From the NCBI RefSeq assembly GCF_026651875.1, contig NZ_CP104067.1, positions 2,418,001 through 2,482,000 on the forward strand: a DNA stretch of 64,000 bases, read 5' to 3'. The stretch's first letter is position 1. Every line of letters starts with the position of its first letter. Under the pieces are notes generated by a model. That model was given only the letters and a program-made list of their open reading frames with translations, ran no database searches and was not told where the DNA came from. This document shows positions 1 through 64,000 of this stretch, piece after piece. Source of the DNA: Alicyclobacillus fastidiosus. Its GTDB lineage: Bacteria > Bacillota > Bacilli > Alicyclobacillales > Alicyclobacillaceae. The translations under genes and the position numbers were made by a program.

Positions 1-318
1 ATTGAAGCAGCCATCAACGAAGGCGTAGATTTACAATTATCGCCTGAAGAACAAGCTTTTTACGATGCACTGTCCCGACCGGAATTGATAAAGGTGCATT
101 ATAAATCGGATGTCCTGAGAGAGATGGCGAAGAAGCTGCTCGAAGTGATTCAGAAAAACAAAACACCGGATTGGTACAAGAGAAATGACGCGCGAGCCAA
201 TATGCGGGCACTTATCAAGAGACTGTTGAAAGAGTACAAATATCCACCCGATGAGATTCCGAATGCAGCGGAACTTGTCATTAAGCAAGCTGAATTGCAG
301 ATGAGGCATGCGATTTAG
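1..318 (+). CDS. hsdR: Type I restriction enzyme HsdR subunit, C-terminal end (partial)
   Basis: The reading frame is open from the first base and stops at 316-318, so the window holds only the last 105 codons. The segment with DWYKRNDARANMRALIKRLL followed by KYPPD matches the C-terminal helical domain (DUF3387 type) of type I restriction R subunits, the ATP-driven translocating and cleaving subunit that works with HsdM and HsdS. Motor and nuclease domains would lie before the window. ydbC follows after 20 bp. The HsdR call rests on this short conserved tail only. Confidence 0.72.
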   Translation: MEAAINEGVDLQLSPEEQAFYDALSRPELIKVHYKSDVLREMAKKLLEVIQKNKTPDWYKRNDARANMRALIKRLLKEYKYPPDEIPNAAELVIKQAELQMRHAI

Positions 319-338
319 AAAACCGGAGGTTTTTTACT

Positions 339-560
339 ATGGCAGAGATCAAGTTCGAAATCACTCAAAATATTGGCTTTTTGTCCGAAGGTGCTAAAGG
401 ATGGAAAAAGGAAATTAACCTCATAAGCTGGAGTGACCGTGAACCTAAGTATGACATTCGAGATTGGTCACCAGGACACGATAAAATGGGTAAAGGCATT
501 ACGTTAACGAAGGAAGAACTCATTACCTTAAGGAATATATTAAACCAATTGAACATCTGA
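339..560 (+). CDS. ydbC: YdbC family protein, PC4-type single-strand DNA-binding domain
   Basis: A 73-residue protein that is essentially one PC4-like fold. The run KGWKKEINLISWSDREPKYD, then RDWSPGHDKMGKGITLTKEE, is the hallmark of the YdbC family of Firmicutes. Family members bind single-stranded DNA or RNA as dimers and are related to the eukaryotic transcription coactivator PC4. The start has a good ribosome site (CCGGAGG, about 10 bp upstream). It lies 20 bp after hsdR and may be co-transcribed. Its cellular role in bacteria is not settled. Confidence 0.85.
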   Translation: MAEIKFEITQNIGFLSEGAKGWKKEINLISWSDREPKYDIRDWSPGHDKMGKGITLTKEELITLRNILNQLNI

Positions 561-704
561 CCGTCATACCATGTCTTCATCATGCGACAGTGTATTCCGT
601 GTCTTGTGTTTGCGGAATCGGGCAAACAGAGCATCGTTTTATCTGTATCGATAGGAAGATTGGACGAAATATTTGTATCGGCATTTGGAATTGTGTAGAA
701 TTCT

Positions 705-737
705 AAAACGCCAAGCGGGATCTCGCTATGGCGTTTT
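705..737. terminator. Bidirectional rho-independent terminator
   Basis: Inverted repeat with AAAACGCC at 705-712 and GGCGTTTT at 730-737, plus an inner AGCG/CGCT stem. It is A-rich on one side and T-rich on the other, so it can act on both strands. It lies in the 561-963 gap, which holds no other gene I can support, and separates hsdR/ydbC from the SIR2 gene. Confidence 0.6.
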
Positions 738-1927
738 CTGCGTTTATCGATTTGAGTACCGACAACTTGTACTGTACCACATCGGATAAATGTCCTAAAT
801 TGCTCGTTTTACAAGAGGTCTTTTTCTGTGACATAATATACCATATATGAATATTTTTCAGATAACATGTGGACCGGTGCAACTCTTTTTTACTAATGTA
901 ACATTTGAATCTTGCTGGCGAGCCTGCACCGGACAGTAATCCGATTAGGAGTGGAAATTCACTGTGACGAACATATCGCAATACAGTGCACATTTGGCGT
1001 TAATTAAACAACACCTGCTGAATAAACAAGCCGTTTTATTTGTGGGGGCTGGCTTTTCACTAAATGCGGAGCCAAAGTACGTTGGGACCAAGTGCGTATT
1101 CCGGTGAATTCGGCCACCTGTTCCGGAAATATGTAGGCCAGTGAATCCGATAAATCGCGGCCACCGAATCCGGTAATTTGCAGCCACTTTTGACCGCCTC
1201 GTAACGTGGTTATATTCTACTTACCAGAATTATCTTCTATAGACAATGAACTTTTTAATTTACGCATCGATTCTCCATTGATTTCAAGCTTATAAGCGTT
1301 GTGCACAATGCGGTCAAGAATCGCGTCAGCAAGTGTGGGATCTACAAAATGCTCGTGCCATAGCTCGACAGGCAGTTGACTGGCAATACAAGTGGAATGC
1401 GTGTTTGTCCTTTCGTCTAATAGATCTAGGAGATCTCGACTTTCGGGGACAGACATAGGTGCCAATCCCCAGTCGTCAAGAATGAGCAGGTCTGCCTTCC
1501 GAATGTGGCGTTGTAATCGCTCGTAGGATCCATCCCCTTTGGCGATAAGTGATTCCTGAAGAAGTTTAGAAACTCGAAAATAACGGACATTAAGATTTTG
1601 ACGGCAAGCGGCTGTACCTAATGCGCAAGCAATGAAGGTTTTCCCGACACCTGTCGGGCCGACTAGGATGAGATTATGATGTGCTTGGACCCATTGCCCG
1701 GTGGTCAGTGAACGAAGCAATCCGTGATCCAATGTTCGAGATGTGTATGGTCAAATAAAAATGGAGGTTTCGATCATCAGAAATTCCCTGATCTAATCAT
1801 TAAGAAATCCTTGCTGATGTCATCAGGAAATCCCTGATCTGATCTGGAAATTTCCCTGGTGTATCTCTCCTAATTGTGTCATTTGCTTCTTACAATCCTC
1901 TTTGTAGAAATGCGAGGAGGAGAAAGG

Positions 1928-3418
1928 ATGACGATGAGTATGGAGCAGATTCACCGGATCAAGGAACTGCAACTCCAAGAGAAAGGAGCGTATCAGATTG
2001 CAAAGGAATTGGGGCTAGATCCCAAGACCGTTCGGAAATACATGAAGCAGGAGGACTTCTCCCCAAGGCTGCCTGTGCCAGTGTCTAAGCCATCCAAGTT
2101 GGATCCCTACAAACCAACCATTGATGCATGGCTTCTTCAAGATGCTAAAAATCGGTACAAGCAACGTCATACGGGGAAGCGAGTATATGACCGACTCGTG
2201 AAAAAGTTTCCGGAGTTCAACTGTTCGTACCCGACCGTGAACCGATACGTGACCGCATTTCGTCAACGCCAGCACCTTAGTAAGAAGGGCTATCTTGAAC
2301 TTCAGTGGCATCCTGGAGAGGCTCAGGCTGATTTTGGTGAATGTGATGTGATTGTAAACGGCGTGCGACGCGTTACGAAGTATCTGGTGGTATCTTTCCC
2401 GCATAGCAATGCAGGATTTGTTCAGTGCTTTCTCGGTGAAACTGCTGAATGCTTATGCCAAGGATTAATGGACGTCTTTTATCATATTGAGGGTGTTCCG
2501 TCACGACTTGTGATTGACAATGCCACAGCAGCCGGCAGGCGAATTGGAGAGCTAGTTCGCCTTACACAGTTGTTTAAGCGATTCCAAGCCCATTTCGGAT
2601 TTGAGATTACATTCTGCAATCCGAATAGCGGTCATGAAAAAGGAAATGTGGAGAACAAGGTTGGTTACGCTCGGAGAAATTACATGGTTCCCCTACCATC
2701 CAAAGTGTCATTGCATGAGTGGAACACTGAATTATTCGAACTATGCGATTTGGATAATAGCCGCGAGCACTACAAGAAAGGAGTACCTATCTGCGAGTTG
2801 TTTGAGAAGGACAAGGAAGCCATGCGAGCACTCCCAAACGCGCCGTTTGAATCTTGCCGATATGGGCATGTAAAGACCAACGGCTATGGCAAGTTCATAC
2901 TTGATGGCAAGCACACTTATTCTTCCTCGCCGCTGTATGCAGACCGGGAGATTATTGTCCGGATCGGCGCACATTTCATTGAACCACTTGATGAAGCGGG
3001 TGACGTTATCTCTCGCCACGAAAGGGAGTTCGGTACAGAGCGGACAGACACAGTCGACTGGTTAACGATGCTAGATCAATTGATTGTAAAACCAGGAGCA
3101 TGGCGAAACAGCCTGATGCGTAGCCAAATGTCCTACGAGGTTCGTGATTACATGGATGAGCAGGACAAGAGTGGGTTACGGCAAGCGTTACGCCTCATGA
3201 AGGATTTGTCTAACCAATATGGCTTGGACGTTGCGGTGACTTCGATACAGGAAGCAATTGTTCGCAAACGCACACAAGGCATTGAGGTCAATGCAGCAGT
3301 TGTTGCGGCTCGGATTGCTCACTACGGTCTGGATACGCCAGGGGAGCCTGGACCCGACATGAGCCAGTATGATGTTTTACTACCCGCATTCGGAGGTGAA
3401 GTGCATGGACCGCAGTGA
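1928..3418 (+). CDS. istA: IstA transposase of element B (IS21 family)
   Basis: 496 residues from ATG 1928, chosen because AGGAGGAGAAAGG lies just upstream. An earlier in-frame start at 1874 has no ribosome site. The N-terminus has a helix-turn-helix (ERKELQ-like region, then KELGLDPKTVRKYM, about residues 20-40). The DDE/RNase H catalytic core follows, with EAQADFGE (first Asp) and the VIDNATAAG and GHEKGNVENKVGYARRN blocks (second Asp and Glu). IstA cuts and joins the element ends. It overlaps istB by 14 nt. No damage is visible, so the element may be active. Confidence 0.92.
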   Translation: MTMSMEQIHRIKELQLQEKGAYQIAKELGLDPKTVRKYMKQEDFSPRLPVPVSKPSKLDPYKPTIDAWLLQDAKNRYKQRHTGKRVYDRLVKKFPEFNCSYPTVNRYVTAFRQRQHLSKKGYLELQWHPGEAQADFGECDVIVNGVRRVTKYLVVSFPHSNAGFVQCFLGETAECLCQGLMDVFYHIEGVPSRLVIDNATAAGRRIGELVRLTQLFKRFQAHFGFEITFCNPNSGHEKGNVENKVGYARRNYMVPLPSKVSLHEWNTELFELCDLDNSREHYKKGVPICELFEKDKEAMRALPNAPFESCRYGHVKTNGYGKFILDGKHTYSSSPLYADREIIVRIGAHFIEPLDEAGDVISRHEREFGTERTDTVDWLTMLDQLIVKPGAWRNSLMRSQMSYEVRDYMDEQDKSGLRQALRLMKDLSNQYGLDVAVTSIQEAIVRKRTQGIEVNAAVVAARIAHYGLDTPGEPGPDMSQYDVLLPAFGGEVHGPQ

Positions 3419-4145
3419 GATACGACTAGAAATCTCACAATACTGCCGACAATTAATCCTGAGTCAGAATGCGGTACGGTTATGCGATTTAGAAGCTACG
3501 CCAAGACAGGAGGAGTTTCTACATAAGGTGTTCCGGGAGGAATTGGAGCACCGCGAGCGTCAGCGGAGAATTCGTTTATTTCAACGAGCTGCGTTCCCTG
3601 TACGAAAAACGCTGGAGGGGTACGAATTCAGTTCACTTCGCCTGCCCTCTACCTTGTCCCTGGATGAACTGACTTCGTGTCAGTTTGTCCAGGAGAAAAA
3701 GAACCTCGTTCTGTATGGTCCTGTCGGCACTGGTAAGACACACCTTGCCATTGCCTTAGGAACGAAAGCGTGTGAGATGGGAATTGTTACGAGGTTTTTC
3801 ACCGCAGCATCCCTGGTGACACGACTGAGCGAGAGCAAACGCGCTGGATCTTTAGAACGCATAATGAAGGAACTAGAAAAGGCTCAGCTTGTGGTCATTG
3901 ATGAGTGGGGTTACCTTCCGATGGACCGTGAAGAGGCGCAGCTATTATTTCAAGTGGTTGCAGCTAGTTACGAGAGACGAAGTTTGGTGATCACCACGAA
4001 TCTGGAGTTCTCCAAATGGGGCGGTATTTTCACGGATGACCAGATGGCTGCTGCAATGATTGACCGTCTGGCGCACCATGGACAACTTGTTGTGTTTGAG
4101 GGAGAAAGCTACCGACTAAAACACGCATTGATGCGGCAAAAATGA
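3405..4145 (+). CDS. istB: IstB helper ATPase of element B
   Basis: 246 residues from ATG 3405, with GGAGGTG at 3392-3398; a longer in-frame reading from 3369 lacks a ribosome site. Walker A GPVGTGKTH and Walker B LVVIDEWGYLP identify the DnaC-like AAA+ domain of IS21 helper proteins. It oligomerises on target DNA and stimulates the IstA transposase. The 14-nt overlap with istA suggests translational coupling. The sequence is full length for the family. Confidence 0.92.
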   Translation: MDRSEIRLEISQYCRQLILSQNAVRLCDLEATPRQEEFLHKVFREELEHRERQRRIRLFQRAAFPVRKTLEGYEFSSLRLPSTLSLDELTSCQFVQEKKNLVLYGPVGTGKTHLAIALGTKACEMGIVTRFFTAASLVTRLSESKRAGSLERIMKELEKAQLVVIDEWGYLPMDREEAQLLFQVVAASYERRSLVITTNLEFSKWGGIFTDDQMAAAMIDRLAHHGQLVVFEGESYRLKHALMRQK

Positions 4146-4584
4146 CCCAAACAGAACTGGAAATACACCAGGGAATTCTCGTGATAATACCAGGGGATTT
4201 TAGTTGATCACACCAGGGAAAAATCGATGATTACACCAAGGAAAAAGTGATGATAAAACCAGGGAAATCTTCTTGACAAAACACAGTTCGAGACACGTGA
4301 TTCTCAATTTCTTCGGGTGCCGCGTTGATTTTCAAGCGAGCTTCCCGAATCAGACGCTGTTGGCGATGGTTTTGTCGGTTAACCCATTCATGGTCAACCA
4401 AGAGACCAAACCGTTCCTCGAACGTGAGGCTCTGAGCATTTGGATCCTGAAGCTGTTGTGTGTAGGCGTCCGCCATGGCACCGAGTTTCATCTGGCGCAG
4501 GTACTGAAGGGTTGGATTGGTTAGCATGAATCGTCTCTCCTCATGTGAGGAGGGCAAGATTGGCCCTCCCATAGAATTGTGATA

Positions 4585-5865
4585 TTAGTTAAGCAGGCCC
4601 GATTGGTAGTACTGTGCGCCACGAACATTGTTGTGGTTCGGTGTAACCCTGTGATCTCTAGCAACCAAGTCGGCCTTGTCCAATCCCTTTTGGAGGATGG
4701 ATTTTACACTCCGATACGATGGTGAATTGATTGTGAGTGCACGTAACGCTGCCGCCTCGAGTCGTTCGGTAGAATACTGTTTACCAAGACCCAGTAATCC
4801 GAGGCACGAGCGGTATCCCTGCTCTGGATGCTTGAACTTCTGCAAAATCCGTTCCACCAACATCCCAGTGTTTGGTCCAACGCTGTTTCCCCAAGAGATG
4901 AGTCGAGAGGGTGTCCATTCCAGATGCTTCTGGTGAGATTTCGGACGATGGAGTGGCTCGGTACGTGCTTGGCCAGGTGCAAACGCGCGTGCGTGACTAG
5001 CAATCCGTTTACCCTTAAAGAAAATCTCAACTGTGTTCTGTGTAATCCGAGCGTCCACGCGTTGACCCACCAACGAGTAAGGAACGCTGTAAAACGCTCG
5101 ATGTACTTCGATGTGGTAGTCTATGTGTACGCCGCACAGCTTCCACTCTGCGTATTCGTAGGGTGTTGCAGGCAGGGGTCGGAGGGCGAGCTGGTCCGTG
5201 GCCGCAAACAGGGACTGACGCGAGCCCTCTAGCTTTTGAAATGGTTTGTGATTCAGCCGATTCACCAGTTCTTTAATTGCCTGATTCAATTCATGAAAGC
5301 TAAAAAACACGCGGTTTCGAAGTACCGCCATAATCCAACGTTCCACGATTTGGACGCCGACTTCTGCCTTGGGCTTGTCCTTTGGCTTTCTGGGACGGGC
5401 CGGTAAGATGGCACAACCGTAGTGAGACGCCATTTCTTGATAGCTTCGATTGAGTGTGGGTTCGTATCGGTCTGCTTTAAACACTGCGGACTTGAGATTA
5501 TCCGGGACGACCAACTCAGGAACACCGCCGAAGAACGCAAAAGCACGGACATGACCACTGATGAATGATTCCACGTTTTGAGCTGGGTGTGCCTCTGCGA
5601 ACGTGTAGTTGCTCGCCCCCAATACAGCCACAAAGATTTGTGCATGTTGCACTTCTCCGGTTTCTCGATCTACAACAGGCAGTGTGGGGCCGGCGTAATC
5701 CACGAACATCTTTTCTCCGGCGCGATGTTCCTGGCGCATAGTGATTTGTAACTGTCTTTTCCAAACCCGATACCGTTCACAAAACTGGCTATACTGATAC
5801 CCGTCTGGATGTTGTTCCTTGTACTCCATCCATAGTAGTTGTAGGGTGACACCCTTTCTCTTCAA
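4585..5865 (-). CDS. istA: IstA catalytic part of element A, copy 1
   Basis: 426 residues, identical to the copy at 9043-10323. It holds the DDE core ([16 protein letters not shown]; the [18 protein letters not shown] block with the catalytic Glu) and the C-terminal region, but not the helix-turn-helix, which is in another frame upstream (5862-6113). The TTG at 5863-5865 overlaps the stop of the upstream frame. See the entry at 8795 for the frame change. Confidence 0.8.
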
Positions 5866-6113
5866 TTCCTGATGGATCTTTTCCCACTCCGGCTCGAAGC
5901 AGTTCTTGGGGCGACCCAGGGGGCAGGAAACAGTAGAGACTCCAATTTTGAGTCATCCATGTCGTCGGGAATTGGCCAAGAGAGGCCGATTTCCTTAGAT
6001 CTTGTGATGATTTTGCTGATTGTGCTACGGGAGAGAGATACGCTTTTGGCGATGGTACGCTCGCTGAGTCCAGCCTCAGCGTACAACCTAAGTACTTCGT
6101 GGATCTTGCGCAT
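5862..6113 (-). CDS. IstA N-terminal DNA-binding part of element A, copy 1
   Basis: 83 residues starting [19 protein letters not shown], a helix-turn-helix with the second helix at [11 protein letters not shown]. It is identical to 8795-9046 in copy 2. In typical IS21 elements this domain is fused in frame to the catalytic core. Here the frame changes at a run of five C (G on this strand) and the ORF ends at 5862. The ribosome site AAGGAGG precedes the start. Confidence 0.7.
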
Positions 6114-8794
6114 TGGTGTCCTCCTTCTGGGCAACGGTGACAACAACTCCTTTCTGTCCAAGAGACTGAGACAGATTCAAGAGATCTGTTGTTCTACCTG
6201 CCGCTAAAATTGGAACCAACGCTACGAGGGGAAGAACCAAAAACTAGCTCTCAAAAGTGGCTGTGATTTTCCGGAACAGGTGGCCGCGAATTTCCGGAAC
6301 GAGTGGCTGCGATTAAACGGAACGCCCGGCCGCTATTTTCCGGAATGCGTGGCTTTTTTCATCCGGAATACGCAACCAAGGAAACTTTCAAGACTTGGAC
6401 AGCATTTATTGAACAAATTGGACAACGGCTGTGGAAAGATCTCTATTCAAACGATATCAATAAATTCAAGGAAAAAATTTATGGAAATCACCTCTTAGTG
6501 GCGCAATTATACCAAGAGGAGTTTGGAACTCAAGCTTTTTATAACGAACTGTTACAAGCAATTCCTTATGATAAATACCAACCATCCCATGCTCATTGGG
6601 AATTACTTTCATTGGGGTGGAGGGACATTATTACTACCAATCAGGACGATCTTATTGAGCGAGCATTGAACGATTTATATATTTCTCATGACGTTATTTT
6701 AGACGATCTTGACATCCCGACAAAGGGGAACCCATTAAAGGTACACAAAATTCACGGTAGTATGGAACGTCCGTCCAGCATTGTGTTTACGGAAGAGCAT
6801 TATCGCACGTACGAACATAGTCATCCTCTGATGTTTGTGAAATTAAAATCAATGTTTGCTGAGAATACGATTGTATTCGTTGGGTATAGTTTGACAGATC
6901 CCGATTTTAAAATTATTCATGGTTGGGTCAGCGATGTGCTAAGTCCAAAGTTCCAAAGAAAGGCTTATGCGTTTGTGTTTGCTGACGAGATAGATCGGTA
7001 TACAGCACGTTATTGGGAACAAAGAAACATTATCCTGTTACCGATACCCGTCCAAAATAATTTAAACCGAAAACAAACATTTCTCTCAGGAATCAGGGAA
7101 TATATCGAAATATTAAAACCCAGTCGTCACGACAACGAAGGAGACACGTCGGATACTGATTATAAGACCCTGGGTCAGTATAACTCCTTTACTCAAAAGT
7201 ACAAGGATTTAAAGGCTCTTGACGTAAAAGCCATGATTAATGATATGCAAGTTCTCCCAAATGACGGCTCTAGTTCAGCAGTTATGAGAATTTTCTTCTG
7301 GAAAATCATCGATGTGCTTAAAAACCTTTCCGATGACGAATATAAATTTGGGATTTTTGTTCAATGGTTGAAATTTGTTAATCCGTTTACGTCGGTTGGT
7401 CAACATACTTTAATAGACTATCTCATCACGCAGTTAAAGTTGCATCCAGAGTGGGGGAATCAGCGAGTTCTAGAGGAGTTTTACCAATTAAAAGCTGAAT
7501 CGTTATGTCGGATTGGTAAATATGCTGATGCCAATAGTTTGTGCCAAGAGATCATGGCAACAGAGTCTGATCTTTCTTTGGACTTACAAAATAACTTGCT
7601 CTTCATCCGTCTTATCGCTGCCAAATTTGAATTTGACCTCCATCAAGTTCGAGAATTGGTTGGGCGGATCGTATTGGAATCGGAAGATCCGATTTGGTTA
7701 AATCGTATTGGAAATGCACTTTTAATTTTGGGAGATGACGTTCTCGCCAGTGTGTATTTCAACCGCGCAATTAAAGCCGCTCAGGACACAAGAGATAATT
7801 GGAATCAGTTTGTGGCTTACAATTCGCTTCTGCTAATACGAGACAGCACGTACACCAGACTACATTCTGTTAAAATGCGTAATGTCCATGAAAGTCTGGT
7901 CGAAGTTAAAAATTCATTTACTAAGACACCTGACCCAAGATATAAGCGCTTGAAGGAATTCGAACAACTTAAAACAAGGTGGAATGAGTACCACGTTTGG
8001 GAGATGGATGTGAAATCCGAACATCGTGCAGCGTTTAATTCCGAGTCAACGAACCTCTACTTCGACCTATGGGACTACATTTATTTTGTACAAGCTATGG
8101 GGTTGCCGGATGCGTATTTGCAAGGTTCCACATACGATAAAGTGGGCGCTATGCTTTTTGAAAATAACCCTGTAATTGGAGTAAAGTTTGCTGTTTACTT
8201 TGGGCACACAGATACCTTATCGAAGCGATTAAGTTTTTCACGAATATCGGAACTTTCTACTGACAGTCGTGATGAGTTGTCGAAATTAAGCAATGAAATT
8301 TATAGTTCTTTATTAAAATGGATTGAGCGACCTGGCGAGCTGAAATATTTTGGATGTATCGGAGTATGGTTTGATGCCCTTGCTAAATTATGGAGTTTTC
8401 TCATTCCAGTTTCTTTTGATGAGGAAATAAAGGGTATTGAGGATTTTTCGTGGAGGCTCTTTGAATCGTTGACCAATGGACGACTGTTAATGCAATTTCA
8501 CCAAGTAGCCGAGCAGATAATCCATGTGCTAGGTGCGTATTCCGGATGAAAAAAGCCACGCATTCCGGAAAATAGCGGCCGGGCGTTCCGTTTAATCGCA
8601 GCCACTCGTTCCGGAAATTCGCGGCCACCTGTTCCGGAAAATCACAGCCACTTTTGAGAGCTAGTTTTTGGTTCTTCCCCTCGTAGCGTTGGTTCCAATT
8701 TTAGCGGCAGGTAGAACAACAGATCTCTTGAATCTGTCTCAGTCTCTTGGACAGAAAGGAGTTGTTGTCACCGTTGCCCAGAAGGAGGACACCA

Positions 8795-9046
8795 ATGCGC
8801 AAGATCCACGAAGTACTTAGGTTGTACGCTGAGGCTGGACTCAGCGAGCGTACCATCGCCAAAAGCGTATCTCTCTCCCGTAGCACAATCAGCAAAATCA
8901 TCACAAGATCTAAGGAAATCGGCCTCTCTTGGCCAATTCCCGACGACATGGATGACTCAAAATTGGAGTCTCTACTGTTTCCTGCCCCCTGGGTCGCCCC
9001 AAGAACTGCTTCGAGCCGGAGTGGGAAAAGATCCATCAGGAATTGA
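8795..9046 (+). CDS. IstA N-terminal DNA-binding part of element A, copy 2
   Basis: 83 residues from ATG 8795, with AAGGAGG at 8782-8788. A helix-turn-helix is visible ([20 protein letters not shown]), followed by the [18 protein letters not shown] segment usual just before the catalytic part of IstA. From the C run at 8985-8989 the correct continuation ([20 protein letters not shown]) is in the -1 frame. So istA is divided by a one-base shift. It ends in TGA at 9044-9046, overlapping the TTG start of the next frame. Confidence 0.72.
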
Positions 9047-10323
9047 AGAGAAAGGGTGTCACCCTACAACTACTATGGATGGAGTACAAGGAACAACATC
9101 CAGACGGGTATCAGTATAGCCAGTTTTGTGAACGGTATCGGGTTTGGAAAAGACAGTTACAAATCACTATGCGCCAGGAACATCGCGCCGGAGAAAAGAT
9201 GTTCGTGGATTACGCCGGCCCCACACTGCCTGTTGTAGATCGAGAAACCGGAGAAGTGCAACATGCACAAATCTTTGTGGCTGTATTGGGGGCGAGCAAC
9301 TACACGTTCGCAGAGGCACACCCAGCTCAAAACGTGGAATCATTCATCAGTGGTCATGTCCGTGCTTTTGCGTTCTTCGGCGGTGTTCCTGAGTTGGTCG
9401 TCCCGGATAATCTCAAGTCCGCAGTGTTTAAAGCAGACCGATACGAACCCACACTCAATCGAAGCTATCAAGAAATGGCGTCTCACTACGGTTGTGCCAT
9501 CTTACCGGCCCGTCCCAGAAAGCCAAAGGACAAGCCCAAGGCAGAAGTCGGCGTCCAAATCGTGGAACGTTGGATTATGGCGGTACTTCGAAACCGCGTG
9601 TTTTTTAGCTTTCATGAATTGAATCAGGCAATTAAAGAACTGGTGAATCGGCTGAATCACAAACCATTTCAAAAGCTAGAGGGCTCGCGTCAGTCCCTGT
9701 TTGCGGCCACGGACCAGCTCGCCCTCCGACCCCTGCCTGCAACACCCTACGAATACGCAGAGTGGAAGCTGTGCGGCGTACACATAGACTACCACATCGA
9801 AGTACATCGAGCGTTTTACAGCGTTCCTTACTCGTTGGTGGGTCAACGCGTGGACGCTCGGATTACACAGAACACAGTTGAGATTTTCTTTAAGGGTAAA
9901 CGGATTGCTAGTCACGCACGCGCGTTTGCACCTGGCCAAGCACGTACCGAGCCACTCCATCGTCCGAAATCTCACCAGAAGCATCTGGAATGGACACCCT
10001 CTCGACTCATCTCTTGGGGAAACAGCGTTGGACCAAACACTGGGATGTTGGTGGAACGGATTTTGCAGAAGTTCAAGCATCCAGAGCAGGGATACCGCTC
10101 GTGCCTCGGATTACTGGGTCTTGGTAAACAGTATTCTACCGAACGACTCGAGGCGGCAGCGTTACGTGCACTCACAATCAATTCACCATCGTATCGGAGT
10201 GTAAAATCCATCCTCCAAAAGGGATTGGACAAGGCCGACTTGGTTGCTAGAGATCACAGGGTTACACCGAACCACAACAATGTTCGTGGCGCACAGTACT
10301 ACCAATCGGGCCTGCTTAACTAA
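9043..10323 (+). CDS. istA: IstA catalytic part of element A, copy 2
   Basis: 426 residues of DDE transposase. FVDYAGP, the VPDNLKSAV motif and the [18 protein letters not shown] block mark the three acidic positions; the C-terminus is complete. The listed TTG start overlaps the upstream stop (TTGA) and has only a weak AGGAA before it. The family-like protein continues upstream in this frame to 8986, so the natural product is probably a frameshift fusion with 8795-9046, or the gene is damaged. The identical state in both copies argues that the element has moved in this form. Confidence 0.82.
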
Positions 10324-10380
10324 TATCACAATTCTATGGGAGGGCCAATCTTGCCCTCCTCACATGAGGAGAGACGATTC

Positions 10381-11139
10381 ATGCTAACCAATCCAACCCT
10401 TCAGTACCTGCGCCAGATGAAACTCGGTGCCATGGCGGACGCCTACACACAACAGCTTCAGGATCCAAATGCTCAGAGCCTCACGTTCGAGGAACGGTTT
10501 GGTCTCTTGGTTGACCATGAATGGGTTAACCGACAAAACCATCGCCAACAGCGTCTGATTCGGGAAGCTCGCTTGAAAATCAACGCGGCACCCGAAGAAA
10601 TTGAGAATCACGTGTCTCGAACATTGGATCACGGATTGCTTCGTTCACTGACCACCGGGCAATGGGTCCAAGCACATCATAATCTCATCCTAGTCGGCCC
10701 GACAGGTGTCGGGAAAACCTTCATTGCTTGCGCATTAGGTACAGCCGCTTGCCGTCAAAATCTTAATGTCCGTTATTTTCGAGTTTCTAAACTTCTTCAG
10801 GAATCACTTATCGCCAAAGGGGATGGATCCTACGAGCGATTACAACGCCACATTCGGAAGGCAGACCTGCTCATTCTTGACGACTGGGGATTGGCACCTA
10901 TGTCTGTCCCCGAAAGTCGAGATCTCCTAGATCTATTAGACGAAAGGACAAACACGCATTCCACTTGTATTGCCAGTCAACTGCCTGTCGAGCTATGGCA
11001 CGAGCATTTTGTAGATCCCACACTTGCTGACGCGATTCTTGACCGCATTGTGCACAACGCTTATAAGCTTGAAATCAATGGAGAATCGATGCGTAAATTA
11101 AAAAGTTCATTGTCTATAGAAGATAATTCTGGTAAGTAG
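10381..11139 (+). CDS. istB: IstB helper ATPase of element A, copy 2 (intact)
   Basis: 252 residues from ATG 10381 with AGGAGA at 10367-10372; an in-frame ATG at 10336 is less well placed. Walker A GPTGVGKT (about residue 110) and Walker B LLILDDWG are present, and the length is normal for IstB (about 250). It follows istA by 57 bp. This is the only intact istB of element A here and could serve both copies. Confidence 0.92.
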   Translation: MLTNPTLQYLRQMKLGAMADAYTQQLQDPNAQSLTFEERFGLLVDHEWVNRQNHRQQRLIREARLKINAAPEEIENHVSRTLDHGLLRSLTTGQWVQAHHNLILVGPTGVGKTFIACALGTAACRQNLNVRYFRVSKLLQESLIAKGDGSYERLQRHIRKADLLILDDWGLAPMSVPESRDLLDLLDERTNTHSTCIASQLPVELWHEHFVDPTLADAILDRIVHNAYKLEINGESMRKLKSSLSIEDNSGK

Positions 11140-12398
11140 AATATAACCACGTTACGAGGCGGTCAAAAGTGGCTGCAAATTACCGGATTCGGTGGCCGCG
11201 ATTTATCGGATTCACTGGCCTACATATTTCCGGAACAGGTGGCCGAATTCACCGGAATACGCACTAGGTATGAGTTTTTACTACAGACATGAAAAACACA
11301 CGCAAAATCGGATCACAGAAATCATAAATCAGTTTGCAGGGCAACATCTACTTTCGGTGAGCTTTGGCTCTCTCCCTTGGGAGCAATTTGTTCATCCAAT
11401 GGAAATCACCGAAGAAGCAATTGGGAAACTCGTTGAAAGTAATGAATATGGAATCGTATACAATCTAATGCAGTTCAAATTGATCTCCGATTCAGTGAAG
11501 AATCTAATTCGTGAGGCATTGTACCATAATGGCAACCTATTCAGGGGAGAAAATGATTTTATCCAGAAATTTCTTTTACTAAAGTTTTTTGCAACTGAAG
11601 TTGACGAAGGTCTCCGGAAAATGTTAATTGACAAAGCCACAACTACGTTTTGCAGTCAGAACAGTTCACGGAATTTGTCACTACTCACAGGATTGGGGGG
11701 GATCGTCACTTGGATATCCGCAGAAAATGTTCAACATTTATTAGAAGCATGTCAAAATAAAATGAAACAAACCGACGAACGGAGTATGCTGTATGCTAGG
11801 GACGAAATTGTGACCGCGTACTTAATATTCATATATCGACTTGACGAAGCGGGCAAATTGGGCGATTCGAGTTTATTCAATACTGAACTGGAACGTTACA
11901 AAAACAACCTGTCCAACACGTTCGCCGTAGTTCTAGAGGAAAACCCAAACGTGATAAATCGGCTTGCACCGAGCGCTTTTCGAGATGGAATTTTAATACC
12001 CAATCCCAAACAGCGTAGAAAGTATATAGAGTTGACTGGGCGTTGGCTAGCGAAGAACGAAAATTTAACTGACGATGGATGGGCACTATTAGAAATAATT
12101 CTTGCTGGCTTTTATGATTCCAACGTAGAAGTAGCAAGTGAGTCTATTCGTGCTGTAGCCTTTATCGTCAAAGCTGGTCAAGAGTGGATACTACAGTATC
12201 GGCAGCGTATCGTTGACGCTACCGCATTCAGCTTCGAACGCAATGATATTCGTTTGCTCACAAACTTAGCCTTTTTATACAAGGAACTTTCTGGACAAGT
12301 GGAGGACGATGTCTCCGATGCGGTGAATCAAAAACTCGCCGTACTCCGAGACATGCATTACGCAAATGTCCGTCGAGAAGTGTCTCCACATTGACACA

Positions 12399-12423
12399 AG
12401 CCGCCCATATGGGCGGTTTTTTC
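12399..12423 (+). terminator. Terminator after the SIR2 gene
   Basis: CCGCCC ATAT GGGCGG hairpin followed by six or more T, starting a few bases after the SIR2 stop codon at 12394. It confirms that the split gene originally ended here. Confidence 0.85.
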
Positions 12424-12479
12424 ACCTCTGTCGTAAAATCACGTTCGGGTGATCGTTCCCCTTCAGGTACGTTTGATTT

Positions 12480-12580
12480 GGCTCTGGTGCAAAAATTTAC
12501 GAAACCACAATATACAGTGGTGTATCGTAACTGATTCCACACTACATGTGGTGTATTCAAATATTTTTGCACCAGAACCC
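12480..12580. repeat. MITE-like repeat, copy 1
   Basis: About 101 bp, bounded by GGCTCTGGTGCAAAAAT and its near inverse ATTTTTGCACCAGAACCC. A second copy lies in the opposite orientation at 23330-23431, with shared interior blocks (CGAAACCACAATATACAGTGG and the region around CACACTACATGTGGTGTATT). There is no coding capacity. The termini resemble those of IS6-family elements (GGTTCTG-TGCAAA), so a non-autonomous derivative is likely. No clear target duplication is seen. The rest of the 12424-12728 gap holds nothing I recognise. Confidence 0.75.
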
Positions 12581-12728
12581 CCTTTAGTTTGTAGTAATGT
12601 GAATATTAATCGAATCGGAATTGTTCTTTTGATGCCAGCCGATTCATGTGACGAGTTCCAGCAGAAAAAGATAAATCCCTTGATAACACTTGTTAGCGTT
12701 TAGACAGTTCGTGTTTGAGTAATCCATA

Positions 12729-12851
12729 TTAATTTGATGACTTTGTTACAGATTGCTTTGTTTCTTTTGAGTTGTGTAAAACACGAGTTCTAACAACATG
12801 CCGAGTCACCAGTAAAGCGCCGACGGTAACAGTTCCGACAAGGCATTCCAT
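12729..12851 (-). CDS. Possible 40-residue small protein downstream of mntR
   Basis: ATG at 12851 is preceded by GGAGGTG with ideal spacing. The ORF runs 40 codons to TAA at 12729. The product begins MECLVGTVTVGALLV, a short hydrophobic stretch, and ends in a polar Lys/Ser/Thr tail. It starts 21 bp after the mntR stop, so it would be the last gene of a mntH-mntR operon. Small proteins such as MntS are tied to manganese control in other bacteria, but there is no evident sequence match, and that parallel is inference only. Confidence 0.45.
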   Translation of the reverse strand: MECLVGTVTVGALLVTRHVVRTRVLHNSKETKQSVTKSSN

Positions 12852-12872
12852 GTTTTCACCTCCTCAAGGCTT

Positions 12873-13310
12873 TCACGAATTCATCCCGACATCTTCGAAC
12901 TTTCGCCAATTACGATATTGGTCCCACCATTCTGGATGTAGTTGAATGAACTTGAGCAAATGTCTCATGTTGTTCAACACCTCATCCGAAATGTAATGCT
13001 CAACACCTTCAACCGTTTGGTGTACCGTATCTGAGCTATCTAACTCCATACTCTCTAAGAATTCCTTGATAATAGTTCTGCGTTCGTGTAACTTTTGACC
13101 TCGCTGATACCCATCAGGAGTCATTCGAAAACCCATGTAACGCCTGCGCTCTACGATGCCATCTTTATGAAGTTTCTCAATCATCTTGCTGACAGAGGGG
13201 CTGTTGACTCCTAATGCCGTTGCGACATCTTTTACTCGGACGTATCCATGCCGGGTGGTTAAATCCCAAATTGCCTCAAGATAGTCTTCCTGTGTCGGAC
13301 TAAAGGGCAT
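12873..13310 (-). CDS. mntR: Manganese-responsive DtxR/MntR-family repressor
   Basis: 145 residues, close to the ~142 of Bacillus MntR. The N-terminus MPFSPTQEDYLEAIWDL is followed by a winged helix-turn-helix (RVKDVATALGVNSPSVSKMIEKL) and an iron-dependent-repressor dimerisation domain with the metal-ligand segment EGVEHYISDEV. It senses Mn(II) and represses Mn uptake. Start at 13310 with GAGAGGTGAA upstream. It lies 30 bp after mntH on the same strand, so the transporter and its repressor share an operon, and candidate boxes lie before mntH. Confidence 0.93.
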   Translation of the reverse strand: MPFSPTQEDYLEAIWDLTTRHGYVRVKDVATALGVNSPSVSKMIEKLHKDGIVERRRYMGFRMTPDGYQRGQKLHERRTIIKEFLESMELDSSDTVHQTVEGVEHYISDEVLNNMRHLLKFIQLHPEWWDQYRNWRKFEDVGMNS

Positions 13311-13340
13311 CAGAGCATTTCACCTCTCTTAATCGGCTAC

Positions 13341-14645
13341 TCACGAGGGCATTGGACCGCCGAAGGTCTGATAAATCAGGAGCAGATTTAATACAACGAT
13401 GATCACAGCACACGCAGAAGCCGATACCGTCACCAGTCGTTTGTTTGTTAGAACACCCATTAACTCGCGGCGACGGGTAAAGTAAATTAAGGCGATGACT
13501 GGCATCGGAAGGACCAAACTTAAGATGACTTGGCTGATAACTAATGTCTCTGTAGCGTTAATGCCGAGTGCCACAATAATAACGGTAGGGAGCATCGTGA
13601 GTACTCGACGTAACCACAACGGGATTGTGAAGCCGACAAACCCTTGCATAATGACTTGACCAGCCATAGTACCGACAGCAGAACTGGAGAGTCCAGATGA
13701 GAGCAAGGACACGAGGAACACGCCTGCCGATGCTGACCCAAGAAGGGGTGTGAGCGTCTTGTATGCAGTTTGGATATCGGCGATTTGCGTTTGCCCGTGA
13801 GCGTTGAATACGGATGCAGCCATGTACATCATTGCCAAGTTGATGAGCCCAGCCAATGTCATTGCAATGATTACTTCTTTTGTACTGAAACCAAAGATAC
13901 GCTTCTTTTCAGTGTCGTCGCGTGGAACAATTCTGTCCTTTGTTAAGCTAGAGTGTAGATATACCACGTGTGGCATGACGGTCGCACCAATGACACCCAC
14001 AGCGAGCAACACGGCGCTGCTGTTGCCCATCCAAGGAACAACACTATGGTAAGCCACTAGCCCCCAACTAGGCTTAGAGAGAAAAGTTTCCACGAGATAG
14101 CAGAGTGCAATGACAATAACCAAGGCGCTAATAAACTTTTCAAGCGGGCGAAACCCAAATCGGTCAAGCATTAGAATGAGGTATGTTGCAATACCTGTAA
14201 TTAGCGTACCAATCAACATTGGGATATGAAGAAGTAAGTTCAACCCGATCGTTGCTCCAAGGAATTCGGCAATGTCGGTTGCCATCGCTGCGACTTCGGA
14301 AAACCCCCACATTGTGTAGGACAACCACTTTGGGAAATACTTACGGCACAACTCAGGTAAGTTTTGTCCGGTGGCAATCCCCAATTTTGCAGACATGTTT
14401 TGAATTAGCATTGCCATGAGGTTTGCTAAAACGACCACCCATAGCAACTTGTAACCAAATTCAGAACCACTTTGAATGTTCGTGGCGTAATTACCGGGAT
14501 CAATGTACGCGACCGCGGCAATAAACGCTGGTCCGAGAAATGGAAGAAGGGCACGCAGTCCTCTTCGCTGTCTGGTAATGGCGGCTCGGGCTGCAAGAAC
14601 TGCCTTGGTCTCTTCAACTTGAATCTGAGTTGCGGGTGCACTCAT
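13341..14645 (-). CDS. mntH: NRAMP manganese importer MntH
   Basis: 434 residues from ATG 14645, placed 8 bp after AGGGAAG; a GTG at 14654 sits too close to that site. About 11 membrane helices. The two metal-binding signatures of true NRAMP proteins are present: DPGN in the first helix (AYIDPGNYATN) and MPH in the sixth (ATVMPHVVYLHS). It imports Mn(II), and possibly Fe(II), with protons across the plasma membrane. mntR follows directly. Likely repressed by MntR through the inverted repeat upstream. Confidence 0.95.
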   Translation of the reverse strand: MSAPATQIQVEETKAVLAARAAITRQRRGLRALLPFLGPAFIAAVAYIDPGNYATNIQSGSEFGYKLLWVVVLANLMAMLIQNMSAKLGIATGQNLPELCRKYFPKWLSYTMWGFSEVAAMATDIAEFLGATIGLNLLLHIPMLIGTLITGIATYLILMLDRFGFRPLEKFISALVIVIALCYLVETFLSKPSWGLVAYHSVVPWMGNSSAVLLAVGVIGATVMPHVVYLHSSLTKDRIVPRDDTEKKRIFGFSTKEVIIAMTLAGLINLAMMYMAASVFNAHGQTQIADIQTAYKTLTPLLGSASAGVFLVSLLSSGLSSSAVGTMAGQVIMQGFVGFTIPLWLRRVLTMLPTVIIVALGINATETLVISQVILSLVLPMPVIALIYFTRRRELMGVLTNKRLVTVSASACAVIIVVLNLLLIYQTFGGPMPS

Positions 14646-14709
14646 CAAATACACTTCCCTTCAATCTGGTTACGAAGCAGTACTGAGTTAGTACATTTAG
14701 GCAACGGAC

Positions 14710-14733
14710 AAAGTTTTAGTTAAGGGAAACTTT
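14710..14733 (-). promoter_or_regulatory. Candidate MntR operator upstream of mntH
   Basis: Perfect inverted repeat AAAGTTT-N10-AAACTTT, with GGGAAACTT inside one arm. This resembles the Bacillus MntR box (TTTGC-N-GAGGGAAACT type). It ends about 65 bp before the mntH start. The 14646-15060 gap between the divergent mntH and VIT genes holds no gene. Confidence 0.55.
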
Positions 14734-14813
14734 TTAGGTTGAAATTGCCCATGAATTAAGTACAAACACGTCAAGTATGTAGGGCAATACAATTCGGACA
14801 ATTAGCGAGAGCT

Positions 14814-14838
14814 AAAACTTTTTCCCATGCGCAACTTT
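14814..14838. promoter_or_regulatory. Second, weaker MntR-like site
   Basis: On the minus strand it reads AAAGTTGCGCATGGGAAAAA followed by GTTTT, close to the same operator pattern as the 14710 site. It lies between mntH and the divergent VIT/CCC1 gene, so it could serve either. This is pattern similarity only. Confidence 0.35.
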
Positions 14839-15060
14839 CACTTTTATGATATGCACAGAATTGTAAATATGCAACCAAAATTTTCTCGGCGTATGTACTA
14901 ATGGATGATCAGGGTACAAGTTAGGGCACAGAAACTCATCGATTTAGGGGATTTCAATTATCGTGGTACAGGCGTGCTTAATTTACAAAATTAGGGTTGA
15001 CTATTCGCTTAGTCTAAATTCAATATTGACACTGTACTTTCCCATGATGAGGTGATAAGC

Positions 15061-15791
15061 ATGGCAACTCTTTCTCCGTCACAACGACTGGATGAATTTT
15101 TAGGTAAGGAAAAACAGAATCATGTGGCAGGATGGATTGGTGACGCAATATATGGTGTAAATGACGGATTAGGTGCCATCTTCGGCATCATTGCGGGTGT
15201 AGCGGGTTATACGTCCAATAGTCATACGATATTAATCTCTGGTTTTTTTGGCGCATTGGCGAGTACGTTGTCAATGGGAGCAGGTGCCTGGTTGGCAACG
15301 AAATCGGAGAACGAGCTGATGGAGACCACCTTATCTCGAGCACGCAAGTCTATTGAAGATGAACCGACACGTGAGATTGAGAAGTTGTCTTTAATTTATC
15401 AAGTAAAGGGTTTTAATGAAAAGGATGCGAACCATATAGCACAGACAATCGCGAAGGATGACGCAATGTTCCTTCAGACCATTGCGCAAGAAAAGCACGG
15501 ACTGCATGAGTCCGGAAAAGGCAACCCGTGGTCATCTGCGATTTCAGGATCCATCTCTACGTTTGTAGGGGCAATTGTTCCCTTACTTCCGTTTTTTTCG
15601 TGCATGGTACTGTAGCGCTAATCATTGCGGCGATTGTCTCTATTTTGGCGCACTTTATTGTAGGGGCTGCGAAAAGTCTCGTTACAGTTCGTTCCTGGTG
15701 GTCTAGCGGATTGGAAATGACGATGGCAGGAATTATTGTCGGTGTTGTTTCCTACGGACTCGGATTATTGGGTAATGTGTTACTCGGATAG
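15061..15791 (+). pseudogene. VIT1/CCC1-family Fe/Mn transporter with a one-base frameshift
   Basis: ATG 15061 with GAGGTGAT upstream. The first 185 residues show the family block GDAIYGVNDGLGAIFGIIAG, then further helices and the cytoplasmic helical segment. At a run of seven T (15592-15598) the frame breaks and a stop follows at 15613-15615. In the other frame the protein continues as VHGTVALIIAAIVSILAHFIVG to 15791, supplying the missing last helices. One extra T would restore a full-length protein of about 243 residues. Family members export or store Fe(II)/Mn(II). A sequencing error or slippage on the T run is also possible. Confidence 0.8.
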
Positions 15792-15832
15792 TTTTTTAAC
15801 TTTGAGAAAAAGAAAAGGGGAGCCGATAAAGT

Positions 15833-15861
15833 TAAGGGGTTCCGTTTTGGAGTAGAAAATA
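15833..15861. repeat. Left terminal inverted repeat of the 4.3 kb transposon
   Basis: 29 bases identical to the inverse of 20097-20125. Followed inward by AAATGACA-type repeats to about 15915, likely transposase binding sites. The 15792-16074 gap is filled by this end. Confidence 0.8.
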
Positions 15862-16074
15862 TGAAATGACACATTAAATGACGTGCTAATTGACACATCA
15901 ATTGGCACGTCATTTTTGTTACTGTGACGCTGTTTATCGCATTTTCTCCCGATCAATTGGCATAGCATGTTTAAACGATGTAAAATGCGGTAATAATTTT
16001 ATTACCAGTGTCAATTTGATGCCAATTCACCTGTCAATTGACATGACAAACGAAAGGTCGAACGGGAGGGCAAT

Positions 16075-16326
16075 ATGGAGTACATTAAGCCAAAGAATAC
16101 GGACAGGCGAAGGGTTGAATGGAAGGTATCCGCGCAAACCAGTGCCATTGTGAAGTATTACGCCCAGTACACGGGTTACAGCGAAGATGAAGTGGTGGAC
16201 ATGTTTCTTATTCAACTCCGCGACGACCCCCAATTCCTAACTTGGTTGCAGAAGCAACGCCGAAACAAACGTGCAATGGAACAAATCTACTCAGATACAC
16301 CCATAAAGGAAGAGAACATTGGCTAA
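16075..16326 (+). CDS. Small transposon-encoded protein, possibly DNA-binding
   Basis: 83 residues, ATG 16075 after GGGAGGGCAAT. Rich in charged residues, with a helical pattern (VSAQTSAIVKYYAQYTGYSEDEVVDMFL) that could be a short ribbon-helix-helix-like or accessory domain; I do not recognise a family. It overlaps the transposase gene start by 8 nt, so the two are probably translated together and work together in transposition. Confidence 0.7.
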   Translation: MEYIKPKNTDRRRVEWKVSAQTSAIVKYYAQYTGYSEDEVVDMFLIQLRDDPQFLTWLQKQRRNKRAMEQIYSDTPIKEENIG

Positions 16327-18271
16327 TTTGAAGCGTCAAGCAACTATTGAAGAAACTGCAACGGTTGAATGCCCAGTCACTTCTGGGGAACTATCTTCGC
16401 GTCAGACAGACTATCTCCTGCTTTCGCCTGTTCAATTTGCGAAGAAATATCGCAACGTCCTATTCCGCCCTGTCCGCCTAAACCTAGATGGAAGGGCTTT
16501 CGACATACAAGTAAACGCCTGTACGAACCCGTTCTGTAAGTGGTTTGGTCGCCCGCAGGAGCGGTTCGAGACCGTCAAGCACAAACCGTACCGATACAAA
16601 CTCGTTGGCTCGGACAAGTCAGAAAGTAAATCCATCGTTTGCAATCCTGATCCAACGGGTTCAACTATTGGGATGACTTGGAACTGTTACTCTGGACCCT
16701 TATCCAACTGGTCAGTGGCAGAAGAAATCACTCGACTGGCGACATTGGACAAAGTGACAGACTGGACACCTGAGTACGAGTTTCACCGTGAGACGTGTCC
16801 AACCGCCAATGAAACGCCCTTTTCAAATCCGAAGGCGTTCTACAAACAAGGCAAGAGCAAATCGAACGCTCAGCGGTGGCAATGTAAAACATGCAAAAAA
16901 TTCACACACGTTTTACCAAAACAACGGGAGTCGTTTTCGTATCATCAGAAACGAAACGACATTCTGCCACGGTTTGCGGATCTTTTGATCGCTCGCACGC
17001 CTGTCAAACGAATATGCGAGACATTGAAAATAGGTTCGGAAACCTATTACAACAAGCTAGAATGGCTGTATCAAAAGTGTTTGGAATTCTTGGAACGGCA
17101 TGAGACAAAAGCGTTAGCCAATCATCAGTTCGATACGCTTTGGGTGGATACCGACCAACTGGTTTATTACCTGAACTACATCAAGCGGCATGGTCAAGGC
17201 GGTCGAGGCTTTCGTGAACGCGAACAACAGATGTTCGAAACGCATGTGCTCATCAGTTGCGATGTAATTTTGCGGTATGTCTTTCGTGCGGACTTGGCTT
17301 ACGATTGGAATGTCGACCTTGACGCCATTCAGCAGGATACACTGGCATACAAAGATGACCACTTGAATTTGTTTGCTCGCAAGAACGGGCGGTTGCGTAA
17401 CCCGTTCACATTCTGTCCGCAGCCACCAACTGAATACAACGGACAAACGCAAGCGGAGTACGAATTGGCAATACGCTCGTTTTGGAACCGAGCAAGGTAC
17501 ACCGATGGCGTTCATGTCAATCAAACCTACACTGCCATCGCTCACTATTGGTTGTTGAAACAATTGTTGAGTGCCAAAGAGTGGCGGTTCATTTCGGACG
17601 AGGACGGCTCCATCATGTATTCCTTGTACCGTGTATTCGCTCCCGAAATTCGGCGGGCAGAAGCTCACCACTTCTTGTGTAAGTTGGAACGAGGAAAGAG
17701 CAGTGAACAAGCGTATGCCGAGTATAAGGAAGGCTGGAAAGACTTGCGGTATTACGCACGGGCAATGGGGATGGATTTGAAGTCGCCCTATGCTGCTGCC
17801 AGATCACTCATGGAAGCGAAATTTCATACCCATTCGTTCCATGAAGAAGTCGTGATCGGCGGAAAAACCTATCGGAAGAAAGCCAAGCGACCCATTCGAC
17901 ACCCGCTTCCGACCCGAGACAGAGGTTTTTATGAAGTGGATTGTGCAACCGACTTGTCGGCGTATTCACCTGATGAAATTGCGGAGATGGTTCTTCAGGT
18001 GAACAATCACGCAACGAACGCCTTTATGCAACAAATTCGTCGTCGGTTGTCCATCTTGGAGCGTCCACTTGTCACAGCAAGCGGTGAAGGCAAGAGTTAT
18101 ATCTACGCTAATTTCAATCCGAAGTATGCACGGCACGTCATCACCATCTTACGGACGTACCATAACTTCTGTAAGCCAATCAAATCGGGCGACGAATTTG
18201 TAACCCCAGCTCAACGGCTAGGGATTACGGACAAGCAGTTTGACATGAAGGACATCATTTACTTTTCATGA
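16319..18271 (+). CDS. Transposase of the 4.3 kb transposon (DDE-type, zinc-ribbon N-terminus)
   Basis: 650 residues from TTG 16319, overlapping the small upstream ORF. The N-terminal third has Cys pairs (NPFCKWFG; HRETC...QRWQCKTCKKF) resembling the zinc ribbon of InsA-type IS proteins. Asp motifs follow at LWVDTDQLV and FISDEDGSIMYSL, spaced like the first two acidic residues of a DDE/RNase H-fold transposase, with Glu candidates after. The C-terminus TPAQRLGITDKQF-MKDIIYF is a tail seen in several IS transposases. The family could not be named. The frame is intact. Confidence 0.75.
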   Translation: MANLKRQATIEETATVECPVTSGELSSRQTDYLLLSPVQFAKKYRNVLFRPVRLNLDGRAFDIQVNACTNPFCKWFGRPQERFETVKHKPYRYKLVGSDKSESKSIVCNPDPTGSTIGMTWNCYSGPLSNWSVAEEITRLATLDKVTDWTPEYEFHRETCPTANETPFSNPKAFYKQGKSKSNAQRWQCKTCKKFTHVLPKQRESFSYHQKRNDILPRFADLLIARTPVKRICETLKIGSETYYNKLEWLYQKCLEFLERHETKALANHQFDTLWVDTDQLVYYLNYIKRHGQGGRGFREREQQMFETHVLISCDVILRYVFRADLAYDWNVDLDAIQQDTLAYKDDHLNLFARKNGRLRNPFTFCPQPPTEYNGQTQAEYELAIRSFWNRARYTDGVHVNQTYTAIAHYWLLKQLLSAKEWRFISDEDGSIMYSLYRVFAPEIRRAEAHHFLCKLERGKSSEQAYAEYKEGWKDLRYYARAMGMDLKSPYAAARSLMEAKFHTHSFHEEVVIGGKTYRKKAKRPIRHPLPTRDRGFYEVDCATDLSAYSPDEIAEMVLQVNNHATNAFMQQIRRRLSILERPLVTASGEGKSYIYANFNPKYARHVITILRTYHNFCKPIKSGDEFVTPAQRLGITDKQFDMKDIIYFS

Positions 18272-18277
18272 ATAGCG

Positions 18278-18307
18278 TAAAAAACAGCCACGAGGCATCG
18301 TGGCTGT
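18278..18307 (-). terminator. Terminator of the PadR passenger operon
   Basis: ACAGCCACGA-GGCA-TCGTGGCTGT stem at 18284-18307. On the minus strand six T follow, ending transcription of the 19924-18362 genes. It lies just after the convergent transposase stop and may act weakly on that strand too. Confidence 0.75.
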
Positions 18308-18361
18308 AATTAATAACGCACATTCAGTAGTTTTTCAAAGCTTGTGTAAAACACACTGTAA

Positions 18362-18736
18362 TCAAGTCTTCTTCATGAACAACTTTCGAAGTTGCCAGCC
18401 TAAATACCCTAGTGCCGCCCCGCACAACAACACAAATAAGGATGGCAGGATAATCAGCGGGATCAGAATTAGGATCTGGGTAAGGGAGTGGATGTTGTGG
18501 TTGTCAAACCACAAGTATGCATAGGACAATAGAAAACCAAACGTGGCTCCTAATCGTAATGCGTCCTTTTTACTTGTCCCGAGCCATGTTGTCAAAATAA
18601 GGGCGAGAATACCCCACGGCACCGCATTTGGCAGCAGATTTCCATAGTTGAGCTGACCGAAAACAAAAGCAGTAATCAGAGCAAGAAGTAACGTGAACCA
18701 ATACCGAGTCGAAAGTTTATTCAAACTGTGTTTCAT
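18362..18736 (-). CDS. Small four-helix membrane protein, transposon passenger
   Basis: About 124 residues from ATG 18736. Four hydrophobic segments are visible (WFTLLLALITAFVFG; GILALILTTWL; ATFGFLLSYAYLW; ILILIPLIILPSLFVLLCG), with a basic C-terminus. No family recognised. It overlaps the end of the preceding membrane gene by 20 nt, so the genes are coupled. Role unknown; probably part of a PadR-controlled envelope function. Confidence 0.7.
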   Translation of the reverse strand: MKHSLNKLSTRYWFTLLLALITAFVFGQLNYGNLLPNAVPWGILALILTTWLGTSKKDALRLGATFGFLLSYAYLWFDNHNIHSLTQILILIPLIILPSLFVLLCGAALGYLGWQLRKLFMKKT

Positions 18737-19604
18737 GATATATCCCAAGTCCTTTTATTGTCCCTCGTCGAATTCCCATCCAAGCGAATATTGTTCCGAG
18801 AGCCATAAAGATGATGCCTGTAATGAACATCGGGCTACCCACATCCTGAGTGATGAATAGTTGTGGTGCGTAGGCGGTAATCAAGATGATAAGAACTGTT
18901 GACAGAACAACGGAAACAATCATGCCGAATAAAATAACAATCTCGGGCACAAACATGAATTTTAGTTCTCGTAATTGGAAATCCGTTCTGGAAATTGTCA
19001 ATGAGGCAGAAATCGTCCCAACGATTAATTCAATAGCGACTAGAGTCAAATAACTTAGAAAAAAACCGACCAAATGATGTTTGGCGAATGCAATCCGATG
19101 CCAGTCTGCTAAAATAGCGGTTTCGAGAATGAACAGCACAAGGCATGATAACGCGACCCCAAAAGGCACTAACGCGTCTCTTTTCCTGTTTTTGATAGCT
19201 CGCTTAACGGAAATGAGGAAAATCGGAAGACCACCGACCAAAAAAGCAACAAACGCCAAACAACCAACGATTAAAACTGCAGTATGGAGAATTCCGAACT
19301 CAGGGTGAACCTTATTTGCCGCTTGAAATAGAGTCATTGGGTCGTTAAGCCGTTGCAACATTCCCCAACCTACTCCAAACAACATAAATGCACAAAAAAT
19401 CATGATCATGCCCGAACGAAGTCGGTTTACCATATACATCACTCCTTCCGAAAAACCGTCGTAATTCAAGTTCGCATCTAGAGCACCCATCAACAGGTCG
19501 ATGACTGTTGCAGGTGAGACCCTATGTTCTTCCAAGACCGCTAACACTTCTTCTTCATACCGTTCACGCCATTGGCGAGGGTAAAGTTGTAGCAACCAAC
19601 GCAT
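18717..19604 (-). CDS. Membrane protein with N-terminal YPRxWRxRYEEE motif, PadR-linked
   Basis: 295 residues. The first 50 residues (LLQLYPRQWRERYEEEVLAV, then a Val/Leu-rich helix ending in GALDANL) form the small cytoplasmic domain commonly encoded next to PadR regulators in Firmicutes and Actinobacteria. About seven membrane helices follow. The start ATG overlaps the PadR stop (TAATG), indicating coupled translation. Such pairs are thought to act in signalling or envelope response, but no substrate is known. Presence on a transposon is unusual. Confidence 0.75.
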   Translation of the reverse strand: MRWLLQLYPRQWRERYEEEVLAVLEEHRVSPATVIDLLMGALDANLNYDGFSEGVMYMVNRLRSGMIMIFCAFMLFGVGWGMLQRLNDPMTLFQAANKVHPEFGILHTAVLIVGCLAFVAFLVGGLPIFLISVKRAIKNRKRDALVPFGVALSCLVLFILETAILADWHRIAFAKHHLVGFFLSYLTLVAIELIVGTISASLTISRTDFQLRELKFMFVPEIVILFGMIVSVVLSTVLIILITAYAPQLFITQDVGSPMFITGIIFMALGTIFAWMGIRRGTIKGLGIYHETQFE

Positions 19605-19924
19605 TAAAATCCCTCCATCGTTGCCAATCGGCTCTTTCCAACTAAAGCGACCTGTTCCAATGTTGCAACTTGTTCACGAAGTACAGTCACGCCTTCGCCA
19701 GTAATGCGGTATGGTCGCCGTCTTTCATTCGTGGGGAGTGCCTCTATCCAGCCCTGTTTCTCTAAGCGTGTAATCGCGCCGTAAAGTGTCCCTGGTTCTA
19801 ATTGCGTACCACTAAACGCACGAATGTCTTCCATCATGGCGTAGCCGTGTTTTGGACCGTTCGCCAAGCTTGACAGAATAAGGAACGACGCGTCCGAAAA
19901 ACGCCCTAATTCGTTCTTTCTCAT
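19604..19924 (-). CDS. PadR-family transcriptional regulator, transposon passenger
   Basis: 106 residues from ATG 19924, chosen for GGAGGTA just upstream; a longer ORF to 20092 lacks one. The PadR winged-helix signature is clear: ILSSLANGPKHGYAMMEDI, LEPGTLYGAITRLEKQGWI, then RRPYRITGEG. PadR proteins repress adjacent membrane-protein genes and respond to envelope-active or phenolic compounds. It heads a three-gene operon. The repeat-rich right end of the transposon lies directly upstream and may contain its operator. Confidence 0.88.
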   Translation of the reverse strand: MRKNELGRFSDASFLILSSLANGPKHGYAMMEDIRAFSGTQLEPGTLYGAITRLEKQGWIEALPTNERRRPYRITGEGVTVLREQVATLEQVALVGKSRLATMEGF

Positions 19925-20096
19925 TAGAAGTACCTCCAATTTTATTACGTTACTCTTATTAAGTTTAACTGAATAATAAAATGTCCTTTTCTTTGTGTCA
20001 AGGATTTTTGATGAAAAAAAGTGGCACACCAATTGATGTGCCACTTTTCGTGTCAAATGAAATGTCAAAGCCATGTCATTTCGGGGTGCCATTTTG

Positions 20097-20125
20097 TATT
20101 TTCTACTCCAAAACGGAACCCCTTA
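20097..20125. repeat. Right terminal inverted repeat of the 4.3 kb transposon
   Basis: Inverse of 15833-15861 (29 identical bases). Inward lie AAATGACA/TTTGACA repeats and the palindrome GTGGCACACCAATTGATGTG with its closing CCAC (20010-20033). The outer tip CCCCTTTTC ends at 20147. Confidence 0.8.
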
Positions 20126-20309
20126 CGATAAAGTGCTACCCCTTTTCATGCACCGCAAACCCCGAGTATGGTACTGCGTATTATGTATGTCATCTTATAC
20201 AAAGCTATGCCTGTCTTATAGGGGGGACTCACGAGGTGAAAATGCTTGGAATGGGGATATACACATTCTTCGTGTAACCACTAGTAAACCTGATGGATGC
20301 CAACGGCAA

Positions 20310-20825
20310 TCAGTAAAAAGCCTGAACAAATGAAGAGTATTTCCATAATAATCTGGCGAGTACACCGATACCTACAATGTTGCCAACCCAAATCATGATG
20401 TATCCCCAGACCGTGACACTGACAACGGTTGCCCAAAAAGACGCCGCATTGGAGATTGTAGCTCCAAACCCAGTTATCAAATTCGTGAATGACAGTGCCA
20501 AGCCGAGAACAATTCCTTGTTTCCACCCTGGCTTTTTGATACGCATTTGTCTTGTTTTTGAGAAATTCGGGGATGAATGTACGCTGAATACCAGAAAAAT
20601 ACTCCAATACAAACAAGTACAATGCAGGATGTCCACGATGCCTGACTCTGATTAAGGTAGTGTGAGATGATCTCCCCAGTGGTATGCTCCGAGGAGCGTT
20701 GTAAAAAATCCGACAGCATTGACGATTGCATTGACCCAGTGGGGAAACTTGATTTTGTTACTTCCGTATGCGATACCAACACTACAGTTGTCTAAGTTAG
20801 AACCGATGCCAAGTCCTCACGCCTC
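20310..20825 (-). pseudogene. YtaF/MntP-type membrane protein remnant
   Basis: Pieces of one protein appear in three frames: GLGIGSNLDN-SVGIAYG with KFPHWVNAIVNAVGFF, then SQASWTSCIVLVCIGVFFWYS, then GIVLGLALSFTNLITGFGATISNA and WVGNIVGIGVLARLL. These match the YtaF (sporulation membrane protein; MntP/LysE-like) family. At least two frameshifts and a TGA just before the first block make it non-functional. It lies beside the transposon end and in a cluster of metal transporters, and is one of several such genes decaying here. Confidence 0.7.
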
Positions 20826-20974
20826 TGCTTTCTGATATCTGTAAGTATATGGGGTGAAGGTGTGTGATGAATGGACAAAGGAACCAAGGCAACAGCCTGT
20901 TAAAAAGTTCTTTGAACTGTAAAATGCTGAAGGTAAAAGTCCTTAAATTTATGGTTGTAATGCTGACGAAGAAA

Positions 20975-21571
20975 TCATTTAACCAACATGTAGAATGAAC
21001 CCGCCTCTAGCATGATATATCCGCCGATACCAATCAGAGTAATGGGAACTGTTAGATGTCCGTATTTCTTTATGAAACTACCCAACCATGGGTTGTGTAT
21101 GGCTTTATAGGCGATCCAACACCACACGCCAGTAAGAATGAGGAACATTGTAACTATAATTGTCTTGTAAATCCATTGTCCTTGCGCGAACAAAGGGATG
21201 TACACACTAAGGTTATCGACGCCATTACCAATTACAATGAGCATTACTTTATAGGTGCTTAGATCAGTTAATACGTTCCTGGAATTGGGTTTCTCTTCGT
21301 CTTTTGTATAGAACATTTTTACTCCCATATAGATGGGGATGATGCCGAGGAATCCCAACCATGTCCTTGGGATAATCAGTGCTCCAAATGTCCCTATGGA
21401 ACTCAGTATAATGAGTAAACACATGCCAAAATACTGACCGACAACAATATATGCTTTTCGCTTCGATGAATTAGATTGTAAAAAGAGAGCAGTGAGAACG
21501 AAGATATCGTCTATATTTGTAGCAGCAAATGATATACACCCTGTCAACAAAGCTGAATAGACGGTATTCAT
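20975..21571 (-). CDS. cadD: CadD-family cadmium/heavy-metal transporter
   Basis: 198 residues with five or six membrane helices. The N-terminal SFAATNIDDIFVLTALF and the central VIGNGVDNLSVYIPLFA are the paired Asp-containing motifs of the CadD family (LysE superfamily), plasma-membrane proteins tied to cadmium resistance. Length is normal (~200). Start ATG at 21571. No regulator is adjacent; the ArsR gene at 25.2 kb serves another operon. Metal specificity is not visible in the sequence. Confidence 0.85.
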   Translation of the reverse strand: MNTVYSALLTGCISFAATNIDDIFVLTALFLQSNSSKRKAYIVVGQYFGMCLLIILSSIGTFGALIIPRTWLGFLGIIPIYMGVKMFYTKDEEKPNSRNVLTDLSTYKVMLIVIGNGVDNLSVYIPLFAQGQWIYKTIIVTMFLILTGVWCWIAYKAIHNPWLGSFIKKYGHLTVPITLIGIGGYIMLEAGSFYMLVK

Positions 21572-21802
21572 GCGTTGTCCTCGTCATAAAATTTTCTTAC
21601 TACAGCCTGTCTAAGAAGCTTATGATAACAACAGGTTAATCAGAACTTCTTTGTCTTGTCGGACAGCTTGATGTCCCTAACCACATGAGGGAATTAGATA
21701 CATAAAGACGAAATCATGTTGCACTATTGACTCGGATTCTTATTGCGCATTGATGTACCTTTTGAACAGATTTGCCTGACCCGGAGAGGAGTTTCTTTCA
21801 CA

Positions 21803-22144
21803 ATGGCAGAATTGCATGAAATTACGAGTCTGGATGAGTGGGAGCAAGTACTGAGCAAGTCCGATGAGAAGCCCATTTTGGTGTTAAAACACAGCACAAG
21901 GTGCCCAATTAGTACGAACGCCTGAAGAGAATTTGAGTCCTTTGTTACCTCAGCACCGCGAGGCGAAACCGAGTATGTGCTCGTAAAGGTCATTGAGTCC
22001 CGAGATGTCTCCAACCAAATTGCAAATGATTTGAATGTGACCCATCAGTCGCCACAGTTGATTATGGTCCAAAACAAACAAGCTGTTTGGGATACCTCCC
22101 ATTGGGACATTACTCAAGACAATATCCGAAGTCGGTCAAAATGA
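21803..22144 (+). pseudogene. ytxJ: Bacilliredoxin YtxJ/BrxC with one in-frame stop
   Basis: One open frame of 113 codons except for TGA at 21923-21925. Before it: MAELHEITSLDEWEQVLSKS and the active-site region KHSTRCPISTNA (single Cys, monothiol type). After it: REFESFVTSAPRGETEYVLV and NQIANDLNVTHQSPQLIMVQ, both typical of YtxJ, a protein that removes bacillithiol from mixed disulfides. The stop falls where Trp would fit, so a single TGG to TGA change explains it. The rest is well conserved, so inactivation looks recent. Confidence 0.82.
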
Positions 22145-22206
22145 AGAAGCCTTACCCGACGTGTTCGCGATTCGGAGATGCAGGGCTGGTATGTGATACC
22201 GTGATG

Positions 22207-22251
22207 CTAATGAGTCTCCTCTCGCAAAGGTCGGAGGCTCATTAGTTTTTT
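22207..22251 (+). terminator. Terminator after ytxJ remnant
   Basis: CTAATGAG at 22207-22214 pairs with CTCATTAG at 22238-22245, followed by six T. The remaining gap to 22490 shows no gene. Confidence 0.8.
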
Positions 22252-22490
22252 ATAATTAAGTTCTCTACATGGTCTATGTAAAATAAAGGAAATATGCTTA
22301 TTGGAATAGCCTCTCAGCATTGGGGTCTTGAAAAGTGAGATAAAACAGGTGGAATTCCAGAAATGCACTGGAAATCGACGGTTTCATGGTTGTTGGGACG
22401 ATGTTCCATAAAAAAAGGGTATAGCAAACAGAGCGATGACGATCCGATTTTCAAAAAGTCATCGCTGGAGATGGTATGATTGGGGTATTC

Positions 22491-23329
22491 TCAGGCTGAC
22501 AAGAGCATCGATCTCAGGTCTAGATTGCTCTCTTGGTACCAAGCGTCCATGTGTTGACACATGGCGATACCGTAGATGCGGACTGTCCACATCATGGTAC
22601 TGCGATGCTTGGCAGCTTCGAGGCGGTAATCCTCTTTTACTCGCTTGTTGCTACGCTCGCAGGTGGTTCTGCGTTTGTAGACATTGACCCACTCGTTGAT
22701 GTTGCGGGCAACGGGTGGGAACAAGCGAGGATTGTGTTTGGTGTATGTGTGAACGCATCTTCCGTAAGGTGAATCGGAACAAGGCGTATCACAAGTCACC
22801 ACGCCTTTTACGACGAGCGGACAATAGTATTTGCGTCGACCCCGTGTACTGTCATATCCACGGTCTTTCATCTCCAATCCCTTCTTACAGAAGGGGATCC
22901 CAGTCGGGGAAAATGTGATGTCATCCTTCTGAACTCCTTTACTTCCTGTACTGCGCAAGTTCAAATCAATGAACGGCTTAATACTTCGCGAATGAAGGTA
23001 CTCGTAAATTGGCCAGCGCGTCGTGTGCAGCGTCTAAAATTGCCTTGTCCCAGGTGTAATCACGGAAGCGTTCAACAAACTCGCGGGCACTAACCACCCA
23101 CGATGTCGCATCATGGCGGGAAGCTCGCTGCAACCTGGGATAGAGCGGTAGGTCGTAGGGGCTATCGGCAGCAACAAATGTATAAAGGTGATAACCGAAG
23201 AAGTATTTGTTTCGATAACTGTCCCACCCCATGTCACAGTCGGGTTGGGAGTAGATACGATAGCACCTGCATGGTACAACGCCGAGTTCGCGACAGTTGC
23301 AAAGTCGCCGACTGCGAACTTGGGTAGCT
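22491..23329 (-). pseudogene. Transposase remnant (DDE type), frameshifted and 5'-truncated
   Basis: Minus-strand reading gives CNCRELGVVPCRCYRIYSQP, GWDSYRNKYFFGYHLYTFVA and RASRHDATSW, then after a one-base shift near 23010 KPFIDLNLRSTGSKGVQKDD, CSDSPYGRCVHTYTKHNPRL, RRTTCERSNKRVKEDYRLEA and MCQHMDAW. These blocks are the C-terminal two-thirds of a common clostridial/bacilli transposase with a DDE domain. The 5' part is missing; the MITE-like repeat adjoins the break. Not functional. Confidence 0.8.
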
Positions 23330-23431
23330 GGGTTCTGGTGCAGAAATATTTTAATACACCATATGTAGTGTGTATGCAACGAAGCTTCACCACTGTATAT
23401 TGTGGTTTCGTGAATTTTTGCACCAGAGCCC
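23330..23431. repeat. MITE-like repeat, copy 2
   Basis: 102 bp from GGGTTCTGGTGCAGAAAT to ATTTTTGCACCAGAGCCC, the inverse of the repeat at 12480-12580. It sits exactly between a 5'-truncated transposase and a 5'-truncated MATE gene, so it marks a rearrangement or deletion junction. Confidence 0.75.
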
Positions 23432-24134
23432 AAAATCCCGCCAGGTTGAAGTATTGGCTCTCACTGTGAAGGATATCGTGTTCCGTAAGGCCTTAGTTTT
23501 CAGCATGATTAAATTTGCGATTCCCGCCGCCATCGAGCGACTGTCTATGCGGCTTGGTCAAGTCATCTACTTTGGGCTGATCGTACGGATGGGTGTCGAC
23601 GTCTATGCCACACACAACATTGCGGGGACCGTCACGACCTTTGCATATACCGTTGGAGGCGGGTTTGCCACCGCCGCCACGACGACGATTGGACAGGCAA
23701 TAGGTAGTGGGAATGAGTCAGATGCACTGGCGTACCGCAGAGCCAGCTACATTCAGTCGGCAGTGTTCATGACGGCAGTGACAGCCATTCTGTGTGCAAC
23801 CAGCCCTTGGTTTGGCTTGCTTTTCACGCACAACCAACGAGTGATCCATCTGCTGACCATTATCTTGGGAATTGACATTGTGTCCCAACCTTTTTTGGCA
23901 GCCGTCTTGGTTGATACGTCAGCCATACAGGCAGGTGGGAACAGCAAATATCCAATGATCGTCACGACGATTGGGATATGGGTTGTGCGGACGCTTGGGG
24001 TTTACATTTTTGCATGGAAGCTAGGGCTGGGACTCCCTGCTGTATGGGCATGTATCGCCGGAGATAGTGCGCTGCGGGCACTGTTGTTTGCCTGGTATAG
24101 GTGCAAGAAGGACTGGATACGTGCGCTGGCATAA
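23432..24134 (+). pseudogene. MATE-family efflux protein, C-terminal half only
   Basis: The frame reads through from the repeat and encodes about 230 residues ending at 24134. FAIPAAIERLSMRLGQVIYF, the Ala/Gly/Thr-rich GGGFATAATTTIGQAIGSGN block and six hydrophobic helices match the second half of MATE (NorM-like) cation/drug antiporters, which need 12 helices. The first half is absent, cut off at the MITE-like repeat. ATG 23505 could start a partial protein, but it would probably not transport. Confidence 0.78.
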
Positions 24135-24160
24135 GGACCACGTGGACAGGTGATGATGAA

Positions 24161-24484
24161 GTGTTCAGAGCGTATGTTTTGTTTTTCTTCGCCGGTTTGG
24201 CTGAGATCGGCGGAGGCTATCTCGTTTGGTTGTGGTTACGAAACGGAAAGCCACTCTGGGTTGGGATTGCTGGCGGGGTCATCCTGTTTCTGTATGGAGT
24301 GATAGCCACTCGTCAGGAGTTCTCGTCGTTCGGTAAGGTTTATGCGGCATATGGTGGTGTGTTCATCGTAATGTCCCTGCTTTGGGGCTGGGCGTTGGCG
24401 AAGGACGTACCTAGTTTATCCGAGTGGGTCGGAGCGGGAATATGCCTCCTTGGAGTCACGGTTATGTTATTTGGTCCGAAATAG
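24161..24484 (+). CDS. ynfA: YnfA/UPF0060 family small membrane protein
   Basis: 107 residues from GTG 24161 with AGGTGATG upstream. FFFAGLAEIGGGYLVWLWLR and the motifs RQEFSSFGKVYAAYGGVFIV and SLLWGWALAKD place it firmly in the UPF0060 family, four-helix proteins related to small multidrug resistance (SMR) transporters. It starts 26 bp after the MATE remnant. Function is not established experimentally for most members; a role in export or metal/drug tolerance is suggested by the fold. Confidence 0.9.
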   Translation: MFRAYVLFFFAGLAEIGGGYLVWLWLRNGKPLWVGIAGGVILFLYGVIATRQEFSSFGKVYAAYGGVFIVMSLLWGWALAKDVPSLSEWVGAGICLLGVTVMLFGPK

Positions 24485-24545
24485 GTCAGTCTTGCATCAT
24501 GACAAGGGAGCCTATGGTCGCCCCTGTCATGAGTAATCCGTGCGA

Positions 24546-25199
24546 TTAGCAGCAATCATCATCATGACAGCAGCCGCACGCATCTTCCTTACCACGTGCC
24601 TCCTGAATCGCTTCCCATCCCTCTTTGACCACGAAGTATACCAGTGCCAGCGCCGCAATGGAGTCAATCCACCACCAGCCTAGTAATGCAGTTAGGACCA
24701 CACCGGCCAGAACCGTCCAAGCCATATAGGCACAGACAATACTGCACGATCCATCGGCTCGAAGTACCTTGCTGCCGATTTCAGAACCGATCCGTTTCTT
24801 TGCTCGTGACAAATATGGCATGATGACGCCTGAAGCGATAGACAAGCCAATCCCCAAATATGAGGACTCTGCACCCTGATGAGTCCATAGTTTATCTACG
24901 GATGCGATAACGATGTAAAGAGCCAATAGGAGCAAAGCGATTCCGACAACCCAGGATGAGGTCCTTTCAGCTCGTTTGACTCGTTCTAGGCTTGCACCGT
25001 TTGCTTCAATCGTTAAATGCCACAACAAGACCGCCCCAGATATCAACTCGATAATGCTGTCAACACCGAAGGCCACCAGAGCCAAGGAGTGAGCCATAAG
25101 TCCAGCTCCAATGGCCATACCTGCTTCGACGATCATCCAAAGAATCGATATTAACTCAATGGAAACACCCTTTTTAACAGATACAATGTGGGTGAACAC
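24546..25199 (-). CDS. Cation diffusion facilitator-type transporter with Cys/His tail
   Basis: 217 residues. Membrane helices with ALVAFGVDSIIELISG (the metal-site Asp region of helix 2) and a second site region ADGSCSIVCAYMAWTVLAG before WWWIDSIAALALVYFV, as in CDF transporters. The large cytoplasmic domain of classic CDFs is missing. The protein ends in a short metal-binding tail rich in Cys, His and Asp (CGCCHDDDCC). It exports divalent metals with proton exchange. It lies one base after the ArsR gene, so it is probably induced by metal. Confidence 0.82.
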   Translation of the reverse strand: MFTHIVSVKKGVSIELISILWMIVEAGMAIGAGLMAHSLALVAFGVDSIIELISGAVLLWHLTIEANGASLERVKRAERTSSWVVGIALLLLALYIVIASVDKLWTHQGAESSYLGIGLSIASGVIMPYLSRAKKRIGSEIGSKVLRADGSCSIVCAYMAWTVLAGVVLTALLGWWWIDSIAALALVYFVVKEGWEAIQEARGKEDACGCCHDDDCC

Positions 25200-25200
25200 G

Positions 25201-25560
25201 TTATCGACATTCTTTCACCGAATCTTTCACATCGTCAGCGGAGTAGTTCACACATCTCGACACACGTTCTGCCGTAATTGCCAATATCTCATCTGCCGCC
25301 CGCAAAAGGCCTTCGACCCGTTCGTCCGCCAAACGATAGTACACATTCCGCCACTCCTGACGGCTCTCGACCAGGCCGCAGTCTTTAAGGCACGCCAGGT
25401 GTCCGGAAACATTGCTTTGCGTCAGTCCTGTTTCTTCGATCAGTGTAGTCACATTTTTTTCGCCTTCTCGTAGAGCAAGCAACAATGCCAGTCGAGAAGC
25501 ATCGGCCAAACCACGAAAGAACTTGGCTCTCAAAGTCAACGCATCGTTCGCCATCAGCAT
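25201..25560 (-). CDS. ArsR/SmtB-family metal-sensing repressor
   Basis: 119 residues. Winged helix-turn-helix with LRAKFFRGLADASRLALLLA, then TLIEETGLTQSNVSGHLACL and KDCGLVESRQEWRNVYYRL. Cys pairs in the recognition-helix region (LACLKDC) and a C-terminal Cys resemble the cadmium/lead sensors CadC and CmtR. It would repress itself and the CDF gene from the inverted repeat just upstream, and release DNA on metal binding. Start ATG 25560 with GAGGTGAT. Confidence 0.88.
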   Translation of the reverse strand: MLMANDALTLRAKFFRGLADASRLALLLALREGEKNVTTLIEETGLTQSNVSGHLACLKDCGLVESRQEWRNVYYRLADERVEGLLRAADEILAITAERVSRCVNYSADDVKDSVKECR

Positions 25561-25572
25561 TGGGTCATCACC

Positions 25573-25604
25573 TCATATTGTTATACCATAATATGACAAT
25601 ATGA
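25573..25604. promoter_or_regulatory. ArsR-family operator
   Basis: Inverted repeat TCATATTGT-N14-ACAATATGA immediately before the repressor start, the position and arm type usual for ArsR/SmtB operators. The rest of the gap to 25893 holds nothing I can call. Confidence 0.65.
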
Positions 25605-25893
25605 TACTTCTTGCCACGAAATTTGTGAAGGTAGGCACGGGGAAGGGTCTCATGGGTGTGTTTGCGAACAAATGGGACCTGTGGTCATTGTGGTAGAACA
25701 AAGCTTGGCGATTCCGTGATGGTCAGAGATTCTGCGTGTGGCATAAAATATGGATGCTGTTGATATCTTGTCATTAAGACTGTCAACGAAACGCCGCTTT
25801 GGTGAGTGCGCTTCACGTGTTACCCACGGTATCTGCTGCATTTGGTCAGCGGTTCCTTCGTGGATAAATGTCAGTTCTGCTGGAGGTATTCAG

Positions 25894-26556
25894 ATGGCAG
25901 GTGACGGACACTTTGGGACATTTCTTCGACAAGAATTGGACAAAGCGAATCTGAGTATGCGTAAGCTGGCCAAACTATGCGGGTTGGATCCCTCCATCAT
26001 TTCAAGATTGGTCTCTGGTAAACAGCAACCCCGCCCCGAACACTTGAGTAAGATTGCGGAAGCTCTTCAAATTCCGTCTATCGACCTCTGGAGAGCGGCT
26101 GGTTATGAGATTTCAGATGACCTCCCCAGCAATGGGGTGGGGGCTTTTTACGAAGATAAAGCGCCAAGCCCAATAGCGGACCAACTCAGAAATCTCCCGT
26201 TTCCTGAGATTGAGAACCTTGATGTGAACCACATAATGGCCGAACTTCAGAAATACAGAACGTACGCAAGTACAGCCGAAGGCAAAACGGTAATCGAAAA
26301 CAGTTTTCAGTCAAAGGTCGAGCAGGTCAGCGGGGTAGGGCCGTTACTTGAAAAACTCAACGTCATGTACCGGCTGTACGTTGACGAAGAGACAGAACCA
26401 CAGAATAAGCAGTTGATCGGCAGTGCGTTGCTATATTTCATTCTCGCCACCGACATCATCCCTGATTATATGTTTCCGCTTGGGTATCTCGATGATGCCA
26501 TTGCAATTGACATTGTGTGGAAAGAACTTCAAGCTTCAACAAAATTGGTTCAATAG
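25894..26556 (+). CDS. HTH (Cro/CI-type) - DUF1232 protein, copy 1
   Basis: 220 residues from ATG 25894 with GGAGGTATT; an upstream extension to 25750 is not supported. N-terminal XRE helix-turn-helix (MRKLAKLCGLDPSIISRLVSGKQ, residues 20-45). C-terminal DUF1232/YkvA-like segment with GSALLYFILATDIIPDYMFP and LGYLDDAIAI, a conserved membrane-proximal motif of unknown function. A paralogue with the same order lies convergently at 27150-27797. The combination of a DNA-binding and a YkvA domain suggests a membrane-linked regulator; this is inference. Confidence 0.8.
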   Translation: MAGDGHFGTFLRQELDKANLSMRKLAKLCGLDPSIISRLVSGKQQPRPEHLSKIAEALQIPSIDLWRAAGYEISDDLPSNGVGAFYEDKAPSPIADQLRNLPFPEIENLDVNHIMAELQKYRTYASTAEGKTVIENSFQSKVEQVSGVGPLLEKLNVMYRLYVDEETEPQNKQLIGSALLYFILATDIIPDYMFPLGYLDDAIAIDIVWKELQASTKLVQ

Positions 26557-26623
26557 AAAACCCGAAACGAGGAGAGAGACCGTTCCATACAAGGCCGGTC
26601 TCAATCCGAACGTATCGGGCCCA

Positions 26624-26902
26624 TTACGCAGAAATTTGAATGTACCACCGCTGGTTTTCACCTCTGTAGACTACAACCTTGTGTCCCAATTCTGTTGCTA
26701 CTGACAATACGGAGATCAGTTTGTCAATCTCGGCTGCATCAATGCTTTCTGATCGTTTAGGGTTCTTCAAAAGTTCATTGATGACTGTCATTGACATTGC
26801 TCTTCTTAGCTTTTCAAACTTCCCCCTTTGGTCGGACATCATTTCCCGTAGTTGAGACCTTGAGGTCGGAAAAGGAGTTCTTGTTAGCCAGATTTCCTCC
26901 AT
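26624..26902 (-). CDS. Hypothetical 92-residue protein
   Basis: ATG 26902 after GGAGGAGATTCC, better than the upstream in-frame start. Mostly charged helices (REMMSDQRGKFEKLRRAMSM; IDKLISVLSVATELGHKVVV) with a C-terminal beta-like end (VVYRGENQRWYIQIS). No family recognised. It lies between the two HTH-DUF1232 paralogues, on the same strand as the second, so it may belong to that locus. Confidence 0.6.
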   Translation of the reverse strand: MEEIWLTRTPFPTSRSQLREMMSDQRGKFEKLRRAMSMTVINELLKNPKRSESIDAAEIDKLISVLSVATELGHKVVVYRGENQRWYIQISA

Positions 26903-26970
26903 GGAATCTCCTCCTTGATCCAGGGGCTTTCTCCTCACATTCGATTGTGGACATTTCCGTATACCCGGAG

Positions 26971-27153
26971 TCAGGCTGAAGTGTTGACCAGTTTGCCGGT
27001 TTCATGGTCGGCGGTAAAACACCAATAACAAACTGTATGGCTCCAAATTTCCCCCTCCTCACTTTTACACGTCGGCATTAAGGTATTGTGATACATCAAC
27101 ACGATATGTGTCCGTGTTGCAAAACGTGCAACGTGATGATGAGAAAACGTCAA
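26971..27153 (-). CDS. Doubtful small ORF after HTH-DUF1232 copy 2
   Basis: 60 codons starting TTG 27153, overlapping the stop of the previous gene (TTGA). The C-terminal half has a Cys pattern (PTCKSEEGE, VCYWCFTADHETGK) that could bind zinc. No clear ribosome site. Reported because of the stop/start overlap; it could be non-coding. Confidence 0.25.
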   Translation of the reverse strand: MTFSHHHVARFATRTHIVLMYHNTLMPTCKSEEGEIWSHTVCYWCFTADHETGKLVNTSA

Positions 27154-27797
27154 CTATGCGATGCGAAATGCGCAAGACGGTCACGTATCAACTGTAGAGC
27201 CACAGCGTCATCCAAATAACCGATTGGAAAAACGAAATCCGGGATCACGTCAGTTGCCAAAATGAAGTACAGTAGGCCACTGCCTATCACGGCTTGTTCT
27301 TCATTAGTTATGTCTGGTTGAGTAAAACGGTGGAATAACGTATCCATTTCATTTACGAACGTTCCTGTTGCGCTGATTTGTTCCCGTTTAACTGGGAATT
27401 GGGCAATAATCACTTTCCGGCCCTCACTTGTCTTTGCGTAAAGTTCGTACCTGCGGACGTTCCTGTTCAATCGTCCTTTTATTGAGTTGCTCAATCTTAA
27501 GACCTGTTTGCAGTACAATGTCTCTAGGGTTTCGACCGATGGATCTTCAGACGGCAACGTTGATGATGATCCAACATCAAACCCTGCCGCTGCGAACAAT
27601 GTATCAACCGGCACGAAGAGATGATGTGTGATCCGCTGCAAATAGTCTGGATTTATCCGCTGTTTACCCGAAATCATCTTTGAAATTGTAGAAACATTGA
27701 TTCCTGTAGACTTGGCAAGCTGTCGCATCGACAGGGAACGCTCCACCAATAGCGTTTTAACGGTACTCTCGAGTTTTGACGCAGATTTGAATTCCAC
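27150..27797 (-). CDS. HTH (Cro/CI-type) - DUF1232 protein, copy 2
   Basis: 215 residues from GTG 27797, supported by AAGGAGGCG upstream. XRE helix-turn-helix (MRQLAKSTGINVSTISKMISGKQ, about residues 25-47) and the DUF1232 block GSGLLYFILATDVIPDFVFP with IGYLDDAVAL. Same architecture and length as the protein at 25894, with moderate sequence divergence, so an old duplication or two related mobile regulators. Middle segments (YAKTSEGRKVI against YASTAEGKTVI) also align. Confidence 0.8.
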   Translation of the reverse strand: MEFKSASKLESTVKTLLVERSLSMRQLAKSTGINVSTISKMISGKQRINPDYLQRITHHLFVPVDTLFAAAGFDVGSSSTLPSEDPSVETLETLYCKQVLRLSNSIKGRLNRNVRRYELYAKTSEGRKVIIAQFPVKREQISATGTFVNEMDTLFHRFTQPDITNEEQAVIGSGLLYFILATDVIPDFVFPIGYLDDAVALQLIRDRLAHFASHS

Positions 27798-27992
27798 GTT
27801 CCAAACGCCTCCTTGGATTGGGGTCATTATTGGGTCAACACGTACGTTGAATTTTTTTCGGCATCTTTTGACACGCTTTGTGTCCTCGCTGTGTATGTTA
27901 TGTCAACGGCTGTTGAGATCGTGACACGGGTGTTGGTAGTCCCTCATAAAGGCCGGGTACAGCCGTCGAACAGCACATGAGGAGGAGAATGC

Positions 27993-29326
27993 ATGGAAAA
28001 CCGCCAAGTTCCACTGGTTTCCGATAATACGGGGCATCTCACAAAGAAGCGTCAAAGTTTGAACAAACCGTCGGCGGGCGGAAGCGTGGCCGGCGACGAC
28101 ACCTGTGGGTATTTTGGGCGCTTCTGGGGCCGGGGTTGTTGGCTGCGTTTGGTGATAATGACGCAGGGGGAGTCATTTCCTATGCCGTAACTGGGGTTCA
28201 GTTCGGAATTGGATTATTTGTTCCGTTGGTGTTGTGTCTGTTCCCACTGACCTACACGGTCCAAGAGATGAGCATGCGTCTTGGCGCTGTCACGCACGAG
28301 GGATTTTCAAGGCTTGCCCGGCGACGCTACGGTAAGTTTTGGGGCTACTATCACATCTCAACACTTGCTTTCGAAAACCTTTTGACGCTTATTACGGAAT
28401 TCATCGGCATGACGGCTGGCCTGGTTCTACTCGGCATTCCGATGTGGCTCAGCGATTTGCTTTGTTTAGCCTTTGTCGCTTCGTTCGTTGTCTTCACCGG
28501 ATACTTTACGAAAGAGAGAATCGCACTGTTTATCGCCTTACTCGACGTCGTATACCTTGTGATTGCGGGAATGACGCACCCGAGTATGTCAGCGATTGGG
28601 CATGCTTTCATTGCATGGAACGTTCCGCATGCGTTGCGAGCTGGGGTGTTGTGGTTCGTGATTGCGACGATTGGGAATGCCATCGCACCATGGATGATCT
28701 TCTTCCAGGGAAGCGGCACGATTGACAAGGGAGTTGGTTCAAAAGAGCTGCGCTTAGGCCGCATTGATACTGCCGTAGGGCTTATCCTTCAGGTGGTCAT
28801 TGCAGCCGCAATCATTGTGATTGGTGCATCGCTTTTTGGCCACATGCAAAATGCCAGCAGTGCGGGCCCTTCTGACATCATAAATGGACTCCATCATACG
28901 GTCGGGCGATGGGGCGCCACTCTATTCGGAATTGGCTTGTTTGACGCAGGATTCCTGGCGTCGATAACCGTATCTTTGTCTTCTTCCTGGAGCATTGCAG
29001 AATTATTTGGTTGGTCCAAAAGCTTGAATGACAAGATCAAAGAGGCACCAAAATTCTACGCAGTCTACATTGGCAGTCTGGTCTTAGCAGCACTCGCCAT
29101 ATTGATCCCAAATTTGCCACTGAACTTCATCTCCATCGTCACGCAAGTCGTAGGCGGGATTCTGATGGCGCCTCTTCTCATCTTCCTCGTGTTGATGACA
29201 AGTGATAAGAAGTTAATGGGCGCATATAAAACCAAACTGTTTGGCCGCATTTGGGGATGGAGCATGGTTGCCCTTCTGATTGGATTGACAGTTGCGACCT
29301 TTTGGCAGACATTCACGAGCCTGTGA
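27993..29326 (+). CDS. NRAMP-related divalent metal transporter, N-terminal frameshift
   Basis: A strong AGGAGGAGAATGC precedes ATG 27993, but that frame leaves the protein near 28078. The conserved part runs in the -1 frame from about 28080: RRHLWVFWALLGPGLLAAFG, then DNDAGGVISYAVTGVQFG and about 11 helices to 29326. The -1 frame has no normal start codon until TTG 28136, inside the first helix. This subfamily has FGDNDAGG where MntH has DPGN, and GNAIAPWMIFFQGS at the helix-6 site. One missing base in the G/C-rich stretch would explain the break. Uptake of Mn, Fe or Mg is plausible but unproven. Confidence 0.72.
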
Positions 29327-29586
29327 TGCAGGCAATCGGCATTCGGGTGATCACAGATGCCTTGATACCACTTGGAAGGTGAGCGATGTGGAGGAGCAAC
29401 AAGATGAAAAGCAGAAGAGCGTTGGGCGTGTAAAAACCGCTTGTTCAATCCTTAAGGTTTAATGTTGATAGGAATCGGGTTGCTTCAAATTTACCACCTT
29501 CACAAATGAAGCCCATCGAAGCAGCGGGGCCGGGACTTTCGTTGTTAAGGAAGACCGGCTCCGGCCTATGAAATGGGGAAGTCCCA

Positions 29587-29934
29587 GTGGTCGCTTTGAA
29601 GATGATTGCTTTGATTTTATCGCTAGGAATGGATACGCTGATGATGTCCATTTCGTTGGGGATGGTAAAAACCAAAGACAAACTCAAAATCGCTCTAACA
29701 TTTGCCTGCGCAGAAGCGCTGATGCCGCTCATTGGCTTGGTTATTGGCAAAGGCGCTGGACATCTTACCGGGCAGTGGGCCGCTTTAATTGGCGGTGTGG
29801 CCCTTCTAGCTGTAGGTGTGTGGCTCATCTTCTTTGAGGACGAAGATGAAGCGGAGGAGAAGCTGGAGCGGAATCTCGTCTGGCCGGGATTCTGGCCTAT
29901 ATTTTATTACCTCGACCGGATGGTCCCATTTCTA
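29587..29934 (+). pseudogene. mntP: MntP-type manganese efflux pump, truncated
   Basis: GTG 29587 after GGGGAAG. The first ~100 residues match MntP: ALILSLGMDTLMMSISLGMV, the EALMPLIGLVIGKGAG block and GGVALLAVGVWLIF, followed by an acidic loop. After EEKLERNL the sequence loses family character, so the last three helices are missing and the ORF runs on into unrelated sequence (stop at 30154-30156). MntP exports Mn(II). The 29935-30112 stretch holds no gene I can recognise. Confidence 0.65.
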
Positions 29935-30112
29935 TTAACTTGCCCACAAAAAGTCGTCAGTGAAAAATGCTTATACGACAAGCAAAACGCCATGACGGCC
30001 AATGGCCGTAGATCACAGATGTGGAGTGAACCATCCGTAATTTCACATCCTGTGTGTGGTATTTACGAACCATGTGATGTTGAACTCTCAGAACGGGACA
30101 CTAATCACCGTT

Positions 30113-30655
30113 TCAACGGATTTTTTGTGCCATTCTGTATAACACTCCCCCGATGAACAGCAGAAGAATAGCAAACAAATCAAAAGCCAAATCATACTGC
30201 GTTTGATACGGATGGCCGTGCCGTACGTGATGAATTTGCAGCAAGTGATGATCTATAACTCCTTCCATGAAGTTGAACGTTCCGGCACCAAAGAATAAAC
30301 CGCTCAAGAACCTGGGGTTTGACAAGCGTTTGTCGGTCGCAGGATCGGTCCACAATAGAATGGCCCCCGTAACCATCAGTCCCGTAGTAATCAAATGAAG
30401 CAGTCCATCACTTACAATTTGATTGAATCGATTGGTAAGCATGTAGGTGCTATGCCACTGAAGGATTTGATGAAACACAATCCCATCTAACATTCCAATC
30501 AGGCCCATACCGAAAATGAATGCGCCGATAAAAGTGTAATCTGACCGGGATATGGTACTTGGCAAAGTGAATGCCTCCCTAAGCTGAAAAAATCCGCAAT
30601 CCTTATCATCTTCCTGCTGGGCCAAATTATGTGAACTGTGGCTGGTTGACAACAA
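30113..30655 (-). CDS. DUF2243 family membrane protein
   Basis: 180 residues with four membrane helices. GMLDGIVFHQILQWHSTYM, LLHLITTGLMVTGAILLW and NFMEGVIDHHLLQIHHVRHG are the His-rich blocks of DUF2243. Paired His residues in the helices suggest metal or haem contact, but no function is known. The first ~40 residues are polar. A TTG start at 30655 with GAAGGAGA upstream is the best choice. Divergent from the sulfur operon, so both promoters share the 30656-30765 gap with the CstR-type operators. Confidence 0.8.
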   Translation of the reverse strand: MLSTSHSSHNLAQQEDDKDCGFFQLREAFTLPSTISRSDYTFIGAFIFGMGLIGMLDGIVFHQILQWHSTYMLTNRFNQIVSDGLLHLITTGLMVTGAILLWTDPATDKRLSNPRFLSGLFFGAGTFNFMEGVIDHHLLQIHHVRHGHPYQTQYDLAFDLFAILLLFIGGVLYRMAQKIR

Positions 30656-30674
30656 TTCTCCTTCGGTTTAATAT

Positions 30675-30706
30675 ATACCCCGTGCCGTATATACCCCATA
30701 CCGTAT
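30675..30706 (+). promoter_or_regulatory. Two tandem CstR-type operators
   Basis: ATACCCCGTGCCGTAT (30675-30690) directly followed by ATACCCCATACCGTAT (30691-30706). The pattern ATACCCC-N3-CCGTAT recurs inverted at 34681 before the CsoR/CstR-type gene. It lies about 60 bp before the first rhodanese gene. CsoR/CstR proteins bind such G/C-tract inverted repeats. Confidence 0.7.
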
Positions 30707-30765
30707 GTTGAAAAACATAACATTGGTTCACGTAGCGAAAACTTTGAAAATGGAGGTAGATTCAA

Positions 30766-31074
30766 ATGGCACAAGTTGTGAACATTCTCCCGCTTGATGT
30801 ACAAGAGCGCATCAAACGGGGTGAGGCCTTGCAAGTCATTGATGTTCGTGAAGACAACGAAGTCGCAGCCGGAAAAATTCCTGGAGCAAAGCACATCCCA
30901 GTAGGGCAGATACCGGACCGCATGAACGAAATCGACCCAAACCGTGAAACCATCATGGTTTGCCGAAGTGGCGGTCGTAGCGCAAAGGCCTGCCAATACC
31001 TAATGGCAAACGGGTACTCCAAAGTGAAAAACATGATGGGCGGTATGAACGGCTGGTCTTGGGACGTTGAGTGA
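30766..31074 (+). CDS. Single-domain rhodanese
   Basis: 102 residues, GGAGGTAG before ATG 30766. One rhodanese domain: VIDVREDNEVAAGKIPGAKH, then the active-site loop VCRSGGRS with the sulfur-carrying Cys, then YSKVKNMMGGMNGW. It passes sulfane sulfur (persulfide) between donors and acceptors such as TusA or thioredoxin in the cytoplasm. First gene of the sulfur operon, after the tandem operators. Confidence 0.93.
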   Translation: MAQVVNILPLDVQERIKRGEALQVIDVREDNEVAAGKIPGAKHIPVGQIPDRMNEIDPNRETIMVCRSGGRSAKACQYLMANGYSKVKNMMGGMNGWSWDVE

Positions 31075-31117
31075 TTTCCCAAAAGGACAATTTCAATTAA
31101 GAGGGAGAGATTTCAAC

Positions 31118-31522
31118 ATGGCTGATAACAAAAAACGCATCGCAATTATTGCTTCAAACGGTGGACTGGACAGTGCGTACAAGGTATTGAATATCGCTAC
31201 GGCGGGAGCAGCGACTGATGCCGAAGTTGCTATCTTCTTCACCTTCGAAGGACTTTCCATTATTCACAGGCAATCAGAAAAAATGCTCACGATGGGGCCA
31301 GGCAAAGAACACTTTGTGGAAGGGTTTAAGCGTGCAAACGTTCCATCCATCGCTGAACTGATGGAGATTGCCAAAGAGAGCGGCGTAAAACTAATTGCGT
31401 GCCAGATGACGATGGATGTTATGGGCCTCACGATTGACGATTTCATTGACGGGGTTGAAGTCGGCGGAGCAGTCACATTCCTCGACTTCGCTTACGACGC
31501 TGACGTATCGGTCACATTCTAA
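31118..31522 (+). CDS. DsrE/DsrF-like (DsrE2-type) sulfur-transfer protein
   Basis: 134 residues from ATG 31118 with GAGGGAGA upstream. RIAIIASNGGLDSAYKVLNI and VAIFFTFEGLSIIH open the fold, and VKLIACQMTMDVMGLTIDDF holds the conserved Cys. DsrE2-type proteins are found with TusA and rhodanese in sulfur oxidation and persulfide handling, where they accept sulfur at this Cys. The C-terminus VTFLDFAYDADVSVTF is typical. It lies 43 bp after the rhodanese. Confidence 0.88.
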   Translation: MADNKKRIAIIASNGGLDSAYKVLNIATAGAATDAEVAIFFTFEGLSIIHRQSEKMLTMGPGKEHFVEGFKRANVPSIAELMEIAKESGVKLIACQMTMDVMGLTIDDFIDGVEVGGAVTFLDFAYDADVSVTF

Positions 31523-31544
31523 TATTCGCTTGAGGAGGTACATC

Positions 31545-32120
31545 ATGAGTACATTTGCTGTAGATCAATCACTTGACTGTAAAGGTTTGTCCTGCCCGAT
31601 GCCCATTGTTCGAACCAAAAAAGCAATTGACCAAATGGAACCAGGACAGGTGCTGGAAGTGGTTGCGACGGACCCTGGTTCCGTTGCAGATGTGAAAGGT
31701 TGGGCGTCCCGTACAGGTCATCAATTCTTGGGAACCCAGACAGAAGACAAGGTATTTCGTCACTACATTCGAAAGTCAAGACCAGAGGAAACAGAGCCCG
31801 AGAAGACGTTTCCTCATGTGATTTCCAATGAAGAACTGGAACAAAAGCTTGCAGAAGGTCCGGTCATCTTGGATGTCCGTGAACCAGCGGAGTATGCATT
31901 TTCACACATTCCAGGAGCAATCTTGGTGCCGATGGGACAACTCGAGGAACGCATCGAGGAGTTAACCCAGTATAAGAATCAACCAGTGTTCGTGGTGTGC
32001 CGAACCGGAAATAGAAGTGACGTTGCGTGCCAGATTCTTGCGGAACACGGTTTTCAAAACGTGAAAAATGTGGTGCCTGGAATGAGCGACTGGCAGGGCC
32101 CGACTAAATCCGACGTATAA
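31545..32120 (+). CDS. TusA-rhodanese fusion protein
   Basis: 191 residues from ATG 31545 (TGAGGAGGT upstream). N-terminal TusA domain, residues 1-75, with the sulfur-carrier motif CKGLSCPMP (Cys in CPxP). After a linker comes a rhodanese domain, residues 95-190, with [16 protein letters not shown] and the active-site loop VVCRTGNRS. The fusion joins donor and carrier in one chain, so sulfane sulfur can pass directly from the rhodanese Cys to TusA. Operon position fits a relay from DsrE-like and rhodanese proteins. Confidence 0.92.
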
Positions 32121-32134
32121 GGGAGGGAGTCGTA

Positions 32135-33277
32135 GTGACGGAAGTGAAAGTTACAACACAATCGTCGGCGGAGGTTTTCGAGCAGATTTTAAGCTCGGCT
32201 CCGCTGTACATTTTGGATGTTCGCAATGAGGATGCCTATGCGGACTGGAAAATTGAAGGTCCAACCGTAACGAGTATCAACATCCCATATTTTGACCTTT
32301 TGGATGGCGTTGAAGTGGCGCTCGAACGGCTTCCGAAAGACGAACCGATTTTAGTTGTGTGTGCAAAGGAAGGTTCATCGCAGTATGTTGCGGAACAGCT
32401 TGCTGAGGCAGGACTGGACAACGTGACGTATCTGGAAGGCGGGATGAAAGCATGGAGTGAATATCTCCGTCCAGTTAAAGTCGGTGATCTGTCATCTGGC
32501 GGCGCAATGTATCAGTTTGTCCGTGTCGGGAAGGGTTGCTTGTCGTACATGGTTGTATCTGACGGTGAGGCGGCAATCGTAGACACCGCACGAATGACTG
32601 ATGCATACGAAGCGTTTGCGAAGGAACATGGACTTACCATCAAGCACACGATGGACACGCATCTTCATGCTGACCACATCTCAGGTGGCCGGAGGTTGGC
32701 TGAAAAAGTGGGGGCCACCTACTGGTTGCCACCGAAGGATGCAACAGAAACACAGTTCGGGTATCAGGTACTTGAGGATGGTCAGGAGATTCACGTTGGT
32801 TCGGCGAGGGTAAGGATTCTGCCCGTCTATTCACCTGGCCACACCATTGGAAGTACATCGCTCGTCGTGGATGACAAATATCTGTTGTCGGGGGATATTC
32901 TCTTCGTTAAGTCCATTGGTCGTCCTGACTTAGCCGGTGTAGCCGGAGACTGGGCCATTGATCTGCGTAAGACCTTATACGGGACGTATCAGGATCTGTC
33001 GTCAAAGCTTATATTACTTCCGGCGCACTACGCAGATATCAATGAAATGAACAAGGATGGATCCGTTTCTGCGAACCTTGGTCAACTATATTCGACGAAT
33101 GCCGGGTTGCTGGTTTCTGACGAAGCCGACTTTCATCAGATGGTAACGAACAATCTTCCACCTCAGCCGAACGCATATCACGAAATTCGTTTAACCAACA
33201 TGGGTAAAATGACCCCGGATGAAGACGAGCAGCGGGAGATGGAAATCGGTCCGAATCGCTGTGCTGTACACGGCTGA
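32135..33277 (+). CDS. Rhodanese - MBL-fold persulfide dioxygenase-like protein
   Basis: 380 residues from GTG 32135. A rhodanese domain comes first ([13 protein letters not shown]; active loop VVCAKEGSS, residues 15-115). An ETHE1-like metallo-beta-lactamase domain follows: [20 protein letters not shown], then [30 protein letters not shown] and LPAHYAD, giving the single-iron site. Such proteins oxidise glutathione, bacillithiol or CoA persulfide to sulfite. Domain order is opposite to that of CstB. The sulfite formed could leave by the TauE protein encoded next. Confidence 0.9.
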
Positions 33278-33297
33278 TGCTACTGACGGAGGAACAT

Positions 33298-33408
33298 GTG
33301 TTGAAGCGATTTTGGAGCTGTCTTTGCCCCCTTCATAAAGTTTTGTACGTCGTGGCGGGGGGATATGTCGTTTTCATTATTGGTAGTTTCGTTGTACACC
33401 ATATCTAA
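33298..33408 (+). CDS. Possible 36-residue single-helix membrane protein
   Basis: GTG 33298 (or TTG 33301) right after GGAGGAAC; stop TAA 33406-33408. The product is basic at the N-terminus with two Cys (RFWSCLCPLHK), then one hydrophobic helix (VLYVVAGGYVVFIIGSFVV). The CxC pair close to the membrane would suit a sulfur or metal role. It fills the gap between the persulfide dioxygenase and tauE genes. Too short for certainty. Confidence 0.45.
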   Translation: MLKRFWSCLCPLHKVLYVVAGGYVVFIIGSFVVHHI

Positions 33409-33426
33409 ATTTTTTTGCACCGCAAT

Positions 33427-33442
33427 ATACCCATATGGGTAT
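33427..33442 (+). promoter_or_regulatory. CstR-type operator before tauE
   Basis: Perfect palindrome ATACCCATATGGGTAT, 17 bp before the tauE start codon, with the ribosome site AAGGAGGTGG between. Same length and outer bases as the sites at 30675, 30691 and 34681. Confidence 0.65.
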
Positions 33443-33459
33443 AAGGAGGTGGAAGTTTT

Positions 33460-34260
33460 ATGCCACACCTGTCTGGAATTCAGATGACGCTGGCACTGTT
33501 GTCTGGCGGGATTGTGGGGTTTATCTTAGGGCTCATTGGTGGGGGCGGCTCAATCCTTGCTGTCCCCCTAATGCTCTACCTTGTTGGTTTTCATGACCCT
33601 CATGTCGTAATCGGCAGCACAGCCTTTGCCGTTGCGGTCAATGCGTTTTTGAATCTGATTCCTCATTGGCGTGCTGGGAACGTAAGGTGGAAGTCGGCGA
33701 TTGCATTCGCCTTACCAGGTGCTGTTGGAGCGTATGTTGGATCTGTGTTTGGAAAGATGGTGAATGATAAGGTCATTCTCTTCCTGTTTGCCATCTTGAT
33801 GATTGTGATTGCAATCCTAATGTTACGGCCTAAAAAGCAGAGCACGGCGGCGTCTGAAGAACAAGGGAAATCCAAGCTGACCCGTGTCATCCCAACAGGA
33901 TTGTCGACGGGGCTCGTTTCCGGATTTTTTGGAATTGGGGGAGGCTTTCTCATCGTCCCTGGACTCGTATTTTCAGCGGGGCTGACGATGGCGGAAGCCA
34001 TTGGGACATCCCTATTCTCAGTGGGGGCATTTGGTGTAACGACGGCGGTGTCCTATGCTGTGTCGGGTTTGGTGGACTGGTTGGTAGTCGCCTTGTACAT
34101 CGTTGGCGGCGTGGTTGGAGGCGTCGCAGGTGTACGGGCCTGTACCGCCATTGGTCGGAATGTCCGTCGACTTCAAATCATTTTTTCTTCGATTATCATC
34201 CTTGTGGCTTTGTATATGTTGTACATGAATCTGGAGGCCATTAAAGCATTTCATTGGTAG
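33460..34260 (+). CDS. TauE/SafE-family sulfite exporter-like membrane protein
   Basis: 266 residues, about eight helices in two repeats: GFILGLIGGGGSILAVPLML in the first and GLVSGFFGIGGGFLIVPGLV in the second, the paired Gly-rich motifs of the family. It exports sulfite or organosulfonates; in CstR-type operons a TauE protein often removes sulfite made by persulfide oxidation. ATG 33460 follows AAGGAGGTGG. A rhodanese starts 10 bp after its stop. Confidence 0.92.
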   Translation: MPHLSGIQMTLALLSGGIVGFILGLIGGGGSILAVPLMLYLVGFHDPHVVIGSTAFAVAVNAFLNLIPHWRAGNVRWKSAIAFALPGAVGAYVGSVFGKMVNDKVILFLFAILMIVIAILMLRPKKQSTAASEEQGKSKLTRVIPTGLSTGLVSGFFGIGGGFLIVPGLVFSAGLTMAEAIGTSLFSVGAFGVTTAVSYAVSGLVDWLVVALYIVGGVVGGVAGVRACTAIGRNVRRLQIIFSSIIILVALYMLYMNLEAIKAFHW

Positions 34261-34270
34261 GGGTGTTTCT

Positions 34271-34660
34271 GTGAACTGGATTGAAGTCGCAATCGTCGTT
34301 GTTGTCGTAGGTTACCTTGCGTATCGTATGCTGCCTGTAAAAGGTGTGAAGTCGATATCTCCAGATGAAGTTCAGGCTTTGCTTTCAAAGGACAAAGCAA
34401 CCGTTCAGTTCGTGGATGTACGTGAACCGGGTGAGTTTAGCACGGGCCATGTACCTGGGTTCAAAAACATTCCACTCAGTCAGCTTAAATCTCGATTGAA
34501 TGAAATGAACACGGAGCGCCCAGTCGTTTTGATGTGCCGAAGTGGGTCAAGAAGTCAGCAGGCGGCTCGAACACTCGTGAAACAGGGATTCACAGATGTG
34601 CGGAATGCATCTGGTGGAATCATGGCATGGAAAGGACGTAAGGAAAAAGTAATGGGGTGA
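34271..34660 (+). CDS. Membrane-anchored rhodanese
   Basis: 129 residues from GTG 34271. An N-terminal membrane helix (VAIVVVVVGYLAYRML) is followed by a rhodanese domain: FVDVREPGEFSTGHVPGFKN and the active-site loop LMCRSGSRS. The domain probably faces the cytoplasm and hands sulfane sulfur on near the TauE exporter. Third or fourth rhodanese of the locus. The operon pauses here, and the next operator (34681) starts the cstR-trxA part. Confidence 0.9.
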   Translation: MNWIEVAIVVVVVGYLAYRMLPVKGVKSISPDEVQALLSKDKATVQFVDVREPGEFSTGHVPGFKNIPLSQLKSRLNEMNTERPVVLMCRSGSRSQQAARTLVKQGFTDVRNASGGIMAWKGRKEKVMG

Positions 34661-34680
34661 ACTTTCGTATGAGCACGTTG

Positions 34681-34696
34681 ATACGGAAGGGGGTAT
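34681..34696 (+). promoter_or_regulatory. CstR-type operator before the regulator gene
   Basis: ATACGGAAGGGGGTAT, whose inverse ATACCCCCTTCCGTAT matches the two sites at 30675-30706 (ATACCCC-N3-CCGTAT). It lies 28 bp before the regulator start, consistent with autoregulation. Confidence 0.7.
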
Positions 34697-34724
34697 AGTA
34701 TAAGCGAGACAGGAGGAATGTACG

Positions 34725-34985
34725 GTGCAATATAACGACAAAATGAAACATAGATTGAATCGTATCGAGGGACAAGTCAGAGGCGTGCTCGGCATGATGG
34801 AACAAGAAAAGCCATGCAAGGATGTTGTAACGCAATTGTCTGCCATTCGGACCGCTGTGGACCGAGTGATAATGTACGTCGTGGGTGAGAATATGGAGCA
34901 GTGCATTCGGGATGAAATTGCTGGTGGCGGGAGTGCCGATCAAGTAATAAAGGAAGCCATTGATCTCTTGATGAAGAGTCGATAG
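34725..34985 (+). CDS. cstR: CsoR/CstR-family repressor, persulfide-sensing type
   Basis: 86 residues from GTG 34725, AGGAGGAATG upstream. The all-helical CsoR fold begins [20 protein letters not shown]. The two conserved Cys are present ([11 protein letters not shown] and MEQCIRDEI). The His of copper-sensing CsoR is replaced: the segment reads VGENMEQC, not H-x3-C. That pattern is typical of CstR, which forms a disulfide or tetrasulfide with sulfane sulfur and leaves DNA. Its neighbours, all sulfur-transfer genes, support this. Three operator regions lie in this locus. Confidence 0.88.
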
Positions 34986-34996
34986 GAGGATGCGAT

Positions 34997-35314
34997 ATGG
35001 CTACGGTGAAAGTGACTGATGCCAACTTTGAACAGATGTTACAGGGAGATAAACCTGTTCTTGTGGATTTTTGGGCCACGTGGTGTGGGCCATGTAAGAT
35101 GATGGCCCCAGTGCTTGAGGAACTGTCAAATGACGTAGCGGGAAAACTCACGGTGGCCAAGCTTGATGTTGACGAAAACCCGACGACTGCATCGAAGTAT
35201 GGCATCATGAGTATCCCGACCATGATTGTCTTTAAGAATGGACAGCCCGTTAAGCAATTGGTGGGATATATGCCGAAAGGACAGCTTGTGAGTCAACTCG
35301 CTGATGTGATGTAA
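34997..35314 (+). CDS. trxA: Thioredoxin
   Basis: 105 residues, classic thioredoxin with active site [13 protein letters not shown] and the cis-Pro segment [11 protein letters not shown]. It starts 11 bp after cstR with AGGAGG upstream. In this operon it probably reduces persulfides formed on rhodanese, TusA or CstR, as a partner dedicated to sulfur stress rather than the housekeeping copy; that division of labour is inferred from position only. Confidence 0.93.
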
Positions 35315-35333
35315 CAAAAGGGGGCGAACGAAC

Positions 35334-35720
35334 GTGGACTTCCATTACTCAGTTGTTACGGAAAAAACCGTGGATGAAGCCGTAGAATCTCTTGAGACGG
35401 CTTTGAAAGAAAATAAATTTGGAGTCCTCTGGCAATTGGATCTTCCGGCTAAGCTTCATGAAAAAGGCGTGGAATTGGACATGCAATACCGAGTGTTGGA
35501 AGTCTGTAATCCCCATGAAGCTAAACGGGTTTTGACTCAAAACCCACTTGTGGGCTATTTCCTACCATGTAAGGTGGTTGTATATCAGTCTGAAGGAAAG
35601 ACGCATATCGGGTTGCCGAAGCCCACTGCACTGATGAACGTTCTAGGAGATCCAGCGTTACTCGATATAGCGCAAGGTGTAGAGCTGACGCTCAAGAAAG
35701 CGGTAGACGAGGCTAAATAA
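35334..35720 (+). CDS. DUF302 family protein
   Basis: 128 residues from GTG 35334. VDEAVESLETALKENKFGVL and LEVCNPHEAKRVLTQNPLVG, then LPCKVVVYQSEGKTHIGLPK, are the conserved blocks of DUF302, a small alpha/beta fold often found with thiosulfate, persulfide and metal genes. Two Cys at VCNP and LPCK are conserved in many members and could carry sulfur. No enzyme activity is established. It follows the thioredoxin by 19 bp. Confidence 0.88.
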   Translation: MDFHYSVVTEKTVDEAVESLETALKENKFGVLWQLDLPAKLHEKGVELDMQYRVLEVCNPHEAKRVLTQNPLVGYFLPCKVVVYQSEGKTHIGLPKPTALMNVLGDPALLDIAQGVELTLKKAVDEAK

Positions 35721-35737
35721 CGATTTGGAGGAGCCAG

Positions 35738-36295
35738 ATGGGACACAGGTTCGATCCGAAGCACGTGGAGAAGTTAGATAACCTCGAACGTCGCAAGATG
35801 TTACCGCCCAATGACATTGTGAAGATGTTAGATGTTCAGCAGGGACACACCGTCGCCGATATTGGGTGTGGTCCGGGTTACTTTACGATCCCGTTAGCCA
35901 GGTTGCCGAGGACCGTTTACGCAGTGGATGTTTCGCCTGAGATGCTACATTTGCTCAAAGAAAGGGCGGCGTATGAAGAACTAGAAAATATAACGCTAGT
36001 GGAAAGCCCTGCTGAACATACCACCCTACCCGATCACAGTGTCGACCGTGTAATTTGTTCGCTGGTTCTTCATGAAGTGGACGACTTGAAACAAACACTT
36101 TCGGAGTTCAAACGGATTCTTCGTCCGGGCGGGCGGGTACTTCTGATCGAGTGGGAAAAGAAGCCGATGGAAATGGGACCACCCTTGGAAGAGCGTCTCT
36201 CTGCTGAATCCTTGTTGCGTGAAGCCGAAGCACTGGGGCTCCACGGTGAAATCTCATATCCCAATCCAAACCAATACATCATAGTGGCTCAATAA
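35738..36295 (+). CDS. Class I SAM-dependent methyltransferase
   Basis: 185 residues. Motif I VADIGCGPGYFTIPLA (SAM-binding Gly loop), motif II VYAVDVSPEML, then ICSLVLHEVDD and LRPGGRVLLIEW: a Methyltransf_11-type enzyme, full length. ATG 35738 with GGAGGAG. The substrate is not visible; similar proteins in sulfur operons have been suggested to methylate thiols, but this is speculation. Last part of the same transcription unit with DinB after it. Confidence 0.85.
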   Translation: MGHRFDPKHVEKLDNLERRKMLPPNDIVKMLDVQQGHTVADIGCGPGYFTIPLARLPRTVYAVDVSPEMLHLLKERAAYEELENITLVESPAEHTTLPDHSVDRVICSLVLHEVDDLKQTLSEFKRILRPGGRVLLIEWEKKPMEMGPPLEERLSAESLLREAEALGLHGEISYPNPNQYIIVAQ

Positions 36296-36317
36296 GTCCA
36301 GAAGGAGTGACCGACAT

Positions 36318-36755
36318 ATGCTGAAGGAAGTTTCTGACCACTTCGAAGTGCTGTCTATGATTCACGGCAGCATTGACAAGATGCTAGACGGTTTAACCGA
36401 ACAACAATGGTTGCAGCGCCCCAATGATGGGTTTAACAACATCGCCTCGATTATCGATCATATCACACGGGTGGAGAAGAAGTTTTTTTCGGCGGTCGCA
36501 GGGCAATCACTGGAACTCGACACTCAAGCACCATTCAAGGCAGGTCAATGGGATGTGTCGGCGATTCAACAGGAGTGGGCTGCAATTTTGCGATTCAGCC
36601 GTGATGTGCTAGAGGGCCTGTCCCAGGAAGACCTCGACTCGCCCGGCTTATCACTGCGAGTGGGTGATCTGAATAAGCGACAACTCATTGTATACGCTAT
36701 TGGTCACACAACGCACCACCGAGGACAAATTCCTCTTGTTTTGAAAATGATATAG
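36318..36755 (+). CDS. DinB/YfiT-family four-helix protein
   Basis: 145 residues. Four-helix bundle with the three metal-binding His typical of DinB-like proteins: SIIDHITRVEKKFF and IGHTTHHRGQIPLV. Related proteins act as bacillithiol- or mycothiol-dependent transferases (BstA-like) or have no known role. In a persulfide/bacillithiol setting a thiol transferase is attractive but unproven. AGAAGGAGTGA precedes ATG 36318. End of the operon; the next gene is convergent. Confidence 0.82.
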   Translation: MLKEVSDHFEVLSMIHGSIDKMLDGLTEQQWLQRPNDGFNNIASIIDHITRVEKKFFSAVAGQSLELDTQAPFKAGQWDVSAIQQEWAAILRFSRDVLEGLSQEDLDSPGLSLRVGDLNKRQLIVYAIGHTTHHRGQIPLVLKMI

Positions 36756-36771
36756 TTTATCCGACCTAGCA

Positions 36772-37425
36772 TCAGATAGTCAACCAACGATTGACCTCGG
36801 ACGGGTGGCAATGAATTTTTTCAGAGCCCTTGTTGACTCGCCGACCTTGTAATCCAGCTACGTTTCTTGCCACTTGATGCGCACTTTTATAGTACAGGTT
36901 TCTTTCATTGGGTTTGCCGACATAACATACTCCCAACGTAGGGTTGGTAGATTGCTTGTTGAAACGTTTTATCGAACGCCTAAGTCGGCGAACTGACTTG
37001 CGAATTGATTCGTGCGCCGTTCTTGAATTTACACTGAGGAGTTGCTCAATATGGTCCACGTCGGTGAACATGTGTATTGAATGCAACTCCTTATCAACAC
37101 CATTCGAATCGAGAAAATCTCTAACGCAGCCGATGGCGAACCGCAGGGCCTGGAGTTCACCGAGAACGGTGTACTGTGGGAACTGCGTAACCACGGATGA
37201 GCCATACAATCGGCATGTGCCTAGCCCCACAATACAAATCCCCAGATGAAAGCAACCTTGGAAAACACTAAAGTCGCAGTACACGGATATTGTCGCACGG
37301 TTTTGTAGAAGGCGATTCATCTCTATCCATGCGTCTGCGTGATGGTTTCGATGCCTTAAAACTTGGTGCTTGATTGAGCGCTCAAGGTCTGAAGTACTGC
37401 GTTGGGAATGGGATTTCACGGTCAT
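36772..37425 (-). CDS. RNase H-fold-like hypothetical protein
   Basis: 217 residues from ATG 37425 with TGGAGGATTG; an upstream in-frame start (37491) is less likely. The central part has the order of an RNase H core: ISVYCDFSVFQ (strand with Asp), GELQALRFAIG (helix with Glu), IHMFTDVDHIEQLL (strand with Asp) and NLYYKSAHQVARNVAG (final helix with His). A ribonuclease or resolvase-like activity is therefore possible. The ends are basic. No close family recognised. Converges with dinB. Confidence 0.6.
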   Translation of the reverse strand: MTVKSHSQRSTSDLERSIKHQVLRHRNHHADAWIEMNRLLQNRATISVYCDFSVFQGCFHLGICIVGLGTCRLYGSSVVTQFPQYTVLGELQALRFAIGCVRDFLDSNGVDKELHSIHMFTDVDHIEQLLSVNSRTAHESIRKSVRRLRRSIKRFNKQSTNPTLGVCYVGKPNERNLYYKSAHQVARNVAGLQGRRVNKGSEKIHCHPSEVNRWLTI

Positions 37426-37493
37426 CAATCCTCCATCACACATAAAGCGTGTATTTGAGGATTTTGGGTTGTGGAGCCTCGCCTCCACCAATC

Positions 37494-37529
37494 AAAAACC
37501 ACGAACCGACTTACGGGTTCGTGGTTTTT
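37494..37529. terminator. Strong hairpin terminator
   Basis: AAAAACCACGAACC pairs with GGTTCGTGGTTTTT across a short loop, followed by GCTTTT. Works on both strands and insulates the gabija-type genes at 37.7 kb. The remaining gap to 37740 holds their likely promoter; no clear boxes. Confidence 0.75.
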
Positions 37530-37740
37530 GCTTTTAATACAAGAGTAGACCCCAATGGTCATTATTTGTTTGGTTTTCGTTATGCTCAAACTCTTGCTTA
37601 AAATTCTGGATAAGCACTGAGCTCAGCTAGGAACGAAAAGAGGGTGTTCCATGACTAGGATCTTGTTCCTCAACTAACCAAAATTTATAATGACTTTAAA
37701 GTGGGCAATACTTTCTAGCCCCTACGAAAGGGGAATTATC

Positions 37741-39930
37741 ATGAAGATTTCATTTGTTGAAATACAGAATTTTAGAAGACTTAAACAATGTCGAATAGAA
37801 TTTAGTGATGAAACCACCTTATTTGTGGGTGCAAACAATAGTGGAAAAACATCTGCAATGGATGCTTTAGGAAAATTCTTAGCAAATCGACATTTCTTAT
37901 TTAACGATATCACGCTGGCTAATCACGCTGTAATAAAATCTATTGGAGATGAATGGGGAAGTTCTGACTGCCAAATGCCGGAGAGTATCGACAGATGGGA
38001 AGGGATTTTGCCGACTTTGGATGTTTGGCTTGAGGTTGAAGATAGAGAAATTCAATACATATCCCACATCATACCTACCCTAAAGTGGAGGACTGGATTA
38101 TTAGGCACACGTTTCCTGTTACAGCCCAAAGACATCTCGAAGTTGTTTTTAGAGTATCGCGAAGCTTATAACGCAGCGAGAGAAACGGAATCTATCGGTG
38201 AAAATTCTGAAATGACGCTATGGCCCAAAGACTTGTGCGAGTTCATAGAAAAGAAGCTCTCAACGTCATTTGTCCTAAAGGCGTATATTCTTGACCCGGA
38301 TAAAGCTCACCAAGATGTGCCACAAAAGACTATCTTCGAAATGGAATGTTTCAGTCAAAATCCTCTGGACGGGCTGATCCAAGTTGACATGATCGAAGCT
38401 CAACGTGGTCTTTCCGACCCTGAATTCTCCAGAACAGAGGAAAGGATTGGTGGGAGCCTGTCAACGCAGCTTCGAAGCTATTATGACAAGCATCTTGACC
38501 CTGAAAAAACACCAACACCAGAAGATTTAGATATTTTACATGCTATGGAACGAGCTACATCCGCCTTCAATAAAAACCTGTCTGATAAATTTTCCTCGGC
38601 CATAGCGGAGCTGGAAGGCCTCGGATATCCAGGCGTAAGTAACCCCAAAATTACAATCACGACCAAAGTAAGTGCTACCGAAGCGTTAAAGCACGATTCC
38701 GCCGTTCAGTATACTTTGAATACAAAAGACGCCAACGAGATGAAATTGCCAGAAAAATACAACGGTTTGGGCTATCAGAATCTGATTTCTATTGTCTTTC
38801 AACTAATGCGGTTCAGGGATGATTGGATGCAAGAAGGGAAAGCACAGCGTGAAGAAACAGATGGTGGTCAACGTAGAGCCCCATTACACCTTGTATTGCT
38901 TGAGGAGCCAGAAGCCCATCTACATATGCAGGTCCAGCAGGTGTTTATCAGAAAAGCATATGACGTGTTAAGAAATCATGCTTTCCTTAGGAGCCATCCC
39001 AATTTCGCGACTCAACTTATCGTTAGTACACACTCCAGTCACATAGCGCGGGAAGTGAAGTTTGCAAATTTGCGTTATTTCAAACGGCTTCCCGAATCTG
39101 AGCAATGCAAAGTTGGAACCTCAAAGATTGTCAATCTATCTGAGGTGTTCGGTAAAGACGATGATACTGAAAGATTCGTGACCCGTTACCTACAAACGAC
39201 GCATTGCGATTTGTTTTTCGCGGACGCGGCGATCCTAGTGGAAGGGGCGGCGGAGAGTATGCTAGTTCCCCATTTTATTAGAAATGGATACCCGCAGCTT
39301 AATGAGCGGTATATCACCATTCTAAGCATTAGTGGCAAGCATTCACACAGACTAAAAACGCTAATCGAAAAACTGTGTCTGACGACTCTTGTAATCACAG
39401 ATCTCGATTCGGTCGAACCTTATGGCCACCACAGGGCTGCCCGTCCAGAGCGGAGTAAAAATCTGATAAGCAGCAACTTTGCGATCACCGATTGGTTGAT
39501 GAACGAAAAATCCTTGGATAAGCTGTTGGATATCCCTTTTAAAGACAAAGCATTTGAGTTCGATACGCCTTATCGCTACTCTGTTCGAATCGCATATCAG
39601 ACTCCTGTATCCGTGACTTTTAATGGTCAACAAGATATCGAGGCCCTCTCAAGTACCTTTGAAGATTGCTTGATATATACTAACCTACCCGTGTTTTACA
39701 AAGATGAAACTGGTCATGGGATTATTAAAAAAGCACACGATGTTATGGTTAGTTCGAAGACTTTTGCGGAGCTGCATGAGACCTTATACGATACACTCCG
39801 AAATAGCCAGTCTGATAAAAAGGCAGAGTTTGCACTTGACCTAATCTATTCATTTGATCCCAATGAGATTACTATTCCGCCGTATATCGGAGAAGGCCTA
39901 GATTGGCTACAGGAGCAGATAATTCTGTAA
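37741..39930 (+). CDS. gajA: GajA-like OLD-family ATP-dependent nuclease (Gabija-type)
   Basis: 729 residues from ATG 37741 (GAAAGGGGAA upstream). N-terminal ABC ATPase with Walker A GANNSGKTSA (about residue 30), a helical insert, and Walker B VLLEEPEAHLHMQ (about residue 390) followed by STHSSHI. C-terminal Toprim nuclease: AAILVEGAAESMLVP (Glu) and LVITDLDSVEP (Asp-x-Asp). GajA nicks phage DNA when nucleotides fall during infection. Longer than the best-known GajA (~580 residues), so 'Gabija-like' is safest. The helicase gene starts 17 bp downstream. Confidence 0.85.
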   Translation: MKISFVEIQNFRRLKQCRIEFSDETTLFVGANNSGKTSAMDALGKFLANRHFLFNDITLANHAVIKSIGDEWGSSDCQMPESIDRWEGILPTLDVWLEVEDREIQYISHIIPTLKWRTGLLGTRFLLQPKDISKLFLEYREAYNAARETESIGENSEMTLWPKDLCEFIEKKLSTSFVLKAYILDPDKAHQDVPQKTIFEMECFSQNPLDGLIQVDMIEAQRGLSDPEFSRTEERIGGSLSTQLRSYYDKHLDPEKTPTPEDLDILHAMERATSAFNKNLSDKFSSAIAELEGLGYPGVSNPKITITTKVSATEALKHDSAVQYTLNTKDANEMKLPEKYNGLGYQNLISIVFQLMRFRDDWMQEGKAQREETDGGQRRAPLHLVLLEEPEAHLHMQVQQVFIRKAYDVLRNHAFLRSHPNFATQLIVSTHSSHIAREVKFANLRYFKRLPESEQCKVGTSKIVNLSEVFGKDDDTERFVTRYLQTTHCDLFFADAAILVEGAAESMLVPHFIRNGYPQLNERYITILSISGKHSHRLKTLIEKLCLTTLVITDLDSVEPYGHHRAARPERSKNLISSNFAITDWLMNEKSLDKLLDIPFKDKAFEFDTPYRYSVRIAYQTPVSVTFNGQQDIEALSSTFEDCLIYTNLPVFYKDETGHGIIKKAHDVMVSSKTFAELHETLYDTLRNSQSDKKAEFALDLIYSFDPNEITIPPYIGEGLDWLQEQIIL

Positions 39931-39947
39931 GAATAATATAGTATAGG

Positions 39948-41816
39948 ATGATTATCGTGGAAAATCAGCGTTTTGAGATAGACAATCATATGGATGATCA
40001 TGTCGACGAGCAGATTCAAAAATGCTTTGATAATCAAATGCCGAAAAGCTTCTTCACTTTCGCGGGGGCAGGCTCAGGAAAGACCACAAGCTTGATTAAG
40101 GCACTAACTTTTCTAGAACGTCAATTTGGGTCTGACTTATCGGCGAATTCAAAGCAAATAGCCGTGATCACTTATACGAATGCTGCTTGTAATGAAATAT
40201 TGAGGAGGATGCAGCATACTTCCATATTTACCGTGTCAACAATCCACAGTTTCCTTTGGGAACTTATTAGGAATTATCAAAGTGATATTAAAGAATGGGT
40301 CAGAGCTAATATTGCATCAGAAATCGCTGAATTAGATAGTAAGCAATCAAAGGGACGTATCGGGACTGATGCCTACAGAGCACGTGCAACGAAAATTCTT
40401 AAAAACAAGGAGCGTCTCGCCAACTTAGAACGAATTAAAAGGCTTTCATATAATCCCAACGGTGAGAATTTGGGCTCTGATTCTCTTAATCATAATGAAG
40501 TTGTGAAGATGGGGGCGGAATTTATAACGTTTAAGGATACCATGCAGAAAATACTGGTCAGTAAATACCCTATTCTTTTAATTGATGAAAGCCAAGATAC
40601 AAAGAAAGAACTAATCGATGCCATGCTCACATTGTACAAAAACCACAAGGAAGATTTTGTTATCGGCATGTTTGGAGATGCCATGCAAAAAATATACATG
40701 GACGGTAAGGATAACTTAGCTGCCTGCATACCTGCGGATTGGGAGAAACCTACTAAAGTAATGAACCACAGGAGCGCCACTCGTATTGTCTCTTTAGCAA
40801 ATGCCATCCGCAAGGAGGTTGATGGTCAGAGACAAAAGGCCCGTTCTGACGCAGAGGTTGGGACAGTTCGCCTGTTCATCGTGAGTTCACCTGCGGTTAA
40901 GGCAACTGTTGAGAAAAAGGTCGCTGAGATCATGGCAAGAGAGGCTAGTGATGATCAATGGTTGATACCTGAAGAGTGCAAAAGCCTTATACTGGAACAC
41001 CATATGGCAGCGAGTCGATTGGGATTCGAAGAGTTATATGCGCCTCTTAATAAAGTAAGAATGTTTGACACTTCCCTGCGCGACGGCACTTTGCCGGAGT
41101 TATCATTTCTATCGAATATCGTTTTGCCACTAGTAAATGCACATTTCAACAAGCGTGATTTTGAAGTTTCTAGAATTTTGAGGCGATTTTCTCCAATACT
41201 AGACCGAAAGTCTTTCACGAGTAAAAAGGAAAATCAATCAGAGCTCATTCAAATCGCTGCGAATGCCGTTGATGATTTGCTTTCTCTCTGGAACGAGAAT
41301 AGGGTTCCTTCTTGTCTAGACGTTTTAGACTCAATAAAAACAAGTGGGCTCTTCCAACTCCCGAAGCGAACAGATGACATATTAGCTAATCCCGATCCGG
41401 GTACGCTGGACGAAAAGGTTTGTGCATTGAGAGCAGCGTTAGCCGCTCCTTTTACACAATTAGAATGCTACGCTTCCTATGTAAGCGGTAATACGCAGTA
41501 TGCGACTCATCAAGGCGTTAAAGGATTGGAGTTTCCACGAGTGGTTGTAATAATGGACGATGAAGCCTCAAGAGGGACCTGGTTCAGTTACGAAAAATTG
41601 TTCGGATCAAGAAACAAGACGGAAACTGACCTTGAAAATGAACGCACTGGTAAAGATTCTAGCATGGCACGTACCACCAGGTTATTCTATGTCGCTTGCA
41701 CGAGGGCACAAAAAAGCCTAGGGGTAATCGCCTACACGAACAATAAAGACGCAGTGAAGAGTACAGCCTTAGCAAATGGATGGTTCCAAGATGATGAAAT
41801 TATAATGGTTGATTAA
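39948..41816 (+). CDS. gajB: GajB-like UvrD-type helicase (Gabija-type)
   Basis: 622 residues from ATG 39948. SF1A motifs in order: FAGAGSGKTTSLI (I), TYTNAACNEI (Ia), STIHSFLW, LLIDESQDT (II), FGDAMQKIY (III), NHRSATRIV (IV), GVKGLEFPRVVVIMDD (V) and RLFYVACTRAQKSL (VI). GajB binds GajA and senses DNA termini or unwound DNA. The pair forms a two-gene defence cassette with no other gene attached. AAT-rich intergenic sequence and no disruption suggest it is functional. Confidence 0.88.
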   Translation: MIIVENQRFEIDNHMDDHVDEQIQKCFDNQMPKSFFTFAGAGSGKTTSLIKALTFLERQFGSDLSANSKQIAVITYTNAACNEILRRMQHTSIFTVSTIHSFLWELIRNYQSDIKEWVRANIASEIAELDSKQSKGRIGTDAYRARATKILKNKERLANLERIKRLSYNPNGENLGSDSLNHNEVVKMGAEFITFKDTMQKILVSKYPILLIDESQDTKKELIDAMLTLYKNHKEDFVIGMFGDAMQKIYMDGKDNLAACIPADWEKPTKVMNHRSATRIVSLANAIRKEVDGQRQKARSDAEVGTVRLFIVSSPAVKATVEKKVAEIMAREASDDQWLIPEECKSLILEHHMAASRLGFEELYAPLNKVRMFDTSLRDGTLPELSFLSNIVLPLVNAHFNKRDFEVSRILRRFSPILDRKSFTSKKENQSELIQIAANAVDDLLSLWNENRVPSCLDVLDSIKTSGLFQLPKRTDDILANPDPGTLDEKVCALRAALAAPFTQLECYASYVSGNTQYATHQGVKGLEFPRVVVIMDDEASRGTWFSYEKLFGSRNKTETDLENERTGKDSSMARTTRLFYVACTRAQKSLGVIAYTNNKDAVKSTALANGWFQDDEIIMVD

Positions 41817-42209
41817 TCTGGGACGTCTACTAGGGCAAGCGGGGTTGGTAATGCATCGGCAGGGGAAGACGATGTTCTTAACAAATCCGTAGTCAGAATT
41901 TAACGCTGGCATTTGTGGTTGTAAAAAGTAACGGTTCAAATGGGACAGGATTTCCTGATACAACTGGGATTAGCCTACACCAAACCAGATCCAAACCGCG
42001 TCCGAGACATGAGGTGGATATGGTGGAGGTCGTGGTTTTGGACTGATACGATTCCTCGAATCGAACCCGCGTCCCTGTTTTACGGCATAGCTGAGTACCA
42101 AACGAGTTAGGGAAGACCATAGGGAACCTGAAATCCGCCGGTCCATAAGCTCGTGACCGGTTCGAGTATGTCCTCGGCTCCAAATAAAAGGTCTTATGTA
42201 GCGCGGAAA
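41817..42209. other. Non-coding stretch between Gabija genes and the integrated element
   Basis: No supportable gene. It contains GGTTCGA at 42159-42165 (+) and its inverse TCGAACC at 42061-42067, resembling tRNA T-arms, and a CCGGTC/GACCGG hairpin (42138-42160), but no complete tRNA. Because the integrase gene starts its 3' end close by, this is where the left attachment site would be expected. Confidence 0.35.
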
Positions 42210-42235
42210 TTCCGAGTTCTAAATGAACTCGGAAC
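42210..42235. terminator. Hairpin at the 3' end of the integrase gene
   Basis: TTCCGAGTTC and GAACTCGGAA form a 10-bp perfect stem 20 bp after the integrase stop. Only a weak T-run follows on either side, so a terminator or an attachment-site structure are both possible. Confidence 0.45.
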
Positions 42236-42254
42236 CCCGTGTTTCTTTGCGTTC

Positions 42255-43400
42255 TTAATTGTTTTCATGTGCCTTTTGTGATCCAAGCAGCGTCCCCATG
42301 ACTTGCAGTACTTGTTCCTGCATACCGGGAACGACGTGGCTATACGTGTCCAGAGTAAGGTTTGTAGTGGAGTGGCCTAACCGTTCTGCAACGATTTTAG
42401 GATGGACATTACCAGCCATAAGTAGCGTGGCGCTTGTATGGCGAAGGTCGTAGACTCGAATTGTTTCGGGCAATCCTGCTTTACGTAAGATTGGTTTGAA
42501 GTGACGTTTTGATATTTTAGTCCCATCGGAGTAGTCGCCTAGTTCATTAGGGAAAACTAAGTTTTTGTCGTCCCAATACTCGGCCACTTTTATTCTCTCT
42601 TCGGCTTGGCGTGCCTTGTGTGCCCTTAAGGTGGCTACAGTTCCATCCGTGATATGAACACTACGTCGAGACTTCCGGGTCTTAGGTTCACCAAAGTAGC
42701 GTTTCGATTTTCCTGTTGATATAGCTTTAGTAACGTGTACGACACCGCTCTTCAGGTCAATGTCATCCCACGTTAGAGCTAGTGCCTCACCTGGACGGAG
42801 ACCAGCGTCTACCAAAAGAACAAAGTAAGCATAATAACGATCATCGCGTGCTGCTTCAAAGAAACGTTGAACCTCATTAGGGTTAAGTGGACGCATTTCA
42901 CGTCGTGGGGCGCGGGGGACATCTACAAGGTCAGAAACATTGCGGCTAACAAGTCCCCATTTTACGGCCTGATTTAATGCGGAATGCAGTACGCAGTGAA
43001 CATGGCGGGGAGTGTCAACGCCATTATTGGCAAACAGGGTATTGTAGAATTTTTGAACATGGTCTGCTCGCAGTTCAGATGTCTTAATGTGCCCCAAGTG
43101 AGGAATGATGTATTTCTCGGCCAGTCGTGTGTAGTCGTCCAGTGTTCGTTCACGAACCCGGAATGCCACTGTTTCTGTCAGCCATCGGCGCAGATAAACA
43201 GCTAATGTCTCTTTTGATGGTGCTTGGAATGTACCAGCGGCTTTCGCTGCCAACTGTTCAGCCAGCCATGCTTCAGCGTCCTTCTTCTTGTCGAAAGTTC
43301 TGGACACCAAATGACGCTTGCCATTTACATCCTTACCTACATACACGCGCGCCAAGTATTTACCATTTTCGCGCTTAACGATTTGCCCACTTCTCGGCAT
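42255..43400 (-). CDS. int: Phage-type tyrosine recombinase (integrase)
   Basis: 381 residues from ATG 43400 (GATGAGGTG upstream). An N-terminal AP2-like arm-binding domain (ENGKYLARVYVGKDVNGKRH) and a SAM-like core-binding domain (YLRRWLTETVAFRVRERTLD) precede the catalytic domain: Arg in DAGLRPGEALALTW, RKSRRSVHI, HxxR region in YDLRHTSATLL and ERLGHSTTNLTLDTYSHV with the nucleophile Tyr. It integrates and excises the element. Lies at one border with its 3' end facing the flank, as usual. Confidence 0.93.
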   Translation of the reverse strand: MPRSGQIVKRENGKYLARVYVGKDVNGKRHLVSRTFDKKKDAEAWLAEQLAAKAAGTFQAPSKETLAVYLRRWLTETVAFRVRERTLDDYTRLAEKYIIPHLGHIKTSELRADHVQKFYNTLFANNGVDTPRHVHCVLHSALNQAVKWGLVSRNVSDLVDVPRAPRREMRPLNPNEVQRFFEAARDDRYYAYFVLLVDAGLRPGEALALTWDDIDLKSGVVHVTKAISTGKSKRYFGEPKTRKSRRSVHITDGTVATLRAHKARQAEERIKVAEYWDDKNLVFPNELGDYSDGTKISKRHFKPILRKAGLPETIRVYDLRHTSATLLMAGNVHPKIVAERLGHSTTNLTLDTYSHVVPGMQEQVLQVMGTLLGSQKAHENN

Positions 43401-43728
43401 GTGCACCTCATCTCCTGTTTGATGGTCTTTCAAAACTGATAATATCTCAATCAAACAGGGCACACAATAGGCACACTAGACTGAATTTATCGTTGAGAAT
43501 ACTGCATTTATAAGGTGGTAGGTGGTTATAGAAACCACCGCCAGATGCTAGTGCTATGTGAGATGAATGTCAAAATCCCCACCACGAGACGTAGAGGTGA
43601 CGAGCATTCGTTGTTCAGGCATATGTATTCCGGCTTCACCTCAAAATGATGCGGCATCGAATCTTCAGGACCCGATGCCGTATTGTTGTCTATGATAGTT
43701 GGGGGTTAGAGTTTTTTCTTCATCACTC

Positions 43729-44322
43729 TCAACTTGATTTCTGTAGCATCCGCCGACTATTTTCAATTACCCTAGCCAATTCGCGGAGTGCACCCTTGGA
43801 CTCCTCGTCGTCGTTATCCTGTTTTTCCAAAATGGCATATTTCTGTTGAAGTAACCGTACATGCACCGTTTGTATCCGTGTCAGTGCCTCCTCAATGCGT
43901 AGGATACGTTCATCAGCAACTTCCTTTGTAAGACTCCGGGACGTGCCTTTACCACTCTGTTCGTTTTCTGATTCTCCCTCTGTCATTTCACGGTCGACCA
44001 TTTCCGGGCCTTCCATGAGTTGATATATCCGTTGCATCATACGGCGCTGGCGAATCAAACTGAGCCGGATCTGCTCATCTAGCTGCGCCAGGACATCCAC
44101 ATCTATCTCGTGCCATAGACGTTGCTCGACTTCATCAAGCGTGTCATAGGAGATTGATTCCCTTGCACCTGTTACCAACCCGTTTTTGTTACCACGCATT
44201 TTCTCGGGTGGTGCACCAGTAGACGCGCCGCCATGCAGGTAACACCGCCCATTTGGCATTGCGTCTCGTTGACATGGTGCTCCAGACCTCGTTTTAGCAC
44301 TGCACTTCGCCAAGTTTACCAT
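43729..44322 (-). CDS. HGG-motif phage-type protein
   Basis: 197 residues from ATG 44322 (ATG 44328 two codons earlier is equally possible). The N-terminus KCSAKTRSGAPCQRDAMPNG then RCYLHGGASTGAP is a Cys/His zinc-binding motif common in small phage and prophage proteins next to terminase or replication genes. The rest is charged helices, likely coiled coil (RIEEALTRIQTVHVRLLQQ). Function unknown. The 43401-43728 gap before the integrase has a CGGCATCG/CGATGCCG hairpin near 43654-43681 and no gene. Confidence 0.7.
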   Translation of the reverse strand: MVNLAKCSAKTRSGAPCQRDAMPNGRCYLHGGASTGAPPEKMRGNKNGLVTGARESISYDTLDEVEQRLWHEIDVDVLAQLDEQIRLSLIRQRRMMQRIYQLMEGPEMVDREMTEGESENEQSGKGTSRSLTKEVADERILRIEEALTRIQTVHVRLLQQKYAILEKQDNDDEESKGALRELARVIENSRRMLQKSS

Positions 44323-44421
44323 CTCCATTCAACATGGGGTTTGTGTGGTCAAATAGCTTATGGTAACACTTCAGAGACTTCGTCTACGCTCACTGACCTC
44401 CATCTTTACGGTTCGCCCACG

Positions 44422-44772
44422 CTAAGGTGGGAAAAAGGCTGATCGAATGGTTGCGCCTGTGGTGTCAACTAAATAAATACTGATCGTATGCTTCCCTTGT
44501 GTTCGGTTCGCAGCCGCCTGTCGAATGACACGTTCAAACGCATGGTAGGCATCCGTTTTGGATGGCTGTGATGCCACACTTTGTCCATCCACAATAATGT
44601 GGTAGGCGGGAGAAGCAAGCACAGACACTAACTCCCGCTTGTGTGACCGAATCAACTCCCGGTGGCGATCCGTAAGTCTGTTGGATGGACGGGCCGCTAG
44701 CTTGCCTTCGGGCAACAGATATAGGGTGATGCCATCGAGCTTTAATTTTCGGATGATAGAAGGTGCGTCCAT
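44422..44772 (-). CDS. Protein with TubC-like N-terminal docking domain
   Basis: 116 residues. IIRKLKLDGITLYLLPEGKL, PSNRLTDRHRELIRSHKREL and VSVL resemble the small TubC-type docking domain often seen at the start of proteins in mobile replication modules. The C-terminal half (YHIIVDGQSVASQ; ISIYLVDTTGATIRS) is unrecognised. It overlaps the helicase stop by one base, so they are probably co-translated. It may dock to the helicase or primase. Confidence 0.65.
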   Translation of the reverse strand: MDAPSIIRKLKLDGITLYLLPEGKLAARPSNRLTDRHRELIRSHKRELVSVLASPAYHIIVDGQSVASQPSKTDAYHAFERVIRQAAANRTQGKHTISIYLVDTTGATIRSAFFPP

Positions 44773-46562
44773 TAGTCGAACACCTCAACGTCAGGCCCAA
44801 TAGATAGAGTAGGAAAATGCTTGTCCGCATTGCCCGCGTTGTCCGCAACAACCGACAAATCCGCGCCACTACTGGATTTTTCTGCGGACATCGTTGCGGA
44901 CAAGAATCGGGATTTTGCGGACAAGGATAGATCATTGTCCGCATGCTTGTCTGCCCAACTTTCCGCGCCACCATTGGTTTTTTCGCCCCATGCGGGCGTT
45001 GCGGACGTTGCGGACAAGGAATTGCCCTTATCTTCTAACGTGATGATCCTTGTCTTCTCATGCCCAACGGTTCCGAAACGGATATCTAGCCCCTGCACTC
45101 TCAAGTCTGGTGCAATTCGGCGCAATCTGTTTCCCATCACCCTTGGGTTGTAAAGCCATGTGTCGCGCTTGAAGTCTGGGTTTTCGACGTATGGTGTTAG
45201 TGTGTGGGCTAGTTGGGTAGCCGTTCCTGTCCATTCTCCACCTTCATGTTCACGTCGCATCATATCGATGATGGCCTGTGCCAGTTTGTCAGATTCTATC
45301 GCCTGCGCGGTCATCTGCGTTTGAGCACTTAAATATACCTCAAGGAATTCTCCTGGGTCCCAAGGCAATGATCCCCCTTGTTCTGCGGCAATAATCCAAC
45401 GCGCAAAGTCCGCCATGCGAGGGGCCTTTTCCAGTTTTGTCGAGTCCCAGTAGCGTAGAGCGGCACTTACGGCGTCCAACAGAAGACCGAATATTTGTGA
45501 CTTTACACGTTCGTACTCATGCCATATTTCGGCTTCGGATTGTCGTTCGTCGTCAGGGATGCGGTTTAAAGTAAGTAGGAGCGTCCGATCCCGAAGGTCT
45601 CCGCGCGTTGCGATAGCATCAATGCCATTCAGCAGTATCGGTCGCATCGCATTGATGATGGTCTCCTCCGAATTCTCGTAAAGAGCCCGTGTCGCGAAGC
45701 CCCCGCCCGTAGACAACACGCACAATGCGTCTGATAGCCACTGGGGTAATCCACTCAAGTTCTCAAAAGCAACTACGTGGTTATTCCCGGCTGCGATAAA
45801 CAAATCACGCTCATCACGCGGTGGTCTTCTGCTAGTGGCTTCGTTTGGGTCGATTAACCCGCGCAACAAACGGGATAGGAGAGATTTGCCCGAACCCTGC
45901 TCGCCTTCGACTACCAGAATGGGATATGGTCCAGCGGGGCGCAGTGCTCCCAACAACCACGCAATAGCCATAATGCGTTGTTCCTTTGTTTTAAGATTGG
46001 CTATGGACCAAAGAGATGACCAATCCCCATCAGACACCGGTTGTGGAAGAGCGAGCATACCTCGCTTACGGGTAAAATACACATCGGGTTTATCGACGAC
46101 TTCCCATCCATTGGCAGAGACCTTGACCGCTTGCCATTTTTCATCACATAGGTCAATCCATATTCCATCGTTCTCATCCCATGCTACACGCTGGTGTACT
46201 TTGTGGGCCGAACTGGCTTCCGACCAACACGCGATGGCATCAAGCGTGTCGATGGTTTCTTGAACGGCTTGGGACGATACGCCTTTACCATCTTGTGAGT
46301 TTACATATTGTGCGCGAAGCCAGTCTTTGAATCGTTTGGAGCGGATAGGCCACACCTCGCGGTGTTCCTTGCGCTTGATGGTGGCATACCCAACACGGTC
46401 GCCGCTTATATCGTCATGGAACAGCGTGGCGGTCATACCAATCTTGATGAGCTTGTCCCGTTGACTTTCAGACTCTTCTTGAGTAGCGGCCAATTCGTCT
46501 GCCAAGGTGCGCTTGGATTCGCGTTTGACCTTCAGATCCTGAATGTCGGTCACGTCACCCAT
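44772..46562 (-). CDS. Primase-associated helicase/ATPase of the integrated element
   Basis: 596 residues from ATG 46562 with AAAGGAGG upstream. A D5-like superfamily-3-type core: Walker A VVEGEQGSGKSLLSRLLRG, Walker B-like NNHVVAFENLSGLPQWLSD, then LSTGGGFATRALY and RDLRDRTLLLTL. It would unwind the origin for the prim-pol encoded just upstream. The last ~100 residues are low-complexity (repeated ADK/ADN and LSA) because the DNA there carries repeated 9-mers, a probable origin. Its start lies within the upstream gene's last codons. Confidence 0.82.
   Translation of the reverse strand: MGDVTDIQDLKVKRESKRTLADELAATQEESESQRDKLIKIGMTATLFHDDISGDRVGYATIKRKEHREVWPIRSKRFKDWLRAQYVNSQDGKGVSSQAVQETIDTLDAIACWSEASSAHKVHQRVAWDENDGIWIDLCDEKWQAVKVSANGWEVVDKPDVYFTRKRGMLALPQPVSDGDWSSLWSIANLKTKEQRIMAIAWLLGALRPAGPYPILVVEGEQGSGKSLLSRLLRGLIDPNEATSRRPPRDERDLFIAAGNNHVVAFENLSGLPQWLSDALCVLSTGGGFATRALYENSEETIINAMRPILLNGIDAIATRGDLRDRTLLLTLNRIPDDERQSEAEIWHEYERVKSQIFGLLLDAVSAALRYWDSTKLEKAPRMADFARWIIAAEQGGSLPWDPGEFLEVYLSAQTQMTAQAIESDKLAQAIIDMMRREHEGGEWTGTATQLAHTLTPYVENPDFKRDTWLYNPRVMGNRLRRIAPDLRVQGLDIRFGTVGHEKTRIITLEDKGNSLSATSATPAWGEKTNGGAESWADKHADNDLSLSAKSRFLSATMSAEKSSSGADLSVVADNAGNADKHFPTLSIGPDVEVFD
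44821..45017. repeat. Iteron-like repeats in the helicase gene, candidate replication origin
   Basis: Six exact copies of TTGTCCGCA in 197 bp: plus strand at 44821, 44839 and 44935; inverse (TGCGGACAA) at 44895, 44916 and 45009. Near copies are at about 44883, 44947 and 45000. The copies occur on both strands and in different codon phases (giving Ala-Asp-Lys/Asn or Leu-Ser-Ala), so selection seems to act on DNA. Phage satellites and many plasmids have origin repeats next to their replication genes. Confidence 0.65.
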
Positions 46563-47365
46563 CAACGAAGCCTCCTTTGTCGGCGGAGCAATTCTCGTCC
46601 TGCGATAGAATTCCACACTTTAGCGATCTGGGCATCCTCCAATGCTGGGTCGCACAGGTATCGACCATAGGCGTACACCAGACTTTCGGCCAAGTGTGGC
46701 TCAACGCGTCTGCGTAACAGGTGCCCGGCCACACTCGCAAGACTCACATCTCGTCTTCCTTCCGGTACTCCCGCTGCCAATGCGGCGATATCTGTCCTGC
46801 TCTTTACCCCCGGAAGCTCGTATATCCATTCCGGCACATCCGGCAATGGCCATGCCCACAACCCGCGTCCGCGAATCCACTTGTACCTTCCTCCCGATGG
46901 ATGGACAGATGGCGGTGCAATCACGTATCCACCAAGAGCCCGAATATCGACGCCAGGCAATATGCCCACGCGAGATGGCATCGGCTTGGCTGTTTTGCAC
47001 CAGACGTGCCAACCTTTTGCGGTTTTGACTGTTGGACTTGTTGGCAGTCCTTGTTCAGAGGCGGATTTGGCCGCCGCCGGACTGTCTATGTCGATAACGA
47101 CAATATTAGAAAGTTCACAAGCAATACCAATGTTTGCATTCGGCCATTTACGCCACCATGCACGGATGACGTTAGGATTTTTTGTCGCGTCCTTCCATCC
47201 GTGCTCAGTGAGAGGGGTCTTATCCCGTGCTTTGCAAGGGAATACCGCCAAACCATTTATTGCGTACCACAACGCCCACTCCAAAAGACAATGGGATTGT
47301 GGTACACTTGATATAGTGAAATTCGGATTGGCCGCGTTGATGGACGCGGCTTTTTGTTCAATCAT
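46562..47365 (-). CDS. Prim-pol (bifunctional primase/polymerase) protein
   Basis: 267 residues from ATG 47365. The archaeo-eukaryotic primase-type fold: VFPCKARDKTPLTEHGWKDA, the catalytic VVIDIDSP (Asp-x-Asp), GWHVWCK (His), then DIRALGGYVIAPPSVHPSGG. A C-terminal helical segment resembles PriCT. It makes primers and may copy DNA for the element. It overlaps both neighbours, so the replication genes form one translational unit. Confidence 0.9.
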   Translation of the reverse strand: MIEQKAASINAANPNFTISSVPQSHCLLEWALWYAINGLAVFPCKARDKTPLTEHGWKDATKNPNVIRAWWRKWPNANIGIACELSNIVVIDIDSPAAAKSASEQGLPTSPTVKTAKGWHVWCKTAKPMPSRVGILPGVDIRALGGYVIAPPSVHPSGGRYKWIRGRGLWAWPLPDVPEWIYELPGVKSRTDIAALAAGVPEGRRDVSLASVAGHLLRRRVEPHLAESLVYAYGRYLCDPALEDAQIAKVWNSIAGRELLRRQRRLR

Positions 47366-47562
47366 GCTTCTCGCCTCCAGCCTCCCGGTAGCGGTGTCCC
47401 ACCAGCGTCAATCCATTGCTGTACCCGTTCCAGGTCGAACTTCACAACGCGGCCTAGGCGAACGTGGGGAATAATATTCTGCCTCGCCAAGTCGTACACC
47501 CTCTGCGTCGTTACGTCCAACAATTCCGCGATCTCATGTGCGCCAACTAGTTTTTTAGTCAT
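47362..47562 (-). CDS. Excisionase-type helix-turn-helix protein 1
   Basis: 66 residues from ATG 47562, GGAAAGGAG upstream. The MerR-like/excisionase HTH_17 motif LVGAHEIAELLDVTTQRVYD, LARQNIIPHVRLGRVVKFD and VQQWIDAGG fills most of the protein. Likely a directionality factor for the integrase or a regulator of replication. It overlaps the prim-pol start by 4 nt. Confidence 0.85.
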   Translation of the reverse strand: MTKKLVGAHEIAELLDVTTQRVYDLARQNIIPHVRLGRVVKFDLERVQQWIDAGGTPLPGGWRREA

Positions 47563-47761
47563 TTTTGACGGGCTCCTTTCCCTCAAGCGTTTCGAAAACT
47601 GATTGTGGATTGAATAAGACTTTGCGCCCGAGGCGAATGCACGGTAAAGAACCGTTTCTTGCGTATCGCCATATGGCATCCTCTGAAAGTCCAGTCAACT
47701 TGCTTAACTCACAAGCTGAGATGTATCGACGATGGCGCGTGTCTAGATCCGACGGACTCAT
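47555..47761 (-). CDS. Excisionase-type helix-turn-helix protein 2
   Basis: 68 residues from ATG 47761 (GGGGGTGA upstream). YISACELSKLTGLSEDAIWR, YARNGSLPCIRLGRKVLFNP: a second HTH_17 domain, only distantly like the first. Two such proteins in tandem suggest one acts in excision and one in control. Overlaps the next gene by 8 nt. Confidence 0.82.
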   Translation of the reverse strand: MSPSDLDTRHRRYISACELSKLTGLSEDAIWRYARNGSLPCIRLGRKVLFNPQSVFETLEGKEPVKND

Positions 47762-47857
47762 CTTCAATCACCCCCTTACAACAAAAAACACCTTACGCAG
47801 GTAGATTAAACCCACTTAAGGTGTCGTTCGTGTTTTGAGTAGACATGAGTAGACAGT

Positions 47858-49042
47858 TTATTTCATGTACTGCTCTTTGGCCGCTTTTTTCCGGTGTTTT
47901 TGTTGTTTGCATCTCATTTCTTTACGAATGCTTTCTAATGTTGCAGCGGCTTTGGAGTTAGATTTTTCGTATTTATTCAGGATGTTGACAAGCCGTGTCC
48001 TTCCTGTAACTCCTGCCGGTGCGTCCTTACCACTCTGAAAATGTTTGTAGCAATATCGCCATTCATGACCCAATTCAGCGCACAGAATGTGGTATTCGTA
48101 GAATTGTCCCTTTAAGCTACGCCCACAGGTGCAACATTTTACGGGCGGCGGGGGAGTATCTTCTTGCACGCGGTATGTTTCAGCTATTCTTTCGATCACG
48201 ACCGCACACGGATAAGACGGACGATTGTGGTTCAGCAACGCATAGCGTTCCCATTCTTGTGTGGTCGCATATGAATTACTCCAATCATCAGGCCCAACCT
48301 CTATCCGACCTCGTTTTAAGAAAGATGAATCGGACACATGGCATGACCGCCATAGTTTGCGAAACAACATTTGGCGAAGTTGTAATTCGTTCTGTCGCCA
48401 TCTTTTTGGATATCCTGGAGAGAAAACATGTGCGGCGTGCCAAAGCCCCGTTCCATCATCCTTGACTTGCACGGACAGTGCCGCTGCGTGCCACAGTCGA
48501 AATAACTCGAAAAAGTACAACCACTTTCCGAATAACGCTATTTCGGTTAGGGTTAAATTCCCATGTTCATCCACGTCTTCGCATACGTAAGGGACAAAAT
48601 TCAGCGTTGTGTACTTCTTTCTAAACTCGCGGTTAAACTTGTCTAAGTCGCGCAAAGTTATGGATGGCAAGTGCAGAACAGAAGGGGACAGGGTGAGTGG
48701 CACAAACGGTATAAACAATCCGTACCGCTCAATGAATCCGCATATAGCCTGTACATCGCTTGATAGCGAATAAAATGCATTGCACATTTCAGCCACATCG
48801 ACGGTCGTTTCGTCCAGCGGATAACCGAAAAGCATCTTTTTACTTTCGGGATTGAAACTCAGGGGCATGCCTACAACGGTCAGGTACGGATGGGTCTGAT
48901 GGAGTAAGTTTGATTGTGGGAACAGCCGTTGCAGTGCCGCTCTGTCTGTATCAAGGATATCAGGCTCATCAACTTTGGACAGCTGCAATGGACAATCCAC
49001 TTCATAAATACGCCACGGTTTCACGGTAATTGTTTCTGCCAA
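47858..49042 (-). CDS. Unknown protein with C-terminal zinc-finger-like motif
   Basis: 394 residues, no family recognised. The N-terminal ~290 residues look globular (WRIYEVDCPLQLSKVD; SLSSDVQAICGFIERYGLF; IALFGKWLYFFELFRLWHAA). The C-terminus has CCTCGRSLKGQFYEYHILCA then YCYKHFQSGKDAPAG, a likely zinc-binding site, then a basic tail. It is the first gene of the element's operon and separated from the HTH genes by a CACCTTA/TAAGGTG hairpin. It could be a regulator or an anti-phage or interference protein; this is a guess. Confidence 0.6.
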   Translation of the reverse strand: MAETITVKPWRIYEVDCPLQLSKVDEPDILDTDRAALQRLFPQSNLLHQTHPYLTVVGMPLSFNPESKKMLFGYPLDETTVDVAEMCNAFYSLSSDVQAICGFIERYGLFIPFVPLTLSPSVLHLPSITLRDLDKFNREFRKKYTTLNFVPYVCEDVDEHGNLTLTEIALFGKWLYFFELFRLWHAAALSVQVKDDGTGLWHAAHVFSPGYPKRWRQNELQLRQMLFRKLWRSCHVSDSSFLKRGRIEVGPDDWSNSYATTQEWERYALLNHNRPSYPCAVVIERIAETYRVQEDTPPPPVKCCTCGRSLKGQFYEYHILCAELGHEWRYCYKHFQSGKDAPAGVTGRTRLVNILNKYEKSNSKAAATLESIRKEMRCKQQKHRKKAAKEQYMK

Positions 49043-49721
49043 TGAACACCACTTCCGTATTAGAATATATACGTCAAGTCTACCACTAAACTGGTGTTTG
49101 CGTATGTTCTGCTGTGAATTGCGGGGTTATAAGTTGGATACCCGTGTATTTCGTAGTTTTGATTTTTAGAAATAAGCGAGCCGGTCGATTATGCAGTAAT
49201 GTTGCATAACCATACCTTATTGCTGTTCTACACTTGTTGTAGTTGTGGATAGCATTCAATAGTAGATGATTAGATTCTCTATATTGCTTGTGTATGGCAC
49301 ATGCTTAAGTGTTTGCTATGTAGTCTAAATTATCCATAAATTATGGAAATCATTAAAAACACCGGTATCTCCCTATTCACTCACCTTTGTATCATAAAGT
49401 TAAAGTCTGGTTTAAGTCGTCATGATAAATGGGATCCAGAAGTTACAGAGAATCGTCCTTAGCCACTAAGTGGTTGTGAAGTTAAACACTTAGTTTAGAT
49501 GTATTAAATAGCCGCTCGTGTCATAGTAGTGACTGGGGTAACTTTTTTATACTATTTTATGAAGATGGAAGCGGTTGGATGTTTACAAGAAAATAATTAC
49601 CACTATATCTGTGTGTTTATCAATTACTATGTCAGGAAGTTGTTTTGTGAGGGATTACAGAATTTCAAAAATCGTCGGAGAGATATGGAGAAGGTTAGAT
49701 ATAAGACAGTAAACTGTTATT
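49043..49721. other. AT-rich non-coding gap
   Basis: No supported gene. It would contain the right border of the integrated element and the promoter of its operon. I could not find a repeat matching the left border. The short ORFs here have no ribosome site or family features. Confidence 0.5.
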
Positions 49722-49734
49722 GGATACTGTATCC
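49722..49734. promoter_or_regulatory. GntR-type operator 1
   Basis: Palindrome GGATACTGTATCC, about 80 bp before the 49816 gene, which precedes the GntR regulator gene. Same motif at 50978 and 57139. Confidence 0.72.
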
Positions 49735-49815
49735 TGTTTTGTTTTCACCGGTTACATCTTTTATCGATCTTACTATCATAATAATCCAAAGTTTTAGAAC
49801 GAGAGGGGTGTACAT

Positions 49816-50166
49816 ATGATAATCGAGGGTTTTGAGCAAAATGATCTGTTCCCGATCGAATCTCTTGATTGCATAGCACAACTTGTCTTGAATAATGAAA
49901 GAGTGTGTGTATTTGGGCTAGATGTACTTGTAGATAAATTGATAGAGCAGGTTAGTAAAACAATTTTAAGGAATAAGACTGCTTCTGATGCAAATCGTAG
50001 TGCAGCGTTAGCGAACATATATTCAACGTGCTCTGAAGATTTTGATGGACAGATTCAAATTGGAAGCCAAGTCCACATAGTAAGGGTATCAGTTGATGTA
50101 TCAATAACTCCCGCACAGGAACGTGATAATTGGGCGAGAGTCAAACCAGTCGTTGTAGCAGACTAA
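49816..50166 (+). CDS. Hypothetical protein, 116 residues
   Basis: ATG 49816 with GAGAGGGG upstream; 17 bp before the GntR gene and preceded by operator 1. Acidic N-terminus (MIIEGFEQNDLFPIESLD) and a mixed alpha/beta pattern (NNERVCVFGLDVLVDKLIEQ; IGSQVHIVRVSVDVSIT). No family recognised. Its operon position suggests a role in sensing or using the substrate of the catabolic genes, but nothing in the sequence shows what. Confidence 0.55.
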   Translation: MIIEGFEQNDLFPIESLDCIAQLVLNNERVCVFGLDVLVDKLIEQVSKTILRNKTASDANRSAALANIYSTCSEDFDGQIQIGSQVHIVRVSVDVSITPAQERDNWARVKPVVVAD

Positions 50167-50182
50167 AGGGAGTCCAAGATGC

Positions 50183-50881
50183 ATGAATAATGATTGGAGA
50201 ATACAGGACGAAACGTTGGCGGATAAGGTTACGAACGTGATTAGAAAGATGATCGTAAATCAAACCTTTAAGCCAGGTGAACGTTTAGTACAAGAAGAAC
50301 TGGCGAGTAGAATTGGTGTTAGCCGTATGCCCATCCGAGATGCTTTCAAACGACTTGCGTTTGAAGGATTGGTGATCATTGAGTCACGAAGGGGAGCGGT
50401 TGTGGCACCAGTTTCTAAAGAATCGTTTCAAGAAGTTTACACCCTTCGAATGCAGTTAGAGCCCATGGCTAATCGGATGTCTGCTGAGAATTTAAATGCA
50501 GCTGAATTTGAGGAATTAAAACTGTTATGTTTCAAAATGGAGAATTGCTCTGGAGAAGATGACAAGTACTTGTTTTCACAATTGAACGCAGAGTTCCATA
50601 AGTTGTTACGCTCAAAATGTCCATGGAATCGTCTCATTAACCTGGTTGAGACGCTTTGGGACGGATTACCACCATACACACCGATTTTTGTAACAGGGCA
50701 AGCAGAGCAATCACAGTATGAACACTGTGAGATTGTCCAAGCACTTGAGAAGAAGGATTATCATCAGGTTGAAGAGATTAGTTATCGTCATATTGAACGT
50801 TCCCGAGACTTATTGTTGACTCAACTTGAGAGTCAAGGCTATTTTGTGAACAGATTAAATCAAGAAGATGCGGACTCTTAA
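50183..50881 (+). CDS. GntR-family regulator with FCD ligand domain
   Basis: 232 residues. N-terminal winged helix (LVQEELASRIGVSRMPIRDA and FKRLAFEGLVIIESRRGAVV) and an all-helical FCD domain with the metal/ligand region LNAEFHKLLRSKCPWNRLIN. FadR-subfamily proteins bind short palindromes and respond to acid metabolites or their CoA esters. The three GGATAC(A/T)GTATCC sites around it are probable targets, so it likely represses the downstream operon until substrate is present. Confidence 0.88.
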   Translation: MNNDWRIQDETLADKVTNVIRKMIVNQTFKPGERLVQEELASRIGVSRMPIRDAFKRLAFEGLVIIESRRGAVVAPVSKESFQEVYTLRMQLEPMANRMSAENLNAAEFEELKLLCFKMENCSGEDDKYLFSQLNAEFHKLLRSKCPWNRLINLVETLWDGLPPYTPIFVTGQAEQSQYEHCEIVQALEKKDYHQVEEISYRHIERSRDLLLTQLESQGYFVNRLNQEDADS

Positions 50882-50942
50882 GCGTATCTTCTTTATTTTT
50901 TAAATGTGTGCATATAATTTATTTTAATGTAATATTGTAATT

Positions 50943-50990
50943 TTGTTGATATTTTAAAACGTTTTTATAATTTTATTGGATACAGTATCC
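50943..50990 (+). promoter_or_regulatory. Promoter of the catabolic operon with GntR operator 2
   Basis: -35 TTGTTG (50943-50948), 17-bp spacer, -10 TATAAT (50966-50971), then the palindrome GGATACAGTATCC (50978-50990) over the expected transcription start. A repressor bound there would block transcription. The MmgE/PrpD start is 16 bp further on. Confidence 0.72.
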
Positions 50991-51006
50991 GGGATTGAGG
51001 TGGACT

Positions 51007-52410
51007 ATGTCTAACACTAAGGCCATGGCAGAAAAACTTGCCGAATACGTTTGCGATTTACGATTTGTTGATTTACCAGAACGAGTAGTCGAAACAACAA
51101 AGGTGGCATTTTTAGATTGGTTGGGAAATGCCGTTGTTGGTTCACAAATGCCGCCTGCTCAGATAGTCTCCCGAGTACTGGCAGCGCAGGGGGTGCAAGA
51201 ACAACAGGCTACGATTATTGGAAGCCTTGGACTGGAGAAACCCCTAAAAATTGTAGGAGATAGACGATTAAGAGCTACGGCGTTGTGGGCAACGCTAGTC
51301 AACGGATCGAGTTCCCATATCATTGAGTTGGACGATGTTCATAAGGCGTCCATTATACATGCAGGTACGGTGGTTATTCCTGCTTCGCTTGCGTTGGCAG
51401 AACACTTACATTCTTCAGGTAGAGAGTTAATTGAGGCCATTGTCGTTGGGTTTGATACGTGTATACGCATTGGGGAAGCGGTTACACCCGCCCACTATCA
51501 ATACTTTCATACCACTGGTACGGTAGGTACATTCGGAGCAGCAGCAGCAGCAGCTAAACTTCTCAAGTTGTCGGTTGACGAAACCTGCCATGCACTTGGC
51601 ACAGCGGGTACGCAAGCGGCCGGGTTGTGGGAGTTTATCGAAACGGGCGCTATGAGTAAGCATCTGCATTCAGGAAAAGCTGGCTACAATGGATTGCTGG
51701 CCGCGATGTTGGCTAAAGAAGGATTTACAGGTGCTTTGGAGATTCTTGAAGGAAAAAGAGGCTTTATGAATGCAATGGCGAGTTCCTTCGATGAGTCAAA
51801 GGTTTTAGACAGGCTAGGGACACGATTTACGGTGCTTGAAAATTGTTACAAAATCCATTCGTCATGTCGGCACACTCATCATGCAATCGATTTGGTTATT
51901 CAATTGGTGAGTGAGCATGACTTGGACCCGGAAGAAATTCAACGAATTGAGGTTGGAACTTATCAAGTAGCGCTTGATATCACTGATAATCCTAACCCTA
52001 CGTCAGTTTACGACGGGAAGTTTAGCATTCAATACTGTACAGCCTTAGCTGCTGTTAAGAGACGTGCCGGACTCGATGAATTTATAGAAGAGAATTTAAA
52101 TGATGACATTGTTCGCGACATACTCGGTAAAGTTCGAGTATTTGTGGATACAGATGCTAACGAAAGATATCCAGAAAAGTGGGGGGCAAGGGTTACAATT
52201 TTCACAGTAGATGGTCAAAAGTTAGAAGCCCTTACTGATTATCCGAGGGGAGATTTTGAAAACCCGGTCAGTGTAGAAGAGCTGAAGAATAAATTTACAT
52301 CATTAGTGAAAAGGTATTTGGATGAAACCGTAATAAACGAATTAGTAAGTCGGTCTTTATCGATTGATGACCTATCAGATGTAAGTACTTTTTTTAATAG
52401 TATTGGTTGA
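51007..52410 (+). CDS. MmgE/PrpD-family protein
   Basis: 467 residues from ATG 51007 (GAGGTGG upstream). The family fold is recognised from FLDWLGNAVVGSQ, GTVVIPASLALAEHLHSSGR, GTFGAAAAAAKLLKLS and FKxHSSCRHTHHAID-like blocks. Members are 2-methylcitrate dehydratases or cis-aconitate decarboxylases, or act on related dicarboxylates. First gene of the operon, so it probably acts on an early or late C5-C7 acid. Exact substrate not visible. Confidence 0.88.
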   Translation: MSNTKAMAEKLAEYVCDLRFVDLPERVVETTKVAFLDWLGNAVVGSQMPPAQIVSRVLAAQGVQEQQATIIGSLGLEKPLKIVGDRRLRATALWATLVNGSSSHIIELDDVHKASIIHAGTVVIPASLALAEHLHSSGRELIEAIVVGFDTCIRIGEAVTPAHYQYFHTTGTVGTFGAAAAAAKLLKLSVDETCHALGTAGTQAAGLWEFIETGAMSKHLHSGKAGYNGLLAAMLAKEGFTGALEILEGKRGFMNAMASSFDESKVLDRLGTRFTVLENCYKIHSSCRHTHHAIDLVIQLVSEHDLDPEEIQRIEVGTYQVALDITDNPNPTSVYDGKFSIQYCTALAAVKRRAGLDEFIEENLNDDIVRDILGKVRVFVDTDANERYPEKWGARVTIFTVDGQKLEALTDYPRGDFENPVSVEELKNKFTSLVKRYLDETVINELVSRSLSIDDLSDVSTFFNSIG

Positions 52411-52442
52411 CCCGAAAATAAGTATATAAGGGGAGATGCTTG

Positions 52443-53228
52443 ATGGCATATGTAACATGGCAAGTTAATAAAACGAACCCCTTCATAGCTGAAATTGTGA
52501 TGCAGCGTGAAGATGTCATGAATGCATTTAATTCTCAGATGGCTCGAGATTTTATTCGGATTTGTGCTGAAATTGTAGAGCAAGGAAATATCCGAGTTGT
52601 TGCTCTCAAATCTAGTAGCTCACGTGCATTTTGCACCGGAGCAGATTTGAAAGAACGTAATGGTATGACTGAAGAACAGTGGCACGAACAACATAGGTTA
52701 TTTGAACAGATGTTCTATGCAATCGCTGATTTGCCAATGCCGACAATTGCAATAATTAGTGGATTTTGCCTAGCAGGTGGAATGGAACTAGCTCTAAATT
52801 GTGATATGTGGGTTGTATCGGAAAATGCGATTTTTGGTTTGCCCGAAGTAACCAGAGGCATCATGCCTGGCGGTGGCGGTACACGCCTATTAAGTAAACG
52901 TGTTGGTGTTCATCATGCAAAAGAAATTATTTTGACTGGCAAAAAATTTGATGCAAAAAGAGTGGCTGAGATGGGGCTTGTGAATAACATCGTTCCCATC
53001 AATCGATTAGAAGAGGCCTTTTTGGAGCTCGCAACGCCAATTACAGAGAATGCACCTTTGTCTGTAAGCTATTGTAAGGCGGCGATAGATGAGCTGATAG
53101 GGCTGCCAGACGACATGGGAAGAGAACGTGAAATTAGCTGGTACAACAAAGTTGTAGACACAGAAGACAGGCATGAGGGTGTAAGAGCTTTCAATGAAAA
53201 GAGAAAGCCGCAGTTTAAAGGTCAATAA
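52443..53228 (+). CDS. Enoyl-CoA hydratase/isomerase family protein
   Basis: 261 residues from ATG 52443 (AGGGGAGATG upstream). Crotonase fold with the CoA oxyanion-hole loops (SRAFCTGADLKER and SGFCLAGGMELAL) and both catalytic Glu positions (GGMELAL and GLPEVTRGIMPGGGG). It hydrates an enoyl-CoA in the cytoplasm; a methylglutaconyl-CoA or itaconyl/mesaconyl-type substrate fits the neighbours. Full length for the family. Confidence 0.92.
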   Translation: MAYVTWQVNKTNPFIAEIVMQREDVMNAFNSQMARDFIRICAEIVEQGNIRVVALKSSSSRAFCTGADLKERNGMTEEQWHEQHRLFEQMFYAIADLPMPTIAIISGFCLAGGMELALNCDMWVVSENAIFGLPEVTRGIMPGGGGTRLLSKRVGVHHAKEIILTGKKFDAKRVAEMGLVNNIVPINRLEEAFLELATPITENAPLSVSYCKAAIDELIGLPDDMGREREISWYNKVVDTEDRHEGVRAFNEKRKPQFKGQ

Positions 53229-53284
53229 CAACTACTACCAAATTAACGTTCTTCCAAACTAATATCTAAGTGGAGGTATATTCA

Positions 53285-54442
53285 ATGGTAGACAAGAGCC
53301 TACATGAAGAACTGCGTCGTAGTGTAAGGAGGATTTGCCAAAAGTATCCTGATTCATATTGGCGTACATTGGATGAGACAAATGAGTACCCTGAAAAATT
53401 TGTAGATGAATTAACCAAGAGTGGATATTTATCGGTGTTGATCCCTGAAGAATTTGGTGGTGCAGGTTTAGGGATAACAGAAGCTTCGATCATATTGGAG
53501 GAAATAAATCGTTCGGGTGCCAATGCAGGTGCTTGTCATGCGCAGATGTACACAATGGGGACTTTGTTGCGGCATGGTTCACAAGAGCAAAAAAATAAAT
53601 ATCTCCCGTCCATTGCTGACGGATCACTGAGGCTACAAGCGTTTGGAGTAACTGAACCTACTACTGGTACGGATACTACACAGTTAAAGACGACCGCAGT
53701 GAGAAAAGGTGATAAGTACGTTGTGAATGGACAGAAAGTGTTTATCTCACGTACTGAGCATTCTGATTTAATGATTCTTCTAGTTCGGACTACCCCTTTA
53801 TCAGAAGTGAAGAAACGCTCGGAAGGTCTCAGTGTGTTACTTGTGGATCTTAGAGAGGCAGTCGGGAACGGGCTGACTATTCGCCCCATTCGTACCATGA
53901 TGAACCATGCGACTACTGAGTTGTTCTTTGAGGATCTTGAAGTGCCTACGCAAAACCTGATCGGAGAAGAAGGAAAAGGCTTCAAATATATATTGGATGG
54001 GATGAACGCAGAACGAATACTAATTGCTTCAGAATGTATTGGTGACGGTAAGTGGTTTGTTGAACGTGCAACCAGCTATGCGAACGATCGTGTAGTATTC
54101 AATCGACCTATTGGTAAAAATCAAGGGGTTCAGTTCCCCATTTCGCGTGCGTACGTAAATATTGAAGCTGCAGATTTGATGAGATTCCGTGCAGCTGAAT
54201 TGTTCGATGCGGGAGAAAAGTGCGGTACTGAGGCAAATATGGCCAAACTGCTGGCTGCTGATGCTTCATGGGAAGCTGCAAATGTTTGTCTTCAAACTCA
54301 TGGCGGATTTGGTTTTGCTGAGGAGTATGATGTAGAGCGTAAGTTCCGGGAAACACGTCTCTACCAGGTGGCCCCGATTTCAACGAATCTAATTTTGTCT
54401 TATATCGGTGAGCATGTGTTAGGACTTCCTCGTTCCTACTAA
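53285..54442 (+). CDS. Acyl-CoA dehydrogenase family protein
   Basis: 385 residues from ATG 53285 (GTGGAGGTA upstream). FAD-dependent fold: FGVTEPTTGTDTTQLKTTAV, VNGQKVFISRTEHSDLMILL and the C-terminal QTHGGFGFAEEYDVERKFRE. At the position of the MCAD catalytic Glu the sequence reads YQVAPIST, so the base must lie elsewhere, as in some other subfamilies. It would oxidise a saturated acyl-CoA such as a methylsuccinyl- or methylglutaryl-CoA in this pathway; the electron carrier is not encoded here. Confidence 0.9.
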   Translation: MVDKSLHEELRRSVRRICQKYPDSYWRTLDETNEYPEKFVDELTKSGYLSVLIPEEFGGAGLGITEASIILEEINRSGANAGACHAQMYTMGTLLRHGSQEQKNKYLPSIADGSLRLQAFGVTEPTTGTDTTQLKTTAVRKGDKYVVNGQKVFISRTEHSDLMILLVRTTPLSEVKKRSEGLSVLLVDLREAVGNGLTIRPIRTMMNHATTELFFEDLEVPTQNLIGEEGKGFKYILDGMNAERILIASECIGDGKWFVERATSYANDRVVFNRPIGKNQGVQFPISRAYVNIEAADLMRFRAAELFDAGEKCGTEANMAKLLAADASWEAANVCLQTHGGFGFAEEYDVERKFRETRLYQVAPISTNLILSYIGEHVLGLPRSY

Positions 54443-54461
54443 TTTACTAAGGTGGGGTGTT

Positions 54462-55322
54462 ATGAAGTTTTCAGAAAAGGTTGAGGTCATTGAAGTCGGC
54501 CCACGTGACGGATTACAGAACGAACCACGTCCAATTTCAGTCGAGGAAAAGAAGCACTTAATTGATAGACTTGCACAAGTTGGTTTTAAGAGGATAGAGT
54601 CAACGGCATTTGTCCATCCGAAGTGGGTTCCTCAAATGGCTGATGCAGAGGCTATTGCAGCATATTGTAATGAATTGGGCTTAACTCATATCGCTCTTAC
54701 ACCGAATGAGCGAGCTATTGACCGTGCAATTTCTATCGGTGTTCCGCAAATCGCAGTATTTATCGGCGCGAGTACGCAATTCAATAAAAGGAATATAAAC
54801 AGAACCACAGATGAGTCTCTGGAAGAATGTAAGGTAGTCTTTGAAAAGGCAAAGAGAAATAACATTTTTGTTAGAGCTTATGTCTCTATGGCTTTCTCAT
54901 GTCCATTTCAAGGCCATGTTACTTTTGAAGAGGTGAATCATGTCTGTCAGGCATTTGTTAAACTTGGAGCGGATGAGATTGACATTGGCGATACGAATGG
55001 GAGGGCAAATCCCAAACTAGTGTATGAACGTTTTTCTCGCCTTAAGGACCTCTATCCCGAGGCTTCTTTCGTTGGTCACTTTCACGATACGTTTCATTTG
55101 GCCTTGGCTAATGTGGTTGCAGCAATCGAAGCCGGAGTGAACAAATTTGATTCTTCTGTTGGGGGACTTGGCGGATGTCCTTACTCACCAGGTGCCACCG
55201 GAAATGTTTCAACAGAGCGACTTGTATATATGTTGAATGAAATGGGTATTCAAACAGGACTCGATATAGATGTACTGAACGCTATTGGAACTGAAGCTAG
55301 AGCTCTCTCAAGTACACTGTAA
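54462..55322 (+). CDS. Hydroxymethylglutaryl-CoA lyase-type enzyme
   Basis: 286 residues from ATG 54462. DRE-TIM metallolyase fold: EVGPRDGLQNEP (metal and substrate), GVPQIAVFIGAS, FVGHFHDTFHLALAN and the catalytic-Cys loop GLGGCPYSPGATGNVSTER. HMG-CoA lyase cleaves HMG-CoA to acetyl-CoA and acetoacetate. Close relatives cleave citramalyl- or hydroxymethylsuccinyl-type esters. With the hydratase and dehydrogenase before it, it completes a branched-dicarboxylate route. Confidence 0.9.
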   Translation: MKFSEKVEVIEVGPRDGLQNEPRPISVEEKKHLIDRLAQVGFKRIESTAFVHPKWVPQMADAEAIAAYCNELGLTHIALTPNERAIDRAISIGVPQIAVFIGASTQFNKRNINRTTDESLEECKVVFEKAKRNNIFVRAYVSMAFSCPFQGHVTFEEVNHVCQAFVKLGADEIDIGDTNGRANPKLVYERFSRLKDLYPEASFVGHFHDTFHLALANVVAAIEAGVNKFDSSVGGLGGCPYSPGATGNVSTERLVYMLNEMGIQTGLDIDVLNAIGTEARALSSTL

Positions 55323-55371
55323 TTTTAGGCAGAAGATTAATAATCAATTTTACGGTTAACGGGGGGTTAAA

Positions 55372-56544
55372 ATGGTTTCTCCATTAGACGGAATCCCAGT
55401 GCTTTCTGACATCACTGTAGTTGCCTTAGAGCAGGCAGTGGCCGCTCCATTTGCGTCCCGTCAATTGGCTGACTTAGGGGCACGGGTAATCAAAGTGGAA
55501 CGTCCAGGTACGGGCGATTTTGCGCGACAATATGACCGTACCGTGCATGGCCAGTCGAGTCACTTTGTATGGCTGAATCGCTCTAAAGAATCTATCGCGT
55601 TAGATTTAAAATCCGATGATGGGAAAACTGTGTTGCGAAAGTTGTTATCTACTGCTGATGTATTTTTACACAACCTTGCACCAGGGGCTGTCGAGCGACT
55701 GGGGTTCGACTTTGAGACGCTGCACACCAGCTTTCCTCAACTTATTGTCTGTGAAATATCTGGATACGGCAAGGGAGGGCCCTATTCAGACAGGAAAGCA
55801 TACGACCTGTTAATTCAATGTGAGGCTGGTGTTGTATCAATCACCGGAACACCTGAAACGCCTGCAAAGGTGGGCATTTCTATCGCAGATATTGCGTCAG
55901 GAATGTATGCTTATACCAACATATTGACAGCACTAATTCAACGACAAAAAACTGGTCTTGGAAAGTATATAGAGATTTCCATGCTTGAAGCACTTGGGGA
56001 ATGGATGGGGTATCCCATGTATTTTTCAGCCTATGGAGGAGCTGACCCTGCAAGAACAGGCTCTTCTCATGCTACAATTTTTCCTTATGGTGCTTTTGCC
56101 ACTGGTGATGGGAAATCAGTGTTTTTTGGTATACAAAATGATCGAGAATGGGAGAAATTTTGCACGATTGTCTTAAAGAAACCTGAAATGGCACTTGATG
56201 AACGTTATCATGGAAATGCAAGTCGCTATAATAATGCTGAAGAGATAAGAAAGATAATCCTAGACACATTTTCTCATACTACAGCAGTTGAGGTTGAGCA
56301 ACGGCTGGAAGACGCTAAGATTGCTAATGCCAGATTAAATACTTTGACTGAATTCTTTACGCATCCTCAACTTCAGGCTCGAGACCGCTGGATAGACGTA
56401 GAGACTCCACAAGGAACCGTTAAGGCATTGTTACCACCGGGAGTTACCGAAAGCTCAACTGTTAAAATGGGACCTATTCCTAAAGTTGGTGAACATACTG
56501 AGAATATCCTGAGAGAAATTGGGATTTCGGCGATGACTGACTAA
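55372..56544 (+). CDS. Class III CoA transferase (CaiB/BaiF family)
   Basis: 390 residues from ATG 55372. AAPFASRQLADLGARVIKVE opens the family fold. LNRSKESIALDLKSDDGKTV, FLHNLAPGAVERLGF and the catalytic Asp segment VGISIADIASGMYA, then QTGLGKYIEISMLEA-like sequence, complete it. It moves CoA between acids through an enzyme-anhydride step. Likely activates the imported dicarboxylate with succinyl- or acetyl-CoA as donor. Substrate is inferred from context. Confidence 0.92.
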   Translation: MVSPLDGIPVLSDITVVALEQAVAAPFASRQLADLGARVIKVERPGTGDFARQYDRTVHGQSSHFVWLNRSKESIALDLKSDDGKTVLRKLLSTADVFLHNLAPGAVERLGFDFETLHTSFPQLIVCEISGYGKGGPYSDRKAYDLLIQCEAGVVSITGTPETPAKVGISIADIASGMYAYTNILTALIQRQKTGLGKYIEISMLEALGEWMGYPMYFSAYGGADPARTGSSHATIFPYGAFATGDGKSVFFGIQNDREWEKFCTIVLKKPEMALDERYHGNASRYNNAEEIRKIILDTFSHTTAVEVEQRLEDAKIANARLNTLTEFFTHPQLQARDRWIDVETPQGTVKALLPPGVTESSTVKMGPIPKVGEHTENILREIGISAMTD

Positions 56545-56622
56545 GGTGGTATTGAAACCTGCAGGTGGTGTTGGCAGGGGTTGTTTTGTTAGGGAATGTT
56601 TCATTGAAAAGGTGTGTACCAA

Positions 56623-57105
56623 ATGGCTGAAGATGCTGTACGTGATATAGTTGATACATTGTCTACTTTTTCTGAAGAGCAGTTGAGAGAGGTTCAGCGT
56701 ATCGTTCAAGTTCTTTCTTCCGGAGAATGTGTGAATCGACTCCACTATTTTGCACGCTTTTTGGGGATACATTGGAATGAGGGTGGACAGTGTACAATGA
56801 CACTAGGTACGTATAATGAGAATACTTACAAAGTTGCACAAGGTGGAGCACTTTATACATTTGCCGATGTTGCCATTGGGTTTGAGATTCTTAAGAAATT
56901 ACGTGACCAAGAAAAGGTCTTCACAGTCGAAATGAAAATGAACTTTCTAAAACAAGGAACCGGTAAGAGTTTAAGTGCCTCTGTTGATTTTCTACATTGG
57001 GGTAGGACAACAGTGGTGGCTCAGTGCTCAATTATAGATACCCAATTAAAGACCGTGGCACATGCTGTGGGTACATTCATTGTTGTCAGAGAACGAGAAA
57101 CCTGA
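56623..57105 (+). CDS. PaaI-type hotdog thioesterase
   Basis: 160 residues from ATG 56623. Hotdog fold with QGGALYTFADVAIGFEILKK as the long central helix and FTVEMKMNFLKQGTGKSLSA. It hydrolyses acyl-CoA, perhaps releasing CoA from dead-end intermediates of the pathway. An N-terminal ~35-residue helix is extra to the core. Followed by operator 3 before the next gene. Confidence 0.82.
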   Translation: MAEDAVRDIVDTLSTFSEEQLREVQRIVQVLSSGECVNRLHYFARFLGIHWNEGGQCTMTLGTYNENTYKVAQGGALYTFADVAIGFEILKKLRDQEKVFTVEMKMNFLKQGTGKSLSASVDFLHWGRTTVVAQCSIIDTQLKTVAHAVGTFIVVRERET

Positions 57106-57138
57106 ATGAAATTCTATTCAATGTTTTTCCTTATGTCG

Positions 57139-57151
57139 GGATACAGTATCC
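57139..57151. promoter_or_regulatory. GntR-type operator 3
   Basis: Palindrome GGATACAGTATCC, identical to operator 2, 62 bp before the CitE-type lyase start. Suggests a second promoter inside the cluster under the same regulator. Confidence 0.72.
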
Positions 57152-57213
57152 TTTATGCTTTATATTCATATCATCAAATAGTGATGAATTGTATGAGAGG
57201 GTAGAGAATCACG

Positions 57214-58059
57214 TTGAAACAAATTCGTACATGGCTATTTGTACCTGGGAATAATCTTCAGATGATTCAGAAGTCAAGAACCTCGAGATCCGACGCGTTA
57301 ATTTTTGACTTGGAAGATGCTGTTTCAAGTGATAATAAAATTCAAGCACGTCAAAATATAATACAGGTACTAAAGCAACCTTGGTCCCAGACGATATATG
57401 TAAGGGTAACAGGGTTCAACACGCCAACGCTCTTAGATGAGGTTATCGAATTGTGTGGAGAACATTTAAGTGGTTTTGTGTTGCCAAAGGTTGAATCAGC
57501 AAACCAATTACAATGCTTTTCCTATCTATTGGACCTTATAGAAAAACAGAGAGGCCTTGAAATCGGGCGGGTCTCAATTCTGCCCATTATCGAAACAGCT
57601 GCCGGATTAAAGAATGTGCATGAGATTGCTAGTTCTGTAAAAAGAGTTAGTCGTTTAGCGTTTGGTTCAGTTGATTTCTCCCGGGACATAGGGGTTAAAA
57701 ATTTAAATTCTGAGTTACATGATTATGTGAGAAGCACTTTAGTCATCGCATCACGGGTTGCAGGAATTCAGGCCCCAGTTGATGCCGTTTATCTCAATTT
57801 TAGAGATTCGGAGAGTCTCCGTACTGTAGCAAAACAAGCGAGCGAAATGGGTTTTTCAGGAAAATTTGCAATACACCCAAGCCAAATAGATGTGATAAAT
57901 GCAATATTCTCAATTTCTGAATCCGAAATTCTTGAAGCAAAGGAGATTGTTGATGCGTATGAAAATGCGGTTTTAAGAGGTCAAGGAGTCGTTCAGGTGA
58001 ATGGACAAATGGTAGACTTTCCTATATATGACCAGGCTAAACGGTTATTAGATGAATAA
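57214..58059 (+). CDS. CitE-type acyl-CoA lyase (citramalyl-/malyl-CoA lyase family)
   Basis: 281 residues from TTG 57214. HpcH/HpaI aldolase fold: WLFVPGNNLQM, DALIFDLEDAV, VLPKVESANQL, LPIIETAAGL with the metal-binding Glu, FGSVDFSRDIG (Asp) and GKFAIHPSQIDVINAIFS. Family members cleave citramalyl-CoA to acetyl-CoA and pyruvate, or malyl-CoA to acetyl-CoA and glyoxylate. With the hydro-lyase and CoA transferase beside it, (S)-citramalyl-CoA is the most likely substrate. Confidence 0.88.
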   Translation: MKQIRTWLFVPGNNLQMIQKSRTSRSDALIFDLEDAVSSDNKIQARQNIIQVLKQPWSQTIYVRVTGFNTPTLLDEVIELCGEHLSGFVLPKVESANQLQCFSYLLDLIEKQRGLEIGRVSILPIIETAAGLKNVHEIASSVKRVSRLAFGSVDFSRDIGVKNLNSELHDYVRSTLVIASRVAGIQAPVDAVYLNFRDSESLRTVAKQASEMGFSGKFAIHPSQIDVINAIFSISESEILEAKEIVDAYENAVLRGQGVVQVNGQMVDFPIYDQAKRLLDE

Positions 58060-58079
58060 CAACGTCTTGGAGGGCTTGT

Positions 58080-58916
58080 ATGAAAGCGATTTCTGTTCAG
58101 GAAATTGAAAGTACTGTAGCCGAATTGTGTAGAAAGGCAAACTTACGTTTACCGCCAGATGTTATTGAGCGCATTCAAAAGGCCGGAGAAGAAGAGTTGT
58201 CCCCAGTTGGTCGTGAAGTGTTAGACCAGATTCTTCAAAATGCACAGCGAGCAGAACAAACGGGTGTAAGCCTATGCCAAGACGGCGGCGTTACAATTGT
58301 GTTTGCGGAGATTGGTCAAGATGTTCACATTGTTGGAGGCATGTTCGAAGATGCAGTAAATGCAGGAATTCAGCAAGGGTACCAATCAGCGCATCTACGC
58401 GGGTCAATATTGGATAGCCCGTTTCACGGCAAGAATACAGGGTTTAATGCACCAGGTGTAATTCATACAAAGATGGTACTTGGTGACCAACTACGACTAC
58501 GTGTTATGCCAAAAGGGGGGGGAGCAGACAACATGAGCCAATTAAAAATGCTAGTCCCCGCTGAAGGAATCGATGGTGTGCGAAAATTTGTGTTAGACGT
58601 TGTGGAGCAGGCTGGTCCGAACGCATGCCCACCACTCATCGTTGGAGTAGGTATTGGGGGGACTTTCGATTCTGTCGGTCAACTCGCGAAACATGCACTA
58701 CTGAGGGAGGTTGGAACATCAAACCCGGATGTAGCAAAATTTGAAAGAGAACTATTGGAGGAAATTAACAACCTTGGCATCGGTCCAATGGGGCTTGGTG
58801 GGACTATAACTGCGTTAGCCGTACATGTGGAGACTCATCCACTTCATATGGCATCGTTACCCGTAGCTGTTAATTTACAATGTCATTCAGCAAGGGTTCA
58901 AACGGCAGTTTTGTGA
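58080..58916 (+). CDS. Class I hydro-lyase alpha subunit (fumarase/tartrate dehydratase/mesaconase type)
   Basis: 278 residues from ATG 58080. N-terminal domain of the iron-sulfur fumarase class: CQDGGVTIVFAEIGQDVHIV, RGSILDSPFHGKNTGFNAPG, then AGPNACPPLIVGVGIGGTFD and NLQCHSARV, giving three Cys for a 4Fe-4S cluster. The beta subunit follows. Such pairs dehydrate or hydrate fumarate, tartrate or mesaconate. The CitE-type lyase upstream favours mesaconate/citramalate. Confidence 0.9.
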   Translation: MKAISVQEIESTVAELCRKANLRLPPDVIERIQKAGEEELSPVGREVLDQILQNAQRAEQTGVSLCQDGGVTIVFAEIGQDVHIVGGMFEDAVNAGIQQGYQSAHLRGSILDSPFHGKNTGFNAPGVIHTKMVLGDQLRLRVMPKGGGADNMSQLKMLVPAEGIDGVRKFVLDVVEQAGPNACPPLIVGVGIGGTFDSVGQLAKHALLREVGTSNPDVAKFERELLEEINNLGIGPMGLGGTITALAVHVETHPLHMASLPVAVNLQCHSARVQTAVL

Positions 58917-58925
58917 GGTGAGACC

Positions 58926-59483
58926 ATGAATACGTGGAGTTTAACATTCCCTATTGATAAAACGGAATTGGCGGAGTTACGGGCAGGAGATAGGGTATTT
59001 CTAACCGGTTCTTTCATCACAGCACGTGATGAAGCGCACAAACGCTTGAACGAACTAACTACACAGAATATACCATGGCCAATTGATGTTCAAGGAGAGT
59101 TAATTTATTACGTGGGTCCGTCACCTGGTTTTGCTGATTTTGTGGTCGGTGCTGCTGGACCTACAACGAGCTCTAGAATGGATTCTTTTACGCCCTTAAT
59201 GCTAGAGCGTGGAGCAGTTGCCACGATGGGGAAAGGATACCGTGGAGATACGGTTAAAGAAGCCATGTTGACCCACAAGGCTGTCTATTTTGTGGCAACA
59301 GGCGGGGCAGGTGCGCTTTTAGGGAGTCGAATTAAACGACGAGAGATCATTGCTTATGAAGATTTGGGTCCGGAAGCGATTGCTCGTGTCTGGGTTGAGG
59401 ATTTCCCCGCCCTTGTTGCATTCGATACACATGGAAACGATATATATCAACAGCAAAGTGAATGGAGAAACGTCCACAGGTAG
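58926..59483 (+). CDS. Class I hydro-lyase beta subunit
   Basis: 185 residues from ATG 58926, 9 bp after the alpha subunit. GDRVFLTGSFITARDEAHKR, YYVGPSPGFADFVVGAAGPT, SSRMDSFTPLMLERGAVATM and KGYRGDTVKEAM are the signature blocks of the FumA C-terminal/TtdB domain. Together with the alpha subunit it forms the active enzyme. Ends before the MFS gene. Confidence 0.92.
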   Translation: MNTWSLTFPIDKTELAELRAGDRVFLTGSFITARDEAHKRLNELTTQNIPWPIDVQGELIYYVGPSPGFADFVVGAAGPTTSSRMDSFTPLMLERGAVATMGKGYRGDTVKEAMLTHKAVYFVATGGAGALLGSRIKRREIIAYEDLGPEAIARVWVEDFPALVAFDTHGNDIYQQQSEWRNVHR

Positions 59484-59613
59484 TGAGACGATAAAAAATT
59501 TGAAGTATGAATTAGCAATATTATGAAAGGTCGTGGTTCCTAAAGGACATTCAAGAGAGGTATAGCGTGGAAAACTACTCGATTGAATTCATAATTTGAA
59601 AGGGGAAAGAGGC

Positions 59614-61005
59614 ATGAAAAAAAGTCATACAGCCGCCTCACGTGATGCCGAATTGCTAGCAAGGCTTGATCGGTTACCAGTATGGCCATATGCCAAAACC
59701 GTCTTGTGGATTGTCGGTGTGGGTTATCTAATAGCGTTTTTTGACATAACAAATGTGGCGTTTGGCCTGCCTGTCTTTAGTAAGTTAATGCATCTTACCG
59801 CTAGTCAAGCTTCTATCCCAATCACTGCAAGTCTCCTCGGGTACATTGTCGGGGCGTGGATTAATAGTAACTTAGCTGACGTTATCGGGCGTAAACAGGC
59901 CATTTTATCGGCTACACTATTGTTTACCATTGGTTGTATTGCAACAACCTTCAGTTTCAGTCTTTGGTGGATGATTATTTGGCGGTTCATTACAGGTATG
60001 GGAATAGGTGCAGAAATAGCTGCTATTTCTGCATATATCGGAGAACTAGCACCGGCTTCCTTACGTGGTCGTTACACCGCTATGGCCAATATTTTCTCCA
60101 TGGTTGGGCAAGGCTTAGTACCAATTATTGCTTTAATCTTAGTTCCTAATTTCAACTGGGGTTGGCGTGGAATGTTTCTTCTTGGTGCACTTGGTGTGAT
60201 TACACTGTTCTTTTTCGCTAAAATCCCAGAATCACCAAGATGGTTATTGACAAAAGACCGATATGAAGATGCAAAAAATATTATTGATGACGCAGAATCC
60301 TATGTTTCTAAGAAATTAAAGGGAAGCCTTCCTCCGCTTGTCACAACAGCAGATGAAGTTCAAGGTAAAGGATTCCCCACGGCTGAATTATTGCGGTCCC
60401 CTTATATTGGCAGAGTTATTTTACTGTTAGTAATGTGGTTCGTTTGGTATCTTGGCTGTTATACCTGGCTTGGTATGGCACCGACATTCTTTGTCGATAA
60501 AGGGTACACACTAACAGGTAGTATAGGATTCATGCTAGCCGCTTCTATAGGTTACCCAGTAGGGTCTATCCTTTCAACATGGCTCGGTGACCGTTTTGAA
60601 CGCAAGTACACTATATTAGTAGGTATGGTGGTGTGGACTGTTGGATTTCTTGCTATTGCTTTTTTCAGTTCACCTTCCTTAATTTATACTGCGGTATTTG
60701 TGCTATCTGGATCACTCGGATTCTTTCTGCCACTTATGTATGCGCTTACTTCGGAGAGTTTTCCAACAAGGGCACGTGCAACGGGTGTCAGTTTGACAGA
60801 TGGTATCGGTCATCTTGGTGGCGCTGTTGGACCAATTTTGGCGACCTCAATTTATGCGTGGGGTGGAGCCCACGGCTTCACTTCGGCATTTGTTTATATG
60901 GGTATCACCGGTTTTATAACGATTGTAATACTACCATTTACTATTTCAGCCACAAGAAAGCCATTGGAAGTAGTAACAAGCGAAGAAATAGGAACTTCCG
61001 TGTGA
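59614..61005 (+). CDS. MFS transporter, organic acid/sugar-type
   Basis: 463 residues from ATG 59614 with AAAGGGGAAAGAGG upstream. Twelve helices; the loop motif NLADVIGRKQAI (motif A) and its second-half counterpart WLGDRFERKYTI, plus PESPRWLLTKDRYEDAKNII, belong to the sugar/AAHS-type MFS group. Probably imports the dicarboxylic acid used by the operon by proton symport. The terminator that follows ends the unit. Confidence 0.9.
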   Translation: MKKSHTAASRDAELLARLDRLPVWPYAKTVLWIVGVGYLIAFFDITNVAFGLPVFSKLMHLTASQASIPITASLLGYIVGAWINSNLADVIGRKQAILSATLLFTIGCIATTFSFSLWWMIIWRFITGMGIGAEIAAISAYIGELAPASLRGRYTAMANIFSMVGQGLVPIIALILVPNFNWGWRGMFLLGALGVITLFFFAKIPESPRWLLTKDRYEDAKNIIDDAESYVSKKLKGSLPPLVTTADEVQGKGFPTAELLRSPYIGRVILLLVMWFVWYLGCYTWLGMAPTFFVDKGYTLTGSIGFMLAASIGYPVGSILSTWLGDRFERKYTILVGMVVWTVGFLAIAFFSSPSLIYTAVFVLSGSLGFFLPLMYALTSESFPTRARATGVSLTDGIGHLGGAVGPILATSIYAWGGAHGFTSAFVYMGITGFITIVILPFTISATRKPLEVVTSEEIGTSV

Positions 61006-61045
61006 ATTTTTAAATGCAGCAACTTACATTAAGATAGTTTTGCTT

Positions 61046-61088
61046 ATGAGGAATGAGACGGTGCAAATTGTCTCATTCCTCATTTTTA
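61046..61088 (+). terminator. Terminator of the catabolic operon
   Basis: ATGAGGAATGAGAC pairs with GTCTCATTCCTCAT (14-bp perfect stem, loop about 10) and TTTT follows. Confidence 0.88.
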
Positions 61089-61920
61089 GTAAGCTTAGAA
61101 ACCAAACAAGCCGGAGGGTAGAAGTGTACAACCAGAGGAGGAGTCGATAGTCTTTGTGCCAGTGGCACTTGTCCTACGGATTTGTGGGGGCATTAGGGTA
61201 TCAAGAGCACAGGAGGTACGCGTGATTAGAACTGTATACAGGCAATGAGATATAAAAAGATGGAGTTGTACGTTATCGAGCCGAGTTAGACTTGACTAAG
61301 GGCATATGTATGAAGTTACAGTAAGTGGATGACGTTCACGAGAAATAGCAATGGTTAAGTTTTCTTACGACCAGGAGGTTGGGAAGATGCTGAACCGGTG
61401 AGTCTCTAGGTTTACCAATTGCGAAACTCTGTTTGTATTGTATGACCAAGCAGAATCCAAGGAGGCGTTTCTACGAATGAATAAGGTATGTGTCTGTTTC
61501 ATCGAAAACACAGGGGAGTCAGAGGCGAACATTGTCGGAATTGACCACGAAAAATTCTATAGCCAAAAGGTACGGGGCATGCATCTATCACTAACCCTCC
61601 GTCTGAAGATACGGTTCGTAAAACCGTTGAGAATGGTTTGTTTGTCAAAATGTTAAGGTGACTGACTTCATATTGGTGCTGTTGGAAACGAATTTAAATT
61701 TTGTCCTTCTGTAGAATCAAACGTAAAAGGATAGCGTGCTACTCATTTCCCAAGTCGAATATATTCCTTATTAAGAGTGTTGAGAGGGGGATAATGAAAG
61801 GATTGTAAACATAGCTGCTGATATGTAAACGTTGTCAAAAACTAATTTGTCTAGTTAGAAAGCAGCGAACCAGATGAAGGAGACCCACACTACACCCATC
61901 TACTAATTGTCGGGAGGAAG
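61089..61920. other. Non-coding or degenerate stretch
   Basis: About 830 bp with no intact gene. A 72-codon ORF at 61438-61656 (fragment VCVCFIENTGESEANIVGID) has no clear ribosome site and no recognised family. Scattered AGGAGG sites (61136, 61372) without matching ORFs suggest a decayed gene. Possible promoter for the MBL gene in the last 150 bp. Confidence 0.45.
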
Positions 61921-61924
61921 AGTA

Positions 61925-62758
61925 ATGAGCAAACCCAAGCTATATGTGTTGGATACAGGGACGATGAAAATGGATAAAAACTTTATGATCGCAATGCACA
62001 ATCCGGCAAGCATTGACAATCCCAATCCGCCTTCAGAGTTCATTGAATTTCCAGTATATGCAGTGTTGATTGACCATCCTGAGGGTAAAATCCTCTTTGA
62101 TACTGGCTGTAATCCGGAGGGGATGGGAAAGAACGGCCGCTGGCCGGAAGGATTACAAAAACTTTTTCCTTCTTTTCAAGATGAGTCCTGTTACTTGATT
62201 AATCGTCTAGAACAACTGAACACACGACCTGAAGACATCAAATATGTCGTTGCTTCTCACTTACATCTTGATCATGCAGGATGCCTCGAATTGTTTACAA
62301 ATGCAACCATAATTGTGCACGACACTGAACTTTCAAACACAATGAAACAGTATGCCTTGACAAAAGATATGGGCGCGTATGTTTGGGCCGATGTAAATGC
62401 TTGGATAAAGAACGATTTAAGATGGAAAATCGTCAAGCCTCATGAAGATGAGTTAAAGCTTGCAGAAGGGATTAAAATACTTAACTTCGGTCCCGGACAT
62501 GCGTGGGGATTGCTGGGATTACATGTTGAGTTGCCTGGTGAAGGTGGCATCATTTTAGCTTCAGATGCAGTTTACTCGAGTGAAAATTATGGCCCTCCCG
62601 TTAAATTGCCAGGAATTATCTACGACTCACTTGGCTATTTGAATGCAGTGGAGAAAATTAAAAAATACTCTGAAAGAACAAATTCACAAGTTTGGTTTGG
62701 ACACGATTCCGAGCAATTCAGGAAGTTCATCAAATCAACAGAAGGTTTTTATGAGTAA
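61925..62758 (+). CDS. MBL-fold hydrolase, N-acyl homoserine lactonase-like
   Basis: 277 residues from ATG 61925 (GGGAGGAAG upstream). Metallo-beta-lactamase motifs: LFDTGCNPEGMG, VVASHLHLDHAGCLELF (HxHxDH), FGPGHAWGLLGLHV, ILASDAVYSSENYG and VWFGHDSEQF. Closest in layout to quorum-quenching lactonases (AiiA-like), but enzymes of this group also open other lactones. Next to catabolic genes it may open a lactone intermediate. Start of a separate unit with the aldehyde dehydrogenase. Confidence 0.85.
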   Translation: MSKPKLYVLDTGTMKMDKNFMIAMHNPASIDNPNPPSEFIEFPVYAVLIDHPEGKILFDTGCNPEGMGKNGRWPEGLQKLFPSFQDESCYLINRLEQLNTRPEDIKYVVASHLHLDHAGCLELFTNATIIVHDTELSNTMKQYALTKDMGAYVWADVNAWIKNDLRWKIVKPHEDELKLAEGIKILNFGPGHAWGLLGLHVELPGEGGIILASDAVYSSENYGPPVKLPGIIYDSLGYLNAVEKIKKYSERTNSQVWFGHDSEQFRKFIKSTEGFYE

Positions 62759-62865
62759 TGCAAAGTCACATCAGATTAGTCCGTATAAGAGGGAGCAAAA
62801 ACATCATGGGACTAAATTTTTCTATAGATTGATTCTTACCATGTAAAAAACGGGGGCACGCTGAC

Positions 62866-64000
62866 ATGATAGGGCTGGATAGATTGTGCTATGGATCTTT
62901 TATTGATGGCGACGAAAGAAAAGAAGGAAGAACTGAACTAGAAGTATTTAATCCATACAACAATGAAGTTGTTGGAAGCATGTTCTGTGCAACTGCACAA
63001 GATGTGAAAGATGCGATCGATACTGCGCATCGTGTATTTCAAGATACTATGAAGACGCTGTCGGCGCATAAGCGATCAGATATTTTACGAAGAACTGCGG
63101 ACCTTTTAGAAGCAACAACTGAAAAGTTTGCTAGGATACTATCTTTGGAAGCTGGAAAACCGATTCGTGAAAGTAGAGGAGAGGTGGCTCGGGCTGTCCA
63201 AGTTCTACGATTTGCCTCAGAGGCAGCCAAGTCAGTTCATGGCGAACAAATTCCTATGGATAGTGCAGTAGGCGGAGAGTGTCAGATAGGAATTACGAAA
63301 CGCGTGCCCTTAGGTGTAGTTGTTGCTATTACACCATTTAACTTTCCATTAAATCTTGTACTTCATAAGGTTGCTCCAGCGATAGCAGCAGGTAATACAG
63401 TTGTATTGAAGCCAGCAGAAAAAACTCCTTTTTCACCAGTAATGCTATACCAATTATTCGAAGAAGCCGGATTGCCAAAAGGAGCACTCAATATTGTTAT
63501 GGGTCCTGGCCAAGAACTTGTAGAACCGCTGGTTACAAATCCAAAAGTTAAGAGGGTAACGTTTACTGGCAGTGGTACAGTCGGGTGGAAAATTAACGAT
63601 ATGGCAAAGCGGAAAAAAGTAACCCTGGAATTGGGGTCCAATGCACCCAATATCATTTTTGAAGATGCAGACTTGGATGTTTCTGTTAACGCTATTGTTA
63701 TGGGTGGTTTTTCCTATGCTGGTCAAACATGTGTGTCTGCTCAAAGAATATACGTACATGAAAATGTGTATGACCGGTTTGTAGAAAAACTCGTTGCGAA
63801 AGTAAAAGCGCTAAAAATAGGAGATCCACTTGATGAATCGACGGACGTCGGACCGATGATTACAGAAGACGCAGCACAACGAGCTGAATTGTGGATCAAA
63901 GAAGCTATCAGTCAAGGAGCGACCGTATTAACAGGGGGGAACCGCAACAATGCGATGCTGGAACCAACTGTGATGGAGAATGTGACTCCAGAAATGAAAG
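62866..64000 (+). CDS. Aldehyde dehydrogenase family protein (3' end beyond window)
   Basis: ATG 62866; 378 residues are visible before the window ends. TPFNFPLNLVLHKVAPAIAA (cofactor-binding), FTGSGTVGWKI (NAD(P) Gly), LELGSNAPNIIFEDADLD (catalytic Glu) and GGFSYAGQTCVSAQRIYV (nucleophile Cys) are all present. It oxidises an aldehyde, perhaps a semialdehyde, with NAD(P). Start has no strong ribosome site, but the protein begins well. Neighbour MBL gene ends 107 bp upstream. Confidence 0.9.
   Translation, partial: MIGLDRLCYGSFIDGDERKEGRTELEVFNPYNNEVVGSMFCATAQDVKDAIDTAHRVFQDTMKTLSAHKRSDILRRTADLLEATTEKFARILSLEAGKPIRESRGEVARAVQVLRFASEAAKSVHGEQIPMDSAVGGECQIGITKRVPLGVVVAITPFNFPLNLVLHKVAPAIAAGNTVVLKPAEKTPFSPVMLYQLFEEAGLPKGALNIVMGPGQELVEPLVTNPKVKRVTFTGSGTVGWKINDMAKRKKVTLELGSNAPNIIFEDADLDVSVNAIVMGGFSYAGQTCVSAQRIYVHENVYDRFVEKLVAKVKALKIGDPLDESTDVGPMITEDAAQRAELWIKEAISQGATVLTGGNRNNAMLEPTVMENVTPEMK

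Follow-up and report, generated by a model that had tools for sequence, protein, structure and literature searches.

Defense-associated sirtuin 2 (DSR2) of Bacillus subtilis (8wkt, 8k98) is encoded by a single gene and comprises about 1,000 residues, with an N-terminal SIR2 NADase domain followed by a long C-terminal part. It is reported that phage tail tube protein activates this enzyme (PMC11087589, PMC10981675), and residues N133 and H171 are described as required for its activity (PMC11087589). DSR1 is another long protein that starts with a SIR2 domain. In Thoeris, the effector ThsA reads the signal of ThsB through a C-terminal SLOG (STALD) or macro domain, and Lamassu systems with a SIR2 effector consist of two genes, LmuA and LmuB, the second encoding an AAA/SMC-like ATPase. 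We analyzed a window of 64,000 nucleotides of Alicyclobacillus fastidiosus and propose, with a probability of roughly three in four, that it holds the remnant of a DSR2-like single-gene anti-phage system, a protein of ~1,135 residues combining a SIR2-type NADase with a long alpha-helical solenoid, which is dead by two insertions of one IS21 element. The anatomy of the locus, the insertions, the single-gene origin, the SIR2 motifs, the restriction setting and the unrecognized C-terminal part are directly shown; the helical solenoid is predicted, and NADase activity, a phage trigger and abortive infection are inferred.

A SIR2 gene divided into three pieces

The gene is split into three pieces on the + strand (964-1092, 6381-8533 and 11269-12394), which share one reading direction and whose lengths of 129 + 2153 + 1126 nt, summed rather than joined, give 3408 nt, as the first-pass annotation had it. 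Piece 1 has a GTG start and encodes residues 1-43, including GAGFS, which we take to be the GAGxS sirtuin motif. Piece 2 carries the remaining SIR2 domain and the first half of a predicted helical solenoid, and piece 3 the C-terminal half of the solenoid in 374 whole codons (11270-12391) followed by the stop. No further stop or other lesion was found within the pieces. A promoter-like site, TTTACA-18-CATAAT, lies 5' of the start (808-837, + strand); the evidence for it is weak, with 4 such sites on both strands of 540-1100 against 1.2 expected from shuffles. A terminator-like hairpin with a T run, recognized by eye, directly follows the stop (12400-12422, + strand). The GC content of the pieces (39-44 %) compares with 58 % over the initial 6.2 kb of the stretch preceding the window, and is only slightly under the 45.6 % of window positions 12.8-64 kb.

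Pieces 1 and 2 are separated by IS21-family copy A (1093-6374, - strand), itself interrupted by a nested element, and pieces 2 and 3 by copy B (8534-11263, + strand; 2,730 bp). Without the nested element, copy A is identical to copy B letter for letter over 2730 bp. Both copies have TGCGTATTCCGG ends, and each is flanked by an exact target duplication, ACCAAG for copy A (1087-1092 left, 6375-6380 right) and CTAGG for copy B (8529-8533 left, 11264-11268 right). The nested element (1742-4285, + strand; 2,544 bp; IstA 1874-3418, IstB 3369-4145) is bordered by an exact duplication of its own, GTTCGAGA (1734-1741 and 4286-4293). It belongs to the IS21 family as well and differs from its host element; thus, the locus contains two copies of one IS21 element and one of another. 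The two elements scored 282.8 and 245.6 bits for IstA (curated IS21 cut-off 160) and 246.3 and 264.3 bits for IstB (curated cut-off 200), and they share with the family the IstA and IstB genes, matching inverted ends and target duplications of 5-9 bp. Unlike the family, the first element has its IstA split across two overlapping frames (8747-9046 and 9043-10323 in copy B, with IstB at 10336-11139). In the genome, the first element is present in four copies, all with target duplications of 5-7 bp, and the nested element in 12, with duplications of 6-9 bp at the 11 that were resolved by script. The first-pass annotation had described a gene cut twice by the same IS21-family element and three pairs of direct repeats, and both descriptions held. 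A composite transposon that carried in the middle piece was also considered and rejected against the separate duplications of each copy, the collinear relative described below and the common reading direction.

An uninterrupted homologue of 1,127 residues is present in Alicyclobacillaceae bacterium I2511, and the pieces align with it in order: piece 1 with residues 1-42 (55 % identity), piece 2 with residues 44 to about 750 (46 %) and piece 3 with residues 756-1126 (31 %). Because the pieces match one uninterrupted protein elsewhere, their boundaries are not due to chance. The interrupted gene was originally a single gene, and it is dead in this genome. The earlier suggestion that the pieces form one gene had named two contrary outcomes, relatives lacking the joined form and pieces matching different proteins; what we found was a joined form in a related genome and one protein matched collinearly by all three pieces.

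The window opens with the end of HsdR (1-318, + strand) of a type I restriction locus; the rest of this locus, HsdM, HsdS and the larger part of HsdR, immediately precedes the window. The upstream part of HsdR scored 603.1 bits (cut-off 284.55), and HsdM 192.5 bits, under its cut-off of 242.75. The type I restriction genes here stay open. The intact I2511 gene also adjoins type I restriction genes; the neighborhood noted at first pass is thus common to both genomes.

Loss of the gene

The identical IS copies, the exact duplications and the pieces without another stop fit a recent loss of function, in agreement with the initial annotation. Insertion sequences abound in this genome, with a count of 172 transposase matches, including 131 to DDE_Tnp_1 (150 of 160 candidates scored), 29 to rve and 12 copies of the nested element. 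With such an IS load, neutral loss is a fair rival to selected loss, and we give somewhat better than even odds that non-essential genes were simply hit in time, so that neither the double hit nor the hits in Lamassu would be informative on cost. In line with this, 172 elements give 0.10 expected hits per neutral 3.4-kb gene (P of at least two = 0.004) and three times that density gives 0.29 (P = 0.035). In addition, of 14 other sites into which the two elements have inserted, 4 were judged by eye to be transposase-like and 6 to have no clear gene. However, two of the four copies of the first element lie in one gene, and the chance of some pair falling within 3.4 kb, a post hoc figure, is ~0.007.

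The only other PF13289 (SIR2_2) match in the genome is the LmuA of a Lamassu system which, like its LmuB, is IS-interrupted. Both PF13289 systems have therefore been hit, by four insertions of three element types, whereas the type I restriction genes are open, a contrast drawn post hoc that also speaks against purely neutral decay. This pattern is suggestive of a loss selected for its cost: SIR2 NADase systems may have turned costly by triggering themselves, with a prophage or some other element as one conceivable cause, so that IS knock-outs were favored. The pieces are also free of other lesions, which is what an only recent loss of function would predict. On the other hand, once a gene is dead, another hit brings no selective gain, and in the four related genomes where SIR2 domains were matched (G007, G018, G024, G027) the frames at these matches are open; we regard selected loss as possible but rather unlikely. 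More doubtful still is the combined view of a rare SIR2-solenoid defense protein, whose phage-sensing solenoid would have no relation to those of DSR1 and DSR2, in a lineage where NADase-type defense (this gene and LmuA/LmuB) was repeatedly knocked out by IS elements as harmful to the host. A genome in which both SIR2_2 systems are lost nevertheless lends itself to asking whether NAD-depleting defenses vanish faster than others. The window and both SIR2_2 loci are on the 5.72-Mb contig of the genome.

SIR2 domain and related NADases

The first ~290 residues are SIR2-type and carry the Asn/His pair typical of NADase sirtuins. Piece 2 matched SIR2_2 with 82.7 bits (curated cut-off 24.5) and contains the expected catalytic pair, Asn87 and His125 of the piece, in addition to GAGFS in piece 1; in the intact relative, where the pair is Asn130 and His168, the ITTN and KxHG motifs aligned with those of DSR2. 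The full-length model had a mean pLDDT of 62.9 and was poor in its SIR2 part, with values under 50 for much of residues 1-300; the active site was therefore checked by alignment only. The best PDB sequence match was DSR2, followed by the ThsA and KomC NADases. For pieces 1 and 2, Dsr2 was the best PADLOC model and the sole NCBIfam model listed, in both cases for the N-terminal part only, and it again ranked first in PADLOC when the intact relative was searched, over model positions 10-287 of 1222. These comparisons support the earlier placement of the domain nearest to NADase-type sirtuins and a putative NADase activity.

The similarity to DSR2, with which the protein shares the Asn/His pair, size range and single-gene organization, stops at about residue 290. 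Piece 2 scored 113.0 bits and piece 1 18.8 bits with the full-length Dsr2 model NF041819 (cut-off 1400), which did not match piece 3, and no homology of the solenoid to the middle or C-terminal part of DSR2 was seen among the listed sequence and fold matches; membership in DSR2 was rejected on both grounds. The protein of the broken gene probably works like DSR2 yet falls outside its definition. The match to Dsr1 was weaker (39.3 bits) and limited to the SIR2 part. We know of no activity for any member of this SIR2-solenoid family.

That the protein was a ThsA-like effector fed by upstream ThsB-like TIR proteins is highly improbable. ThsA models do recognize its SIR2 domain (98.4 bits with the I2511 protein), and two ThsB-type TIR genes lie ~8-9 kb upstream, at 6609-7034 and 7592-8068 of the upstream stretch (best PADLOC ThsB scores 44.6 and 145.5 bits). 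However, these genes form a separate cluster together with genes for SLATT and TPR-S proteins, inspection by eye revealed no ThsB-like ORF beside the intact relative, and Pfam, PADLOC and NCBIfam gave no match to a SLOG or macro domain for pieces 1-3, so that Thoeris membership was rejected. Least probable is that the domain deacetylates proteins or serves a housekeeping function that has nothing to do with phage: although the sirtuin fold includes deacetylases and one PDB relative (9v0g) is so named, the best matches are DSR2 and then the ThsA and KomC NADases, few genomes hold the gene, and it has a restriction-locus setting in both A. fastidiosus and I2511.

The predicted C-terminal solenoid and its distribution

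The remaining ~830 residues, searched as pieces, matched nothing above cut-off in Pfam, PADLOC and NCBIfam. They are predicted to form a helical solenoid: the model was all-helical (mean pLDDT 74.2), and the solenoid part of piece 2 gave a weak TPR-like signal. In PDB sequence searches, the C-terminal part hit only designed repeat proteins of the armadillo and TPR types, none of them with an individual stretch that passed, and other weak matches. The solenoid profile listed 3 PDB sequences with E values up to 10, none of them DSR2, and DSR2 was likewise absent from the 50 listed of 1,347 Foldseek matches for the solenoid alone, where it may rank lower; it occupied ranks 1-34 only once the SIR2 part was included. 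The initial view that the C-terminal ~800 residues are unrecognized was therefore upheld, and the sensor role also proposed for them would follow by analogy with DSR2.

By analogy with DSR2, the solenoid may act as a sensor, holding the NADase in check until a phage protein is bound, upon which the released enzyme would destroy NAD+ and halt the infected cell by abortive infection. The one IS21 element entered this gene twice, in opposite orientations, one insertion separating the GAGFS motif from the catalytic residues and the other cutting the solenoid mid-way. Of the original proposal of an NAD-depleting anti-phage system, the SIR2 similarity and restriction setting are borne out, and defense itself is suggested by the DSR2 analogy. 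The intact I2511 protein lends itself to a direct test: should its solenoid recognize a phage protein different from those known for DSR2, a new sensor would be added to a well-studied NADase principle.

I2511 has the only intact member found, and hence there is no support for the gene spreading or being kept by selection. The contig scan for relatives used two short patterns, by which distant members would be missed; a separate search of viral contigs with piece 2 gave 4 pattern matches, none of them to a relative. Piece 3 had no match in plasmids and phages, and none of the 192 plasmid records matched by piece 2 covered 80 % of it, the 20 listed spanning the SIR2 part only. The A. fastidiosus genome itself is flagged with 9.38 % contamination. 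Across 398 genomes of the phylum, piece 3 was found in its own genome only, and profile A3 in its own and 25 others, the latter all within profile positions 6-280. The ~830-residue part was found in two genomes only. Across 398 genomes of the class, the solenoid profile matched G000, G038 and, marginally, G507 (E 3.4e-4), where no SIR2 was noticed and the matching 590-aa frame was TPR-like by reading.

Origin, apparent rarity and setting of the SIR2 gene

The three pieces of the SIR2 gene (964-1092, 6381-8533 and 11269-12394, plus strand) were compared separately with an uninterrupted protein of Alicyclobacillaceae bacterium I2511 (record QXHL01000024.1), which belongs to the same family as A. 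fastidiosus. Piece 1 aligned with residues 1-42 (55 %, E 3e-14), piece 2 with residues 44 to about 750 (46 %, 650 bits; 41-753 in a second comparison) and piece 3 with residues 756-1126 (31 %, E 8e-53). The first-pass annotation had proposed a single gene, to be refuted if the pieces matched different proteins or no joined form existed in relatives; since all three match one intact protein, the proposal passed its own test. The coordinates, piece lengths and target duplications were all exact on re-check, and the observation as a whole is confirmed. The first-pass annotation had also advised looking for uninterrupted orthologues near restriction genes, and the I2511 gene does lie next to such a locus, likewise of type I, in which R, M and S models matched. 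The arrangement there differs from that at the window locus, so what the two loci share is a kind of neighbourhood rather than a fixed operon. The I2511 genome (G038) also carries a second, decayed SIR2-solenoid gene copy (G038:C130 8205-8718; locus L022:7944-9003), 78 % identical and with a stop inside.

Piece 3 was detected in one of 40 other genomes of the family and in none of 397 other genomes of the phylum. Among 398 genomes of the class, including that of A. fastidiosus itself, the solenoid that follows the SIR2 domain was found besides only in I2511, together with one marginal TPR-like protein. Judged from these searches, the SIR2-solenoid family looks rare, and the window gene is a dead member of it.

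Upstream of HsdM, beside the type I restriction genes, a four-gene cluster of TIR, SLATT (DUF4231), TIR and TPR-S (6609-9327 of L003, the stretch just upstream of the window) looks like a separate conflict or defence system. In the interval from HsdR to the SIR2 gene, a small gene (339-560) appears to resemble YdbC/PC4-type coactivators. Downstream of the SIR2 gene (12480-12579) lies an imperfect 47-nt inverted repeat, 72 % complementary, with 6 nt between its arms.

SIR2 domain and predicted C-terminal solenoid

The N-terminal ~290 residues are of SIR2 type (PF13289, 82.7 bits versus a cut-off of 24.5). The top models were Dsr2 and then ThsA, with matches confined to the SIR2 part; a Thoeris effector was rejected because no SLOG domain was found in the three pieces. 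DSR2 was also the best PDB sequence match, with the ITTN and KxHG motifs aligned. DSR2 activity requires N133 and H171 (PMC11087589), and the alignment places their counterparts in the intact relative at Asn130 and His168. The insertion after 1092 parts the GAGFS motif from the Asn and His residues, so none of the three pieces should be a working NADase. We infer that the family works like DSR2, although it falls outside DSR2 by the membership tests.

The C-terminal part had been described as unrecognised, and piece 2 beyond the SIR2 part and piece 3 gave nothing above cut-off in Pfam, PADLOC or NCBIfam. Signals below threshold were TPR in piece 2 (E 0.04-0.05) and CtsR_C (E 0.22) and PRK14013 (E 0.07) in piece 3. 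In PDB, designed armadillo proteins matched piece 3 (E 1.7e-6) and engineered TPR proteins the intact relative (E 5.5e-9), with no single stretch passing in either case; these matches fit a helical repeat protein. The full-length AlphaFold2 model had low mean confidence (62.9), worst in the SIR2 part, and Foldseek placed DSR2 chains at ranks 1-34 (TM 0.11-0.25). Folded without the SIR2 domain, the solenoid modelled better, as an all-helical structure (mean 74.2, pTM 0.53); the best 50 of its 1,347 PDB matches were mostly eukaryotic helical-repeat proteins (PP2A A subunit, CRM1, SF3b) with TM-scores of at most 0.33. DSR2 was absent among these 50, and the DSR2 lead of the full-length model therefore probably came from the SIR2 part. 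Among viral matches, none passed E 0.001.

Insertion elements and loss of the gene

IstA and IstB of both elements scored above curated IS21 cut-offs. Copy A (1093-6374, minus strand), once the nested element (1742-4285), a different IS21 element, is removed, is identical to copy B (8534-11263, plus strand) across 2,730 bp; the same element did hit the gene twice, as had been claimed. In the 6.04-Mb, 4-contig assembly (G000), where the window occupies C1:2418001-2482000, the first element has four copies, two of them within the SIR2 gene, and one diverged relative (66-68 % identity), and the nested element has 12. All four first-element copies have exact target duplications of 5-7 bp; for the nested element, 11 of the 12 copies were resolved, each with an exact duplication of 6-9 bp. 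The copies compared, including 11 of the 12 nested ones, were identical or 1-2 bases apart.

The earlier interpretation was supported in part: it stood as to one gene, its SIR2 part, the restriction setting and the unrecognised remainder; as to selected loss, neutral loss is judged likelier. With 172 transposase matches counted (131 DDE_Tnp_1, 29 rve and 12 nested-element copies; other families left out, fragments included), a neutral 3.4-kb gene would be expected to receive 0.10 insertions, with a probability of two or more of 0.004, or 0.035 at threefold density. For any two of the four first-element copies to lie within 3.4 kb of each other, the chance is about 0.007, all three probabilities being post hoc and without census control. 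By eye, four of the 14 insertion sites left after setting aside the two in the SIR2 gene were in transposase-like genes and six had no clear gene; the rest were, one each, in a large surface-like repetitive protein, in LmuB, beside a PnuC-like gene on one side and inside the first element (the window's nested copy).

LmuA, the only other PF13289 match in the genome at E 0.001, belongs to a Lamassu LmuA/LmuB locus on the minus strand (about 61-69 kb of contig G000:C1; L005:1271-9182), in which both genes are IS-interrupted. LmuA is split into two segments (1-129 and 128-376), which flank an IS1182-like transposase frame (111 bits, below the model cut-off of 270), and LmuB (1-160 and 169-639) is interrupted by a nested-element copy at G000:C1:62740-65283. 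With the SIR2 gene included, both PF13289 systems are thus disrupted; four insertions, from three types of element, are involved, a count that covers PF13289 only; the type I restriction genes adjoining the SIR2 gene are open.

In copies that are identical, the IstA of the first element is divided between two overlapping frames (8747-9046 and 9043-10323), the latter shifted by -1 relative to the former. In an element that has clearly transposed, this split may reflect a programmed frameshift, coupling or a two-part transposase.
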